Source: Chiridota heheva (taxonomy: Eukaryota; Echinodermata; Holothuroidea; Apodida; Chiridotidae). From it: 64,000 nt of DNA. Positions 1 to 64,000 of the stretch are shown one piece after another (position 1 is the first letter of the stretch; each line of letters opens with the position of its first letter). Both the position numbers and the translations under genes were made by a program. The DNA lies in assembly GCA_020152595.1 (NCBI GenBank), contig JAIGNY010001834.1, positions 787,001 to 851,000 on the forward strand, in the 5' to 3' direction. Below the pieces are notes generated by a model that saw only the letters and a program-made list of their open reading frames with translations, was not told the origin of the DNA and searched no databases.

Positions 1-80
1 GACCTCAGATACTGTAATAGAAACTTCTAAATGTAGCCTACTGTGTCAAAGGTTGACATACTCTCTTTTCAATTTTTCAG

Positions 81-178
81 GAATCCATGAAGCCCAGTGC
101 CAAGAAGTGCTATGAATACTTAAATCTCACCAGCCGGTCATTTGCTGTGGTCATCCAAGCTCTAGAGGGAGACCTGAG
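81..178 (+). CDS. FDFT1: Squalene synthase, internal exon (first in window)
   Basis: The exon follows a polypyrimidine tract ending in tttttcag and ends at gacctgag before gtaatt. It encodes 32 codons plus two bases of a split Arg codon (ESMKPSAKKCYEYLNLTSRS and onward to ALEGDL). The block YLNLTSRSFAVVIQALEGD matches the N-terminal substrate-binding region of eukaryotic squalene synthases. The preceding exon with the start codon is not in the window. Confidence 0.96.
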
Positions 179-319
179 GTAATTTACGATGAGTCAGAAA
201 TTGATTAATGTTTAGGGTCAGTTTAGGGTCAGACTTGTATGATAGAGGGCAAAAAAGTATTTTGAAAAAATGACTTTTATGGCATGATATGATATCAAGT
301 TTTAACACACACATTTGCT

Positions 320-580
320 AAAAAAGCTAAATCCATCCGAGCCATTAGGCTCATAGGCTGGTGCTTATTCCCGGTTTCCATGGTGCAAGCGGATGAGAGT
401 ACATGACTCTCCCTAGATGGGACGCCATTTCATCGCAGGTTAACTCCCTAGCAGTGCTGGTACTCATTTACAGCTGACTGGACTGGAGCAAGTAGAGTAA
501 AGTGCCTTGCTAAAGTACACAATGCAGTGCTCCTGGTGGGTATTAAACCCTGGTACCTTTTGCATACGAGCGAAAGATAT
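320..580 (-). repeat. Dispersed SINE-like repeat, copy 1
   Basis: The segment shares CCGAGCCATTAGGCTCAT, TGGGACGCCA-type and GGTACTCATTTTACAGCTGA-type blocks with copies at 13395-13685 and 52775-52950. The tRNA-like head expected at the right edge is degraded here. Orientation is inferred from the better copy at 13395. Confidence 0.7.
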
Positions 581-1064
581 TGGATACTGGGTAAAGTATA
601 AGAAAAAGTCTTATTTCAAACAGTAAGGTCACACAACTCACTTTGATAAATTATAATAATGTACAGCTAGTATTAAAATAGCTCCCAATATCACAAAAAA
701 GCACCAAATGCATCCACAATATGCAGATACAAAACAAATGTGTTTATGTATTATATGGAGTGTATCCTTTATCACTGATTGAATTGACAATTTCTCCCAA
801 AAAATTCAGATAGAGTTTGTTAAAATGTATGCCTCCTGACATAACCAAACATGTTGTAATCTGTGAAATCTACACAAATAGTACATTATAGTACATAAAG
901 AATTGTGTATAAAGTGCAAATGTGAACAATAGCCACACCAGAAGATAAATGATTTTAAGTACTGTAGCTCTTATAATCTTCATAGCTGTGCAGAGAAGTA
1001 AAAACATGTACAAAAGCAATAGCAGAAACGGAAAACAAAAAACAAGGGAATTGTAAATATCACA
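580..1064. other. Intronic DNA, nothing recognised
   Basis: AT-rich FDFT1 intron sequence without ORFs, tandem structure or recognisable repeats. Confidence 0.5.
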
Positions 1065-1069
1065 TTATC

Positions 1070-1262
1070 TACCTACTGTGGTGTAGCGGTTATCATACCT
1101 GTCTACAGACCACAAGGAACTGGGTTCAAGCCTGGGTCGGGTAGACACGCCACTGTACCACAACTGGTTATCAAAGGCCGTGGACATTGCCTTTACTATC
1201 ATAACCGAATATGCATGCGACGACCACGTCATTGTAATTGTCTGTTCACTCGTCACCAAATA
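1070..1262 (+). repeat. tRNA-derived SINE-like element
   Basis: TGGTGTAGCGG resembles a pol III A box, and GGGTTCAAGCC, about 50 bp later, a B box. The spacing is that of a tRNA-derived SINE head. No cloverleaf with paired acceptor stem is apparent, so it is not called as a tRNA gene. The element appears to end near 1262. Confidence 0.55.
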
Positions 1263-1735
1263 TCACATAACCACAGCAGTTCAATAGTATGGACCAAAAT
1301 AGCTGTGAACCACTAAACCCCTCATCTCACAGACAGGAGATATACTTCTAAGGAGTATTGAACTATGATATCACTCATATGATGTCAATCGATTGTGTTG
1401 TGTACTATATGACATATCTCGATGGCATGGCACTGAATCTCATTATTGAAGCAATCTCTTAAATTGCATTGTTCGTTCTTTGAAGTTGAATAATCAAATG
1501 ATCTCTCTGGCACTCTGAGACATGCACAGTTGCTATGACCACAAGTTTCATTAATCAATCAATAATTTTAACTAATTTCTTTTGTTCTTGTAAGTTTGTT
1601 ACGATGTAATCCAACCTCTAGCTCTGATACTGACCTTTGCAGTTTACATGCCAAAATTTCTTAGTAATTATGTCAATCAATCAATTAATCTTTCCAGATT
1701 GTTCTTTGAAATATTTTTACCTCTCTGGCACCAAA
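1263..1735. other. Intronic DNA, nothing recognised
   Basis: AT-rich FDFT1 intron sequence with no gene, tandem structure or recognised repeat. Confidence 0.5.
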
Positions 1736-2150
1736 ATGATGTTCAATGTTGACATGGCTATAAAACCTTTGCTGTTGACATGACAAAACCTTTGCTCTTG
1801 ACTTGGCAATAAAACCTTTGCTGTTGACATGGCAATAAAACCTTACTGTTGACAGCAATAAAACCTTTGCTGTTGACTTGGCAATAAAACCTTTGCTGTT
1901 AACATGGTTATAAAACCTTTGCTCTTGACATGGCCATAAAACCTTTGCTGTTGACATGGCCATAAAACCTTTGCTGTTGGTATGGCTATAATACCTTTGC
2001 TGTTGACATAGCCATAATACCTTTGCTGTTGACATGGTTATAAAATCTTTGCTGTTGACATGGCAATAAAACCTTTGCTGTTGACATGGCTGTAACACCT
2101 TTGCTGTTAATATGGCTATAAAACCTTTGTTATTGACATGGCAATTAGTC
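1736..2150. repeat. 26-bp minisatellite in FDFT1 intron
   Basis: About 15 imperfect copies of AAAACCTTTGCTGTTGACAT plus a variable GGC/ATA end. The array ends about 35 bp before the acceptor of the exon at 2186. The stop-free minus-strand reading across it is a by-product of repetition. Confidence 0.9.
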
Positions 2151-2185
2151 TCATTAATCATTCAATAAATCAATCAATCCCACAG

Positions 2186-2369
2186 ACATGCTGTGTGCAT
2201 CTTCTACCTGGTGCTCAGATCCCTGGATACCGTGGAGGATGACATGACGATCCCCATTGAGGAAAAAGTTCTCCTGTTGAAGACATTTTATCAAAAACTT
2301 GAGATTCCAGACTGGAAGTACTTAAAAAGTCAGGAGAAGGACAAAATGGTGCTAGAGGATTTCCCAGTG
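2186..2369 (+). CDS. FDFT1: Squalene synthase exon with first Asp-rich motif
   Basis: The exon completes the split Arg codon, then reads HAVCIFYLVLRSLDTVEDDM, and ends phase 0 at GTG before gtaagt. DTVEDD is the first Mg-diphosphate-binding aspartate motif of head-to-head prenyl synthases (DTLEDD in human). The rest, ending KDKMVLEDFPV, also follows the family. The donor is fused to a 29-bp minisatellite: the intron sequence from position +5 onward is already repeat unit. Confidence 0.97.
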
Positions 2370-2373
2370 GTAA

Positions 2374-3556
2374 GTATCTTACACTAGTTGATACTAGGCT
2401 TGGCATCTTACATTAGTTGATACTAGGCTTGGTATCTTACACTAGTTGATACTAGGCTTGGTATCTTACACTAGTTGATACTAGGCTTGGCATCTTACAT
2501 TACTTGATACTAGGCTTGGTATCTTACACTAGTTGATACTAAGCTTGGTATCTTACACTAGTTGATACTAGACTTGGTATCTTACACAAGTTGATACTAG
2601 GATTGGTATTTTACACTAGTTGATACTAAGCTTGGTATCTTACACTAGTTGATACTAGGCTTGGTATCTAACACTAGCTAATACTAGGCTTGGTATCTTA
2701 CACTAGTTGATACTATGCTTGGTATCTTACACTAGTTGATACTAGGCTTGGTATCTTACACTAGTTGATACTAGGCTTGGTATCTTACACTAGTTGATAC
2801 TAGGCTTGGTATCTTACACTAGTTGATACTAGGCTTGGTATCTTACACTAGTTAATACTAGGCTTGGCATCTTACATTAGTTGATACTAGGCTTGGTATC
2901 TTACACTTATCTTACACTAGTTGATACTAGGCTTGGTATCTAGTTGATACTAGCTTGTATCTTGGTATTACACTAGTTGATACTAGACTTGGGTATCTTG
3001 ATACTAGGCTTGGTATCTTACACTAGTTGAGTTGATATGGTATCTTACACTTGATACAAGGCTTGGATACTAGTTGATACTAGGCTTGGTATTTTACACT
3101 AGTTGATACTAAGCTTGGTATCTTACACTAGTTGATACTAGGCTTGGTATCTAACACTAGCTAATACTAGGCTTGGTATCTTACACTAGTTGATACTAGG
3201 CTTGGTATCTTACACTAGTTTATACTAGGCTTGGTATCTTACACTAGTTGATACTTCGCTTGGTATCTTACACTAGTTGATACTAGGCTTGGTATCTTAC
3301 ACTAGTTGATACTAGGCTTGGTATCTTACACTAGTTGATACTAGGCTTGGTATCTAACACTAGTTGATACTAGGCTTGGTATCTTACACTAGTTGATACT
3401 AGGCTTTGTATCTTACACTAGTTGATACTAGGCTTGGTATCTTACACTAGTTGATACTAGGCTTGGTATCTTACACTAGTTGATACTAGGCTTGGTATCT
3501 TACACTAGTTGATACTAGGCTTGGAATCTTACACTAGTTGATACTAGGCTTGGTAG
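2374..3556. repeat. 29-bp minisatellite abutting an FDFT1 splice donor
   Basis: About 40 copies of a 29-bp unit made of GATACTAGGCTTGGTATC followed by TTACACTAGTT. The first unit begins at GTATCTTACAC inside the donor sequence gtaagtatc, so the array starts 4 bp into the intron. There is a disordered patch at 2900-3080 with truncated units. Confidence 0.95.
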
Positions 3557-4256
3557 TCTGGTAGATTGTCCCAAGCACTCAAAGCCAAATCAGTTTGGAA
3601 TTTTTTTTAAATTGACCTTAATAAAACCAAACTGTAATCAAGACAATAAAAAGAATAATATGAAAGAGATTGGCCACTGGGGGATCCGAAGACTTTTTTG
3701 GAAGAGGCCAAATGCACTGAAAAGCCAAAAAGACCCATTTTATACCAACTAAAAAGTTTCACCAATTTCTATACGGGAATAATTGTTCAAAATGAGGCAA
3801 TTGATAAACTAGGAGGAGAAATTTAAAACTTTTTTTGATGACCTTTCCCTGTACAACTATTTCCACTAAGTAACCCCCCCCCCTCCTCATTAGACTGAAC
3901 CCCCCTCCCCCACCCCCCCTCATTAGAGGTTTAAAATAAAGCAAGACCACAGCACCAATGGTCCCAGAGGAGGAAACAAAAAGAAAGGAATAGGGGAGAA
4001 AGAAAATGACAGGGTATAGAAAAGGCATACATAAAAGAAGGTAGAAATGCAATTTTCTTTGGTTTTGTTATTGTTGTTACTGTATACTCACATAATTGTT
4101 ATTAAAGACTTACTATGGTTCCAGAAAGTAAATATTTGAAATATTCCCTCCCCCTCCCCCTCCCGCATCTATGAAGGGTATATGAGTATAATTTGACAAT
4201 ATTTTTGAGCAATCTTCTATAAACCCAACATTGGCTTCATGTTCCCTCTTTTATAG
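3557..4256. other. Intronic DNA with C-rich tracts
   Basis: C-rich runs occur near 3873-3922 and 4147-4163. Nothing else is recognised before the exon at 4257. Confidence 0.5.
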
Positions 4257-4385
4257 ATATCCGAGGAGTACAGAGGACTGGCTAAACATTATCGTGACAT
4301 CATATCTGACATTTGTATGGCCATGGGTAAGGGCATGAGCGAGTTCCTCCAACGAGAAGTTGAAACGCTTAAGGATTGGGACTTG
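4257..4385 (+). CDS. FDFT1: Squalene synthase internal exon
   Basis: 43 codons, phase 0 at both ends (ttatag acceptor, gtgagt donor). It reads ISEEYRGLAKHYRDIISDIC, then a MAMGKGMSEFL block and an acidic end KDWDL. This fits the helical segment of squalene synthase before the YCHYVAG block. A MITE-like palindromic element starts about 70 bp into the following intron. Confidence 0.95.
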
Positions 4386-4456
4386 GTGAGTTTGAAGGTC
4401 CATGCTAATATTCTGAGTGGAAATGGGTCCTTGGAAATTTGTTTCTTCATGTACTG

Positions 4457-4951
4457 TGTATGATAGAGGACTGTTAAAGAAGCAAATGAATGGAAAAACC
4501 ATGATGATAACTTATTCCGACTTATTACATTTGACAGATCTCATCAGTGTGTTGAAAAGAGACATTGCAGAGTACAATGTGATGTCATGATTGCAGATCC
4601 AAGACTTTTTGTTTAATTATTGAGAGAGGGTATAACATGCAAGGACATGCTTTGCCTATCTGCTCATGTACCTGACACTCTAAATGAAAGAAAAATAATA
4701 CCTTGGATTTGCAATTATGACATTACACATTATAGCTAGACTTTCATGCAGGGGCCAAATCATAAAAAATCTCAACCCCCTCCCCCCTCCCCTCCCCTCC
4801 CCCTCCCCTCCCTCCCTTCCCCTTCCCCCCTCACACACACACATTGGTCATTTCTTCTTCTTAAAACATGGGTGAGACCTTCAGTTGAAATGTAATAACT
4901 CTTAACTGGAATAAATTATCAACATGTTTTGTTAATAGTCCTCTATCATAC
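4457..4951. mobile_element. MITE with long inverted termini
   Basis: The left end GTATGATAGAGGACTGTTAA is mirrored at the right end by the complement of GTATGATAGAGGACTATTAA. The similarity continues inward (AACTTATTCC, TTACATTT), so the element is largely palindromic, about 495 bp, without coding capacity. A half-copy occurs at 25985-26190. Confidence 0.8.
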
Positions 4952-5209
4952 ATATCAAAATAAAAATTTATGGGAATATTTCCTCCAGTAATTGCAGTTG
5001 ATTGGTCAGTCAACAAAGGGAAAATTCCCCCAGCAGTTGATTGGTCGATGAAGCCTAACAAATTGCATTTGACTAAAATTGGTTTGTATTGGCCTTTTAC
5101 CTTTCAGGATAACACACATGTGCCCATAATGCTGTGGAAATTGCGATTGTTTTTTTTTCTTCATGAACCGGCTGTCGGGTCATTCCATTTTAAATCAACA
5201 GAAAAAAAG

Positions 5210-8200
5210 TGAAATGACATCCACCATCTCAGATTTGCTTGAGATTTGGCACATTTTATGCAAATCATGTACATTATCTAGAACATCCCCAAAAGTTTAG
5301 CTTCATATCTTTTATGGTTTTGAAATATGACTACTCTCAGGGGCCCATTTTTGGCCTATTTTCATGAAAATGGTGGCCATTTTGAATTTTTATAGAGAAC
5401 AAAATTACATATAACATTTTGCCGGTACATGCCATGGCTCTAAAACTTAGTACCAGGCTATTTTTAGAGGTTTAGAATTCAAAAATAACACTTAGAAATC
5501 TCCCAGGGTGAGCCATAATGTTGAAATTTTCACTTGAACCCAATTTTTCAGTTTTTCGATTTAAAAAAAGGGTTTTAATTCAAGGACAAAGTTCACCATG
5601 AGAAGCACAATGGATCAGTCTAAGACTTGGTATGTAAATAATCTACACTATTATCTCTAACATAATTGAAAATGGTGACATCAATTTTGTTTACTTTTTA
5701 TTTTATACCCACTTTAATCATGAGGCTGAAATTTGTTATAACGTTGCGACCTTTAAAATTCTAACTATTAAATTATTTCATTAATCTAAATTGATAGCAT
5801 TTTTGTACACATATTGTGCATTCTTATTATCTGTTAAAGCCAAGTGATTTTAAATCTGATTATATTTCACTTACCTCTAAACCACTTATCTGAAATGTAT
5901 ATATATATTCATTATTTTGTGTTGTTTTTGTATTGAATTTTATTGCGATAATGAGTTTAGTAGACTTATGCCTGGAAAGAAAGATTTTGTGAGTGTTTCC
6001 AAAAATGTACATGTGCAGAAGAGATTGCTTCAATGTAATTTAAAAGACAGACCTCTAGCTTGATTTAAAAATGGGGAAGGGAGCTAGACTTATTGAGGGG
6101 CACATTAATACACACGCGAAGCACTGTGTCTTTTTGGCATGGATTCCCTTGAGGCTCAATCCCATGGTGAAGAAGCTCTGGGATTTATTTCAGCTATTAT
6201 CATACCTCAGAATGAAACTATTCTGATTGATAAGGACCATTCATGAGCCAAACAGTACAATTGCTTACTATGCTATCATTCTGTGTTCTGTATCCATGTA
6301 AGGTATTTTATTTATGAGGTTAATTAAGATTATTAATTTAAACAAAAAAATAAATCTAAAAAAATAAATAAAATAAAATCTAAACCAACAAAAAAATATT
6401 TTTTTCTTATAAGGGGCAGGGTGGGCCCCCTGGGGGCAGGGTAGACCCCCTGTGGGCAGGGCGGACCAATGGAGGGGCGGGCAGGCTGCCCCTGTGAAAT
6501 AGCAAAGCTGGGGGTCTTAAAGTTTTGTTCATTGAGACCAAAGTTGTGTGTTTTAGTTCTTTCCTCTGGTGCACATTCTGTTTGTGTTTGCACCATACAG
6601 TACATCAGAATGTTTTCTTGATGCTCAGTGCTGTAGGATTAGACAAGGATTGTCATAAGCTGACTGAGATGATGGTGTGTACTGTAGTAGATAAAATAAG
6701 CAATGCATGGTTCATCGCTGTCAAGACTGCCCAGGCACTGATCCTCTGTTTAAGTTTCTTGATGAGCATATTAATAGTGAAGAGATTTCAGATAAAATCG
6801 ACCAAACTATTAGCTTCCAACAATGGACAAGCACTGATAGAACAGATTTGATAACTCAAAACTGAATCAGTTAATGACTTTCTCACTGTACTTGTGGATA
6901 AGCTGGACAAACTCACTACACATTCCTGCATAGCAATGGCACAGTTTAAATTTCTGAAGGAGAAGAAGGAAAATTTACAAGATGATGAAGTCATTGTTTA
7001 GGGTGATTTTGCTGAAAATTACAGCTTTGTGGTTCAAGATGAAGTCAAAGGGTTTCACTGGAACAATACACAATGTACAATCCATCCAGTGGTCATTTAT
7101 CACAAAGAAAATGAGAAGTTGTTTGAAAAGTCCATGTGTTTCATTTCTTATGATTTGGCACATGATGTTGATATGGTATGTGAGGTTGTCATGACTTGTC
7201 CTTCTTCTTAAAAATTTGTTCCAGCAAATAATAGCCACAAAATTAATGTAGCAAATAATAAGACCACTTATTTTAATAAAAATAACCACTCAACCACACA
7301 ATAAGGACTTCATCTATTGCTAGTTTAATACTTAACACCAAATTCCACAACAACCCAGGACCAAATGAAGAAATAGTACAATGGAGTCATTGATAAGGGA
7401 AATTTGATCCTAATTGCTTGTGGTTTTCAGAATAAAGAAAATAAAGAGGAAAAGTCTGACCCGACCTGCTTATATATCAGGGTCTGACTGTTTGAAACTT
7501 TAAGGAGCATAACAAATAATGGTGAGGAAAACAATGCATTTTTGTAAAGGAAAATATTTCTAATGACATTCACAAGGTTCACTATATTTAGTGTGCTGGC
7601 CAGTACAAAAATTTCAAGAATTTGCTCAATATGTGCTACAGTACCACAAGTCTGATTTTAAAGTTGGTTGTGAGTGGTCATTCTTTGCAACAAGTCTTGG
7701 GAAGTCAGCCTGTGATGGATTAGGGGGTACAGTAAAACGACTGGCAGCACGAGCAAGTTTACAGAGCCCCCTGAATAACCAAATACTCACCCCTGAACAG
7801 ATGCTTAAATTTTGCCCCTAAAAAATCACAGCCATACAATTTATTTTTATATCCAAAGAAAAAATGACCTTCAGAAGAGAGACCATGAAGGAGAGGTACA
7901 GTATTGTAATGCTAGAACTGTTCCTGGTACTCACAGCTTTCACCATTTCAAGCCAAAGTCAAGGCATGCATCATGGCAAAGCGGGTAACCAATGACACAG
8001 TCACTGCTGTCAATGTTAACATTGCTGTCATTGTTTTATGCTGTTATGATAAAGTATATTGGATTGGGATGATTACTGAAGTGAACAAAGAACTTCAAGA
8101 TGTTCACATCATATTTTACATCCCCACTATCCAGCCAGGTCATACAAATGGCCAGATAGAGATGACTTATGTGGGGTGCCAATTATGAATATTTTATGTG

Positions 8201-8945
8201 TTAAAACCACTGCTAACAGCAACTGGTAGACAGTACAATCTAGATGATGAAGATAAAGATTACATTGTAAAGTTGATTAAGTACAGAAGTATAGTATGTT
8301 AATGTAACACTGTGTTTCAAAATTGACACATTTTGCAGGTGATATATGTGGTGGTTTAAAGGTATTAGTAAAATTTTAACAATATTAGATATTTGTTTAG
8401 TTTTATAGGAACAAAAAAGTGCTTAAAATCCAGATTTCTGAAATAATTCAAAAGTTTAATTTTCAAGGTCACAACATATAACAAATTTCAGCCTCGTGAT
8501 TAAAGTGGGTATAAAATAAAAACTAAACAAAATGCTGGCACCATTTTTTAATTATGTTTGAGATAATAGTGTATACTATTTGCTTACCAAGTCTTAGACT
8601 GATCCATTGTGCTTCTCATGGTGAACTTTGTCCTTGAATTTAGCCTTTTTTTATTTTTTTTTATTGAAAGACTATGGCCAACCCTGGCAGTTTTTAAGTG
8701 CCATTTTTTAATTCTACACCCCCAAAAATAGCCTGGCACAAACGTTTAAAGCCATGGCATAAATAGGCTAAAAATTTATGCAATTTTGTAATTGCTAAAA
8801 ATTCAAAATAGCCACTGTTTTTACGAAAATAGGCCAAAAATTTATTTTGAAGGGCCATATGTCAAAAACCACAAAAGATATGAAGCTAAACGTTTGAGGG
8901 TGTGCTAGATACATGATTTTTGAAGCAAAAATCATGTAAGCAGGG
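5210..8945. mobile_element. DNA transposon with ~550-bp terminal inverted repeats, decayed
   Basis: The left arm (about 5250-5800) and the right arm (about 8400-8940) are inverted copies of each other. Shared blocks include TTTAGCTTCATATCTTTT, AAGGACAAAGTTCACCATGA, AATGGATCAGTCTAAGACTT and TATACCCACTTTAATCA. The interior holds transposase-like coding remnants (6590-8190). The element sits entirely inside one FDFT1 intron. The superfamily is not assigned; no clear target duplication was identified by eye. Confidence 0.88.
6590..8190 (+). pseudogene. Decayed transposon-encoded protein
   Basis: Broken plus-strand coding segments lie between the inverted arms. Near 7000-7100 is DFAENYSFVVQDEVKGFHWN followed by NNTQCTIHPVVIY. 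Near 7670-7810 is CEWSFFATSLGKSACDGLGG then TVKRLAARASL, and near 8040-8130 YDKVYWIGMITEVNKELQDV. From memory these blocks recur in this order in a transposon-encoded protein family of many invertebrates. Stops and frameshifts separate them, so the copy is dead. Superfamily unknown to me. Confidence 0.75.
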
Positions 8946-9374
8946 CTCCCGGTAAACCTTTAAAAAACCTTTAAAGACCTTTATTGACAAATTAACCTTT
9001 ATTCCTTTTAAAATAACTTTTAAAACCTTTAAAAACCTTTAATTCCAAAGTTAAGTAAGGTAAATGATTCGAGTGCCAAGGTTTTAGCCTTATTGGTAAG
9101 TATACACATCCATTTAATAGCATATCTGTTTTCAACACACATTTAAAAAGTAGCAGGACCAAAATGAAATTTCCAACTTCACATAAGTAATGGACTTTTG
9201 GCGCCACCAACTGCCTTTTGCCCCAGAATATGCTCATTGTATGAAAATTTATTCCATGAGTTAACCTTTATAAACCTTTTTATTTAAATCAAAAACCTTC
9301 AAAAACCTTTATTTCAACTTTTCCAACCTTTAAAAAAACCTTTTTTTTTTTTAAAGAGTCACTAGGAGGCCCTG
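8941..9374. mobile_element. MITE 'CAGGCCTCC' copy 1
   Basis: The element starts CAGGGCTCCCGGTAAACC and ends AGTCACTAGGAGGCCCTG, so the two ends form a short inverted repeat. The interior is dominated by AACCTTTAAAAACC motifs. It is roughly 90% identical by eye to the copy at 26276-26718 and ends about 75 bp before the catalytic exon at 9452. Confidence 0.85.
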
Positions 9375-9451
9375 TGTTAATCTGAGATGGTGGGTGTTGT
9401 GCCCTTGTTGAATTGACATGGAATGACCCTTTCGAAATTGTCTTTTCTCAG

Positions 9452-9643
9452 TATTGCCATTATGTCGCTGGACTTGTCGGCATTGGCTTGTCAAGGCTCT
9501 TCTCTTCATCCTGTCTCGAAGATAAGATTGTAGGATTGGAGACCGAGCTTTCAAATTCCATGGGACTCTTTTTACAGAAGACGAACATCATTCGTGATTA
9601 CTTGGAGGACAGTATTGATTGCCGAGAGTTTTGGCCAGAAGAG
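9452..9643 (+). CDS. FDFT1: Squalene synthase core catalytic exon
   Basis: 64 codons, phase 0 at both ends. It begins [18 protein letters not shown], whose first tyrosine region is catalytic in the family, and continues to [17 protein letters not shown], the second aspartate-rich motif (residues 186-190 of the partial protein). It ends REFWPEE. These are the most conserved blocks of the enzyme and all expected residues are present. The donor is gtaact, weaker than consensus. A minisatellite rich in GGTGAGTAG, a stronger donor-like motif, begins about 130 bp downstream. Confidence 0.98.
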
Positions 9644-9749
9644 GTAACTTTGTTTTTGTTATCCTCTCCCTAACAGAGTTGGCGAAGGGATTGAGTGAAG
9701 GATATAGTGAAGGTTTGTGTTGATGAGCAGGGGTAAGGTGGTTAAGAGT

Positions 9750-10832
9750 ATAGTTGGTAGATGAGAAGGTGGAAAAAGGTGAGTAGGTGAGTAGATGGTG
9801 GGTAGGTGATTAGAGGGTAGCTAGGTGAGTAGAGGGTGGATAGGTGAGTAGATCTGGGTGGGTAGGTGTGTAGACTGTGGGTAGTTGAGTAGAGGGTGGC
9901 TAGGTGAATAGAGTAAGGCTAGGTGAGTAGATCTGGGTGGGTAGGTGAGTAGATCTGGGTGGGTAGGTGAGTAGACTGGATAGATGAGTAGATGATGGGC
10001 AGATGATTAGAGGGTGGCTAGGTGAGTAGAGGGTGGATAGGTGAGTAGATCTGGTTGAGTAGGTGTGAATAGACTGTGGGTAGTTGAGTAGATTGGATGG
10101 GAGGTGGGTGGCTAGATGTGAATAGAGGGTGGCTAGGTGAGTAGAAGGTGGATAGGTGAGTAGATCTGGGTGGGTAGGTGTGTAGACTGGGTAGTTGAGT
10201 AGAGGGTGGCTAGGTGAATAGAGTAAGGCTAGGTGAGTAGATCTGGGTGGGTAGGTGAGTAGACTGGATAGATGAGTAGATGATGGGCAGATGATTAGAG
10301 GGTGGCTAGGTGAGTAGAGGGTGGATAGGTGAGTAGATCTGGGTGAGTAGGTGTGTAGACTGTGGGTAGTTGAGTAGAGGGTGGCTAGGTGAATAGAGTG
10401 TGGCTAGGTGAGTAGATTGGGTGGGTAGGTGAGTAGACTGGATAGATGAGTAGATGATGGGCAGATGATTAGAGGGTGGCTAGGTGAGTAGAGGGTGGAT
10501 AGGTGAGTAGATCTGGGTGAGTAGGTGTGTAGACTGTGGGTAGTTGAGTAGAGGGTGGCTAGGTGAATAGAGGGTGGCTAGGTGAGTAGAAGGTGGATAG
10601 GTGAGTAGATCTGGGTGGGTAGGTGAGTAGACTGGATAGATGAGTAGATGATGGGCAGATGATTAGAGGGTGGATAGGTGAGTAGATCTGGGTGGGTAGG
10701 TGAGTAGATCTGGGTGGGTAGGTGAGTAGACTGGATAGATGAGTAGATGATGGGCAGATGATTAGAGGGTGGCTAGGTGAGTAGATTGGGTGGATAGGTG
10801 AGTAGATCTGGGTGGGTAGGTGAGTAGAGGCA
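9750..10832. repeat. Minisatellite of GGTGAGTAG-type units with higher-order structure
   Basis: Variants of GGTGAGTAGATCTGGGTG, GGTGAGTAGAGGGTGGC and GATGAGTAGATGATGGGCAG alternate and recur as larger blocks (for example the GATGATGGGCAGATGATTAG block, at least five times). Most units contain a sense-strand GGTGAGT, a close match to a 5' splice site. Confidence 0.95.
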
Positions 10833-11305
10833 TAAGTAAGGATTGTGAGTGTTTTGGGATTGTTGATGAATTGATAGAGCACAGTGGTTTGGACAGGATG
10901 CTTGTTTTTGGGTGGGGAGAGAAAGTGGACGATGGTGGGCAGGTGGATGCATGAGTAGGAGGATTAAGGTTAAGGCTGATTGGTTGGTAGATTATGTAGG
11001 TGGGGTAGGATGAGGTGGTGGGAGTATAAGGGAAGAATATTGGGTAGAAGATGGCATGATGTGGAGATGGAGGAATTGATTTACTGTAGTTGGAAGAGAA
11101 GGTAGAAAGTGGGAGATAAAAACTGGGTGGGCTATGAAGTGGTTGGTAGAAATGTGAGTGCAAGGTGTGTTATCAGCAGCAACAGGATTGTATTAATAGT
11201 AATGGTTAAACTTATTGAATGTCAAAATCAAGAATAAATTATCTGCTGAAGGCGGTGTACAATATATAACTTACATAATATGCTGATATTACACAAAATT
11301 AAAAA
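10833..11305. other. G-rich decay of the minisatellite, then unremarkable intron
   Basis: Looser GGTGGG-rich sequence continues to about 11160 and probably represents degenerate array. Nothing else is recognised. Confidence 0.5.
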
Positions 11306-11309
11306 AAGT

Positions 11310-11610
11310 TACACATCAACAGTTAAAAATAATATTTGAAGAGGTGAATCTTTAACTTTTGTTTGAAAGAGTTAACCGTAGTTACTCTTTTGATATGAAG
11401 GGGGATACAGTTCCAAAGTTTGCGAGTACAGGTTGAAAAAGAGGAATCGCCAAAGTGAGAATTTGTTGAATGCTGGGTGAGCTTGAAAGATGAGGCAGAA
11501 TGCAAGCTTCAACTAGGGTGGTAATGTGAAATTAAGATTGGAAAGGTATTCTGGAGCTAGGCCATCGATAGAGCGATATCTAATGAGCAGGAGAATTTTG
11601 AACGAGATAC
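11310..11610 (-). pseudogene. LINE ORF2 C-terminal remnant (CR1/L2-like)
   Basis: The minus strand reads RYRSIDGLAPEYLSNL near 11560-11610. After a frame change it reads FGDSSFSTCTRKLWNCIPLH then VNSFKQKLKIHLFKYYF and a stop at 11323. This is the familiar C-terminal pattern of CR1-like reverse transcriptases (G-L-AP-YLS, FG-R-FS-AP-LWN-LP, SFK-LKTHLF). It is 5'-truncated and frameshifted. Confidence 0.75.
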
Positions 11611-11949
11611 AGCTACAATCCCTGACAAAGTATATTACACAAAACTGTGGCCTTCTTCAATATTCTCAATATTAACATTTTTGCAGCTAACGTCAAAAAA
11701 GGTGCAGGGAGCGGGGAAGGGGGTGTTGTGGGTGGCATGCGCTTGTAAAGTTATGTAAATGAACACGAATTGAATAAGATGTGAATCTCAAGTGTTTTGT
11801 GTCATTCATTTTGTCAGGGATTGTAGTACTCAACAGAGAGCCAGAGCAATTTTTCTTAAGAGTTGGTGTGATGTGATCATTTTCGCTTTTATTATTCTTT
11901 GTGATGCCTAATCAAACAAAAATTTTATCAACTTTGTTTCTGTTTTCAG

Positions 11950-12126
11950 ACCTGGAGTAAATACGCAAACAAATTAAGAGATTTCCAAAAGCCAGAGAAT
12001 CGTAGCAGTGCTGTTGCTTGCCTGAATGAATTAATAACAAATGCGCTGAACCATGTACCTGCAGTGTTGAAGTACATGGGATGCCTGAGAAACCAAAGCA
12101 TATTTAACTTTTGTGCTATACCAGAG
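11950..12126 (+). CDS. FDFT1: Squalene synthase internal exon
   Basis: 59 codons, phase 0. It starts TWSKYANKLRDFQKPEN after tgttttcag and ends IFNFCAIPE before gtacag. CLNELITNALNHVP and the NQSIFNFCAIPE block match the family. The phenylalanine of FNFCAIP lines the second half-reaction pocket in characterised squalene synthases. Confidence 0.96.
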
Positions 12127-12164
12127 GTACAGTATACATAGATGACTTTAAAAGATTAGTTGAG

Positions 12165-12360
12165 TTGTCAAGCAAGCTCCATCTTGTATGAAATAGGACT
12201 TCAAAAGAAACAAAATGATGAAGAAACATTCAAAACTCTTTTGCGTAGAAATGACTAAAATCAAACTAGTGACAGCATGACATCCTCACATTTCTCAATG
12301 TCTTTATTTATGTATTATATTACATTTTTTGTATGTCAGTAAAGTAGTAAAGGAGAATCT
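12165..12360. repeat. Fragment of dispersed repeat family B
   Basis: AGGACTTCAAAAGAAACAAA, GTAGAAATGACTAAAATCA and a CTCAATGTCTTT-type block match, in order, copies at 25001-25560 and 55860-56350. Confidence 0.65.
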
Positions 12361-12564
12361 TGTAAGGTAACTGTGATTAACCTTGAAAAAGGTTTGAAGC
12401 AAAACTTACGTAAAAAGTAAATTAATTTTCTGTAAAATATATGTACAATTTTGGCCAAAGAAAAATTCAGAATATGCAATAACATCTTACATCCCATGCA
12501 CAAATGACTGCCAGAATATAAAATTTAAGTAAAATAAGCTGTTCAATTAGCATACATTAAACTG

Positions 12565-13165
12565 CTTATCGCTTCCCTTGTTCGTGACCGCTGGCAAACC
12601 TCATGGAACTCCCAAATTGATAAGAAACTCCATGTCATCCAGCCCACAATTCCGATCAAATCCACCATCAACAACCTCTCTCGTATCGACATCGTTTATA
12701 TTACCCGTCTTAGAATTGGTCACACCCACCTCACTCACTCCCACCTCCTTATTGGCTCCCCCTAACCCCTCTGCAAAAATTGCCACTGCACCCTCACAAT
12801 CCATCATGTTCTCCTTGCTTGCCCCGTGTACAACCTTCCCAGAGCTTCCCTTGCTCCCCACAACCCAAATGTTGAGTTCTTCTAGAAAAATCCTCCGGAC
12901 AAAATTATCTCCTTCCTTCATCATGCTTCCCTCTACAACCATATTTAATTCTCCTCTTCCACCCCCTCTCTACTTTGTTTTTGTTTGAACCATGCACCTC
13001 CCCTCTCGATCACAGCTTTCTGACTTTTTGTTCTTGAATTTCTCTTATTCTCCCCCTATTTCCTTTTCTTCTTACCTCTAGAATAATCTGACCTCTCAGG
13101 CACAATTTGACCTTCGTTGTCGTGGTGCCGTTAAGCCCTCATCAAACAGACAAACAAATCAATTA
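12565..13165 (+). pseudogene. LINE 3' end: ORF2 C-terminus plus 3' tail
   Basis: The plus strand reads RWQTSWNSQIDKKLHVIQPT and then ITRLRIGHTHLTHSHLLIGS. After a frameshift near 12765 it reads CKNCHCTLTIHHVLLACPVY to a stop near 12880. This is the C-terminus of an RNase H-bearing non-LTR retrotransposon (RLRIGHT-LTH-LL, then C-x2-C-x7-H-x4-C). It is followed by a 3' tail with GGCACAATTTGACCTTCGTT and a CAAA-rich end. Two further copies of the tail lie downstream without the ORF. Confidence 0.8.
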
Positions 13166-13394
13166 GCATAACTATGTTATACTGGCAGACAGTTTGGAAA
13201 GGGTGCTGCAACAATATCATGTTCTGTTTAATACCTACTGTAAACATTCAAACAATAAAAAGACACTCTATTTAGTCAGCCAATGAAATTATTCTTAAAT
13301 TTTCCAATAAAAACTTCTGTTGTTGACAATATCTCTGACTTATTATGACATGATTATGTTGGCAGATAAATCTTGAGTGTCTATTGCTAACTTT

Positions 13395-13685
13395 GGTGGT
13401 AAATCCATCGGAGCCATTAGCCTCATAGAGCTGGTGCTTATTCCGGTTTCAATTGCATGTAATGGCACAAACCGATGAGACTACATGACTCCCCTAGATG
13501 GGACACCATTCCATTACAGATTAACTCTCCTGAAATACTGATGCTGATTTTACAGCTGAGTGGACTGAAGCAAATATAGTAAAGTGTCTTTCTCAAGGAC
13601 ACAATGCAGCGCTCACAGCAGGAATCAAATCCGGTACCTTTGGAATACGAGCAAGACTTCTTAACCACTGAGCCAATGCACCTTC
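13395..13685 (-). repeat. tRNA-derived SINE, best copy
   Basis: Read on the minus strand, the head has TGGCTCAGTGG (A box) near 13664-13674 and GGATTTGATTCC (B-box-like) about 40 bp on. A body with TGTCCTTGAGAAAGACACTT follows, then the GGCTCCGATGG end. The body is shared with 320-580 and 52775-52950, and a fragment near 54450. Confidence 0.75.
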
Positions 13686-13734
13686 CTACTTTGGTGCACC
13701 GGCCACAAAATTTGTTTTCCTATCATGGGAGTGG

Positions 13735-13850
13735 GTAATGAATATTTGTCTCTTTCCTTACTACCTCTAAAATGATCTGACCTCTCAGGCACAATTTGAC
13801 CTTCGTTGTCGTGGTGCCGTTAAGACCTCATCAAACAAACATTAAAACTT
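13735..13850 (+). repeat. LINE-type 3' tail, second copy
   Basis: The tail with GGCACAATTTGACCTTCGTT and GTTAAGACCTCATCAAAC matches the one at 13076-13165 behind the LINE ORF, but no ORF precedes it. Confidence 0.75.
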
Positions 13851-14115
13851 AAAGGTGCGATCTTGGCATAAGGACATTCAGTTGTAATTTTTTAATTAGT
13901 TAAAATTTCAACCAATGGCTATAATTGATCATATTACGCACTATATTTATAATATAGCAACCATTTCTAATCAGCAATGCTGTGGCCAAATGGATAAGGC
14001 AATGTGTTTTGGATTTGCTTTTGTGCCAAAGGTAACGAGTTCAAATCTCGTCAAGGCAATATTTTTTTTTTTCTTTTCTCATTTGAAATAAAACATGGAG
14101 CTGTTAACCAATTTA
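13850..14115 (+). repeat. tRNA-headed composite repeat, copy 1
   Basis: It begins AAAGGTGCGATCTTGGCATA. A tRNA-like part carries TGGCCAAATGGATAAGGCA (A-box region) and GAGTTCAAATCTCGT (B-box region), followed by a T tract and CATTTGAAATAAAACATGGA. The same layout recurs at 20028-20250. It is a retroposed element rather than a functional tRNA gene. Confidence 0.7.
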
Positions 14116-14514
14116 ATTTACTTAAAGTTGTACCTTACCTTCCATGCTATAAATATGCAATCTGGTCACATGACCTGATTCTAACGCACTTCAAACCGAC
14201 CTTAAAAACATAGTTACCGGCCCAGCCCTGACCTCCATAATACCTCTACTAACCCTCACTTCTTTTCAGCGTGTTGTTATCACAACATCGCTGGAACTGG
14301 TCTAAAATTTTCTTTATAAAAAGTGTAACCTTTTCTAACAATTTTCTCCTTCACAGCTTCTACCAGGCAGGTTTTTATGCTGTTTGGCTTTTTTCTGCTA
14401 TCCTTTTAGAGTCTTCTGAAGTAAGACAAGGTAGCCATGGGACCGGGGTTTCTTTGGTCCGACTCGCAGAACCTTCCCATTAAGCCTACACTTAGGATAG
14501 ATTGTTTGATTTTC

Positions 14515-14605
14515 TTTCCTACCTCTAAAATTGATCTGACCCCTCAGGCACAATTTGACCCTCGTTGTCGTGGTGCTGTTAACCCTCATCAAACAAACAA
14601 ACTGG
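14515..14605 (+). repeat. LINE-type 3' tail, third copy
   Basis: GGCACAATTTGACCCTCGTT and a CTCATCAAACAAACAAAC end match the tails at 13076 and 13760. The upstream sequence (14270-14515) is unrelated to either. Confidence 0.7.
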
Positions 14606-14735
14606 TGCGGTCTATCGGACATAAGTTATCTGAGTAATCAGCTAAGTGGCGTCCTAGACGTAACTTAGAATAAACCATTAGCGCCCCCTTCTCGATGCTA
14701 CTGAGTCGATGAGGCGTATATTTTGAGTGGGTAAC

Positions 14736-16480
14736 TCCTTTGTACACCGCTGTGGACCACAGTTCCGTGTAGGCACCAGTAGGGCCACAAAAAGGCGGCA
14801 CCTCAAGAGGTAATAAGTGAGTTTAAGTAATTACACGGCTTGCTGTTAAGCCATTACATTACTTTCATGGGTCCGCACGGCTTCGGTGATTGGCTCCACG
14901 GGTCGGTGATGGGTCCGTTGGACGGTTTTGTGGCCAATGGCTTTACGGGTCCATACAGCTCCGGTGATGGGTCTGTATGGCTCCAGAGTTTTGTAACGGG
15001 ATAACATACACCATACGATAAACCTGGAAATAGACCTGGTAGCTACGAAGCTACATGGTCAGGTGATAAGGGACAATCTTCACGAGAAGTATAACATCAC
15101 GAGAGCTATTGTATTCTTGTATCTGTAGCCATTAGCTACACAGTTCCGTGACCGTGTGAACTGCCTTAGTAAGATTTTCCCATTGAACATTACAGTTCTG
15201 CAATATTTTTCACCAGTATCATGGACACGGAGGACATGTCTCTGAGTGTCATGTTTTACGTGCCCAAGATGTCCTGCGATGTAAATGCTTTTTTAAGTTA
15301 CGCTCCGGTGATATTCAAAAGAAAAGAAAAAAAACCTGTGTACACCGCTGTGGACCACGGTTCCACAAAGGGTGTGGTAGGCCCAAAAGAGGCGGGGCCC
15401 TAAGAGGTTATAAGTAAGTTACAAGTAATTTTACGGCTTATTGTAAAGTCATTGGATTACTTTCACAGGTCCGTATGGGTCCGTACGGCTCCAGTGATCG
15501 GCTCCACGGCTTGCTTTCATGGCCCTATACAGGTCCATAATATGGCTCTGTGCGGATCATTGAACGGCTCTGTACAGGTCCGTACAGTTTTGTAATCAAC
15601 AGCTTTGGGTTTTGTACGGCTCCGGCGAACGGGTCCGTACGGCTCCATAGCTTTTTAGCTGGATAAGTTACGACAAACCCGGAAATAGATCCACTAGCTA
15701 TGAAGCTACATGGTCAGGTGATAAGTAACAATCTTCACAAGGAGTATAGCATCACGAGAGGTATTTTCTTGTTGTTATCATGGCCGTCAGCTACGCAGTT
15801 CCATGACCGTGTGAGCTATCTTACTAAGATTTTCCGCATTGAACGTCACGTTTCCGCACAAATTTTCACCAGCATCATGGACACGGAGGACAGGTCCCTG
15901 AGTGTCGGTTCATTACGCACCCAAGATGCACTTCTTTAGATTAGGAAGCTGGGTGGTTGGGTGATAAGAAAACTATCTCCACCAGAGGCATAGTATCACA
16001 AGAGCTATTTTCTCCGTGTTACGTAGTTCCACAACCGTCCGAACTACCCTGGATATAATTTTTGCGTTGAACGTGACTTTCCGCTAAAACTATAAAGAGA
16101 TTGGCATGGTTTTATGTACAATGTACGGTAACCCCGGGAGTACCACAGCTTTACGGGCCCTCTGAACGGCTCCGTATCGGCCCCTACAGTCCAAGACATG
16201 AGTTCACGAGTCTGGGCTACGGCTTTACAGGTCTACGGAACGGACCTGTACAGGTCCACAGAACGGACCCGTGCGGGTCCACAGTACTGACTCGTGCGGG
16301 TCCATAGCTTAGATTCCACACCCTACAGGCCCTTACGGCTCCATTGTGTGGTCCCGTACGGGCCCATACGCTATCGGAGTCTAACCTTACACGGCTCCAG
16401 TGAACGGGCCGTTACGGCCCTCACAGGACGTATACGGGATAAGGTACAACCTACGGTAAACCCGGAAGTCTACCCACCAA
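14736..16480. repeat. CpG-rich ~600-bp higher-order repeat with CCGTACGG-type subunits
   Basis: Two clear copies (about 14736-15337 and 15338-15950) and a diverged third share blocks in order: CACCGCTGTGGACCAC, degenerate GGTCCGTACGGCTCC runs, AAGCTACATGGTCAGGTGAT, CCGTGACCGTGTGA and ATCATGGACACGGAGGACA. Subunits such as CCGTACGG are palindromic. CpG content is far above the neighbouring intron. No sustained coding frame is seen. Confidence 0.8.
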
Positions 16481-16499
16481 TAACACACCTGCAGGGTAA

Positions 16500-18060
16500 T
16501 GCGACCAATAGCTGTGTGCTACAGAATTCCGAGGTCATCATTCTTACCAGGACGCGTACAGCGTTCGACGGTATTCCCCCACATGTAGCGACCCTCTACG
16601 CTGCTCCGTGGTGAATAGATACAAACAAAGTTAATGGCACACACCTGCAGCACAGTTGCATGGTAAGCGACCAGTAGCCAGGAGCTACAGAGTTCTGTGG
16701 CTGTTATTTTTTCAGCTTTGTAGCTCTGTAGTAAAACAAACAAACTTAACAGCTCCTATACTCCCTCACGTGTGGCCACTTACTTAGTGGCCCCGTGGTG
16801 AATAGAAGTATACTGAGGTAATGACTCATGTAGCAGATGTAGTACGTTAATGCTATCATAGATCCAGGCGGTTCTTTTGTACTGATAGCTATTACATTAG
16901 GGACACGTACCAGTACGGCGGTAGTCCCCCTTGCATAGCCACTAGCTTTGTTGCTCCGTGGTGAACAGAGGCAAACTTGGCGGATGGCTAGTAGAACATA
17001 CTTGGCACGTTGACGCCTTCATAGATCCATGACGGCACTATGATACCTAACGGGGATGCGTACTGAGTACGGCAGTAGTCCCCCACGTAGCCACTAGCTT
17101 CTCAGCTCCGTGGTGAAGGGTGTTTAATGGAATTAACGGCCCGTGTAGTATACACAGGACATCAACTCTTTCGTGATTTCTACCCCAGTGGTTGGGTTAA
17201 TGACCCGTACAGTTGACATAGTACTTTAAACCCCCTATCAAAATTAACTCCAGAAAGGATACTTTTTTGACATAGGTGGCCGTTTGATAGAGAGTCCTAC
17301 GATCACGCTAGCTATTAAAAGCAACAGCACGTATAGTTTATACTATACTTTAACACCTTCATAAAGCAGTTCAGCGCTGCTTGCGGCTTCATGGCCTGTT
17401 AGTTAACTACCCGCACAGACATACAGTATTAGTTTTCTCCACATCCGTAGCCATCGGCTCCGCAGTTCCAGGGTTGTAACAATATGCCGTACGTTAACAC
17501 CTTATACAATCAACTCCATACAAGTTTCGTTGTTGATAGGAGTAGCCTAGAGCTACGCCGTTCCGCAACTGCTACATTCTTCAGACACGTTGACAAAGTG
17601 GTTTTTCAGTCAGGTCGCAGCCACCTTAGTTGCTAGAACCTGCTCTGCATAACGGCTCGTATTGCTTACGGTGCATGTTTTAATACAGTTTCGGAGCCGT
17701 AGCCAACAGTTGACGGTTCTGCGGTCTTACGACCTAAAACCGTCTTGCAGCTACAAAGCCTTACACGGTTAGCAGCCCGTTTTGTATACAACTTATATTA
17801 ACGGCCTGCCTTTTAATTCGCTAACCAAATTTAGGGTACCAGTCAGACCCACAACGTAGTGTTGTCGGTACTTTTTCAACCACGCTAGTCTTTTTGACCA
17901 GCCGGGTTTTACTCATTGGTTTAGATCAGTAAAGTTTAAACAAACTTTGCTCAGAGCCAGCAATCTTATCTGCCACCTTGCTCCTTGATCACCAGGGCTC
18001 CACAGCTCTGCTGTTGTATGAGTTTTACAGAGTTAACGGCCCATAGAGTATATGAAGTAT
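16500..18060. repeat. Decaying tandem block with CTCCGTGGTGAA landmark
   Basis: Near-copies of GCTCCGTGGTGAA with an upstream TAGCCACTAGCT occur near 16604, 16792, 16954 and 17105, giving spacings of about 150-190 bp. Further right the block grades into unstructured GC-moderate DNA with CGGCCCGT remnants. It continues the composition of the block before it and was probably once the same repeat unit. Confidence 0.55.
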
Positions 18061-19045
18061 GTTAACCCTAAGTTAGAAATAACTTATCAGTGCTACTAGA
18101 CGAAAAGATTCTTCCCGCTCAACAGCACTTCACCCTGGTCATTTCGCCGATGTTCAGCATTTCGCTCACTTCTCTCCCCCGGTCCTCTCCACAATGGAGC
18201 AGGTCCCGGAGTAGGGACAGAGAAAGAAGCAAGGAGCTCTAATGGAAAGAATTATAGTTTAATCTATGGGAGGATGATTCCTTCCTTCATAAACCTCTTT
18301 ATATCCAGACTTCCGTCTTGGATCACATAGGCCATGGAGGAAATGACAGGAACTTGGGCAGGTACTTGGCCTATTTCATAGGCAGTATGCTGGGCATTTT
18401 TAACCTTTTATAGCTAGTGCTGAGAAAAGCTTTTCAGATTTTCCACCACTGCTGTGATCTCTCTTTTACAGACAGAGAGGAACAGACTCCAAGAATTTCT
18501 TGAATCGATCGTCTCGGCGCAGGACAAACTTTGCCAGCTTTGAGGCCGCTCACCTCGGCCCTTTGTTATGCGGTGAGTTACAAGATGGCTGCAGGTTATC
18601 ACCTAGAGTATCAAGTATCAAGAGAAAGTATCGCAAGAGTATTGTTCAAGATTGTAGTTTAAATTTTGTATTTGCTCCATTCTGTCATAAGGCCTAAAAC
18701 AAGTTTTTTGTTTGCCTTCTTCTGCCATCGCTAACTCGCCGAAAAATAGGGGCATCAGTGAGATTTAAGAATTGAGCAAAATGAAAGGAATCAACAATCT
18801 GAAAATGAAGTAAAGTGTTTTAATTTTGTTTTATAGGTATTTTTATAATACTAAAAACCCTGAGTGAGCCAGTGTAGGTCGAAAGTTTGGTCAGGAAATA
18901 TTCCATGTCAGTGATATGTGAAGAAAAAAAAAAAAAAACCGCCCACCCTTCCTTAATTTTCCACAAGAAAGGACAAACAAAGAGTTTTTTTTTTTTTTAG
19001 GCCTAATCTATTCTTCCTTTCATTTCATGATCATTTCTGCTACAG
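18061..19045. other. Intronic DNA, nothing assigned
   Basis: Two short overlapping open readings on opposite strands (18414-18697) have no recognisable motif. A run of A at 18927 and a run of T at 18986 are the only simple features. Confidence 0.4.
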
Positions 19046-19198
19046 GTCATGGCCATTGCTACATTGGCAGCATGTTACAACAATCCTGATGTCTTTACAG
19101 GAGTGGTCAAGATTCGCAGAGGTCAGGCAGTCATTATGATGATGGAAGCAACCACATTTTCAAATTTCAAGAGAATTATGCATTTTTATGCTAAAGAG
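19046..19198 (+). CDS. FDFT1: Squalene synthase internal exon
   Basis: 51 codons, phase 0. VMAIATLAACYNNPDVF is nearly identical to the human block VMAIATLAACYNN. KIRRGQAVIMMMEATTF follows, matching the conserved VKIRKGQAV region near the NADPH side of the pocket. The exon ends FYAKE before gtaaaa. It follows the longest FDFT1 intron (6.9 kb). Confidence 0.96.
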
Positions 19199-20027
19199 GT
19201 AAAATCACTTTTGTTGTCATTGAATATGTAATGGGTACACAGTAAAAATGTTTAACTTATATGAAATAAATTTGCATTTCAAAATATGGATGATGAATTT
19301 TTTGTTAATTTCATAGCAACAATCTTTAATATCCCCTTAAAATCTCAGAGGTCAACTTGTCAGCATCATAATGATGCAAGCAAAAACATTTTCAAATTTG
19401 AGAAGAATCATCATGATGAATATCTGTTGCAATAGATTTTCAGCCCAAAATCCTCAAAGCCTTACAAGGTTGAACAAAAACATCACTTAAAATCACTCAT
19501 CAATAAAGAAACAAAACCTTCTCTCTTAAATACCATCCTATTTGTTAAATTATTACTTCAAGCCAAACACATTGACCACAGGGGAATACTGTTGTCCTTG
19601 TGTTGAGTGTGAAAGTTAGTGCAGCTGCAGTGAAATTTGTTTACTGTCAGATTATGACCATGGAAAGTGAGGTGAAGTGTGTGGAAATCCCTGGTGTAAT
19701 TGCTTGTGCTGGATTGTGGTTTCTGTTGTGAGCATTATAGACTCCCACAAATTTTATATTTTGTCAGGGCTTAAGACACAAAATGTATTGCGAGGTTTAG
19801 ACTTAATCTGCATTTTTATGGTAATGAGGTATATGCTTTTGCAAGAAAATAGGTTGTTAAAACAAATTTCATGTGGATTTACTTTTCTTTCTGTCTAACA
19901 ATAAGAGTACCTCAATATTGAAGATATTTGACTGTCGTAACAGCTTTTTCCCATCAAAACCTCAAAGCACAGTTGATTTCTCATTATGGTAATGAGGTAA
20001 ACTTTCTGTTACCATTGTGTAAAGGTA
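19199..20027. other. Intronic DNA with a partial echo of the upstream exon
   Basis: Near 19350-19410 the sequence AGAGGTCAACTTGTCAGCAT followed by AATGATGCAAGCAAAAACAT and TTTTCAAATTTGAGAAGAAT resembles exon 19046-19198 (AGAGGTCAGGCAGTCATTAT, GATGGAAGCAACCACATTTT). It looks like a decayed exon duplicate. The reading frame is not maintained. Confidence 0.5.
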
Positions 20028-20250
20028 CGATCTCGGCATAAGGTCATTCAGTTCTAATTTTTTGATTGGTTAAAATTTCAACCAATTGCTATACGCGCCT
20101 CTTTCGCACCATATCAATGATACAGTAACCTTCACGTTGGAGCATTGATGTAGCCGAGTGAATAAGGTGATGGGCTTCAGGCAATTTGGCAAGGCAACAT
20201 TTTGTTCTTAGTCTTTTCCCCTCATTTGGATTAAACTATGGAGCTATTTA
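20028..20250 (+). repeat. tRNA-headed composite repeat, copy 2
   Basis: AAAGGTACGATCTCGGCATA, GGTTAAAATTTCAACCAATT, a degraded tRNA-like part (GTAGCCGAGTGAATAAGGTG) and a CTCATTTGGATTAAACTATG end align in order with 13850-14115. Confidence 0.7.
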
Positions 20251-20412
20251 CTGAGCTACTATCAGCTAATAGCTCAATGATTAAACTAGCATCGAATTTG
20301 TACAGCTCTGTTCAACTCAGCCATGTCATGTTACCACACGTACTGTACGTGCATGTACCTAATCTTCCTACACACAATGTAGATCTATAATATACACTTC
20401 TCTGAATCTCTA

Positions 20413-22980
20413 AACGATTGTAATACGTTGATGACGTGTAAGTATGTGCCATGTACATTGTAATACATTGATGACGTGTAAGTATGTGCCATGTACATTG
20501 TAATATGTTGATGATGTGTAAATATGTGCCATGTACATTGTGATACGTTGATGATGTGTAAGTATGTGCCATGTACATTGTAATACGTTGATGACGTGTA
20601 AGTATGTGACATGTACATTGTAATACGTTGATGACGTGTAAGTATGTGCCATGTACATTGTAATACATTGATGACGTGTAAGTATGTGCCATGTGCATTG
20701 TAATACATTGATGATGTGTAAGTATGTGCCATGTACATTGTAATACATTGATGATGTGTAAGTATGTGCCATGTACATTGTAATACATTGATGATGTGTA
20801 AGTATGTGCCATGTACATTGTAATACATTGATGTGTAAGTATGTGCCATGTACATTGTAATACATTGATGTCATGTAAGTATGTGCCATGTACATTGTAA
20901 TACGTTGATGACATGTAAGTATGTGCCATGTACATTGTAATACATTGATGATGTGTAAGTATGTGTCATGTACATTGTAATACGTTGATGACGTGTAAGT
21001 ATGTGCCATGTACATTGTAAAACGTTGTGGACGTGTGAGTATGTGCCATGTACATTGTAATACATTGATGGCGTGTAAGTATGTGCCATGTACATTGTAA
21101 TACATTAATGACGTGTAAGTATGTGCCATGTACATTGTAATACGTTGATGACATGTAAGTATGTGCCATTTACATTGTAATACGTTGATGTCATGTAAGT
21201 ATGTGCCATGTACATTGTAATACATTGATGGCATGTAAGTATGTGCCATGTACATTGTAATACGTTGATGACGTGTATGTGCCATGTACATTGTAATACG
21301 TTGATGACGTGTAAGTGTGTGCCATGTACATTGTAATACGTTGATGACGTGTATGTGCCATGTACATTGTAATACGTTGATGTGTAAGTATGTGCCATGT
21401 ACATTGTAATACATTGATGACGTGTGAGTATGTGCCATGTACATTGTAATACGTTGATGACATGTAAGTATGTGCCATGTACATTGTAATACGTTGATGT
21501 CATGTAAGTATGTGCCATGTACATTGTAATACATTGATGGCATGTAAGTATGTGCCATGTACATTGTAATACGTTGATGACGTGTATGTGCCATGTACAT
21601 TGTGATACGTTGATGATGTGTATGTGCCATGTACATTGTGATACGTTGATGATGTGTAAGTATGTGCCATGTACATTGTAATACGTTAATGGCATGTAAG
21701 TATGTGCCATGTACATTGTAATACGTTAATGGCATGTAAGTATGTGCCATGTACATTGTAATACGTTGATGATGTGTAAGTATGTGCCATGTACATTGAT
21801 AGCATGTAAGTGTGTGCCTTGTACATTGTAATACATTGATGACGTGTAAGTATGTGCCATGTACATTGTAATACGTTGATGATGTGTAAGTGTGTGCCAT
21901 GTACATTGTAATACATTGATGACGTGTGAGTATGTGCCATGTACATTGTAATACATTGATGACATGTAAGTATGTGCCATGTACATTGTAATACGTTGAT
22001 GACATGTAAGTATGTGCCATGTACATTGTAATACATTGATGACATGTAAGTATGTGCCATGTACATTGTAATGCATTTATGACGTGTAAGTATGTGCCAT
22101 GTACATTGTAATACATTAATGACGTGTAAGTATGTGCCATGTACATTGTAATACATTGATGACGTATAAGGATGTGCCATGTGCATCGTAATACATTTAT
22201 GACGTGTAAGTATGTGTCATGTACATTGTAATACATTGATGATGTGTAAGTATGTGCCATGTACATTGTAATACGTTGATGACGTGTAAGTATGTGCCAT
22301 GTACATTGTAATACGTTGATGATGTGTAAATGTGTCATGTACATTGTAATACGTTGATGACGTGTAAGTATGTGCCATGTACATTGTAATGCGTTGATGT
22401 CATGTAAGTATGTGCCATGTACATTGTAATACGTTGATGATGTAGAAGTATGTGTCATGTACATTGTAATACATTGATGACATGTAAGTATGTGCCATGT
22501 ACATTGTAATACATTGATGACGTATAAGGATGTGCCATGTACATCGTAATACATTTATGACGTGTAAGTATGTGTCATGTACATTGTAATACATTGATGA
22601 CGTGTAAGTATGTGCCTTGTACATTGTAATATGTTGATGACGTGTAAGTATGTGCCATGTACATTTTATTATATTGATGACATGTAAGTATGTGCCATGT
22701 ACATTGTAATACATTGATGACGTGTAAGTATGTGCCGTGTACATTGCAATACATTGATGACGTGTAAGTATGTGCCATGTACATTGTAATACATTGATGA
22801 CGTGTAAGTATGTGCCATGTACATAGTAATACATTGATGATGTGTAAGTATGTGCCATGTACATTGTAATACATTGATGACGTGTAAGTATGTACCATGT
22901 ACATTGTAATACATTGATGACGTGTAAGTATGTACCATGTACATTGTAATACGTTAATGACGTGTAAATACATGCCATGT
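20413..22980. repeat. 40-bp minisatellite, ~64 copies
   Basis: The unit is GTACATTGTAATACATTGAT followed by GACGTGTAAGTATGTGCCAT. A few units are shortened by 3-10 bp. Each unit carries GTGTAAGTATGT, a donor-like motif on the FDFT1 sense strand, and usually TGACGTG. The minus strand lacks stops in all frames, giving a spurious 714-codon reading. Confidence 0.97.
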
Positions 22981-23318
22981 ACTTACTCACATTATTGTGA
23001 TTTGTCTTGAGATGACAGTGCCCCTTTAACCTGTACATGGTAATACCATTTACATTATGATGCTCTTCATGAATTATCTCTGTTGTAAGATTCCACTAGG
23101 CGTTCTCTTGCATATGATGTTTGAGGAGTATTTCTGTGGGCAAACATGTGAATGCCATATGATAAATATGATGAAAAATGCTTTGATGTTCCATTGGAAG
23201 ATATCAAATATTAATGATTCCACAAGAAGTATTTATTGTGATCAATACGACAGGGAAGGAGATTGAATGTCTTTTTTCATAAAATCTATATAATAGATAT
23301 GGCGAAAAATGCTTTATT

Positions 23319-23695
23319 ACAATCATGGTAATAAGGTAAGCTTTGTGTTACCATTGTGTATCTTGTACATGGTAATAAAGTAAACTTCCTGTACATGGTA
23401 ATAAGGCAAGCTTTATCTAACCATTGTTTAACCTGTATATGGTAATAAGGTAAACTTCATGCTACCATTGTTTAACCTGTACATGGTAGTTCTGTTTAAT
23501 GTTATGGTAAGGTAAGCTTTGTGTTACCATTGTTAACCTTTTCATGGTAATAAGGTAAACTTGTGTTACCATTGTTTAACCTGTGTACTTGGTAATACTT
23601 CTTAATGTTATGGTAATGAGGTAAACTTTTTGTTCCCATTGTTTAATCTGTACATGATAATAAGGTAAGCTTTGTGTTACTATTGTTTACTTTCT
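23319..23695. repeat. ~44-bp degenerate tandem repeat near FDFT1 last exon
   Basis: About eight units of CATGGTAATAAGGTAAGCTT followed by TGTGTTACCATTGTTTAACC. Isolated relatives occur at 19985-20030. Each unit has AAGGTAAGC or AAGGTAAAC. Confidence 0.85.
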
Positions 23696-23929
23696 TGGTG
23701 AAAACAAAACAGTTTACTATTACAGCCAGTGTTAAATTGGTCACCTAAATCTCTATGTTCACTTGAGTATTTGTGCAGGAAATTGTTGCAAATTTGGTGA
23801 AAACATTGTAGGAGAGAAATTTTTGAAGTTTAAAGACACGTGTATTGTGCATATGTTCACTAGTGCACAAATTGTTGCATGTTTTCATAGAAAAAGTGTC
23901 TTAGATGATCAAAAATGAATATTTATATA

Positions 23930-23939
23930 CATATATATA

Positions 23940-24028
<89 letters not shown>

Positions 24029-24060
24029 CATATATGTATATATATATTTATATATATTCA
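23930..24060. repeat. (TA)n microsatellite
   Basis: About 130 bp of TA dinucleotides with a few interruptions, 290 bp before the last FDFT1 exon. Confidence 0.95.
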
Positions 24061-24349
24061 TATATTATATGAAATTTTATAAGATTTATATAGCAATATA
24101 TATATCAAGGTGAAAAAATGTGTTCCAAAATTTTCTTTGAAGAAAAATGTACAGCCACCACTGAAATCAAGTGAGATAACTACATAAAATTTCCAAAAAA
24201 AATATTCTATGATTGATTTATGTTCACGTTTGTTACTGCATAATGTATAATGCAAATTAGGGGTGTGTCCCTTCTCATCCAATCACATTGCGAAAACAAA
24301 CATGAATATACATGAACATACTTTTAACAAATTGTCTAATTTTATCCAG

Positions 24350-24526
24350 ATGTATGGCCGAATCCCACGTGACGATCCACACTGCTTCAAGACCAAACAG
24401 ATCTGTCGGACTATCATGAATATCACAGCCCCACCGCCAGTAGCTGGCACAATATCCCTGCACCTGTACCGAGCAGCTTTTATTTTTCTACTAATTGCCA
24501 TTGTCTATTTTTTTGTACTTTACTGA
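24350..24526 (+). CDS. FDFT1: Squalene synthase last exon with membrane anchor
   Basis: 58 codons and TGA. It starts MYGRIPRDDPHCFKTKQICR, corresponding to the IYHRIPDSDP segment in human, followed by a proline-rich linker (ITAPPPVAG). It ends with a hydrophobic stretch (LYRAAFIFLLIAIVYFFVLY), the predicted ER membrane anchor. The protein stops directly at the end of this segment, whereas human FDFT1 continues for about 25 residues, so this version looks like a minimal tail anchor. The acceptor is tttatccag. Confidence 0.93.
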   Translation: MYGRIPRDDPHCFKTKQICRTIMNITAPPPVAGTISLHLYRAAFIFLLIAIVYFFVLY

Positions 24527-25000
24527 AACAATGGTGCTGACTTGTGTTTAATATTTATTATTTTTTACTCAAAAGTGTATTAGGGTTAAGTGTATGCTGA
24601 CAGTGTGTGTAAGGATGGGGTTGGAATTAAATACAAAATTTCCCATGGTTCTGAATCATGGTGTTGAATACTGCCCATGAAAAATAGTGACAGAAATAAT
24701 ATTAATGCAGTGAATACATCTTTATATGCTTCCCTCTTTTGCAATTTAATGTACTTTCATTGCACCATCACATAGGGGGCATTTTTAGAGCACATATTTA
24801 CCACATATACTGTTGCTTACTCAAGAAATCTAAAACAATAAATACAAAATGTTAATGACATTTTTTTCTTCCCACGATTTCCTCGTGGCTCTAACCGCTG
24901 GAACCATATTGTTTGTTCCAACTCTATGTAAGGAGTACTCCCTAGGATAAAGCTATGCCATGATTTTTGGGGTCTGTAGATATCAGGCTTTTTCACACTA
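24527..25000. other. FDFT1 3' flank
   Basis: Probably 3' UTR followed by intergenic DNA. Apart from the two candidate poly(A) hexamers nothing is recognised. Confidence 0.5.
24626..24842 (+). promoter_or_regulatory. Candidate FDFT1 poly(A) signals
   Basis: An ATTAAA lies at 24626-24631, about 100 bp after the stop codon, and an AATAAA at 24837-24842, about 310 bp after it. Either could end the transcript. The choice cannot be made from sequence alone in such AT-rich DNA. Confidence 0.3.
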
Positions 25001-25560
25001 TGGAAAAATTTTGTGTTGGAAGAGGACTTTAAAAGAAACAAAACTGTGAGGAAACTCTTTGAAAATGGTATTTCATTAAGGGAGATATTCAAGTCTAAAG
25101 GTTAGTATCATTTGTGTAGAAACGACTGAAATCAGACTAGTTGTAATGTCATAGCCTTATATTCCTCAAAGTCTTTGAATTCTATCATATGGCACAAAAA
25201 TCGTGGGATATGTCAAAAAAGTAGTAAAACTGATTTCTATGAAGGGTGTTTATAATATACCACCTAAAGAAAGTTAAAGGAAATATAATTTGAATATTGT
25301 TTCTTTAATACATTAACAGTTATTAAGAATGTGATGGTGAAGGCGCCAACCTTCCATAGTAGACTTACTACACCATTCATTTCTACACAGATAATACAGA
25401 GATTTAAACTTGAATATCTCCTGAACAAAATAAGATTTTTGAACGCTTTCTTCACCATTTTGTTTCTTTTGAAGTCCTCTTTTATATGCTTGACCATATA
25501 TTGAACCAATCCTTTAAAAGCACTTAGAAACATAATGAGAAATTTAAAGTAAAGTTGTAT
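25001..25560. mobile_element. MITE-like repeat family B, near-full copy
   Basis: The left arm has AGAGGACTTTAAAAGAAACA and GTGTAGAAACGACTGAAATC. The right arm carries the complement pattern (TTTCTTTTGAAGTCCTCTTT). The pieces recur inverted at 55860-56350 and singly at 12165-12360. No coding capacity. Confidence 0.7.
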
Positions 25561-25984
25561 TGGTTTGCATGGCAGATTAACCCCTAGATATCTATTTGGA
25601 TTTAAATTGGATATTAGTTTGTTTGCTAATTTGTTGTTTGTTTTTTAAATAAGAAGACATGAACTTGCAACTTCTCTTACAAACTGAATGTTTTTAAAGT
25701 TATGAAACTTTTGAGCTGAAAAGGAGATTTGGGCCAAATGAATTTACCTTGATACCTGATTGAATGTCTTGTGGTGGTCCTGTGCCTCATTGCTTAAATT
25801 ATTAGATGTCATTTTGTGTTTATTTTCTTGTTTTTTATATAGAAGAGGCTGTAAAAACTGGGGCATTTCTTCAAAAGAAAATGTAGTTTATATGAGTGAT
25901 AGTGTTAGTGTTAGTTACATGTGAATATTTGCATTACAGTTGTTACAAGGAATATGCCTGTGAATGGCCATTTTCATATTTATT

Positions 25985-26190
25985 ATAGAGGAATGGTAAA
26001 GAAACAATTTGGTGAAAAAAGCCATGTTGATAACTTATTCCATAATAGGAGTTATTACATTTCAACTGAAGGTCTTACCCATGTTTTGAAAAGAAGTGAC
26101 CAGTGCAATATTCAGTGTGATGATGTCATAATTGCAAAGCCAAGATTATGTTTATATTTTCCTTTAAAATCAATTATATTATTGGAAACA
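25985..26190. repeat. Half-copy of the 4457-4951 MITE
   Basis: GTTGATAACTTATTCC, GAGTTATTACATTTCAACTG and GTGATGATGTCATAATTGCA match, in order, one arm of the element at 4457-4951. Confidence 0.7.
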
Positions 26191-26800
26191 TTCTTGTTTG
26201 ATCGTTGAGATAGGGTATAGCATGCACTTTGATCATTGAGATAGGGTATAACATGCACTTTAATCGTTCAACTTGCAGGCCTCCCGGTAAACCTTTAAAA
26301 ACCTTTAAAACCTTTAAAAATCTTTATTGACAAATTGAACCTTTATTCCTTTCAAAATAACCTTTAAAACCTTTAAAAACTTTTATTTTCAAAGTTAAGT
26401 AAGGTAAATGATTTGAGTGCCAAGGTTTTAGCTTCATTGGTAAGTATACACATCCATTTAATAGCATATCTGTTCTCAACACACATTTAAAAAGTAGCAG
26501 GACCAAAATAAAATTTCCAGCTTCACGTAAGTAATGGACTTTTGGCGCCATCAACTGCCTTTTGCCCCAGAATATGCTCATTGTATGAAAATTTATTCCA
26601 TGAGTTAACCTTTATAAACCTTTTTATTTAAATCCAAAACCTTTAAAAACCTTTATTTCAACTTTTCCAACCTTTAAAAAAAGCTTTATTTAAAAAAAGA
26701 GTCACTAGGAGGCCTGTCGTTGAGATAAGGTATAACATGCACTTTGATCGTTGAAGTAGGGTATAACGTGCACCTTGATCGTTGAAGTAGGATATAACGT
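26190..26800. repeat. ~32-bp tandem repeat interrupted by a MITE
   Basis: Copies of GATCGTTGAGATAGGGTATA followed by ACATGCACTTT lie at 26190-26275 and resume at 26719-26800 (TCGTTGAGATAAGGTATAAC). The element at 26276-26718 sits between them. Confidence 0.8.
26276..26718. mobile_element. MITE 'CAGGCCTCC' copy 2
   Basis: It begins CAGGCCTCCCGGTAAACC and ends AGTCACTAGGAGGCCTG, which is an inverted CAGGCCTCC. It matches the copy at 8941-9374 along its whole length in the same orientation. Confidence 0.88.
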
Positions 26801-26935
26801 ACTTCTGCTTTGATGTTCGGTGTATCTGTTTGCACTGCTGTAGAAAAATGGGTTAGACCTGACAGAGGCTGGAACCGCTACCTCCACAGCATCTCAGTTG
26901 TGCACTCTACCAACTATGCTACCTACTCCCTAACA
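26800..26935 (-). repeat. Truncated tRNA-derived SINE (family of 36820-37145)
   Basis: Read on the minus strand, GGGAGTAGGTAGCATAGTTG begins a tRNA-like head. The inner part shares AGGTCTAACC and CAAAGCAGAAGTACGT with the fuller copy at 36820-37145. Confidence 0.6.
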
Positions 26936-27179
26936 AACAAAACGACAAAAAGAGCTGAGAATAAAGTAATTAATTTGAAGTCTTATTTCGTTCAGGATGT
27001 TTCAAGTTTCAAATATGTAGCAGAATTTGTTGTATCTACACAGGAAGAGTGATGTCACACACTAACTTTCTTAAACTGATGTATTTTGTGACATTTTTTT
27101 TTAAATTTTGCACCAGTTGAAAGAGCCATTTTAACAGATAGTATTTTATGGGTATGATTTTATTCCTTATGGTTTTCTG

Positions 27180-27745
27180 ATAATAATGGTTAATTTGAAT
27201 ATTAGTTAATTTGAATAATAATGGTCAATTTGAATAATAATGGTTAATTTGAATGATAATGGTCAATTTGAATAATAATGGTTAATTTGAATGATAATGG
27301 TTAATTTGAATAATAACGGTTAATTTGAATAATAATGGTCAATTTGAATAATTTGGTCAATTTGAATAATGATGCTTAATTTGAATGAGAATGTTGTCAA
27401 TTTGAATTATTTGGTTAATTTTAATTCAGAATGGTTAATTTGAATAATTTGGTTAATTTGAATAATAATGGTTAATTTGAATAATTTTGTCAATTTGAAT
27501 ATTAATAATAGTTAATTTGAATAATAATAATTGTTGATTTAAATAATAATAATAATGGTTAATCTGAATAATAATGGTTAAATTGAATAATTTGAATAAT
27601 AATGGTTAATTTGAATAAGAATGTTTAATTTGAATAATAATGGTTAATTTTAATAATAATGGTTAATTTTAATAATAATGGTTAATTTGGTTAATTTGAA
27701 TAATAATGGTTAATTTGAATAATTTGGTTAATTTTAATAACTTCT
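27180..27745. repeat. AT-rich ~20-bp tandem array
   Basis: Around 27 degenerate copies of AATAATAATGGTTAATTTGA with variants ggtcaatttg and aatttggtt. Intergenic. Confidence 0.9.
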
Positions 27746-28202
27746 TCATATTCTCTTTAATATTTCAAAATTAACCCAGAAATAAGGATCAAGATTTTCA
27801 AAGCATCGGTTTTTAAAGCATTGGTTTTGATAACAATGTTATGTATAGATGATGCACTTAGTGTGGCTACTGTGCTCCTAAAGCTTGCAAAGTTCATTTA
27901 CTGTATATACAAAAGCGTATCATTATATTTATGTTTTATATGTTGGGTTGAGCAGCAGGTGTGTTTTTCGCAAAGAATGTGCAATTAGTTTTTAGTTCCT
28001 TTTGATATTTAATGTTGGTTTTTGTTTTCAAATCCTATATGAGATAGATATTGATACTTTATTAGCAAAGCATGATTTAGAGTTCAGAAAGTTCCTTTTG
28101 TAAATTATTGATAGATATTAATTTAAGCTTAAAGCAAAAGAATTTAATTTAATCATTTGCCTGTATAAATAACATAGAAAGACAGACATTATTTATATTA
28201 TT
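27746..28202. other. Intergenic DNA, nothing recognised
   Basis: AT-rich, no repeats or coding signal identified. Confidence 0.4.
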
Positions 28203-28715
28203 AAAGGAATATTCAGATGAATTTTCATGTTCACTTATGTGATAGGTGGTTAAAGGAACAAATTGGTGAAAAAACCATGTTAGTATCAGTTATGCCATTT
28301 AGGGAATATACTTTCATTTCAAAAATGTCATTAAGATGTGACTAATAAGTGACCAATGCAGTATACAGTGTGATGTCATACTTACAAATTGAAGATCATT
28401 GTATTTCTATATCTATTTAGAGTGAAGCATGTCCCTGTAAAGTGCATGCTAGACAGCAACAGTTCGGTAATTAGACCCAAAAAAAATTTCAATAATTTAG
28501 AAAGGGGTAGCTTATTTCCAAAGAAATACATCAAATAGTCTTGAAGTATGACATGACATTGCACTGCACTGGTCACTTTAGAACACACTGATGAAATCTT
28601 TGAAATGCAATAAACTCTAAACGGGATAAGATATCATCATTGTTTTTCACTGATTTATTTCTGTAATAGTGCAATATGGAAATGAAAATTGGGAATATTC
28701 CCTCAACGAAGGTTT
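28203..28715. mobile_element. MITE with AAAGGAATATTC ends
   Basis: Left end TAAAGGAATATTCAGATGAA; right end is the complement of GGGAATATTCCCAATTTTCA. Internal blocks include AGTGACCAATGCAGTATACA and GTGATGTCATACTTACAAAT. Related elements are at 58796-59364 and 60650-61257. Confidence 0.7.
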
Positions 28716-29417
28716 GCTTTGACATAATAGTCCAGCAGATTATAGAAGAATTTTGACACAAATTGTGCACTTTTCCTGAAAAGTGTAAAAATTAATATCA
28801 TTATAGAGTTGAATCTGCTGAATAATTCTGACCTACGCGATTTTTTCTAAAATGGCCGCCAAATTGAAAATGACTGCCGACTAATGAAATAATGATCTTT
28901 TGAAATTGTGAACTGTACTAAACAAAAAATAAAGAGCTGTATCCCATCAATGTTACATCTGATACATTTGTTTGTCTTTATTCTACCTTAAAGTTAAATT
29001 TTGAACCATTTCAAAATTTCCGCCAAATTAAAGATGGCAATTATTTAACAAAATGGCCGCCATTTTAGCAAAAATAAATTCAAGTTACAAAAGAACATCC
29101 CTATATTCATGATACAAGTGAATTTCTGTACTAAATTTCAGTTTGATTCATGTACCAGATTATCAGGGGACAAAAACAAAGGATTTCAGTAACCAATATG
29201 GCTGAAAATTCAAAATGGGGTGTACTTGATGCAAAACAGTTTATGAAACTTTTTTTCCCTCCAATGTTTTGACATTAGTAACTAGCTAAAAAAAAAAAAA
29301 AACAAATTGTATGCCATCAATATTGCCTTCTGGTGTAGTTTTTACCTATATTCTACCTCAAAGCTAAAATGTTAGCACTTTCAAAATGGCTGCCTAATCT
29401 AAAATAGCTGCCACTTT
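28716..29417. repeat. Scattered AATGGCCGCC-type motifs, possible transposon flank
   Basis: AAATGGCCGCCAAATTGAAAATG-like blocks (read in pieces) recur inverted at 34440-34660 (GGCGGCCATTTTTGATTTGG). They may be degraded terminal arms of the element that carries the pseudogene at 30310-33675. Confidence 0.4.
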
Positions 29418-29672
29418 AACAACTATGGCCGCCATTTAAGCAACTATGGCCGCCATTTTAGCAACTATGGCCGCCATTTTAGCAAATATGGCCGCCATTT
29501 TAGCAAATATGGCCGCCATTTTAGCAAATATGGCCGCCATTTTAGCAAATATGGCCGCCATTTTAGAAAATATGGCCGCCATTTTAGCAAATATGGCCTC
29601 CATTTTAGCAAATATGGCCGCCATTTTAGCAAATATGGCCGCCATTTTAGCAAATATGGCCGCCATTTGTAA
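29418..29672. repeat. 21-bp array of ATGGCCGCCATTTTAGCAAA
   Basis: Twelve units, eleven with an intact GCCGCCATTT. Because 21 is a multiple of three, several frames on both strands stay open; this is not evidence of a protein. Confidence 0.95.
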
Positions 29673-30309
29673 AATGAACGCCATTTCAGCAATTATTGCT
29701 GCTATTTTAACAAACAAGAATTCAAATTGCATTTGATCATGTACTAGATTTTCAGTTCGGTTTATAAAGCAGCTTATTAGTGGACATATGATACTATGTG
29801 TAGTTTCAATATGACTGCACATTCAAAATGGCTGTTATTTTATACAAGAGTTGGGTGCTTTTTCGGCCTAATATATTCTATGAAATGCTAATTTGCAAAA
29901 AACAATGTTAGTATAATACTGTACTAGTTTAGAGAGATGAAAAGCGACCAATACCTAGCTGTCTGACATGCAGTTCCAGGAAACAATTTTCTGCACAAAT
30001 GGAATTGCATTCAGTCTCCTTCCATTTGCAATATGATGTTATAATACCAGAACAGTCTTGTCATATCTTCGACATCTTCTTGTTCTTATCTTTGAGAAGT
30101 TCCTGTATTGACTTTACAGAGCTAGTTTTATTGTACTTTTTATAATAATTCAGGTTTTGCAACATCTTTGTGTCAAGAACCAACAGGTCACCAGATTTTC
30201 TTTAAACGGGTTACCCATTTCTTCTATTGTGTGACATAATGCTTTCACGTGCTTGGTGAAATTAGCTCCCTTGCCTTCACTTGCTCATGATGTTTCAGGT
30301 TTGGTCCTT
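29673..30309. other. Intergenic DNA, nothing recognised
   Basis: No coding segments or repeats seen between the 21-bp array and the pseudogene. Confidence 0.4.
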
Positions 30310-33300
30310 TTGCTTGTTTCATTTAAATTTTCTCCATGGACTCATCGAATTCTCCAATAACACGTGCCTTTTCTGGCCCTGCTACCATCCAACACGTTAG
30401 CTGTGACGTATTTTCTGTGTGTCCTATTGCTCCACCATCCTCCTTTATGATCCTGTTGTTTTGCTCATGTGCTTGATCTATAGCAATTGAAGAAAATGCA
30501 TGTGTAGTTTTCTTAACCACAAATTTACCATCGTCAAACTCTGCTGAAACAGAAGGATGCTAAACTTTAAGGTTCATCATATCCCTTGTGTGAACTGGAA
30601 GCCAGCAGCTGTAGTCTGGTAGTGAGTGTGATCAAGGGCAAAAAAAACCCATGGCATCAGATTATCCAGAGCTTCAATGTAAAGCATGAAATTTGATTCA
30701 CGAAGTGATCTTACAAAGCATTGTACTTTTAATTTAAATTCTAGTGTTGTGAACCAGTAATGGAATTGTAGGCTTTCTTCTATTCTCCTGCTGCGCCAAG
30801 CATCAAATGTTTCTGGTTCTTGATCCTCTCCCGAATGCACAATGTACTCACTGTATGCTTTGTGCATTAATGTTTAGAGACTGCTGGCAGTTATCTGATG
30901 TGAATGTCTTGTTCTAGTTATATGTGATGCCTTAGGAAAAAAAATCGGCTGTTTCTGGTGTAGTTTTATTAGCCTCAAGAGGGCGCTTGTCCACCCACTA
31001 TCTTCTAACCAGTCTCCGAGTGTCTTCAAAGCAGCCATTTCAATATGGAGTCCTGCAAAAATAACTACCATCTTGTCCTCTCCATATGTATCTGGCCACG
31101 TCCATTGGACCTACTTTGCTAGTGCAAACAAAGGTTGATTATAAACAATAACTGAAACCTGTCCAGGATTCAGGAAGTCACCATTCCTCTTAACAACATT
31201 CATGTCATGCCGTATCATTGCAATGGAGTTTGCCTTTTCAGGAAATAAAGGTAGAAGACTGCTGATATCTACCGGAGTTTCAGGATCATTTTTTACTTTG
31301 CTGGAATGAAATGCTGCCCATGAGACCTCCATATTCTTTCGTCCCCATCCGTAGATGATACAGCATCTTTCACATGTTTTAACCACCTGAAATCATACAA
31401 ACATGACAACCTTAATGTTTCTTGAAAGGAAATTGATTGTAAGTAGTTTGAGTAAAAAGTTGACAAAGGTGTAGGAGAGTACAGGTTTTTCTCAATGTTT
31501 GTAGTTTTTGTCTTTTTGTAATCAACATATCTCATATAATAATTTGTTAATTTTGATGGAATTTGTGTATGTTTTTTTAATTATCTTCTACAGTGGTGAC
31601 TTTGATTTGGGTACATTGGATTGGGAAAGGATATAAATGAGCAGTACAGTATGGTTTATGAGATATTTGCAGGGACGCTCTTGAAATATACCAACGGAGT
31701 GTGTTCAGCAATGAATAATACATTGAAAAACAAAAACAAAAATTGATTTTCTGGAAGATGGAAATTACATAACTGATTACTGCTGTCAACAAAAGTGATG
31801 GAATGCCGGAAAAGAATTTAAAATGATCAATTTATGATTGTCAAGTTTATATAGTCACTGATGCAGGCTTCATAATAAAATACCATCTTCAAGCTGAGTT
31901 CAAATTTAAAAGCCATAAATAAAGTTGACGTCACAACATGATACTCACCTTTCTGCACCTTGAACAGCTACATCAATTTCTAAATGGGTGGGAGGGGGAC
32001 AAACACCAGCCTCATGAAATGTGGGTTCTTTCTTTTGTTATGATGCAGGCTCTATGCTGGTGTATTCTTCAGGGAGTGGGGTGATGTTCTTTGCTTGGCA
32101 TCACCTTCCTGAAAGTGTGTAATGCCTTGGTTCATGAACGTCCTTGGATGTGTGCTGAAAGAGTGATATTTCTGTTCCATGAAATGCCCCCTGTGCTGTT
32201 GTAGAACTTTGGTCGTGATCAATATTTTCTAGCACACTAAGGCCAAAACGAAGGTTTCCTGGACACACAACATGCTCTGCTTCAAACCTGGCACATATCT
32301 TGTTTCCTAATCTTTTGAAATAGATAACACTGTCATATGGTACAGACAAACTATATCATGTATTTTGTCTATGAATCCACGCTTACGGGTCTTGGCATGA
32401 ATGAAAAGTTCTACATAGATAGGTAGGGGTGGTTCACGATCTATATTTTGGCGATGGGAATTTGGTGATCCCTGACGATGGATCACTAGTACATTATACC
32501 GTAGAAGTTGAGACACTGTGAGCTTTACTTGGATATCTCTTGCTTGGCAGTTTTGGTTTTCAATGTTAGGACCACTTATAATTATTCCAACTAACGCAAC
32601 CAGGGACTGTGGGAAAAATTCTTGTTGACAATCATGTGTGAATGAACCATCAAATTGTGATGTCTTGTGCTTTTGCATATCTGTACGAACAATCTGAGCG
32701 GCCTTAGCCAGAACAATTGCTTCACTATCAGAATCCCCCTCACAAGCTTTTTAAAGAGCCAGTCCCATCATCTTTAAAGGCAAGTAGTACATCTCGACCA
32801 TGTTCGTAAGCACGAATGTCTGGGATATTGGCCAATATTCTTTCTTTAAGTTTTAGAATGTATACGGGTGAAGTTATCTTGTCCAAGTTGTTCAAGTCTT
32901 GATGTGTAGATTTGGGCAAGATCCGCCAATCTGAATACTGGTACCACTACGCTGTCTGCCTAAACCTCTTCAATGTCTGACAATTCTAAGTGCAATACCA
33001 TTTAATTGTTTAGCTATGTTATCCTTACTGTCATATTTCTGTTTTGTAATAAAGATTTGTCAAACAGTTGGAGTGATACATAGCATCTTGTGACATCATA
33101 TCACCAGCACTAAGCTTGGCTTAACAAAATAGTATCCTGCAGAACTAAGGCTGACATTTTAATATATTTTAAAAGTTGATGCCCTAGCAGATCTTGCGAT
33201 TTTTCTCCACAAAAGAAACATTTAGTCTGTGATGTACCAGCTGATTCACTACTACAGTGCGGGGTTACTTTCTTAGTTGGCTCTTCTCCTTCATTGCTAT

Positions 33301-33675
33301 TCTTGTGTGTTTTTAGCTGTCTTTTCCGCCCGTTTTAGTTTGGTGTTATTGAAGTTATCTTTCCAGGATTTGTGCCATTTAGCTCTACGAAACGCAAAGG
33401 TTGCAGGCAAATGTAAACCATCATCTAATCTGCTTAGGTCAATAGTCATTGCAAGACATTCCAGGTCATCGAATTGCTGAAGGTTATCTGCCAACGAGTA
33501 TATCCAACACCAACGTTGGTCCTTTTCAAATTAGCTGGGCATTCCAGGATATCTGATGATACTTCTTGGCATATAGTACATTTTCGCCAATCTATCATTT
33601 CTCCTGATGTATCTGAAGTTGTTTCAGATTTTGAGTGCAGCGTTGGGTATGTAAATTTGTATGATTTCGACATTG
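30310..33675 (-). pseudogene. Degraded copy of a repeat-associated invertebrate protein
   Basis: Minus-strand segments follow one another in a consistent order: WRKCTICQE and ECPANLKRTNVGVGY (33560-33600), DDGLHLPATFAFRRAKWH, TKCFFCGEKSQDLL, FDGSFTHDCQQEFFPQS, REPPLPIYVELFIHAKTRKR, ENIDHDQSSTTAQGAFHGTE, SIAMIRHDMNVVKRNGDFLN, FAGLHIEMAALKTLGDWLED, FSSIAIDQAHEQNN and EDGGAIGHTE (near 30450). From memory these blocks belong to one uncharacterised family present in many copies in cnidarian and deuterostome genomes. It opens with cysteine-rich motifs. Several frameshifts (for example near 33495 and 33300) and stops break it, so it is a pseudogene. Function unknown. Confidence 0.75.
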
Positions 33676-33834
33676 TAACTGTTTTGCTTTTGTACCACCA
33701 ACGGCTTTCAGTTTTGATCTAGTTCACTATATCTAAGGTAGTACTGTCTGGGGCAGATTAAATTGCATGAAGCAGCATAAAACTTGACCTTGAACTTGGG
33801 CTGAAATTGAGGAAAAGAGAATAACACCGAAACG

Positions 33835-34030
33835 TGAAAGCGTTTATCTAGCGTTTATCCAAAAATCGAATGCTTATCTAGCACGCAACGTTATATAGCA
33901 TTTTCTGGTTAATATGAATAGCCAAGTAACCTTTGTCTTACATTGGCTGTGGAAGCATGAAGTTTATTGATCTGTTGCGGATTATCAATATGTGAAATTT
34001 GCAAAAATGAGCGCCCTCAATTTTTGGTGC
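33835..34030. repeat. Dispersed repeat family C, copy 1
   Basis: GAAGTTTATTGATCTGTTG and AAAAATGAGCGCCCTCAATT recur in inverse orientation at 43050-43260. Part recurs at 52495-52550. Confidence 0.7.
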
Positions 34031-36819
34031 TCGAGCTCCTTAAAGTATCAAATGTATAAATGTATAATTTATGCTCGGAACTTTTATCTTCAGGGAAGGA
34101 ACACACCCCTTATTTGCATGGTCTTTTATCCTGTGTTGTATTCAACTTAAATTTCGTCCAGGTAAAATAATGTATATATTTTCTTTTTATCATCAGATCA
34201 TATACAGTATGTTATCTACTTATCCTTAACAATGAGAAGAAAATATTAATCAAATTTCAGCTAAACCAATGATGCTTTGATCCAACTATACATTAGAAAG
34301 AATAAACATAACTACTATACCTATAAAAGCTATCTATTAAATCAATCGCCCATTATCCAATAGATCACATAGGGGTAGGAAAAGGTGTCGTAGCAGTTCA
34401 TTCCCATATATAAATACGTATCTATGGCAGCCATTTTGAAAACGGCCGCCGTATTGCCACTATATTACAAAGAAAAAAAACAATAAAAGTTGTGTAGATT
34501 ATGTTTAGGATTACACCAACATGTTTCACCATGGATTTTAAATCCCATAGAAAGGTATAAAATAGCCATTAGTAGTCACGATACACAGTTATTATTAGCT
34601 GACTTCACATTTTTAATTTGGCGGCCATTTTTGATTTGGTGGCCATCTTGGAAAAAAATCAAGTTGGTCCCTATATCCAGAAATATTCAGATAGTATACA
34701 GTGTAAACTACAATCATGTTCAATATGGTTCGGATGACAAAATTAATTTTTCAGCATTTCCAATGTCAACTTCTCCTCATTTGAAGGATGATCGCTTAAA
34801 ACATTGTAGATAGGTAGAGGCAACATGAGCTTAATTGATATGAAATCTCCTAAAAGCCATGAAGCAAGCAAAAAAATGTTCAAAATCAGTTACAAATTCG
34901 CCATTTTACAGTTTTGAAGATTTTTGTGCAAATATGCAAATATTTGTATTATACTCTTGTAATATATGAACGGGACATAGTCTTTTTTCTCTAATGAAGA
35001 GGAATTGATCTTAACCTTACCCCAACCAATTTCAAGCTGGAGAAGGCAGTTTGAATATTTTCCATGTCTGAAATTAAGGGAAGAAATGTAAAAAAAACAA
35101 AAGCATTTTGAGACGTTTTCTTGTTTATACATAACATTTTTTCAATAAATTAACAAATTATCAAACTTTGATTATCAAACTCATAACGTGAAAACTGCAC
35201 ATGCTATTTTCAACATTCAAAGACTATTCAACTCATAATTTAATGTTCTTGTCGTTCATGGGTTGACTAGATTTTTTTGAACCTGTCCTATACCTTTACG
35301 TATGCTGAGATACATGTCAATATAAGCGTTGAGCAAGTGCAGTGGGGATTCAAACTGCCCAAATGATTGTTCACCTTGATCGTTGGTTAGTTGTACAGAT
35401 AGATCTGGATCTTAACTGAAATCTTGTTTTAGAATAAACTGGTAGAGGCTGGTAACATGCGTGTCTTCTACTTTACATTGTACCTGTATGTCTTAGAAGG
35501 TAGTATCTCAGCAGTGTAGGAAGATATTTGACATTCGTGGTGGGGAAGGGGGAGGGGGGGGGGGAGTCTCCTATTCCCCATCCCCTCGTTACCGGAAATT
35601 TTTGGGGAAATTTAGATACTGAAATTTTGAGAAAAATGAAGATATCTGGAGGAAAAAGTCTGATATTTTCAGGAAAATTTAGATGTTTTAAGGAATATTC
35701 AGATATTTGGAGAAAAACGTCGAAAAGTTTGAGCAAAAGGTCGGAATCCTTTACTAACTCCAATAAGTCCTATCAAAAATTGGTTTACGAAATGCTGTGA
35801 TCCTGTTTACCAAGATGGCTGGTACAACCGAATTTTAAGACAGATCGCCTGCAGGATAACAAAAAAAGTCCATCATACTGAATTCCCATTATGCAAATAA
35901 AGATCTGCATTTTTTCCGACTTCATGAAAATTTCCGGCCATGAGAGCAATTGATGTTCCAGTGTAGAAAAATAATCTCAAGCCTTTGTCAAATCCTCATG
36001 GAGGTAAATATATTTAAATGATCAGGCCTGTAGAGAGTTAAGAAAGGGTCAGGGTGACAAAAGTCGGTCCGACAAGAACAAATTGTTAAAATTACAAACA
36101 TAGGCCTATCCAGAATATTTAATATTATTTTCTTATTGGACTAAGAAAAGATTTGGAGGGAATCTTACTCTTCCAAATAAATCCATTAGGCTGCTATCAT
36201 TGGGAGGTCAAAATGGCACTTGGCCCCCAGTAATATTATTAAGGGCCATGGTCCCTGGTTCCTACACCGCGTTATCCATGACCCAATTTATTATCCTTCA
36301 CAAAGAGCAGGCATTAAAATAATATGTACATGGTTGGCCCACCTGCACTTTTTTTTTTTTTGGCCCACCACTTTTTCAACAACTGTGGTACTGGTGGGTC
36401 AATTTCCATATAACATGGAAGGAACATTTCACTTCCGCTTCTGCGTTGGGGACACCATTAGCGACGCCATGTTTATCATCAATTAGCCCACTATTGAAAG
36501 CTCTTTAAAAAAAAAGCCCTGCCCCAGAGTTGTGTGTGTGGGTGCATTAACCACCAAGTTGCTATTCGTTTGAGGGCTCAACCCTGTAAGGCACCGGTCG
36601 ATTGAGGATAATTGAGGACTTCAAATTCGGTGCTCAATCGGAATTGCGTCTAAACATGCCAATTTCCGTCCTTGCATCTGATGACACCTTACTTTGAAAA
36701 CATTGAAGCGCCTTCAGTTTTTTTCTTCTTCTGAAATTGAAAAAGCTCTTTAGATTTACGTGTTTTGCAAGACTTCTATATGGAGCATAGACGCCAAACT
36801 ATAGCCTGCATAGCAGATG
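34031..36819. other. Intergenic DNA, little recognised
   Basis: GGCGGCCATTTTTGATTTGG near 34620 mirrors the 28.8-29.1 kb region. There is a G run at 35551-35564. No gene seen. Confidence 0.4.
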
Positions 36820-37145
36820 CCAGTCTCGTGCAACCAGGACGGAAGTGGACTAACACCAGGTTTTCACCATACTCTTTTCGAGAAGTGTTCAGAGAACCAG
36901 GTAGGGTGTGACTGTCCTACCATCGGAACGGACGGCTTAACGTCCCCTCCGAAGGACGGCGAACGCCATTCAGCCATTGCCACTAAATGAGGAGCAGGAG
37001 CTGCAAACGACGTACTTCCGCTTTGATGATCGGCGTATCTGTCAGGCTGTGAAAAAACTGGTTAGACCTGTTCGAGGTTTGAAGAGTTGAACCGGGTAGC
37101 ATACCTCCAGCATCTCGGTCTACCAACTGAGCTACCTGACTCCGT
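36820..37145 (-). repeat. tRNA-derived SINE, fuller copy
   Basis: Read on the minus strand from 37145, TAGCTCAGTTGGTA (37121-37134) is a good A box and GGTTCAACTC (37084-37093) a B box. The body contains GGAGGGGACGTTAAGCCGTC, a pattern seen in SINE tails of several animal groups. A truncated relative is at 26800-26935. Confidence 0.8.
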
Positions 37146-37388
37146 GTAGGCCTCTATAGATTTATATTTTCCGAAAAGAGCTCCGTATATGTACGTTCGC
37201 AATGTACGTACGGTGCATAAGTTATATACGGAGTGTGGGAGAAAAAGAAGGAGGGGGAGGGTGATGCGTAACGATTCGGTGACCTTGAAATGTTACGATT
37301 TTTTCTTACTTTTATCAGCTTATTACTCCTCTTATCTCCTAATATTGGAGAATGAGGCTTTTAGTGTCTGTTTCCAATTTTTACGATT

Positions 37389-37625
37389 TTATGCATCTGC
37401 GGCCTTGCCTGGTTCCAGCTTGCAAACAGCTTTCTCCACAGTTCTTCTCCATGTTATCAATGGTCCCCCCCCCCCCCTTTCTCTCTTTTTCTCATCTAGT
37501 GTCCAAATCAGAGCTATTCTACTGTTTTTGATGGATTCTCTTCGGAGTTCATACCAAATTAGTTTCCATCTTCGCTCTATCATAATACTCAGTGGCTTCA
37601 TTTTTGTTCTTTCATAGAGCTTCTC
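37389..37625 (-). pseudogene. Non-LTR retrotransposon ORF remnant
   Basis: The minus strand encodes RRWKLIWYELRRESIKNSRI, then ALIWTLDEKKRERGGGGPL and TWRRTVEKAVCKLE. This fits the RRRWxWIGHxLR-ALxW-GKRxRGRPxxTWRRTVE pattern found at the C-terminus of some LINE-encoded reverse transcriptases. Short and isolated, so a dead fragment. Confidence 0.7.
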
Positions 37626-38025
37626 ATTTTCTTACTGTCTTATTCTGGGTGGACCGTGACCAATAAGTATACATCCTTAATATCTCCAAATATTTTATAA
37701 TCTATTTTTGATCTCGCCTAAAAGTAAAGGGCAAGGGAGGGGAAGGGGAGGGGGGCAAGAAATGAACATTCTTTAAAGCCTAATTCAAACATGTTTGTAT
37801 TCTTTATTAAAAAAAGAAATGATTGACAAATCTTTAGCGGGAAGGCCGCTCATTTTATGAATTATGGCCCTACTATACGTCATCTCAAAAGGAATTAAAA
37901 AACCACTCAGCCTGAGCATTTACGTCTTCCTGTAACTTTCACATACTGACCTATGCATGTCGATTTTTAAACATCCTCTGGCCCCACCTAAATTTTGAAA
38001 TGCATATATATATAATTCTTGAATA

Positions 38026-40159
<2,134 letters not shown>

Positions 40160-40332
40160 CACTGGTCCGAAGGTTTAATATCGGGCCTTCGAACTAATTG
40201 GCCTTCGGACTAATGAACCTTCGGACTGGTAAACCTTCGCACCTTCGGACTAGTGAACATTCGGACTATCAGACCTTTGAACTAGTGGGCCTTTTCTTTC
40301 GGACTATTGGGCCTTCGGACCAGTGGGCTGGC
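40160..40332. repeat. ~17-18-bp degenerate tandem repeat
   Basis: Units of CCTTCGGACTA followed by TTGGG, ATGAA or GTGAA, about nine copies. Confidence 0.85.
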
Positions 40333-41128
40333 ACCCTACTTATTGTCACAACCCACGTACACGTGGCCTATATTATCACTGGAACATGGCCGTAAATCAG
40401 AAACGACAGCAATCAGTGAACGTCAGCCACCAACAACAAAAAAACAGATCAATGGGGGGAAGTAAAAAGCCTGGAACGGGGTATATGACGAATAACTAGC
40501 TACACCCATGCAAATAGTAATAACTTGGAGTATACGATTGTGTTTAAGAACATAATTGCGTGATAAGTGATAGTAATGGTTCAATTGTTGTAGGAAATAC
40601 AATGCGAATATTAAATTTTGTTCCAGAACAAAGAATACTCAAAAAATATTGTTCCTTTCAGGCATTGGCCCCAGTTAAATTTTACGGTAGGAGCGGGAAA
40701 GTTGTAAGCCGCTTATAGGACAAGAACGTTACACGTCAATTATATACACCACACACATTTGTTTTGCTTTATGAGGATGTGTGGCAAAGTGTTATCATGG
40801 GGTCGTGCAAGCTCCCCATGACCCCCTCGTAGCGCCGCCATTGCCTTGAGGTGATTTGCTCAAAATGCATTTTTTGTTCCCAAACTATGTACTTTATTGC
40901 GCCAAAAAAGGTAAGGTGAGAGCATGTCCCCAAAGAATTGTGGCCCTGTTAGGAATCTCGAGAGTTTGAGAACACTCTTATAAGCTTCAAAATCATTACA
41001 AAAAAACAAATAACAACATCACTTGTTGCACAACCATATGCTCTAGGCTACTATTTTGATTGTAAGCATTATCGAAACATCTTGTTTTTCTTCAGAAGTT
41101 CCAATTTGTATTTGCATCACTGCTGCAG
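40333..41128. other. Intergenic DNA, nothing recognised
   Basis: No gene, array or known repeat seen. Confidence 0.4.
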
Positions 41129-41455
41129 AGTGGTATCTCAAATGACGTGATGCACAGTGGTATCTCAAATGACGTGATGCACAGTGGTATCTCAAATGAC
41201 GTGCTGCACAGTGGTATCTCAAATGACGTGCTGCACAGTGGTATCTCAAATTACGTGCTACACAGTGGTATCTCAAATGACGTGCTGCACAGTGGTACCT
41301 CAAATGACGTGCTGCACAGTGGTATCTCAAATGACGTGCTGCACAGTGGTATCTCAAAAGACGTGCTCCACAGTGGTATCTAAAATGACGTGCTGCACAG
41401 TGGTATCTCAAATGACGTGCTGCACAGTGGTATCTCAAATGACGTGCTGCACAGT
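41129..41455. repeat. 27-bp minisatellite with TGACGTG
   Basis: Twelve copies of GTGGTATCTCAAATGACGTG followed by CTGCACA. The unit length is divisible by three, so long open readings on both strands are artefacts. Confidence 0.96.
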
Positions 41456-43049
41456 GGCATAACACGGTGGGAAACGTACATTCCACTAGCTAGAATAAAT
41501 TTGCAAATTATCGGGCTTGAACAATGTCACTGAGAGTGCCTGAGAATTAACATCTCTTAGTTACGAAATAAGCCACACCCACTATATAGCAACGCGGTAA
41601 CTAGGTGGGGCAAACAAATCTCAAATCCGCAATCATGCATTACCAATGCATTGACATTTCGATGTTCGCGAGACCTGCCGCAAGCTTTGATCCATCTATG
41701 ATACTTCTCCGGATCTTTAGAGTTTTTAGCAAAAGGGATAAACAAAATTCCGCTTATAACTGTTCTAAGTAACAGAAATCAGATTTACGAAGTACGCAGC
41801 TTGCCCGTGAGCGCAATTTTTGTTCACCATTTTTCCGTCACTCAGTCTGTGTTCAGAAATTTGTTTTGTGCAGTAAATTGCATAAAGTACATGAGCGCAC
41901 GCCGCGAACTAGCTGTACTGTACCAGTACCGCGTAGGATGTTTGCTCCACTTAGTTACGCATATTTTGTTAGTGGTCAAATTCATGCGGTGATTGGTTAA
42001 AAATGTTGTCAATCATTCAACTCAGACAGGTTAATTGGGTCGCTAACACTTATTTTACAATACACGGGCCTAGTTATTCGTCATATACCCCGTTTCCAGG
42101 CTTTTTACTTCCCTCTGATCTGTTTTTGTTTTGTTTTTCTTGTTGGCTGACGTACACAAGACAAATGTCCCAGTGACAACATACGTGTATGCGGGTTGTG
42201 ACAATAACTAACACGGGCCCAGGTCCGTAATTCTCATATGGAAAGTGTGTATGCGTGGGTGTGTAGGAAGGTTGGGAGGGGAGTAGGCCGTTTATTTCAA
42301 AAGTGGGCGGACAAGAGGCAAATTTTCACCAAAATGTACTAAATTTGTAAAATTATGCTAAAAAGTGGGAATGCCAACCCCCTCCCCTCCCTTCTCATTC
42401 TTCTGTTCCCCCGGAAAATATTGCCCTACACGAGGCCGATAGTTCTTGTTGCGCCGCATGTGTTACATATTTACAGCTAATGAAAAATGTGGGAACCAAC
42501 ATGTTTTACATAACACTTTTAAAAAGGTGCAACATAATTGTTAAACAAACAAGTTATTTGGAACGGAGATTTATAACAGATTTCTGCTTGGATAAAGATT
42601 TTCATAAACCACACTGAAATAAATTTTAAAAAATATAGAAAAATTAAGTTGACTATATAGGGCCCAAGCCTATTACTTCTGAAACTTGCTCTAAATCTTA
42701 AATGTGCACACTTTTAAACTGTGACCACTTTTAAACTGTGATCAATGATTAAAAAGTTTGACTATTTATTCAAAACGTAGGTCAAACCATTTTTGAAAAT
42801 ATGACACTTTTTTCAAATTGAACATTTCGTCAAATTGTGGAAAAATATATTTCCATGCACAATTTGCTTAAAGAGATTACTTTAAGATCTTTTTAAACTG
42901 ACCAATTATTATTCAAAACGTGAACGTTTTTTTTCTTCACAATTCGACTCTTTGTTCAAATTGAATATTTTGCCAAATTGTGACCAATGATAATGTGAAA
43001 CAGTGACCGTGACCTTTGATTCAAATTGTGACCATTTCTTCAAATCAAG
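41456..43049. other. Intergenic DNA with degenerate TGTGACCA/TTCAAAT motifs
   Basis: From 42700 to 43040 loosely repeated TTTAAACTGTGACCA and TTCAAATTG words occur without a fixed period. Nothing else recognised. Confidence 0.4.
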
Positions 43050-43260
43050 ACTTGTAGAAGCAATAGACCGAAAATTTAGGGCGCTCATTTTTGCTAATTT
43101 CACAGATATATAATTCACAACAGATCAATAAACTTCATTCTTCCATAGCTCACGGATGACGTGAGGGCAAATGTTACTTGAATATTCATAATAACCAGAA
43201 AAATAATGCTATACCAATGCGTTCTAAATAAACATTTGATTTTTTGAAGGATAAAAATAC
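43050..43260. repeat. Dispersed repeat family C, copy 2 (inverted)
   Basis: The reverse complement aligns with 33835-34030 through TATAGCATT, TTTCTGGTTA, GAAGTTTATTGATCTGTTG and AAAAATGAGCGCCCT, at roughly 75% identity by eye. Confidence 0.7.
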
Positions 43261-44171
43261 GCCAAGAGAAACCCCAAATAATAACGACATCTTTAATTCT
43301 ATTCCGCACTTCTTTAAAGTAGCCTACAAATTACTACTTGTCTTTGTATCCGTTTAAAAGAGAACGAAGTGTCATAATGGAGTATAATCTTGATTTTTTT
43401 TTTTGTACAGAAGAAAAACTTTCTTTCTAGAATCCAATCCTTTCAAGGAAAGTTGAGATGAAGATGGGACCAGCAAGTCAGGGGCGGCGGAGCGTTCAAA
43501 ATAATGAGATCAGGCGACATATGATAACAATATTGGGAGGGAGAGGGGGACAACGAGGTCCTGTAACGTGAAAAAAAACATGCTTGCCTAACATTATTGG
43601 GGTTAAGTCCATCAGCCACTCCCACCCCCCCTCCACCCCACTTCCCGTTCGCTCAGCTCCGCCGCCCCTGCAAGTTTATGATTCTTTCCATTGTATTTCA
43701 AATAATCAAATTCAACTACTGGTGTGTCTTTTAGAAGAACTTATCACTTTTCAGATCAAAAATAAATAAACAATTGATATCCAACAGATAATGGATAACA
43801 AATTCACTGATAGCATACAAATTTGCATATTTTGGGAAAATGTTTACATATATTCTATCAAAGTGGTATAGCATAATCTCCCGCTATGCCACCACTCTGA
43901 TTTCTCAAGTTTAATTTGTTTAGAAAATGATAAATTATGTATAATTTATGTAAATGTTTTTATGGTTCTCTTGTTTGATTGAACAGAAACGTCATTTTCT
44001 AGGGTTTGATTGGCTAAATAAGGTTCACCAGCATTTTGAAAGTTACCTGTTTTAGATTGACCTGATGTGCAATTGGCAAGTGCATATGCAAATGATTATA
44101 GATCACATGACAAAGCAAAAAATTGTCACGTTTTTGATATTTACAAAGTAATAATACTTTCACGGTGAAAT
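43261..44171. other. GATA 3' flank
   Basis: Contains the unlocated GATA 3' UTR end. Clear AATAAA signals on the minus strand are not seen beyond the one overlapping the stop codon. Otherwise unremarkable. Confidence 0.4.
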
Positions 44172-44534
44172 TTATTCTGACGTCACAACATTTCGCTCCA
44201 GCTGTGTCCCAACGGAATCTGACGGGGAACCGTTTACGGAGTTGTATATACCACTGTGAGCTACGGGTGCTTCGGATCCGTTCGTGTGTTGCATAGACGA
44301 GCTCGTCTCTTCATGGTTGCTATGGTGATGATGAGCGAGATTCAGTGGGTTGGAGTTGCCGTTCGTGGGAGTTGACCCGTTGTTCAATAGGAGTCGAGAC
44401 TGCATGACATGGGCCATGTCGTGACCAGGATCCATAAGGGCGTGGTTTAATCCTAAATATGGGCTGAGGTTCGATGGTGATGAGGCTAAGGTTTGAGTGA
44501 GGTTCATTCCGAATCTATATTGCTGAGGTTCAAC
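44172..44534 (-). CDS. GATA4/5/6: GATA last coding exon, C-terminal region
   Basis: 120 codons and TAA, joined phase 0 after the acceptor ttcttcacag. It starts VEPQQYRFGMNLTQ and is serine-, asparagine- and histidine-rich (LNLAHHHHSNHEETSSS), ending RNVVTSE. No folded domain is recognisable, as expected for the variable C-terminal activation region. The stop codon sits inside an AATAAA hexamer, which is probably too close to be the poly(A) signal. I cannot place the 3' UTR end. FDFT1 ends 19.6 kb to the left, converging on this gene. Confidence 0.93.
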   Translation of the reverse strand, partial: VEPQQYRFGMNLTQTLASSPSNLSPYLGLNHALMDPGHDMAHVMQSRLLLNNGSTPTNGNSNPLNLAHHHHSNHEETSSSMQHTNGSEAPVAHSGIYNSVNGSPSDSVGTQLERNVVTSE

Positions 44535-44973
44535 CTGTGAAGAAGAAATAAAACAACTTATCACATAAATCTAAACCACATTCAATCAGTAACAACAGTG
44601 CCAACAAGAATGGGGAGGGGGAGGATCTAGAGAGGTGAAAAGTAGGTGGAAATTGTTCCATGCCCTGCTCTCTTAGGGACCTATGATAGAATGAATCAAG
44701 GATTTTCCCAAAGAGGGTACAAGTTGTTCCCTACTTTTAGGGGGCCTGACTTTTTTAAAAAGAGTGGAAACAGTGGCTTAACAAAAAGGGAGAAGGGAGT
44801 AGGCAAGCGATCTGCCAAACAACCAAGCCAAGGAATTTTTTTTCTCGATCGGAATTTCGAAAAATCCCAAGTGGGATGAACTAGTCCAAGCTGGGACCAG
44901 ATCATCCCAGTTCATCCCATTTTGGGGAATCCCAACTGTTTTCAACTGGAATTTTGATATGGGATATGCTTAC

Positions 44974-45225
44974 CTTAATAGGTCCAGAATAAGCTACCGT
45001 AGATTGTAGAGGTGGCGAATGGTGATGCTCAATTTTGATAGGAGATTTGCTTCCATCACGTGACGCGAGATGATTTCCCTGACTGAGAACCCCAGATGTT
45101 GCACCTGAATGTTCTGATGACGCCTGTTGGGCGGCGGCCGAGGGCTGTTGCTGCTGAGAGGACTTCTTTGGTTTGCGTTTTCTGGTTTGTATGCCGTCCT
45201 TTTTCATTGCGAGTGGTCGGTTGAC
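44974..45225 (-). CDS. GATA4/5/6: GATA exon with C-finger basic tail and linker
   Basis: 84 codons, phase 0. It opens VNRPLAMKKDGIQTRKRKPK, the basic arm that follows the C-finger, contacts the minor groove and acts as nuclear localisation signal. A glutamine/serine/alanine-rich linker follows (SSQQQQPSAAAQQASS). Near residue 65 of the exon is SPIKIEHHHSPP, where IKIE fits the psi-K-x-E sumoylation consensus. Vertebrate GATA4 has an IKTE sumoylation site in a comparable position, so function may be conserved (inference). Acceptor cgtag, donor gtaagc. Confidence 0.95.
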
Positions 45226-48154
45226 CTACGAAAATACAAGATATCCAAACATGAATTCTCTATGGACCATTTCAAACCAATTTTAATTTTAGCCAAACGA
45301 GAGTAACTTAGTACTTCGACCAAACAACTGTTGGGAAATTTCTCTTTGTTACTTAACAAATCAACTGCATTTACTGGATTAATGGTGGAAAACAGCAATG
45401 TGTGCATGTATTATCTTCAGGTATAACGCACATAATGATGTTTTCATACCCTTGTACCATACCAGCGTAGATTGTGCAGACGGCCAAGAAAACCCCAGTA
45501 TTTGATTGGCCGATTAGATTCCCCTAGTGAACATAAAATCACGGCGATGTCACATTATTGAAATAAGTTTTCGGAAATTGGCGATAAAGGTCTATAAAGA
45601 CCGATAAACATAATCAAAGTAAAAAAAAAGATAAAGATTTATCAAGCAAGTGCATGATTCATAGACCCACATATCATTTTCGTCTGGATGTTAGGCTGTA
45701 ATTAAAATATTCAGCAGTGGAAGATATTAATTTTTCGAATAGCCCATTAAATTTTGAGCAATTACATTTTTTCTACTGCTAACCCGAGTTTATGCTACAC
45801 CCTCGTCCCTTCAATTGACCCCCTCCCCCGCCTGACCACCACCACTCTCACACATAAAAAGGATATGATATTTCTACCCTATAACGCATCACATACTGTA
45901 CGTCACACAACGTGTACAATTAATTATTGAATATTTTACATAGATGACATATCTTTTGACGATCGTGACTGACTTTCTAAGAGGCTAGTGCTCCCTTCAG
46001 TTTATGTTCTTTCGTAAACAAATGTTGTAACTATTATGCAAAGCACTTAATCTTATCTCCAGATTTTCTGTCTCCTTTCAAAACCACAGACACACTAATA
46101 TCTTAAAGTTGATAGTTTCGCCACTTTGCAGTCTATTAAAATAGTTCCTTCTTGACTTTGTGAGTGACAAATACTCCAATTCATATTTTCAAATTTTCGG
46201 TTTTGATAAGTGAATATAAAGTCTAATTACTATACGGCTAAGAAATGATGTAAACAAAGACCTGCAAAAGAACAACAGTCTTTGTTTCATATTCGAGTGT
46301 TGAGTTTTTGCAGTGTGGTTTGTGTCCAACATTTTTTCAATAAAATTCAAAACACATCATAGGAATGATTAATAGCTTGTGGCATATCGAGGTGGCAGGC
46401 CAGAAGATTAAGCACCATAGAACTATTTCTTTTTCGCCTTGGACCATTTAAAATTGATTATTGAGGGTCAAAGGTGAGGAGTTTGTTTGTTGAAAATGTT
46501 CTCCAATTCCAGCACTTTGACATTTGTATCGTTAAATCATTCGCCGCCATGGTGACATTGAGAATGCCGGGGTCTATTTTCAATGAATTTTCTCATGACA
46601 ATTTTGACAAAACCACAATTCTTATCGAATGCATATTTCGTATTAATCAACAATAGTTAGCTATTCCTGGTGTTAAATTAGATTGTGAAGTAAAGAACAC
46701 TTTAATTGAACAAAAGCATTTATTTATTCATAATCATTGTCAAATAACACAAATATACTTGATCACATCGCACAATACGTAGAAGAACTCAATCCAAATG
46801 CGACTCGATTTATACTATAGAAATTGGGGAAAAGGGGTTCTTTAATCTGCCATCCTTAGGCCGTGAGTTAGACCATTTCCACTAGGCCCTAAATAAAACC
46901 TCTGTTTCAATAAGCATTGTTTCATTAGTTATGCTAAAAGAGGACTTTTACGACCACGTCCGAAATGCATCAATTATGTCGGGCTACTACATTTTTGCAA
47001 CAAGTCAGTAACATTTTCTGATGATTTTTATTCAAAGTAAAATTGTTATCATTTATTTGGTTATTTTTAAGAAAAATTAAAATTTGCATTTGTTTTTTTA
47101 CCCCACTTAATTAATTAAAATGGAAACGCCGTGATTGGGTTTATGTATTGCAGGATCTTCCAAAACAAGGACCGATAGGACGTAAGTGTTGAAGGCCGGA
47201 TCTTTCCGAAAGTTTCCAACGTGCGCGTCCGCAGAAGGCCCAATGCCAGTTACGTAACAGTCGAATTTGGCTAGGCCAAATCTTATAGCTTTAAAATGAC
47301 AAATTTTAATTGCAGTTTCCTCAGTTTTTAATTTTTATTTTTTATAAATATTAAAAACATGTAGCTAACGTAGCCCTTCCACCTACTTTGAGAATTGTGT
47401 AAAAAGAGGAAGTCACAACAATTACTTTGGTGCTACATCATTCAAAGAGAGAACGACAATAAGTCGGCATGAAATCTATACATCACCCTGGCGTGACGCC
47501 GGGTGAAATAATTCAATCACGTCACGTCACCGAACTTGTAAAACTCATTTATCATCTTTGAAATAAATATTTGAGTTTAAGAAGTTAGAATGGACAAAAT
47601 AGACACGTGACCCTCGTTAGGGGACATTTTTGACAAATTTTACCAAGAAAAGAGATCTGGAACCTTCTGATCTTTTTGACATTGTTGTAATTTATAACGC
47701 AACCATATACATCTGAATTGTGATGGTTGCTATCTTCAAAGTTGTCAAAAATCACACATTCAAACTTTACGAAAAGATTTCAAAATGATAAACGGACAAC
47801 AACCCCTTTATTGCTAAAGCCTGACCTGAATGAAGAGTGAAATCAGCTTTCCAGTCTTTTCTCCGAGCAGAAAAGGAAGATATGAAAATATCGTGTTTGA
47901 AATGTGTCAGCGTACGTGTTTATTCCTAAACGATTACTACTGGTTAGGCAATCAGTAACAGTGCAATTTGGATCATTGTATTTCGACCAATCAAATCACA
48001 CGAATTGAAATAAATTTACCTCTACGTTAGAGATGATGAGTGATCTTTATAAGTTGAATTGCTGACTAAGTTGTAATGGCCCTGACAGGAAAATTTAAGG
48101 ATATGGTCCACTCTATATATCCCCCTACAAAAAAACCCACCCACGCAATGATTT
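45226..48154. other. GATA intron, nothing recognised
   Basis: No coding, tRNA or tandem structure found. This low-repeat stretch would be a sensible place to look for conserved enhancers. Confidence 0.4.
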
Positions 48155-48441
48155 TACTGGGGCCTAACCTAATCACTACTGGGGCCTAACCTAATCACTA
48201 CTGGGGTCTAACCTAATCACTTCTGGGGCCTAACCTAATCACTTCTGGGGCCTAACCTAATCACTACTGGGGCCTAAGCTAATCACTACTGGGGCCTAAC
48301 CTAATCACTACTGGGGCCTAACCTAATCACTACTGGGGCCTAACCTAATCACTACTGGGGCCTAACCTTATCACTACTGGGGCCTGACCTAATCACTACT
48401 GAGGCCTAACCTAATCACTACTGGGGCCTAACCTAATCACG
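48155..48441. repeat. 22-bp minisatellite in GATA intron
   Basis: Thirteen near-identical copies of ACTGGGGCCTAACCTAATCA plus CT. Confidence 0.97.
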
Positions 48442-49199
48442 GAGAAATTGTTCTTATGCAGATTCTAAATTGACTGTATCTGAATATTTATTTCAAAGAA
48501 ATTTCAGAACAACGATGGTAAAAATAATTCATGGTTTAATATCAAATAAAAATACGCTGTTCCATTTATTGATCTGTTGTAACATTTATTTTAATTCTCT
48601 TTATTTTCATATTATTGTTTCAAAGCGGGAGAAAAGATGAGTGACATGAAAACCTTTAATGGGGAGGGGGGACAAACCGAAATATAAAAATAAAGATAGT
48701 GACGCTTTAAACTTTTTGAGGAAATTGAAATAAAAGAAATAGATTTTCTAAAAAGGGTTGTAATGGCAATAATGATTTACCCAGATGTTTTTTTTTTCTT
48801 CCACAAAACAAAATAAAGTAAAATAACCTGCAGTAATCATCCAGATCAGACATTTGGCTGCTTTCTTAAATTTCGGAGAGATTTCGCTTTTTGACTGTTT
48901 TTTGTTTTGTTTAACTCCCAAAAAAAGCAATCAAAATCTGCAGAAATCAACCAGATCGAGCATGTTGATTCGCAGCACCGAAATACGATTACAAATAATT
49001 AAGTTAATCCTCTGTTGATATAAAAATCAACAATGTAAGATATACATTGAAACCAAACAAAACATTTGTCCCAATCTTTTTTAAATTTTATTTTGTCATT
49101 CAATTCCAAGTATAAAAGGAAAATTTAACCAATTATCATTTGATAATTTACATTAGTTAATTTTTGTTACATACCTGTATATAATTTGTAATTAAACTT

Positions 49200-49550
49200 T
49201 TGCAATGAAAAATAAATACAATTAACGAAACTATCGAAAATAACGACAAACGGAGACAAACGGAGAAAACAATGAACACAGAATATATATGCGTAGATTT
49301 TACTATTTTTCAAAAAGGAATTCTGTTTATAGATTTATTTAATTTCACATTAAAAATTTCAAAATTTACTGCTGAAAAATCAATACAAAATAAATATATT
49401 AACAAAAATATTGAAAACTGATGAACAGAGAAAACAATGGTCACAGCATGCGTATTTCCATTTTACTATTTTCAAAATAAAATTCTGTTTGTAGATTTTA
49501 AATTTTCAAGTAAAGAGATTTATGTTGTACTGCTGAAAAGCAAGCAGGGT
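49200..49550. repeat. Direct duplication, ~175-bp period
   Basis: Two adjacent copies share GAGAAAACAATG, ATTTTACTATTTT, ATTCTGTTTATAGATTT/ATTCTGTTTGTAGATTT and TACTGCTGAAAA in order. Confidence 0.75.
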
Positions 49551-50330
49551 TCACTTTTTCTCTATTAATTCAAAAAGCAAATATGGCAAAGTATTAGAAT
49601 CAGAACCAAAAGAAATGAAATTTGTTGTCCGTGATAAAATGTAGTTTCACCACACGTACAAATATGCGCAAATGAGTAATTTTTCTTTATAGTATCTTAA
49701 AACATTTTAGGGCAATTAAACCGTTTCACCGGAGACACAGCACGCCTGTATGAATTATGATATTATCTTTAAAATATTTCAAAAACGGTTAATTTATGAA
49801 CTTGAGGTTTTTGTGACTTCATGATATATCATCTTTTTGATGCAGAAACTAAAAGAAGTCACGTGGCCATTTATATTTAAATGCAATCTATTGCTTTTTT
49901 GTGTTTTTTTATTCTATTATTTATTTGTTGTATTGCCTATAAGGCCGTAATTCCCAGCGTCAAGCCCCCCCCCCCCCTTTCCACCCCCACGAGTCCCATT
50001 AATACAATTTTTTTTCTTTTTCGTTTATTCGAAATATCATTTCGTGTAGTCAAAATATTATTGTTTGTTCGAATTAGTATTGTGCTTATTCGCTATATTA
50101 TTATTCTTTACTTTCAATTTTTTTATTCGAAATAATTATTCTGTTTATTCGAAAATATTTATTTCCTTTATTTAAAATAATGATTTCGATTAATTATTTC
50201 AATTATTCATCCAAATTTCTGCCTCAATTGTCCTACAAAATGGAAGGAAAACACGTGTACAAGGACGTCACATGTATTACCAATAAAACACGTTTTTATT
50301 GTGCATAAGTAAAGCTAAAAAAGAACTCAC
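49551..50330. other. GATA intron, TTATTCGAAA-rich
   Basis: From 50020 to 50190 the words TTATTCGAAA and GTTTATTCG recur irregularly. There is a C run at 49966-49978. No gene seen. Confidence 0.4.
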
Positions 50331-50456
50331 CCCGTGTAATTTGTAATAAAGACCACAGGCGTTACACACTGGCTCTCCCTCCTTGTTTCTCCGCCATAAA
50401 GTGGTCGTCCCCGTGTGACAGTTGGCGCACGTGATTCCTTCACGTCTGGAACCCGA
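50331..50456 (-). CDS. GATA4/5/6: GATA C-terminal zinc finger exon
   Basis: 42 codons, phase 0 at both ends (acceptor tacttgcag, donor gtgagt). It encodes [31 protein letters not shown] and [11 protein letters not shown]. The four zinc cysteines (CANC and CNAC) and the TLWRR loop are present. This finger makes the main WGATAR contacts. The [12 protein letters not shown] sequence is typical of the GATA4/5/6 class. Confidence 0.97.
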
Positions 50457-51353
50457 CTGCAAGTAGAAACAAATACAATCCCTAAAATATTTTCAGAATA
50501 AAGGCGGGTGGGGCGTTAAAATGTTTTCTCAAGAAGCAGTCGACCGAAAGTAATGGCGTATTTTATTGGAGTCTCCCAAATAATGCAGTGCGTGTCTTGT
50601 ATAGGCTTTTCATACAGCCTCTTTGGATTTGAATATTCATAGCTTTGCTGTGCTGTCGATCATGCACATAGGCCTAGCTGTATAGGGTACTCGGCCAGTT
50701 GTTAGGATTTGACAAATGCACAGGAAGTTTATTTCGTTACTTTCGTTTTCGGAATGGTTTTCATGTTTCTGATATAAGAATAAAGCATTGAGAAATTTTT
50801 TTTAAACGTTGAGAATAAAACGTATATATTTTTATAACAATTTTTGCGCATCTGTGAGCATTCGACGCCATCTCGAAAGGTTTCTACCGCCAGTATTCAA
50901 TATAATTGGTTTTTCCTTCATGGCAGGAGCAGATATTAAATATTGCCGACGAGCTATCGTCATGCATCGGTTTCTGTCCGAGCGCGAAATCCAGGGGCCC
51001 GCTCGAGTGCCAATGGAGGAGGGAATATGGCGGAAAATTTAGTTTTTCTGTGGAAAATTCATGCGCTTTTGGACTACACAAATGGAATATTACTTGCTTA
51101 ATAGTATAGAAAGAAGTTATTGAACGTTTTCACCAAATAAACTTTACTTGGACTGGAGTTGGCGTCTTTTCTCTTGTTGGAATTTGGTAATAAATCAGCG
51201 ACGACTTCGTACGTCGAGTATAACTTTGTCGTTAGGCAACTGTAATAACATTAGGCAGTTTTGAAAAGGAGTTTATTACACTAACTTTACAGTCAAATAC
51301 TCATACCCATATGTTAGGTTACTACAGTATTATCTAAATAATCATAGGCCCAG
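50457..51353. other. GATA intron, nothing recognised
   Basis: Short open readings near 50809-51109 carry no motif. Confidence 0.4.
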
Positions 51354-52214
51354 CAGTGGCGTGGTGGCAGGAGGGCCACGGGGTGGGGGGAACCCCAGCA
51401 AAGCTTTCTGAGGGGGCGGCAAAATCGTCCTAAAAAAAATAGGCCCTGGGAAAATTTACGTGTGATCAATAACTTCTTTGGAAACATGGAAACCATTCCT
51501 AGACCCCAACTAAAGGCACATATTGAAGTCAATTGAATCCTGCATTTAAACATTTGTTCCAAAATAATATTCCGTTGTAAATATTTTTTTAACTTAATTT
51601 TACATTGAAAAATTTGACACGATTTTGAGCAATTTTTTGATTTATCAAAATAAATTGCGCCTAACTTTAAAATTGCACGATTTTAGCAATTTTCTGATAC
51701 GGCAAAATTTAGCTTCCTTCGGCGCCAAGGACGTCGACCTTGGATTTGACACAATATCAAGCATTTTTCTGCTCTGAAAATTGCGAAAAATGCAGGGATT
51801 CCTGGGGTTTCTCCCCAGCGCTCCTACGTGCAGCTTCGCCCAATAAATGTGATACATTTAAAAGCCCTTTTCTGCTATTAAAACCATAACAAACGTAGGG
51901 CTTCCTGCGAAACCCGTAACCCCACCAGGGCTTGCTGCCTTTGCTCCTATAGACCTTTCCAAACCGAGTTTAGCAGAACGTGAAACGTCAGGGTACTTTA
52001 ACCAATAAAATGCCGGGGAATTTTCGCTTTTACTAACCAACCAATCAATTCCTAGATTTTAAGCAATTTCCTAAACGGTTCATGTCAATTTACTTCTATG
52101 TGCCTAGCGTTTTACTCTGATGAGCTTTTTTTTCCGGGGACGCCAAAATTCCTTGCCTCCCACGCCCCCCCTCCTCCCCTCCCCACCAGTGAAACATGAC
52201 CCACCACGACACTG
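51354..52214. mobile_element. Non-autonomous hAT-like element
   Basis: The left end CAGTGGCGTGGTGG is mirrored on the right by the complement of CAGTGTCGTGGTGG (13 of 14 match). CAGTGGCG-type ends are typical of hAT transposons. About 860 bp with no transposase. An exact 8-bp target duplication is not clear. Confidence 0.65.
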
Positions 52215-52494
52215 AGCTCAGGCTTCTTTATCGGCTAAAAAAATATAAGTTTTAAGTTAACTTGGACCCTATAATTTTGTCACTATCGTAGTACTGTCCC
52301 AGATGAAGAGAAGATTGGGAGGCTTAATATGTGCAGACGTTCACACACACAGTGAACGTTCAAGAGCACTCGGCAAGTGAACAAACTTTCATTGACAGCA
52401 CTCGGCGAGTGAAGGAAATTCCATGAGATTAAATTTAAAAAAAGCGGGTTACGAGATTTGATTGGATGTAGACGAAATGCCCACAAATTATCAC

Positions 52495-52550
52495 AAAAAA
52501 GACGCCCTCACTTTTCGGTCGATTGCTTCTTTAATTTCAAACATTTTGCG
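52495..52550. repeat. Dispersed repeat family C, partial copy 3
   Basis: GACGCCCTCACTTTTCGGTC then GATTGCTTCT matches the GCGCCCTAAATTTTCGGTCT segment of the reversed copy at 43050-43090. Confidence 0.55.
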
Positions 52551-52774
52551 TGATTCTAAAACAGAGTCAATTTTGTATGGGATTTTCTTAGCACCGCTAA
52601 TTCCTAGAGATGGCACTGATGTGATAAAAATAAAGCGAAAGCAGCTTTGGAGCCCACCTTGTTATCTTAATGCCCCTGTAGTAGAACATCAAATTGAATA
52701 ATTTTTAACATTGTATCGTATTATGAAATACAGAGTTTTCAAGCAATACAGAAGGAAAGGCATTTGTAATTAAG

Positions 52775-52950
52775 CTAGATCATCCGAGCCATTAGGCTCA
52801 TAGGGCAGGTGCTTATCCGCGGTTTCCATATCGCAAGCGGATGAGAGTACATGATTCTCCCTAAACGGGACGCCAGTCCATCGCAGATTAACTCCCCAGC
52901 AGTGCTGGTACTCATTTTACAACTGAGTGGACTGAAGCAAGTAGAACAAA
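52775..52950 (-). repeat. SINE-like repeat, copy 3, tail part only
   Basis: CCGAGCCATTAGGCTCATAG, GCAAGCGGATGAGAGTACAT and GACGCCAGTCCATCGCAG align with 320-580 and 13395-13685. The tRNA-like head is missing. Confidence 0.7.
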
Positions 52951-53009
52951 AAGAAATCTACTTAGTTGCTAATCTCATCACCTTAAGCGTACAGCATAAT
53001 GGGGTAAAT

Positions 53010-54065
53010 AGCTAACATGGTCACTATAGCTCTGTGACGTTTGATGGATTAAAGTGCCCATGAGAGCTCGAGTACAAGGAGATGTTGAGACAGGCTTGGC
53101 TATCTTTCTTTATGCATGTTGATAGATTGTACTGCATATGGGAGTACAAACAGACCTTTGACCTTTTGCTCCCAGAGTCTATGTACTGGGACAAACAAAC
53201 CTTTTCAGACTGCCAGAAGGTCCATACAAAGGCATCATAAAACAACATATGGTTGGTATATGGTCTTGTACCTTTAGAGCTAAAAATAGCACCAAAATGT
53301 ACAAATTAGTACATAATTACCCCTAAAAATCAAATATTTGACCTCTGACCTTTGACCTTAATCACTGAAATAACTTGTGATTTTTTTTACATTTATCGTT
53401 CCTACTGTATGACACCATTCATGCTCACGTCACACTTACCATTCCATCAATATAGGGAGAAATGGTGAAAAAGGTCAATAGCTCTGTGAGCTTTGACTTT
53501 TGACCTCAGAATCTATGGACACAAATTCATGCACCAAGGTGTAATGGTACAACATAGGGTTGGTAGAGGTCTTGTACTTTTTAATTTAAAATGCAAAAAT
53601 GTACAAATTAGTACACAATTACCCCTAAAATCACATATTTGACCTCTGATCTTGACCCTAATCACTGAAATAACTTGTGAACTTTTTCACATTTATCGTA
53701 CCCTACTGTATGACACAATGTCACGTCACATTTACCATTCCATAACTACAGTGGGAAATGGTGTAAAAGATCAATAGCTATGTGACCTTTGAACTTTGAC
53801 CTTTAACCCCAGAGTCTATCGGACAGAAATTCATGTACCAAGGTGTCATGATACAACATAGGGTTATTACAGGTTTTGTACTTATTTGACTTTTTACCCA
53901 TGACCTTTGACCTCCAATTGTTTTAAAAGTTTTGTTAGAATGTTAAACCCTACCACCTATGCAATTTATAAAGATACCAAGTGATTTCTTGAAAAGATAA
54001 AACCATCACCAAACACTTGTCCCATTTGACCTGTGACCTTTGTGCCCCAAAACCTTGGAGACAAA
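53010..54065. repeat. ~305-bp tandem repeat carrying DR1-type sites
   Basis: Three to four diverged units are marked by ACAACATA(T/G)GGTT near 53243, 53551 and 53853. Each has TGTACAAATTAGTACA and TGACCTTTGACC-type words. Exact TGACCTTTGACCT, the complement of the DR1 consensus, occurs near 53346 and 53895. Confidence 0.85.
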
Positions 54066-54734
54066 AGTTTCGGGCCATGGGGAGTACCCATCCACCAACA
54101 ATTTTGATTCATGTGTGTATTACATTTTTTTAGTTATAAGCGACACAAAATTAATTGTTGCAGAACGCCAGGAAGTTGTTATTTAGACCCCCTCCCCTTT
54201 CACACACACACACACAAAGAAACACACGGACAGACGCAAAAATCACCACATTTTGTCCGGTTCCAACAACTTATGTCCCCTAACCCCTAAAATGAGGTCA
54301 TCATATGAGACCCCCTAATGGGCCCCACCCATTAATATCAAGGGGAGTGGCCATGTAGTGTAGGAGGTACAGGCAGTTCTTTGCCTATACAGAAAATTGA
54401 CTACAATACCCCATCCCCACACATATGTATATGTGGGTGATGAGATAATAAAGTGTCTTGCTCAAGGACACAATACAGCGCTCACGACCACAGTACATAT
54501 ACCACTACCTGTTGTGGGAGATACTTCCGCTCTAATACATTAATTTATCCTCACACAGGAGAACCAGGAATTGCCAAAAATAGTTGTTCCCTCGCAGCAG
54601 TCATCATTACATTGGTGACGATTGACAGGCGAAAAGAAGATATGTGTGGATGTTTGAAAATTGAACAAAGGGTGAAAAGAGCTTGTTAAAAGATGAATTC
54701 AGTAGTCAGCCAGTTTATCTTATATGAACCAGAC

Positions 54735-55735
54735 CAAAAGGTTTTGTGGTTCCGATGCTTCTTTTCATGCTGTTTGTTTTATATTAACTGTTATGTCATT
54801 GCACATCATGTAATGTTTGAGATATCGCGTTTGCAAGCCCTTTCAGCAAAATCATATTAAGCCCCGCCCACTATGTATATTAATAAAATTTAATGTTTTC
54901 ATAAAATGAACATGTACAAATTAGCTAAAATCATAATTCTACAAAATATGAGACAAAACAGACATGTAATTATTAAAATATGAGCATTTCAAGATTTTCA
55001 CATTAAAGCCCCACCTACTAATTAGGATGTATGACATCACCACCAAAAACAATAGGGCACTTTTAAAGACAATGAGCTATTTGTGTCCCATACATGACCT
55101 GAATACAGTTTGTCCTTTTTGACATACCATGTTTACAAGGTCTTTTTAGCAAAGCCATATTGAGCCCCGCCTACTACGCATAATAATGAAATTCAACATG
55201 TTTATACAATGAACACTTACACACTAGCTAACGACCTAATTATACAGAATATGAAACAAATCAGACATGTGATTGTTAAAATAAGAGTATTTCAAAATGT
55301 TTGTTGTATATTAAGCCCCGCCTACTAAAAACATTAGAGCACATCTACAGACCATGGACTATCTGTGTACCAAATATGACATGAATCCAGTGTACCGTTC
55401 TTGAGATAACATACTTACAAGCTCTTTTCAACAAAATCTTGTTAAGCCTCGCCCACTATGCATATTAATGAAATTCAACATTTTTGTACCATGAACATAT
55501 ACACACCAGCTAACATCATATTTACACCCAAAATGAAACAAAGCAGACATACGGTTAAAAAATATGAGAATTTCAAGATATTCACATTAAGCCCCACCCA
55601 CTCATTAATGTGCATGACATCTTCACCAAAAACAAAGGGGCACATTTACGGACCATGGGCTATCAGTGTATCACATATGACATGAATCTGGTGTATAGTT
55701 CTTGAGATATCGCTCTTATGAGCTTGCTGTCACAG
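54735..55735. repeat. 300-bp tandem repeat array 1
   Basis: It starts with a GTGGTTCCGATGC head, then has about three units containing AAGCCCCGCCCACTA, CAGACATGT, CATGACATC-type, ACCAAAAACAATAGGGCAC and CAAGCTCTTTTCA. Unit landmarks fall near 54836, 55137, 55419 and 55718. A CATA microsatellite follows at once. Confidence 0.9.
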
Positions 55736-55830
55736 ACACAAATACACATATGCACACATACATACATACATACATACATACGCACGCACACACATACACA
55801 CATACATACATACATACATACATACACACG
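55736..55830. repeat. (CATA)n/(CACA)n microsatellite
   Basis: CATACATA runs with CACA interruptions, directly abutting the 300-bp array. Confidence 0.95.
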
Positions 55831-55859
55831 CCAGCATGACTGCATAGGTTCCTTATGCT

Positions 55860-56350
55860 ATTAGCATCAGAACCAAAAAGGACTTTAGTATTACGGTTTA
55901 GAAGATATTCAAGTTTAAAGCTCTGTCTTATCTGTGTAGAAATGACAGGTGTAGTACGCATGCTATGGAACGTTGGCGCCATCATCGGCACATTCTTAAC
56001 AATTGTTAATGTATTTAAAACAAAAAATATTTAACTTTTTTACTATTTGAATAATTTTCCCTCAAGCTTTCTTCAGGTGGTATATATAATTACCCTTTAC
56101 TAGATTCTGCTTTACTACTTCCTAGACTTCCCGTTTGAAAGCAACAAAATATTATAGAATACATAAGGACTGTGAGGAATCTGAAGCTATGACATCACAA
56201 TTGTCTGCTTTCAGTCGTTTCTACACAAACTTAAATATATCCTTAACGGAATAAGACTTTTGAATGCTTTCTCCACCATTTTGTTCCCTTTGTAGTCCTC
56301 TTTTATATAAGATGGACTTGCAAATTGCTTGACCCCTGAACCAATCCTTT
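55860..56350. mobile_element. MITE-like repeat family B, inverted copy
   Basis: GATATTCAAGTTTAAA, TGTGTAGAAATGA, CGTTGGCGCC and TTTGTAGTCCTCTTTTATAT correspond to inverted segments of 25001-25560. Confidence 0.7.
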
Positions 56351-58795
56351 AAAATCCAAGAAAGACAACCATAAAAGTTGACCACTTTTAACTTCTAATT
56401 TGTCGGTTCTGTCCGAATAAGTTCCGATTTTTTCCGATTCAAAAGATATGCCCATGTATTAAGGGTTCACGAACGCCAAAAGCTGAATAGTCTATTGGAA
56501 AGATTTGGGGATGAATGGTTTTTAAGTTTGAGAAAAAGCCTTTGAATTTCTCGAGTTATGGCAGATCAAAGTTTGGGAAATTTTCAATGAATAGAAAAAT
56601 TGTGATGCATCCGGCCGAATAACTCCAAATCGTCATGCAATTCTTTAATTCTTGATCACTGAGAATGTTAAGAAAGTTCTGCTTGCATTTGATTGGGGGT
56701 ATGGTAAAGATAAAATATGGTCAGAATTTGCTGCACCATGCAAAGAATTATGAGAGAGATTTATAAGGAAAATAAATTTACAAACAAAAAAACTGCATTG
56801 TCCAGTCATAGATCACAAATCGGCAATAAAATTGTCTACTAAAAGTTTTAAATTAAAATCTTTGATGAAATGTTTTCTACTTCCATTGGTTTTTTGTACA
56901 ACTGTTTAAATGAAATAATTTGTCCATATTAGTTTAGTCCCTTTTGAAAATATGCTTTTAAATGCTTAAGAGATCCTGGATTCAATATATCAATGTATGG
57001 TGTACCCTTAGAATATATTAATGCTCATTATTATCATTTTTAGTTTTATTCCGAATTTTTCTAACAGTATTTTCTTACGGTGAGTAGAGCCATCTGGCAA
57101 CACATTAATAGCGGCAGTAAGGATTTTTCCTGCAATATATGACACTTTACTACGATATATCTTGCGACTAGATCGTCCTTTAAGAATTGCGTCACTTCAT
57201 TTAAAGTCATCCCTACGTCACGTGTTTTCTACGCTGTAAATCTACAAGGAACACGAGACGAAGACCATACCATCAAACATAGCATGTTTCACGAGGACAT
57301 CTTCGGCACAGTTTCAATAAACTGTCAAAAGAAGATAACGCCAAATTACTTTCTTCGAAAAACAGAAAGAACATAATTTAACAAAAGCATTAAACTGAGA
57401 AGTTCGTTTTGCGCAAAACAAGAAATTTATGGATGAAACTTAACGCTCTAGATGTACCATCCAATTTTGCTAATTTTAAAATCCCCATCTTTATAAGAAG
57501 ACAGGAATATAATAGAAATATAAAGAAAGGCGAACACTTGGTTGTTTTGAAGTCCCGCGGTTTTAATCCCAGATAATTTGGTTGCGTATTCACAACGCAT
57601 CAAAGTTGACAAGGTATAGATAAGGAAGGCGTTTGATTTCATGCTGGTGTACTTCAGACGTGATGCCATTCGGTTTTTCACCCTCGCAAATTGTTTGCTA
57701 CTAAAATACTTTCGTCAGAAAGAAATACTGAAGTGAATTAATTTGGGTCAGGATATATTTTATGGGGACATCTACTGCAATAAAATATTACTAAGCTGGC
57801 CTTTTGTTGGAGTAAGTTTTATGGAAAGATGGACGCAATTTCACGAAAGATATTATTCCAGTTCTTCATCATCACCTTGAAGAAAGCTAAATGCAGTACA
57901 AAAAGCTGCATTAAGTTATACAGTAAAATAATGCCGGGGCAAATACACTCTATACCGTAGAATACACGGTTAAGATAACGGTATATGGACAGGTAGCGAA
58001 TTTGCCATAAAATATGTTCCTTTTAATATTCTGAACATTTCATTAACATACATCTATCAAAAATTTCACTCGTTTCTGAGATATTCGCGAAAAAGTGAAA
58101 AATTAAGCCCCAAGAAACGGCTGGACTTCCACTATAAAAAAAAAAGGCGCGTGACGTAAGAATAAGGACACAGCGAGGCCTACAATGTATGACTTCCACA
58201 GTGTCCACTGTGTCACATTGACCTAGGCTACTTTAAAACATCAGTTTCATTAAATCAGACATCAGAATATCGCTTTTTAGCGATATGCTAACTATTTTAG
58301 ACATTTTCTTGTGGATAAAAAGGAAATATTGGCTCAAGAGTCGAGTTCCGATCAATTATTTATCTATTATTGTTCCACTTGTTCGTTAGGCTGTATTTCT
58401 GTGCAACCTTCACATAACATTAGTGTTGTACTATCCTATTCATACGTCACTAAAAAACTACGTCACTAAAAAACTAACACGTAATGAGATTGGAGACCTA
58501 AAATAAGCCCGATTTTTCACATTTTTTAGATTTATTTTATAAGAAAGTGTTTGTGGTTGGTGTTTATGAAGGGAATTTGTATCAATTTGTGCAAAGTGTG
58601 GACTACCTGTCCATATACTTTTAAAACACCCAACAAAATATATGGACGAAAACTTGATTAATATGATATGGGATGTCAGATGTAGGGCCTACTTATTTTG
58701 GGGGTATACGAGGGAACATTCGACAAAATGACTCCAAGAAAGGATTCTTTAAGTGAATTTTCATTTAATATACAAGGTAGAGGATATTAAAACCT
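56351..58795. other. GATA intron, nothing recognised
   Basis: A 2.4-kb stretch with no gene or obvious tandem repeat. Short open readings at 57390-57681 have no motif. Confidence 0.4.
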
Positions 58796-59364
58796 TTAAA
58801 GGATTATTCCCATGTTTTTTGTAAAATTGTATAAGAAAGAGCATATTTTTTAGCCATTATGGTACATAAATCAAGTTGATATCATATTCTGTTCAGGAGA
58901 TATGGATTTTAAAGATTTCCCAATTGCATTTTAAAGCTTTTGTACAGTATGATGAATTCGTGTTAGTTGACGTCATAGAGGAAATTCCATTGCAAATGTT
59001 TATGTATTTCTTTGAACGTTAATTAGTTGTTTCTGTATGATTGGAAAACAATTTTCCAAAAGTTATTAAAGTAGGGTATATTTGGCAATGTATATAAATA
59101 CCTAACTTTCATCAATTTATTTTTCTAGCAGGTTTTAATAAAAAAAAAGGATGATAGATTTTAATGAAATACATAAACGTTGTGGGGAAAATATGTAGAT
59201 GTGATTTCATACAGAGCCGTTTTCTATTCGTTTATTGACATTTTTTGTGAACCTTAAAATTGGAAGGAATAACATATCAACATGATTTTTGTTTTAAATT
59301 GTTTCTCAAAAATGTCTCTTTCTTACGAACGATTATGAAAAAAAAACATGGGAATATTCCTTTA
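58796..59364. mobile_element. MITE with TAAAGGAATATTCCCATG ends
   Basis: Left end AAAGGATTATTCCCATGTTT; right end is the complement of TAAAGGAATATTCCCATGTT. About 570 bp, no coding capacity. Same terminal family as 28203-28715. Confidence 0.8.
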
Positions 59365-60230
59365 AGGAATTATTGCATAATTTGCATTTTCAAAGATTTC
59401 ACCAATGAGTTGAAAATGACCTTCACAAAGAAAGAACCAAGACATTGCCTATTTCTACAAAATGAATGTTGTTGTTCTACTTTAGAGACTAGAGTGTAAA
59501 GTGCATCAACAGATGGACAAAGCATGTTTTTGTTAACTGTATTGTCTCAACAATCAAACCAAACTTGTTTCCTGTAATAACGAAAGAAAAAAAATATTTT
59601 TCAAAGAAATACATAAAATTGCTTAACGGCAGCTATGACATCACAAGTGAATTAGACTTACATATAGCACCGGCCACTTTTATAACATACTGTGGCAACC
59701 TTGGAGATGTGATACCTCATTCACAAAATCAAATATCAACATAGTCAGATAGTTGTTTACCAATTTATTTATGTTATTGTCCTCTTTTTTGACTAAAAAT
59801 AATGGGAATTACTCCTTTATGGGTCACATAAGGGATGTGTGAACATTTAGTTTACCTGAATCGTATTTTCATTTACTCTATCATTATGATTATTACTTGT
59901 TGTTATTTTCTTTTTATTTATTAATATATTTTCATGATTATTATAAGTTTATTTAGATTATTTATTTCACTTTAGTAATTTATTATTATTGTTATAATTA
60001 TTATTATTATTATTATTATTACTGTTATTATCATTACCATTATTATTATTATTATTATTATTGTGTGTGTATTTTGTGTGTGTGTGTGTGATTTCGGGGA
60101 GGGGAGGCGCATAAACAATAAAACAAGATTGTTGTTCATCCACAACTAAACTTAACACATAACTGCATAACACTACGCGATATCGCGCCATTTTTGACTC
60201 ATCATAATGTAACCCATATTTGCATGGTTA
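59365..60230. repeat. AT-rich DNA with (ATT)n tract
   Basis: ATT trinucleotide repetition at about 59975-60060, then a TGTG run. A related MITE end (GGGAATTACTCCTTTAT) occurs near 59805. Confidence 0.8.
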
Positions 60231-60315
60231 ATGGGGTAGGAGTAATGGGGTAGGAGTAATGGGGTAGGAGTAATGGGGTAGGGGTAATGGGGTAGGGGTA
60301 ATGGATGCAGGGGTA
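60231..60315. repeat. 14-bp tandem repeat
   Basis: Six units of AGTAATGGGGTAGG with minor variants. Confidence 0.9.
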
Positions 60316-60649
60316 ATAAGTGCATGAGCAATAGCCTAACCTCCGTTGGCAAAAAAATGTTATTCTTAATTAATGTAATCCGTGTTTTTATAAACTATTT
60401 CGCGCAAAATACAGCAACTGTTAAAGTGTTGTTGGAAGAATAACATTTGGTTTACGTGCATTATGTGTACGTGTTATTTTTCACACGTAGCTCTCATCCG
60501 ATAAGCCATTTCTTTTCACTTTTTCATAATAAGATAATTCAACCGGGAATACAAAGCATTACAAAATTCAACTTTAGAATGAAAGTAGACTAGTTCTACG
60601 TCAGTGTCTTATTTATTTTAGGGAGCTTAGGCAAACGTCTACGGCGTGC

Positions 60650-61257
60650 TGGAATATTCCCGTGAATTTTTTTTTAATATATTTTTTTTTTTTTTCATAG
60701 ACGACTTTTAAAGTTACTAATTGGTGAAAAAATCATCTTTTTCCGTTTAGCTGTTTCTGAGTTATTGCATTTCACCAGGTGAGCAACTAGGCCTATTGCA
60801 TTAAGAAGATTTCACCAGGTGAGCAATTAGGCCTATTGCATTAAGAAGATTTAAGCAGTGTGTTGAAAGGTGACCTTGCAGTGTAAAGAGTGTTATCATA
60901 CTTGCAGATCCAACACAGTTTTTATGTATTTTTTGAAAATCAATTGCTTGTTTCAAAATTATTCGAAACATTTTCTTGTTTAATAATTACTGAGATGGTT
61001 AAAAACATAAACTTTAGAAGAAGAAGCTTTGCCTCATCTCCTCACGTCCCTTACACTGTTAATAAAAGAAACAATACTAAATTTGTATTTCATAGAAACA
61101 CAATTGTGACATCACACTTTACACTGCAAGATCACTTTTCAACACACTGATGAAATATTGACCTAAGTTCTAAACGAAATAAGATATCAACATTGTTTTT
61201 ACATCAATTTGTTCCTTTAAGCTTTCCTATCAAATAAATGAACATTCCTTTAACTGT
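60650..61257. mobile_element. Palindromic MITE, diverged
   Basis: The left half has AATTGGTGAAAAAATCAT and GTGACCTTGCAGTGTAAAG. The right half has the inverse (CTTTACACTGCAAGATCACT, TAAGATATCAACATTGTTTT). Inside the left half a 49-bp direct duplication is seen (TTTCACCAGGTGAGCAA(C/T)TAGGCC twice). Confidence 0.75.
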
Positions 61258-61926
61258 TTAATATATATCGGAAGCATCAAATTAAAGTTTGTACTATATG
61301 AATGCAATGTACGTGTTCCATGACATCTAAGCAATCTATATCTTCATTGGATGACCACTGTAAACGTCACATACACGAAGCATTGTTTACGTTGCAACAC
61401 AAATCGATACATAGAAAGCCCAATGAATCGCCGTTTACATTACTTATTATCCAGATATCAGTCCGCGAGAAAACTTGATTCTATAGGATAATTCAGATCC
61501 TTAAATGAAGAATTTTTTAAGTAATTGCTATACCCATAATGCACCATGCGCCCCATATATTTAACTGTATAGATGGTCTGGCGATTTTTCAGTTTTATAC
61601 GAGAATCTTAAATGCTTTCCTATTCCGTTTCCATTTTTTCGCTCAAATGCCTTACAGTCGATTTTGACCGAATTTTCTACTACGTTTTCATCGGCGCCCT
61701 TATTTTTCATGTTTTCCTTAGAGGATAAAAGAGAATATTGAAGACCCTCTGAATTTTTGGGCCCGGTCCTTTCACCCCCTTAACTTTGGAAACTTTTAAG
61801 AGGCGGCCATTTCCCTACAAAACATTCCCACCCCTTTGATAAGTATCAATTATATGATATTTGAAACAACTTGGATTGAAATGGAATATGATAACGTATG
61901 CACGCAACATATGATTTCTAACTTAC
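61258..61926. other. GATA intron just downstream of N-finger version B
   Basis: No repeats recognised. This is where splice-choice elements for the duplicated exons might lie. Confidence 0.4.
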
Positions 61927-62069
61927 CATTCTTCTCTGGGGTTTCAAAAGAGGTTTGCTATACCCATTCATATTATGGTAGAGTCCACAGGCATTGCATA
62001 AGTAATGACCTGTACCATCACGCCGCCATAGGGGGGTAGATATTGCACCACAGTTCACACACTCCCGAC
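61927..62069 (-). CDS. GATA4/5/6: GATA N-terminal zinc finger, duplicated exon version B
   Basis: This is a second, complete N-finger exon of the same length (143 bp) and phases, with its own acceptor (tttattgcag) and a near-consensus donor (gtaagt). It has 17 base differences from version A: 13 synonymous and 4 that change the protein. The changes are K to N (HKMNG becomes HNMNG), F to Y, N to S and R to K, so NRPL becomes SKPL. All zinc ligands and the whole ECVNC-to-GLYH core are unchanged. Using both A and B would put B out of frame and hit TGA after four codons; using neither also breaks the frame. It is therefore most likely a mutually exclusive alternative to A. Confidence 0.9.
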
Positions 62070-62141
62070 CTGCAATAAAGACGTTTAGAGATTGGACCTA
62101 TTTACATAATAAAGAAAATGCGTGTTCAGTTAGAAACTCAC

Positions 62142-62284
62142 CATTCTTCTTTGAGGTTTCAGAAGAGGTCTGTTAAACCCATTCATTTTATGGTAGAGTC
62201 CACAAGCGTTGCATAAATAATGGCCTGTACCATCTCGTCGCCAAAGAGGGGTAGATATTGCACCACAATTCACACATTCCCGAC
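62142..62284 (-). CDS. GATA4/5/6: GATA N-terminal zinc finger, exon version A
   Basis: The exon has an acceptor ending aatttcag and starts with two bases of a split codon. It then encodes 47 codons, [18 protein letters not shown] through [14 protein letters not shown] to [12 protein letters not shown], and ends phase 0 before gtgagt. The CxNC-x17-CNAC zinc ligands are complete and the tail has the near-invariant NRPL. Joined to the C-finger exon it gives KPQRRM-SGSRREG, which aligns with vertebrate KPQRRLSASRRVG. This is the canonical version. The next copy begins 72 bp downstream. Confidence 0.95.
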
Positions 62285-62424
62285 CTGAAATTAGACATGG
62301 AAAATTTGGGCCTAACAATGCAACTTAGTCCGTCAATTTGGAGGGAAATCATATCGTCCTAAGACGCACTTCTAAGCACAGCGAACCCCCCCCCCCCCCT
62401 ACCCTCCAGCCAGTCGGCAAAAAT

Positions 62425-64000
62425 GGTCTCAAAATCCTTAACCAGAAAACTCAAAAGTTTAGTGGTTCCGATGCATTCTTTCATTGTTGATTGATTTTCA
62501 AGTTTTATAGCATTGCATATCATGAAATATGCTAAAAAATACATATACATACATTAATAAAAAAGAACCTGTTGACAATACTTAAAAGTATGATGCAAAA
62601 CATGCATACGGTCGCATATTTATCACTGTTTTAAGAATTTTACATAAAGCCCCACCTACATGACGTCACTACCAAACCAATAGGTCACATATGCAAACCA
62701 TAACTCACCTACAGTATACCACATATGACATGTGTGCAATGTGTTTTTTGTAGCATTTTCACATTGAGGTACACATGTTAGTGATATAACCAGTTGACAA
62801 CATTAGCATGTACAAAATACCTGAAAAATAACATGCAAGTATGATGCAAACAGACATATGGTTGCTACGAATTTATCACATTTTCAAGATTGTTTTATAT
62901 TATATTAAGACCCCCCTCCCCCTCCCCCCCCCCCACCTCCCACTTTGCAATATGCATGACATCACAACCAAAAACAATAGGGCACACAAACAGACAATGG
63001 GATATCTGTGTACAATATTATGTCCTGTATCCAATGTATTGTCCTTGAGTTACTGTGTTAACAATCTTTTTTCAGCAAAACCGTATTTAGCCCTGCCCAC
63101 CATGTATATTAATTATATTTAACAATTTTATACCATGAATATGTATACACTAGCTAACAACATAAATATACCATGTATGAATGAAAACAGACATGTAGTT
63201 GTTAAAATATAAGCATTTCACGATTTTTACATTAAGTCCCGCCTACTCATTGATATGCATGGCATTAGCACCAAAACCAACATGGTACATATACTGCCCA
63301 TGTGCTATCTGTGTACGAAATATGACATAAATGCAGTGTATCGTTCTTGAGATACCGTGTTAACAAGCTCTTTTCAGTAAAATCATTTTAAGCCACGCCT
63401 ACTATGCATACTGATGAATATAAACGTTTTTATACCACGAACATGTAGACACTAACTAACAACATAAATATACCAAGTATGAAACAAAACAGGGGTGTGG
63501 TTGTTAAAATAGGAAAAATTAATGATTTTTACATTAAGCTCCGCCTACTCATTGATATGCATGACATCACCACCAAAACCAATATATACGGATCATGGGC
63601 TATCTGTCTACCAAATATGGCATGAATCTATTTTATCATTCTTTAAATATCATGTTTACAAATTCGTTTCAGCAAAATCATATTAAGCCCCGCCCACTTT
63701 ACATGGTAATAAAATTCAACGCTTTCATTCCATGAACATGTACACACCAGCTAACATCATGATTAAATCAAATATGAAACAAAACAGACATGTGGTTGGG
63801 ATGATGAGCATTTCAAAATGTGTACATTAGGCCCCGCCTACTAATTAATATGCATGACATCACCACCAAAAACAATAGGGAACATCTACAGACCATGGGC
63901 TATCTGTGTACTAAATATGGCATCAATGTAGTGTATTGTTCTTGTTATACTGTGTTAACAAGCTCTTTTCAGAACAATCATATTAAGCCCCGCCCACTAC
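62425..64000. repeat. 300-bp tandem repeat array 2 (runs off the window)
   Basis: The array has the same GTGGTTCCGATGC head (62462) and the same unit words as array 1. Landmarks such as CAAGCTCTTTTCAG fall near 63062, 63364, 63660 and 63959, a period of 296-302 bp, in the same orientation as array 1. The array lies in the GATA intron upstream of the N-finger exons and continues past the right edge. Confidence 0.9.

Follow-up and report, generated by a model that had tools for sequence, protein, structure and literature searches.

The window analysed here is a stretch of 64,000 nucleotides, C1825:787001-851000 of the 1.1-Gb Chiridota heheva assembly. Its minus strand carries the zinc-finger exons, a lysine-rich exon and the last coding exon of a GATA gene (Table 1). 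At the position of the N-terminal finger lie two exons, A and B. Each has an AG acceptor and a GT donor, and each translates into a complete N-finger with four cysteines. The Pfam GATA model, whose cut-off is 26.8 bits, scores exon A at 60.2, exon B at 55.9 and the C-finger exon at 60.3 bits, all three exceeding the cut-off. Moreover, A and B align over all 47 residues to the PDB chains of GATA-3, MBP-fused GATA-4 and GATA-1. Coordinates, translation and Pfam scores thus agree with an earlier note on this DNA, which had described two 143-bp N-finger exons 72 bp apart, with their own splice sites, entered in phase 1 and left in phase 0; the start of the C-finger exon at 50456 was also read as the note had given it.

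Table 1. Exons of the GATA gene located in the window, with the spacer between A and B and the divergent part of exon B
Feature	Position in window	Strand	Length	Remarks
Exon A	62142-62284	(-)	143 bp	N-terminal GATA zinc finger, ancestral-like (RECVNC...); phase 1 in, phase 0 out
Spacer A-B	62070-62141	(-)	72 bp	Contains the donor of A and the acceptor of B
Exon B	61927-62069	(-)	143 bp	Second complete N-terminal GATA zinc finger (RECVNC...); length and phases same as A
Divergent patch of B	61954-61974	(-)	21 bases	Codons 32-38; holds all four A/B replacements
C-terminal GATA zinc-finger exon	50331-50456	(-)		Shared by the two isoforms; entered and left in phase 0
Lysine-rich exon after the C-finger (VNRPLAMKKDGIQTRKRKPKK...)	44974-45225	(-)	252 bp	Phase 0 at both ends
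Last coding exon	44172-44534	(-)		TAA at end; consistent with phase 0

By a consensus matrix, A and B have strong splice sites: the donor of exon A ranks 12th among 3593 minus-strand GTs and its acceptor 34th among the 3274 AGs; the corresponding ranks for exon B are 20th and 96th. Mutually exclusive exons are recognised, according to the title of PMC3228551, by equal or similar length, the same splice-site phases and sequence homology. Exons A and B share all three properties (143 and 143 bp, phases 1 and 0 in both, 88.1% identity over the exact exon length). Apart from A, B and the C-finger, no further degenerate N-finger copy was found in the window by blastn (E up to 1) or tblastn.

No upstream coding exon was recognised inside the window, where 62285-64000 reads as intron with repeats. 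Within this intron, the minus strand of 62700-64000 is made up mostly of diverged repeats, each a few hundred bases long (judged by eye; recurring segments gtgggcggggcttaat and gtgatgtcatgcatat). We searched for long minus-strand open frames in 80 kb of upstream sequence, including 5 kb of N, and found a candidate 46.8 kb away on the same contig. This frame of 442 codons was chosen by eye for its GATA4/5/6-like content, some of the longer frames being tandem repeats or N. It contains the segment PVYVPTTRA, which we take to be typical of GATA4/5/6 N-termini. The exon ends in ...LSRRPSS plus one base of the next codon (C1825:896110), followed by the donor CCG/GTGAGT, so that it is left in phase 1; this GTGAGT, with a score of 12.0, is the best among ten GTs with scores over 2 within a 461-base stretch. 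The phase-1 upstream exon that the earlier note had assumed was thus located, outside the window. Its likely start is at 897277 on the same contig, with a further in-frame Met upstream at 897391. Counted from the likely start, it has 389 codons plus the carried base and is the one 5′ coding exon found directly before the N-finger, and a single 5′ coding exon in this place is inferred for the ancestral deuterostome GATA456 gene in PMC2857956.

The N-finger, the C-finger and the lysine-rich region lie in three consecutive exons, as in the GATA456 structure outlined in the same paper. The class residues point in the same direction: this gene has KPQRR, as in GATA-4, and the second canonical GATA gene of the genome, on C1312, has KPKRRL, as in GATA-3. 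These residues favour a gene of the GATA4/5/6 type rather than the GATA1/2/3 type, the phmmer scores of the exon A N-finger being nearly equal for GATA-3 (97.6 bits) and GATA-4 (97.5 bits). In the whole assembly, the GATA family is represented by at least six matches, namely three fingers in this gene, two in the GATA1/2/3-type gene (C1312) and a single isolated finger (C1994). Among the matches listed, the present gene is the sole one of GATA4/5/6 type detected. The lone GATA-type finger exon (C1994:817090-817173, QCASCCTRRTPLWRDSEDGTPLCNACGIR) lies outside the two canonical GATA genes, and we take it to resemble ZGLP1-like single-finger proteins. Two further invertebrate deuterostomes are described as having two GATA genes each (PMC2857956). 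One GATA456-type gene plus one GATA123-type gene, taken with the genome size, accordingly point to the animal as probably an invertebrate deuterostome; COX1 had no match in the assembly.

Elsewhere in the window, two repeats generate long open frames. A minisatellite with a HILTRHQCITMYMAHTYTSS-like unit (20312-23095) has minus-strand frames open up to 714 aa and is probably non-coding, and a TA microsatellite of 526 bp (38028-38553) gives artificial Ile-Tyr open frames on both strands.

Reading frames of the splice combinations

Exon 1 joined to A and then to the C-finger exon, or to B and then to the C-finger exon, gives in both cases an open frame of 683 aa encoding a GATA4/5/6-type protein. 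The frame is lost when the two exons are used together and also when neither is used. When A is joined to B, the chain reads ...RRM-V-G-S-V-stop and ends after residue 441, with three exon junctions downstream. When both are skipped, phase 1 meets phase 0 and the chain reads ...S-V-G-F-Q-T-stop, ending after residue 394. Retention of the spacer gives MVSF-stop immediately. The earlier note had foreseen the V-G-S-V-stop and the phase clash on skipping, and had concluded that exactly one of the two exons must be used; both outcomes were recovered on the spliced chains, and the logic holds with the real upstream exon in place. Among the combinations tested, a full protein comes only from a single A or a single B, except for the improbable product of a cryptic acceptor that is discussed below.

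We propose that an old tandem duplication of the N-finger exon left two copies, both kept as a two-member mutually exclusive cluster. The phase-1 exon 1 would be spliced to either A or B, and the chosen exon then to the C-finger exon. Inclusion of both, skipping of both and retention of the spacer each produce an early stop with junctions downstream, and nonsense-mediated decay of such transcripts would be expected.

The stop in the A-B join also opens another use for the second exon. If B were a poison exon, A would do the coding, and the additional inclusion of B, which yields MVGSV-stop with three junctions downstream, would lead to decay and lower the amount of GATA protein. We consider this improbable. 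A poison exon does not require an intact finger frame, yet B keeps its finger in a frame that is read only when A is skipped. It has done so with few replacements, since the NG86 estimates between A and B are 0.037 for dN and 0.61 for dS (dN/dS near 0.06). Furthermore, inclusion of both exons would require removal of the 72-nt intron between them, which is below all 19 introns estimated in this genome (194 to 16,581 nt, median 2281). These lengths are the estimated distances separating neighbouring matches to the myosin-head profile, a sampling that disfavours very short introns, which could sit inside the 26 of 68 myosin-head matches that contain stops.

Divergence of the two exons and coding constraint

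Exons A and B differ at 17 of their 143 bases, spread over 17 of the 47 codons. By codon position, the differences number one at the first, three at the second and 13 at the third. Thirteen of the differing codons are synonymous and four are replacements (K32N, F36Y, N37S and R38K). When the same transitions and transversions were placed at random on A, four or fewer amino-acid changes were obtained in 2 of 100,000 trials. Neutral drift with half of dS on the B branch produced a mean of about 21 amino-acid changes, and not one of the 20,000 simulations stayed at four or fewer. With lower branch lengths for B, the fraction with four or fewer changes was 0.0014 (d = 0.15) and 0.038 (d = 0.10, which is a third of the assumed B branch). 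These comparisons are pairwise and cannot put every change on a branch. The sole outgroup, the GATA1/2/3-type gene of C1312, shows saturation at silent sites; it assigns eight changes to B (five silent, three replacing), and neutrality is not rejected by these eight on their own (P = 0.09). In the codons other than 32-38, the changes on B are five silent and none replacing (P = 0.004).

The likeness of A and B extends about 7 bases past the exons, that is, over the splice sites themselves. Further out, the flanking introns show no alignable similarity (none of the four flank comparisons beats shuffles), and the 72-bp spacer detectably resembles the introns outside the pair only in the bases adjoining the splice sites. 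Because the differences are mostly silent, neutral copies accumulate many more replacements in simulation and the flanks are unlike each other, the duplication looks old, with the pair held by coding constraint. This constraint supports the reading that one locus would make two proteins.

B, or else A, is hardly likely to be a duplicate that has fallen out of use and is decaying. Such decay would fit the alteration of B at residues common to the other aligned GATA N-fingers (K246, N251 and R252 of GATA4), its lower Pfam score (55.9 against 60.2 bits) and the compatibility of the outgroup-resolved B changes, taken alone, with neutrality. Against it, B retains an open frame, its four cysteines and both splice sites, and 40 of the 47 codons are free of replacements though they hold all 13 silent changes. 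The average of 21 changes in the neutral simulations at half the observed dS also speaks against decay.

The earlier note had named evidence of an assembly artefact among the things that would refute its reading. Such an artefact would be a second haplotype or a collapsed repeat placed beside A. A tandem near-copy is a usual mark of such errors, and here this origin was not borne out and is very improbable. The 12% exon divergence falls mostly on third positions, and the spacer and the flanking introns are mutually unlike. Moreover, the A-B segment occurs at one place in the assembly, with no second haplotype copy seen, among the matches listed.

Altogether, an old tandem exon duplication that left two functional N-finger exons, used in a mutually exclusive manner, is very probably the correct reading of the locus, and both isoforms would then be expressed. 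We further infer a mechanism that secures the exclusion and, with somewhat less than an even chance, a functional difference between the isoforms.

Candidate means of exclusion

Under the mutually exclusive use of A and B, the 72-nt spacer, shorter than every intron estimated in the genome, may help exclusion at the splicing step. Branch-like motifs lie 11, 15 and 56 nt past the donor of A. In exclusion by short spacing, as in alpha-tropomyosin, the donor of the first exon lies too close to the branch point of the second for the two to be joined.

The spacer also holds a cryptic acceptor (TAG, spacer base 44) that would add 28 nt to B and keep A, the extended B and the C-finger exon in one open frame, giving a three-finger GATA protein, but this would mean excising an intron of a mere 44 nt with branch-like motifs 11 and 15 nt from its donor, and since such an intron is unlikely to splice, this product is scarcely credible.

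The donor regions of A and B contain an inverted repeat (61915-61928 and 62123-62136). Their pairing was considered as an exclusion device and rejected: the duplex of -14.0 kcal/mol is equalled by 8.5% of 3,000 shuffles and by 9.1% of 3,000 intron pairs of the same spacing, so it is not above chance, and when the RNA is folded locally the donor of B finds its partners mainly in exon B. The mean pairing in this fold is 0.91 for the B donor versus 0.69 for the A donor; stronger local pairing could weaken the use of B. By analogy, splicing factors would decide which of the two exons a cell uses. A run of 14 G is present on the minus strand at 62386-62399, roughly 100 bases upstream of the acceptor of A. 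G runs are able to influence splice choice.

The divergent patch and other GATA genes

The four replacements between A and B are consecutive among the 17 ordered changes, an arrangement with a chance of 14/2380 = 0.006. The patch that holds them follows closely on the last zinc ligands in the N-finger. The first 31 residues are identical in A and B, including all zinc ligands, and we assume that the residues that bind FOG cofactors also fall within them. Since nothing but these four residues distinguishes the isoforms, the swap would most likely tune the DNA or partner contacts of the N-finger, leaving the fold and the zinc site unchanged.

At the K, N and R positions, A has the residues of the genome's own GATA1/2/3-type gene, so that B is the derived copy there. 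The three derived residues of B differ from A, from this GATA1/2/3-like gene and from the aligned N-finger chains of GATA-1, GATA-2, GATA-3 and GATA-4. In GATA4 numbering, as used in PMC5862610, the changes are K246N, N251S and R252K. GATA4 variants examined for congenital heart disease also fall in the patch: M247T, N248S, I250N and R252W are listed in an in silico study (PMC8749364), and R252P in another, which models R252 at the NKX2.5 interface (PMC5862610). In the relevant passages of these two papers, the tables list variants elsewhere in the finger too, and none at K246 or N251.

The patch has a second possible source. Positions 61955-61967 in B match 61525-61537 in the downstream intron perfectly over 13 bases, at a distance of about 420 bp. 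Outside exons A and B, no other 13-base match to B occurs on the window's minus strand, nor do the 80 kb upstream contain one on the same strand. The match was reproduced in none of 2,000 shuffles. None of 106 other intron tracts shares such a 13-mer, which makes a local copying event more likely. Three adjacent replacements of the patch may therefore have arisen from one local copying event and not from selection, and with such an event possible the clustering alone is no proof of adaptive change.

Among known systems, Drosophila serpent, a gene of the GATA4/5/6 class, comes closest. PMC8844375, citing Yue et al. 2016, describes a finger exon 4A and a motif-less exon 4B that are mutually exclusive, and an origin by exon duplication, probably in hexapods, is proposed. 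As in the present gene, a mutually exclusive pair lies at the N-finger position and is joined to the same kind of C-finger exon. The earlier note had set serpent apart as a choice between finger and no finger. This contrast stands: 4B has no known motif, whereas A and B are complete, nearly identical fingers, both recognised as full by Pfam, and an alternative exon lacking the finger was not what we found. The distance that the note implied does not stand, since 4A and 4B are themselves mutually exclusive and proposed to derive from an exon duplication (PMC8844375). In Branchiostoma floridae, also a deuterostome with alternative second exons in its GATA456 gene, isoform b uses one that eliminates the first finger, according to PMC2857956; there the finger is removed, whereas here it is exchanged for another. 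Vertebrate GATA4, GATA5 and GATA6 share the two-finger architecture and the conserved finger exons (PMC2857956), but their diversity comes from gene duplication.

In a weak search of the literature on alternative or duplicated finger exons in GATA genes, which covered open-licence and few subscription papers, no gene with two alternative N-finger exons was found. Outside this family, splice choice exchanges part of a DNA-binding domain in FOXP1 (exon 18/18b) and in the zinc fingers of Drosophila broad; these belong to other families and have no GATA fingers. What is new here with respect to serpent and amphioxus is that both alternatives encode fingers.

The composite sites and cofactors open to a GATA factor are believed to depend on its N-finger. 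One GATA4/5/6 locus might switch between N-fingers by splicing, with differing contact patches, and make two distinct endomesoderm regulators. We hold this extension of the mutually exclusive reading tentatively, at somewhat less than an even chance. With two natural fingers that are alike except in a single patch of seven residues, the role of this patch in vivo can be asked. If the extension is true, one locus supplies two endomesoderm regulators, whereas vertebrates rely on paralogous genes for this and flies on the loss of a finger. Alternative exons would then occur at the same position of GATA456 genes in insects, amphioxus and this animal, which would hint at the N-finger exon as a repeated target of splicing-based diversification.
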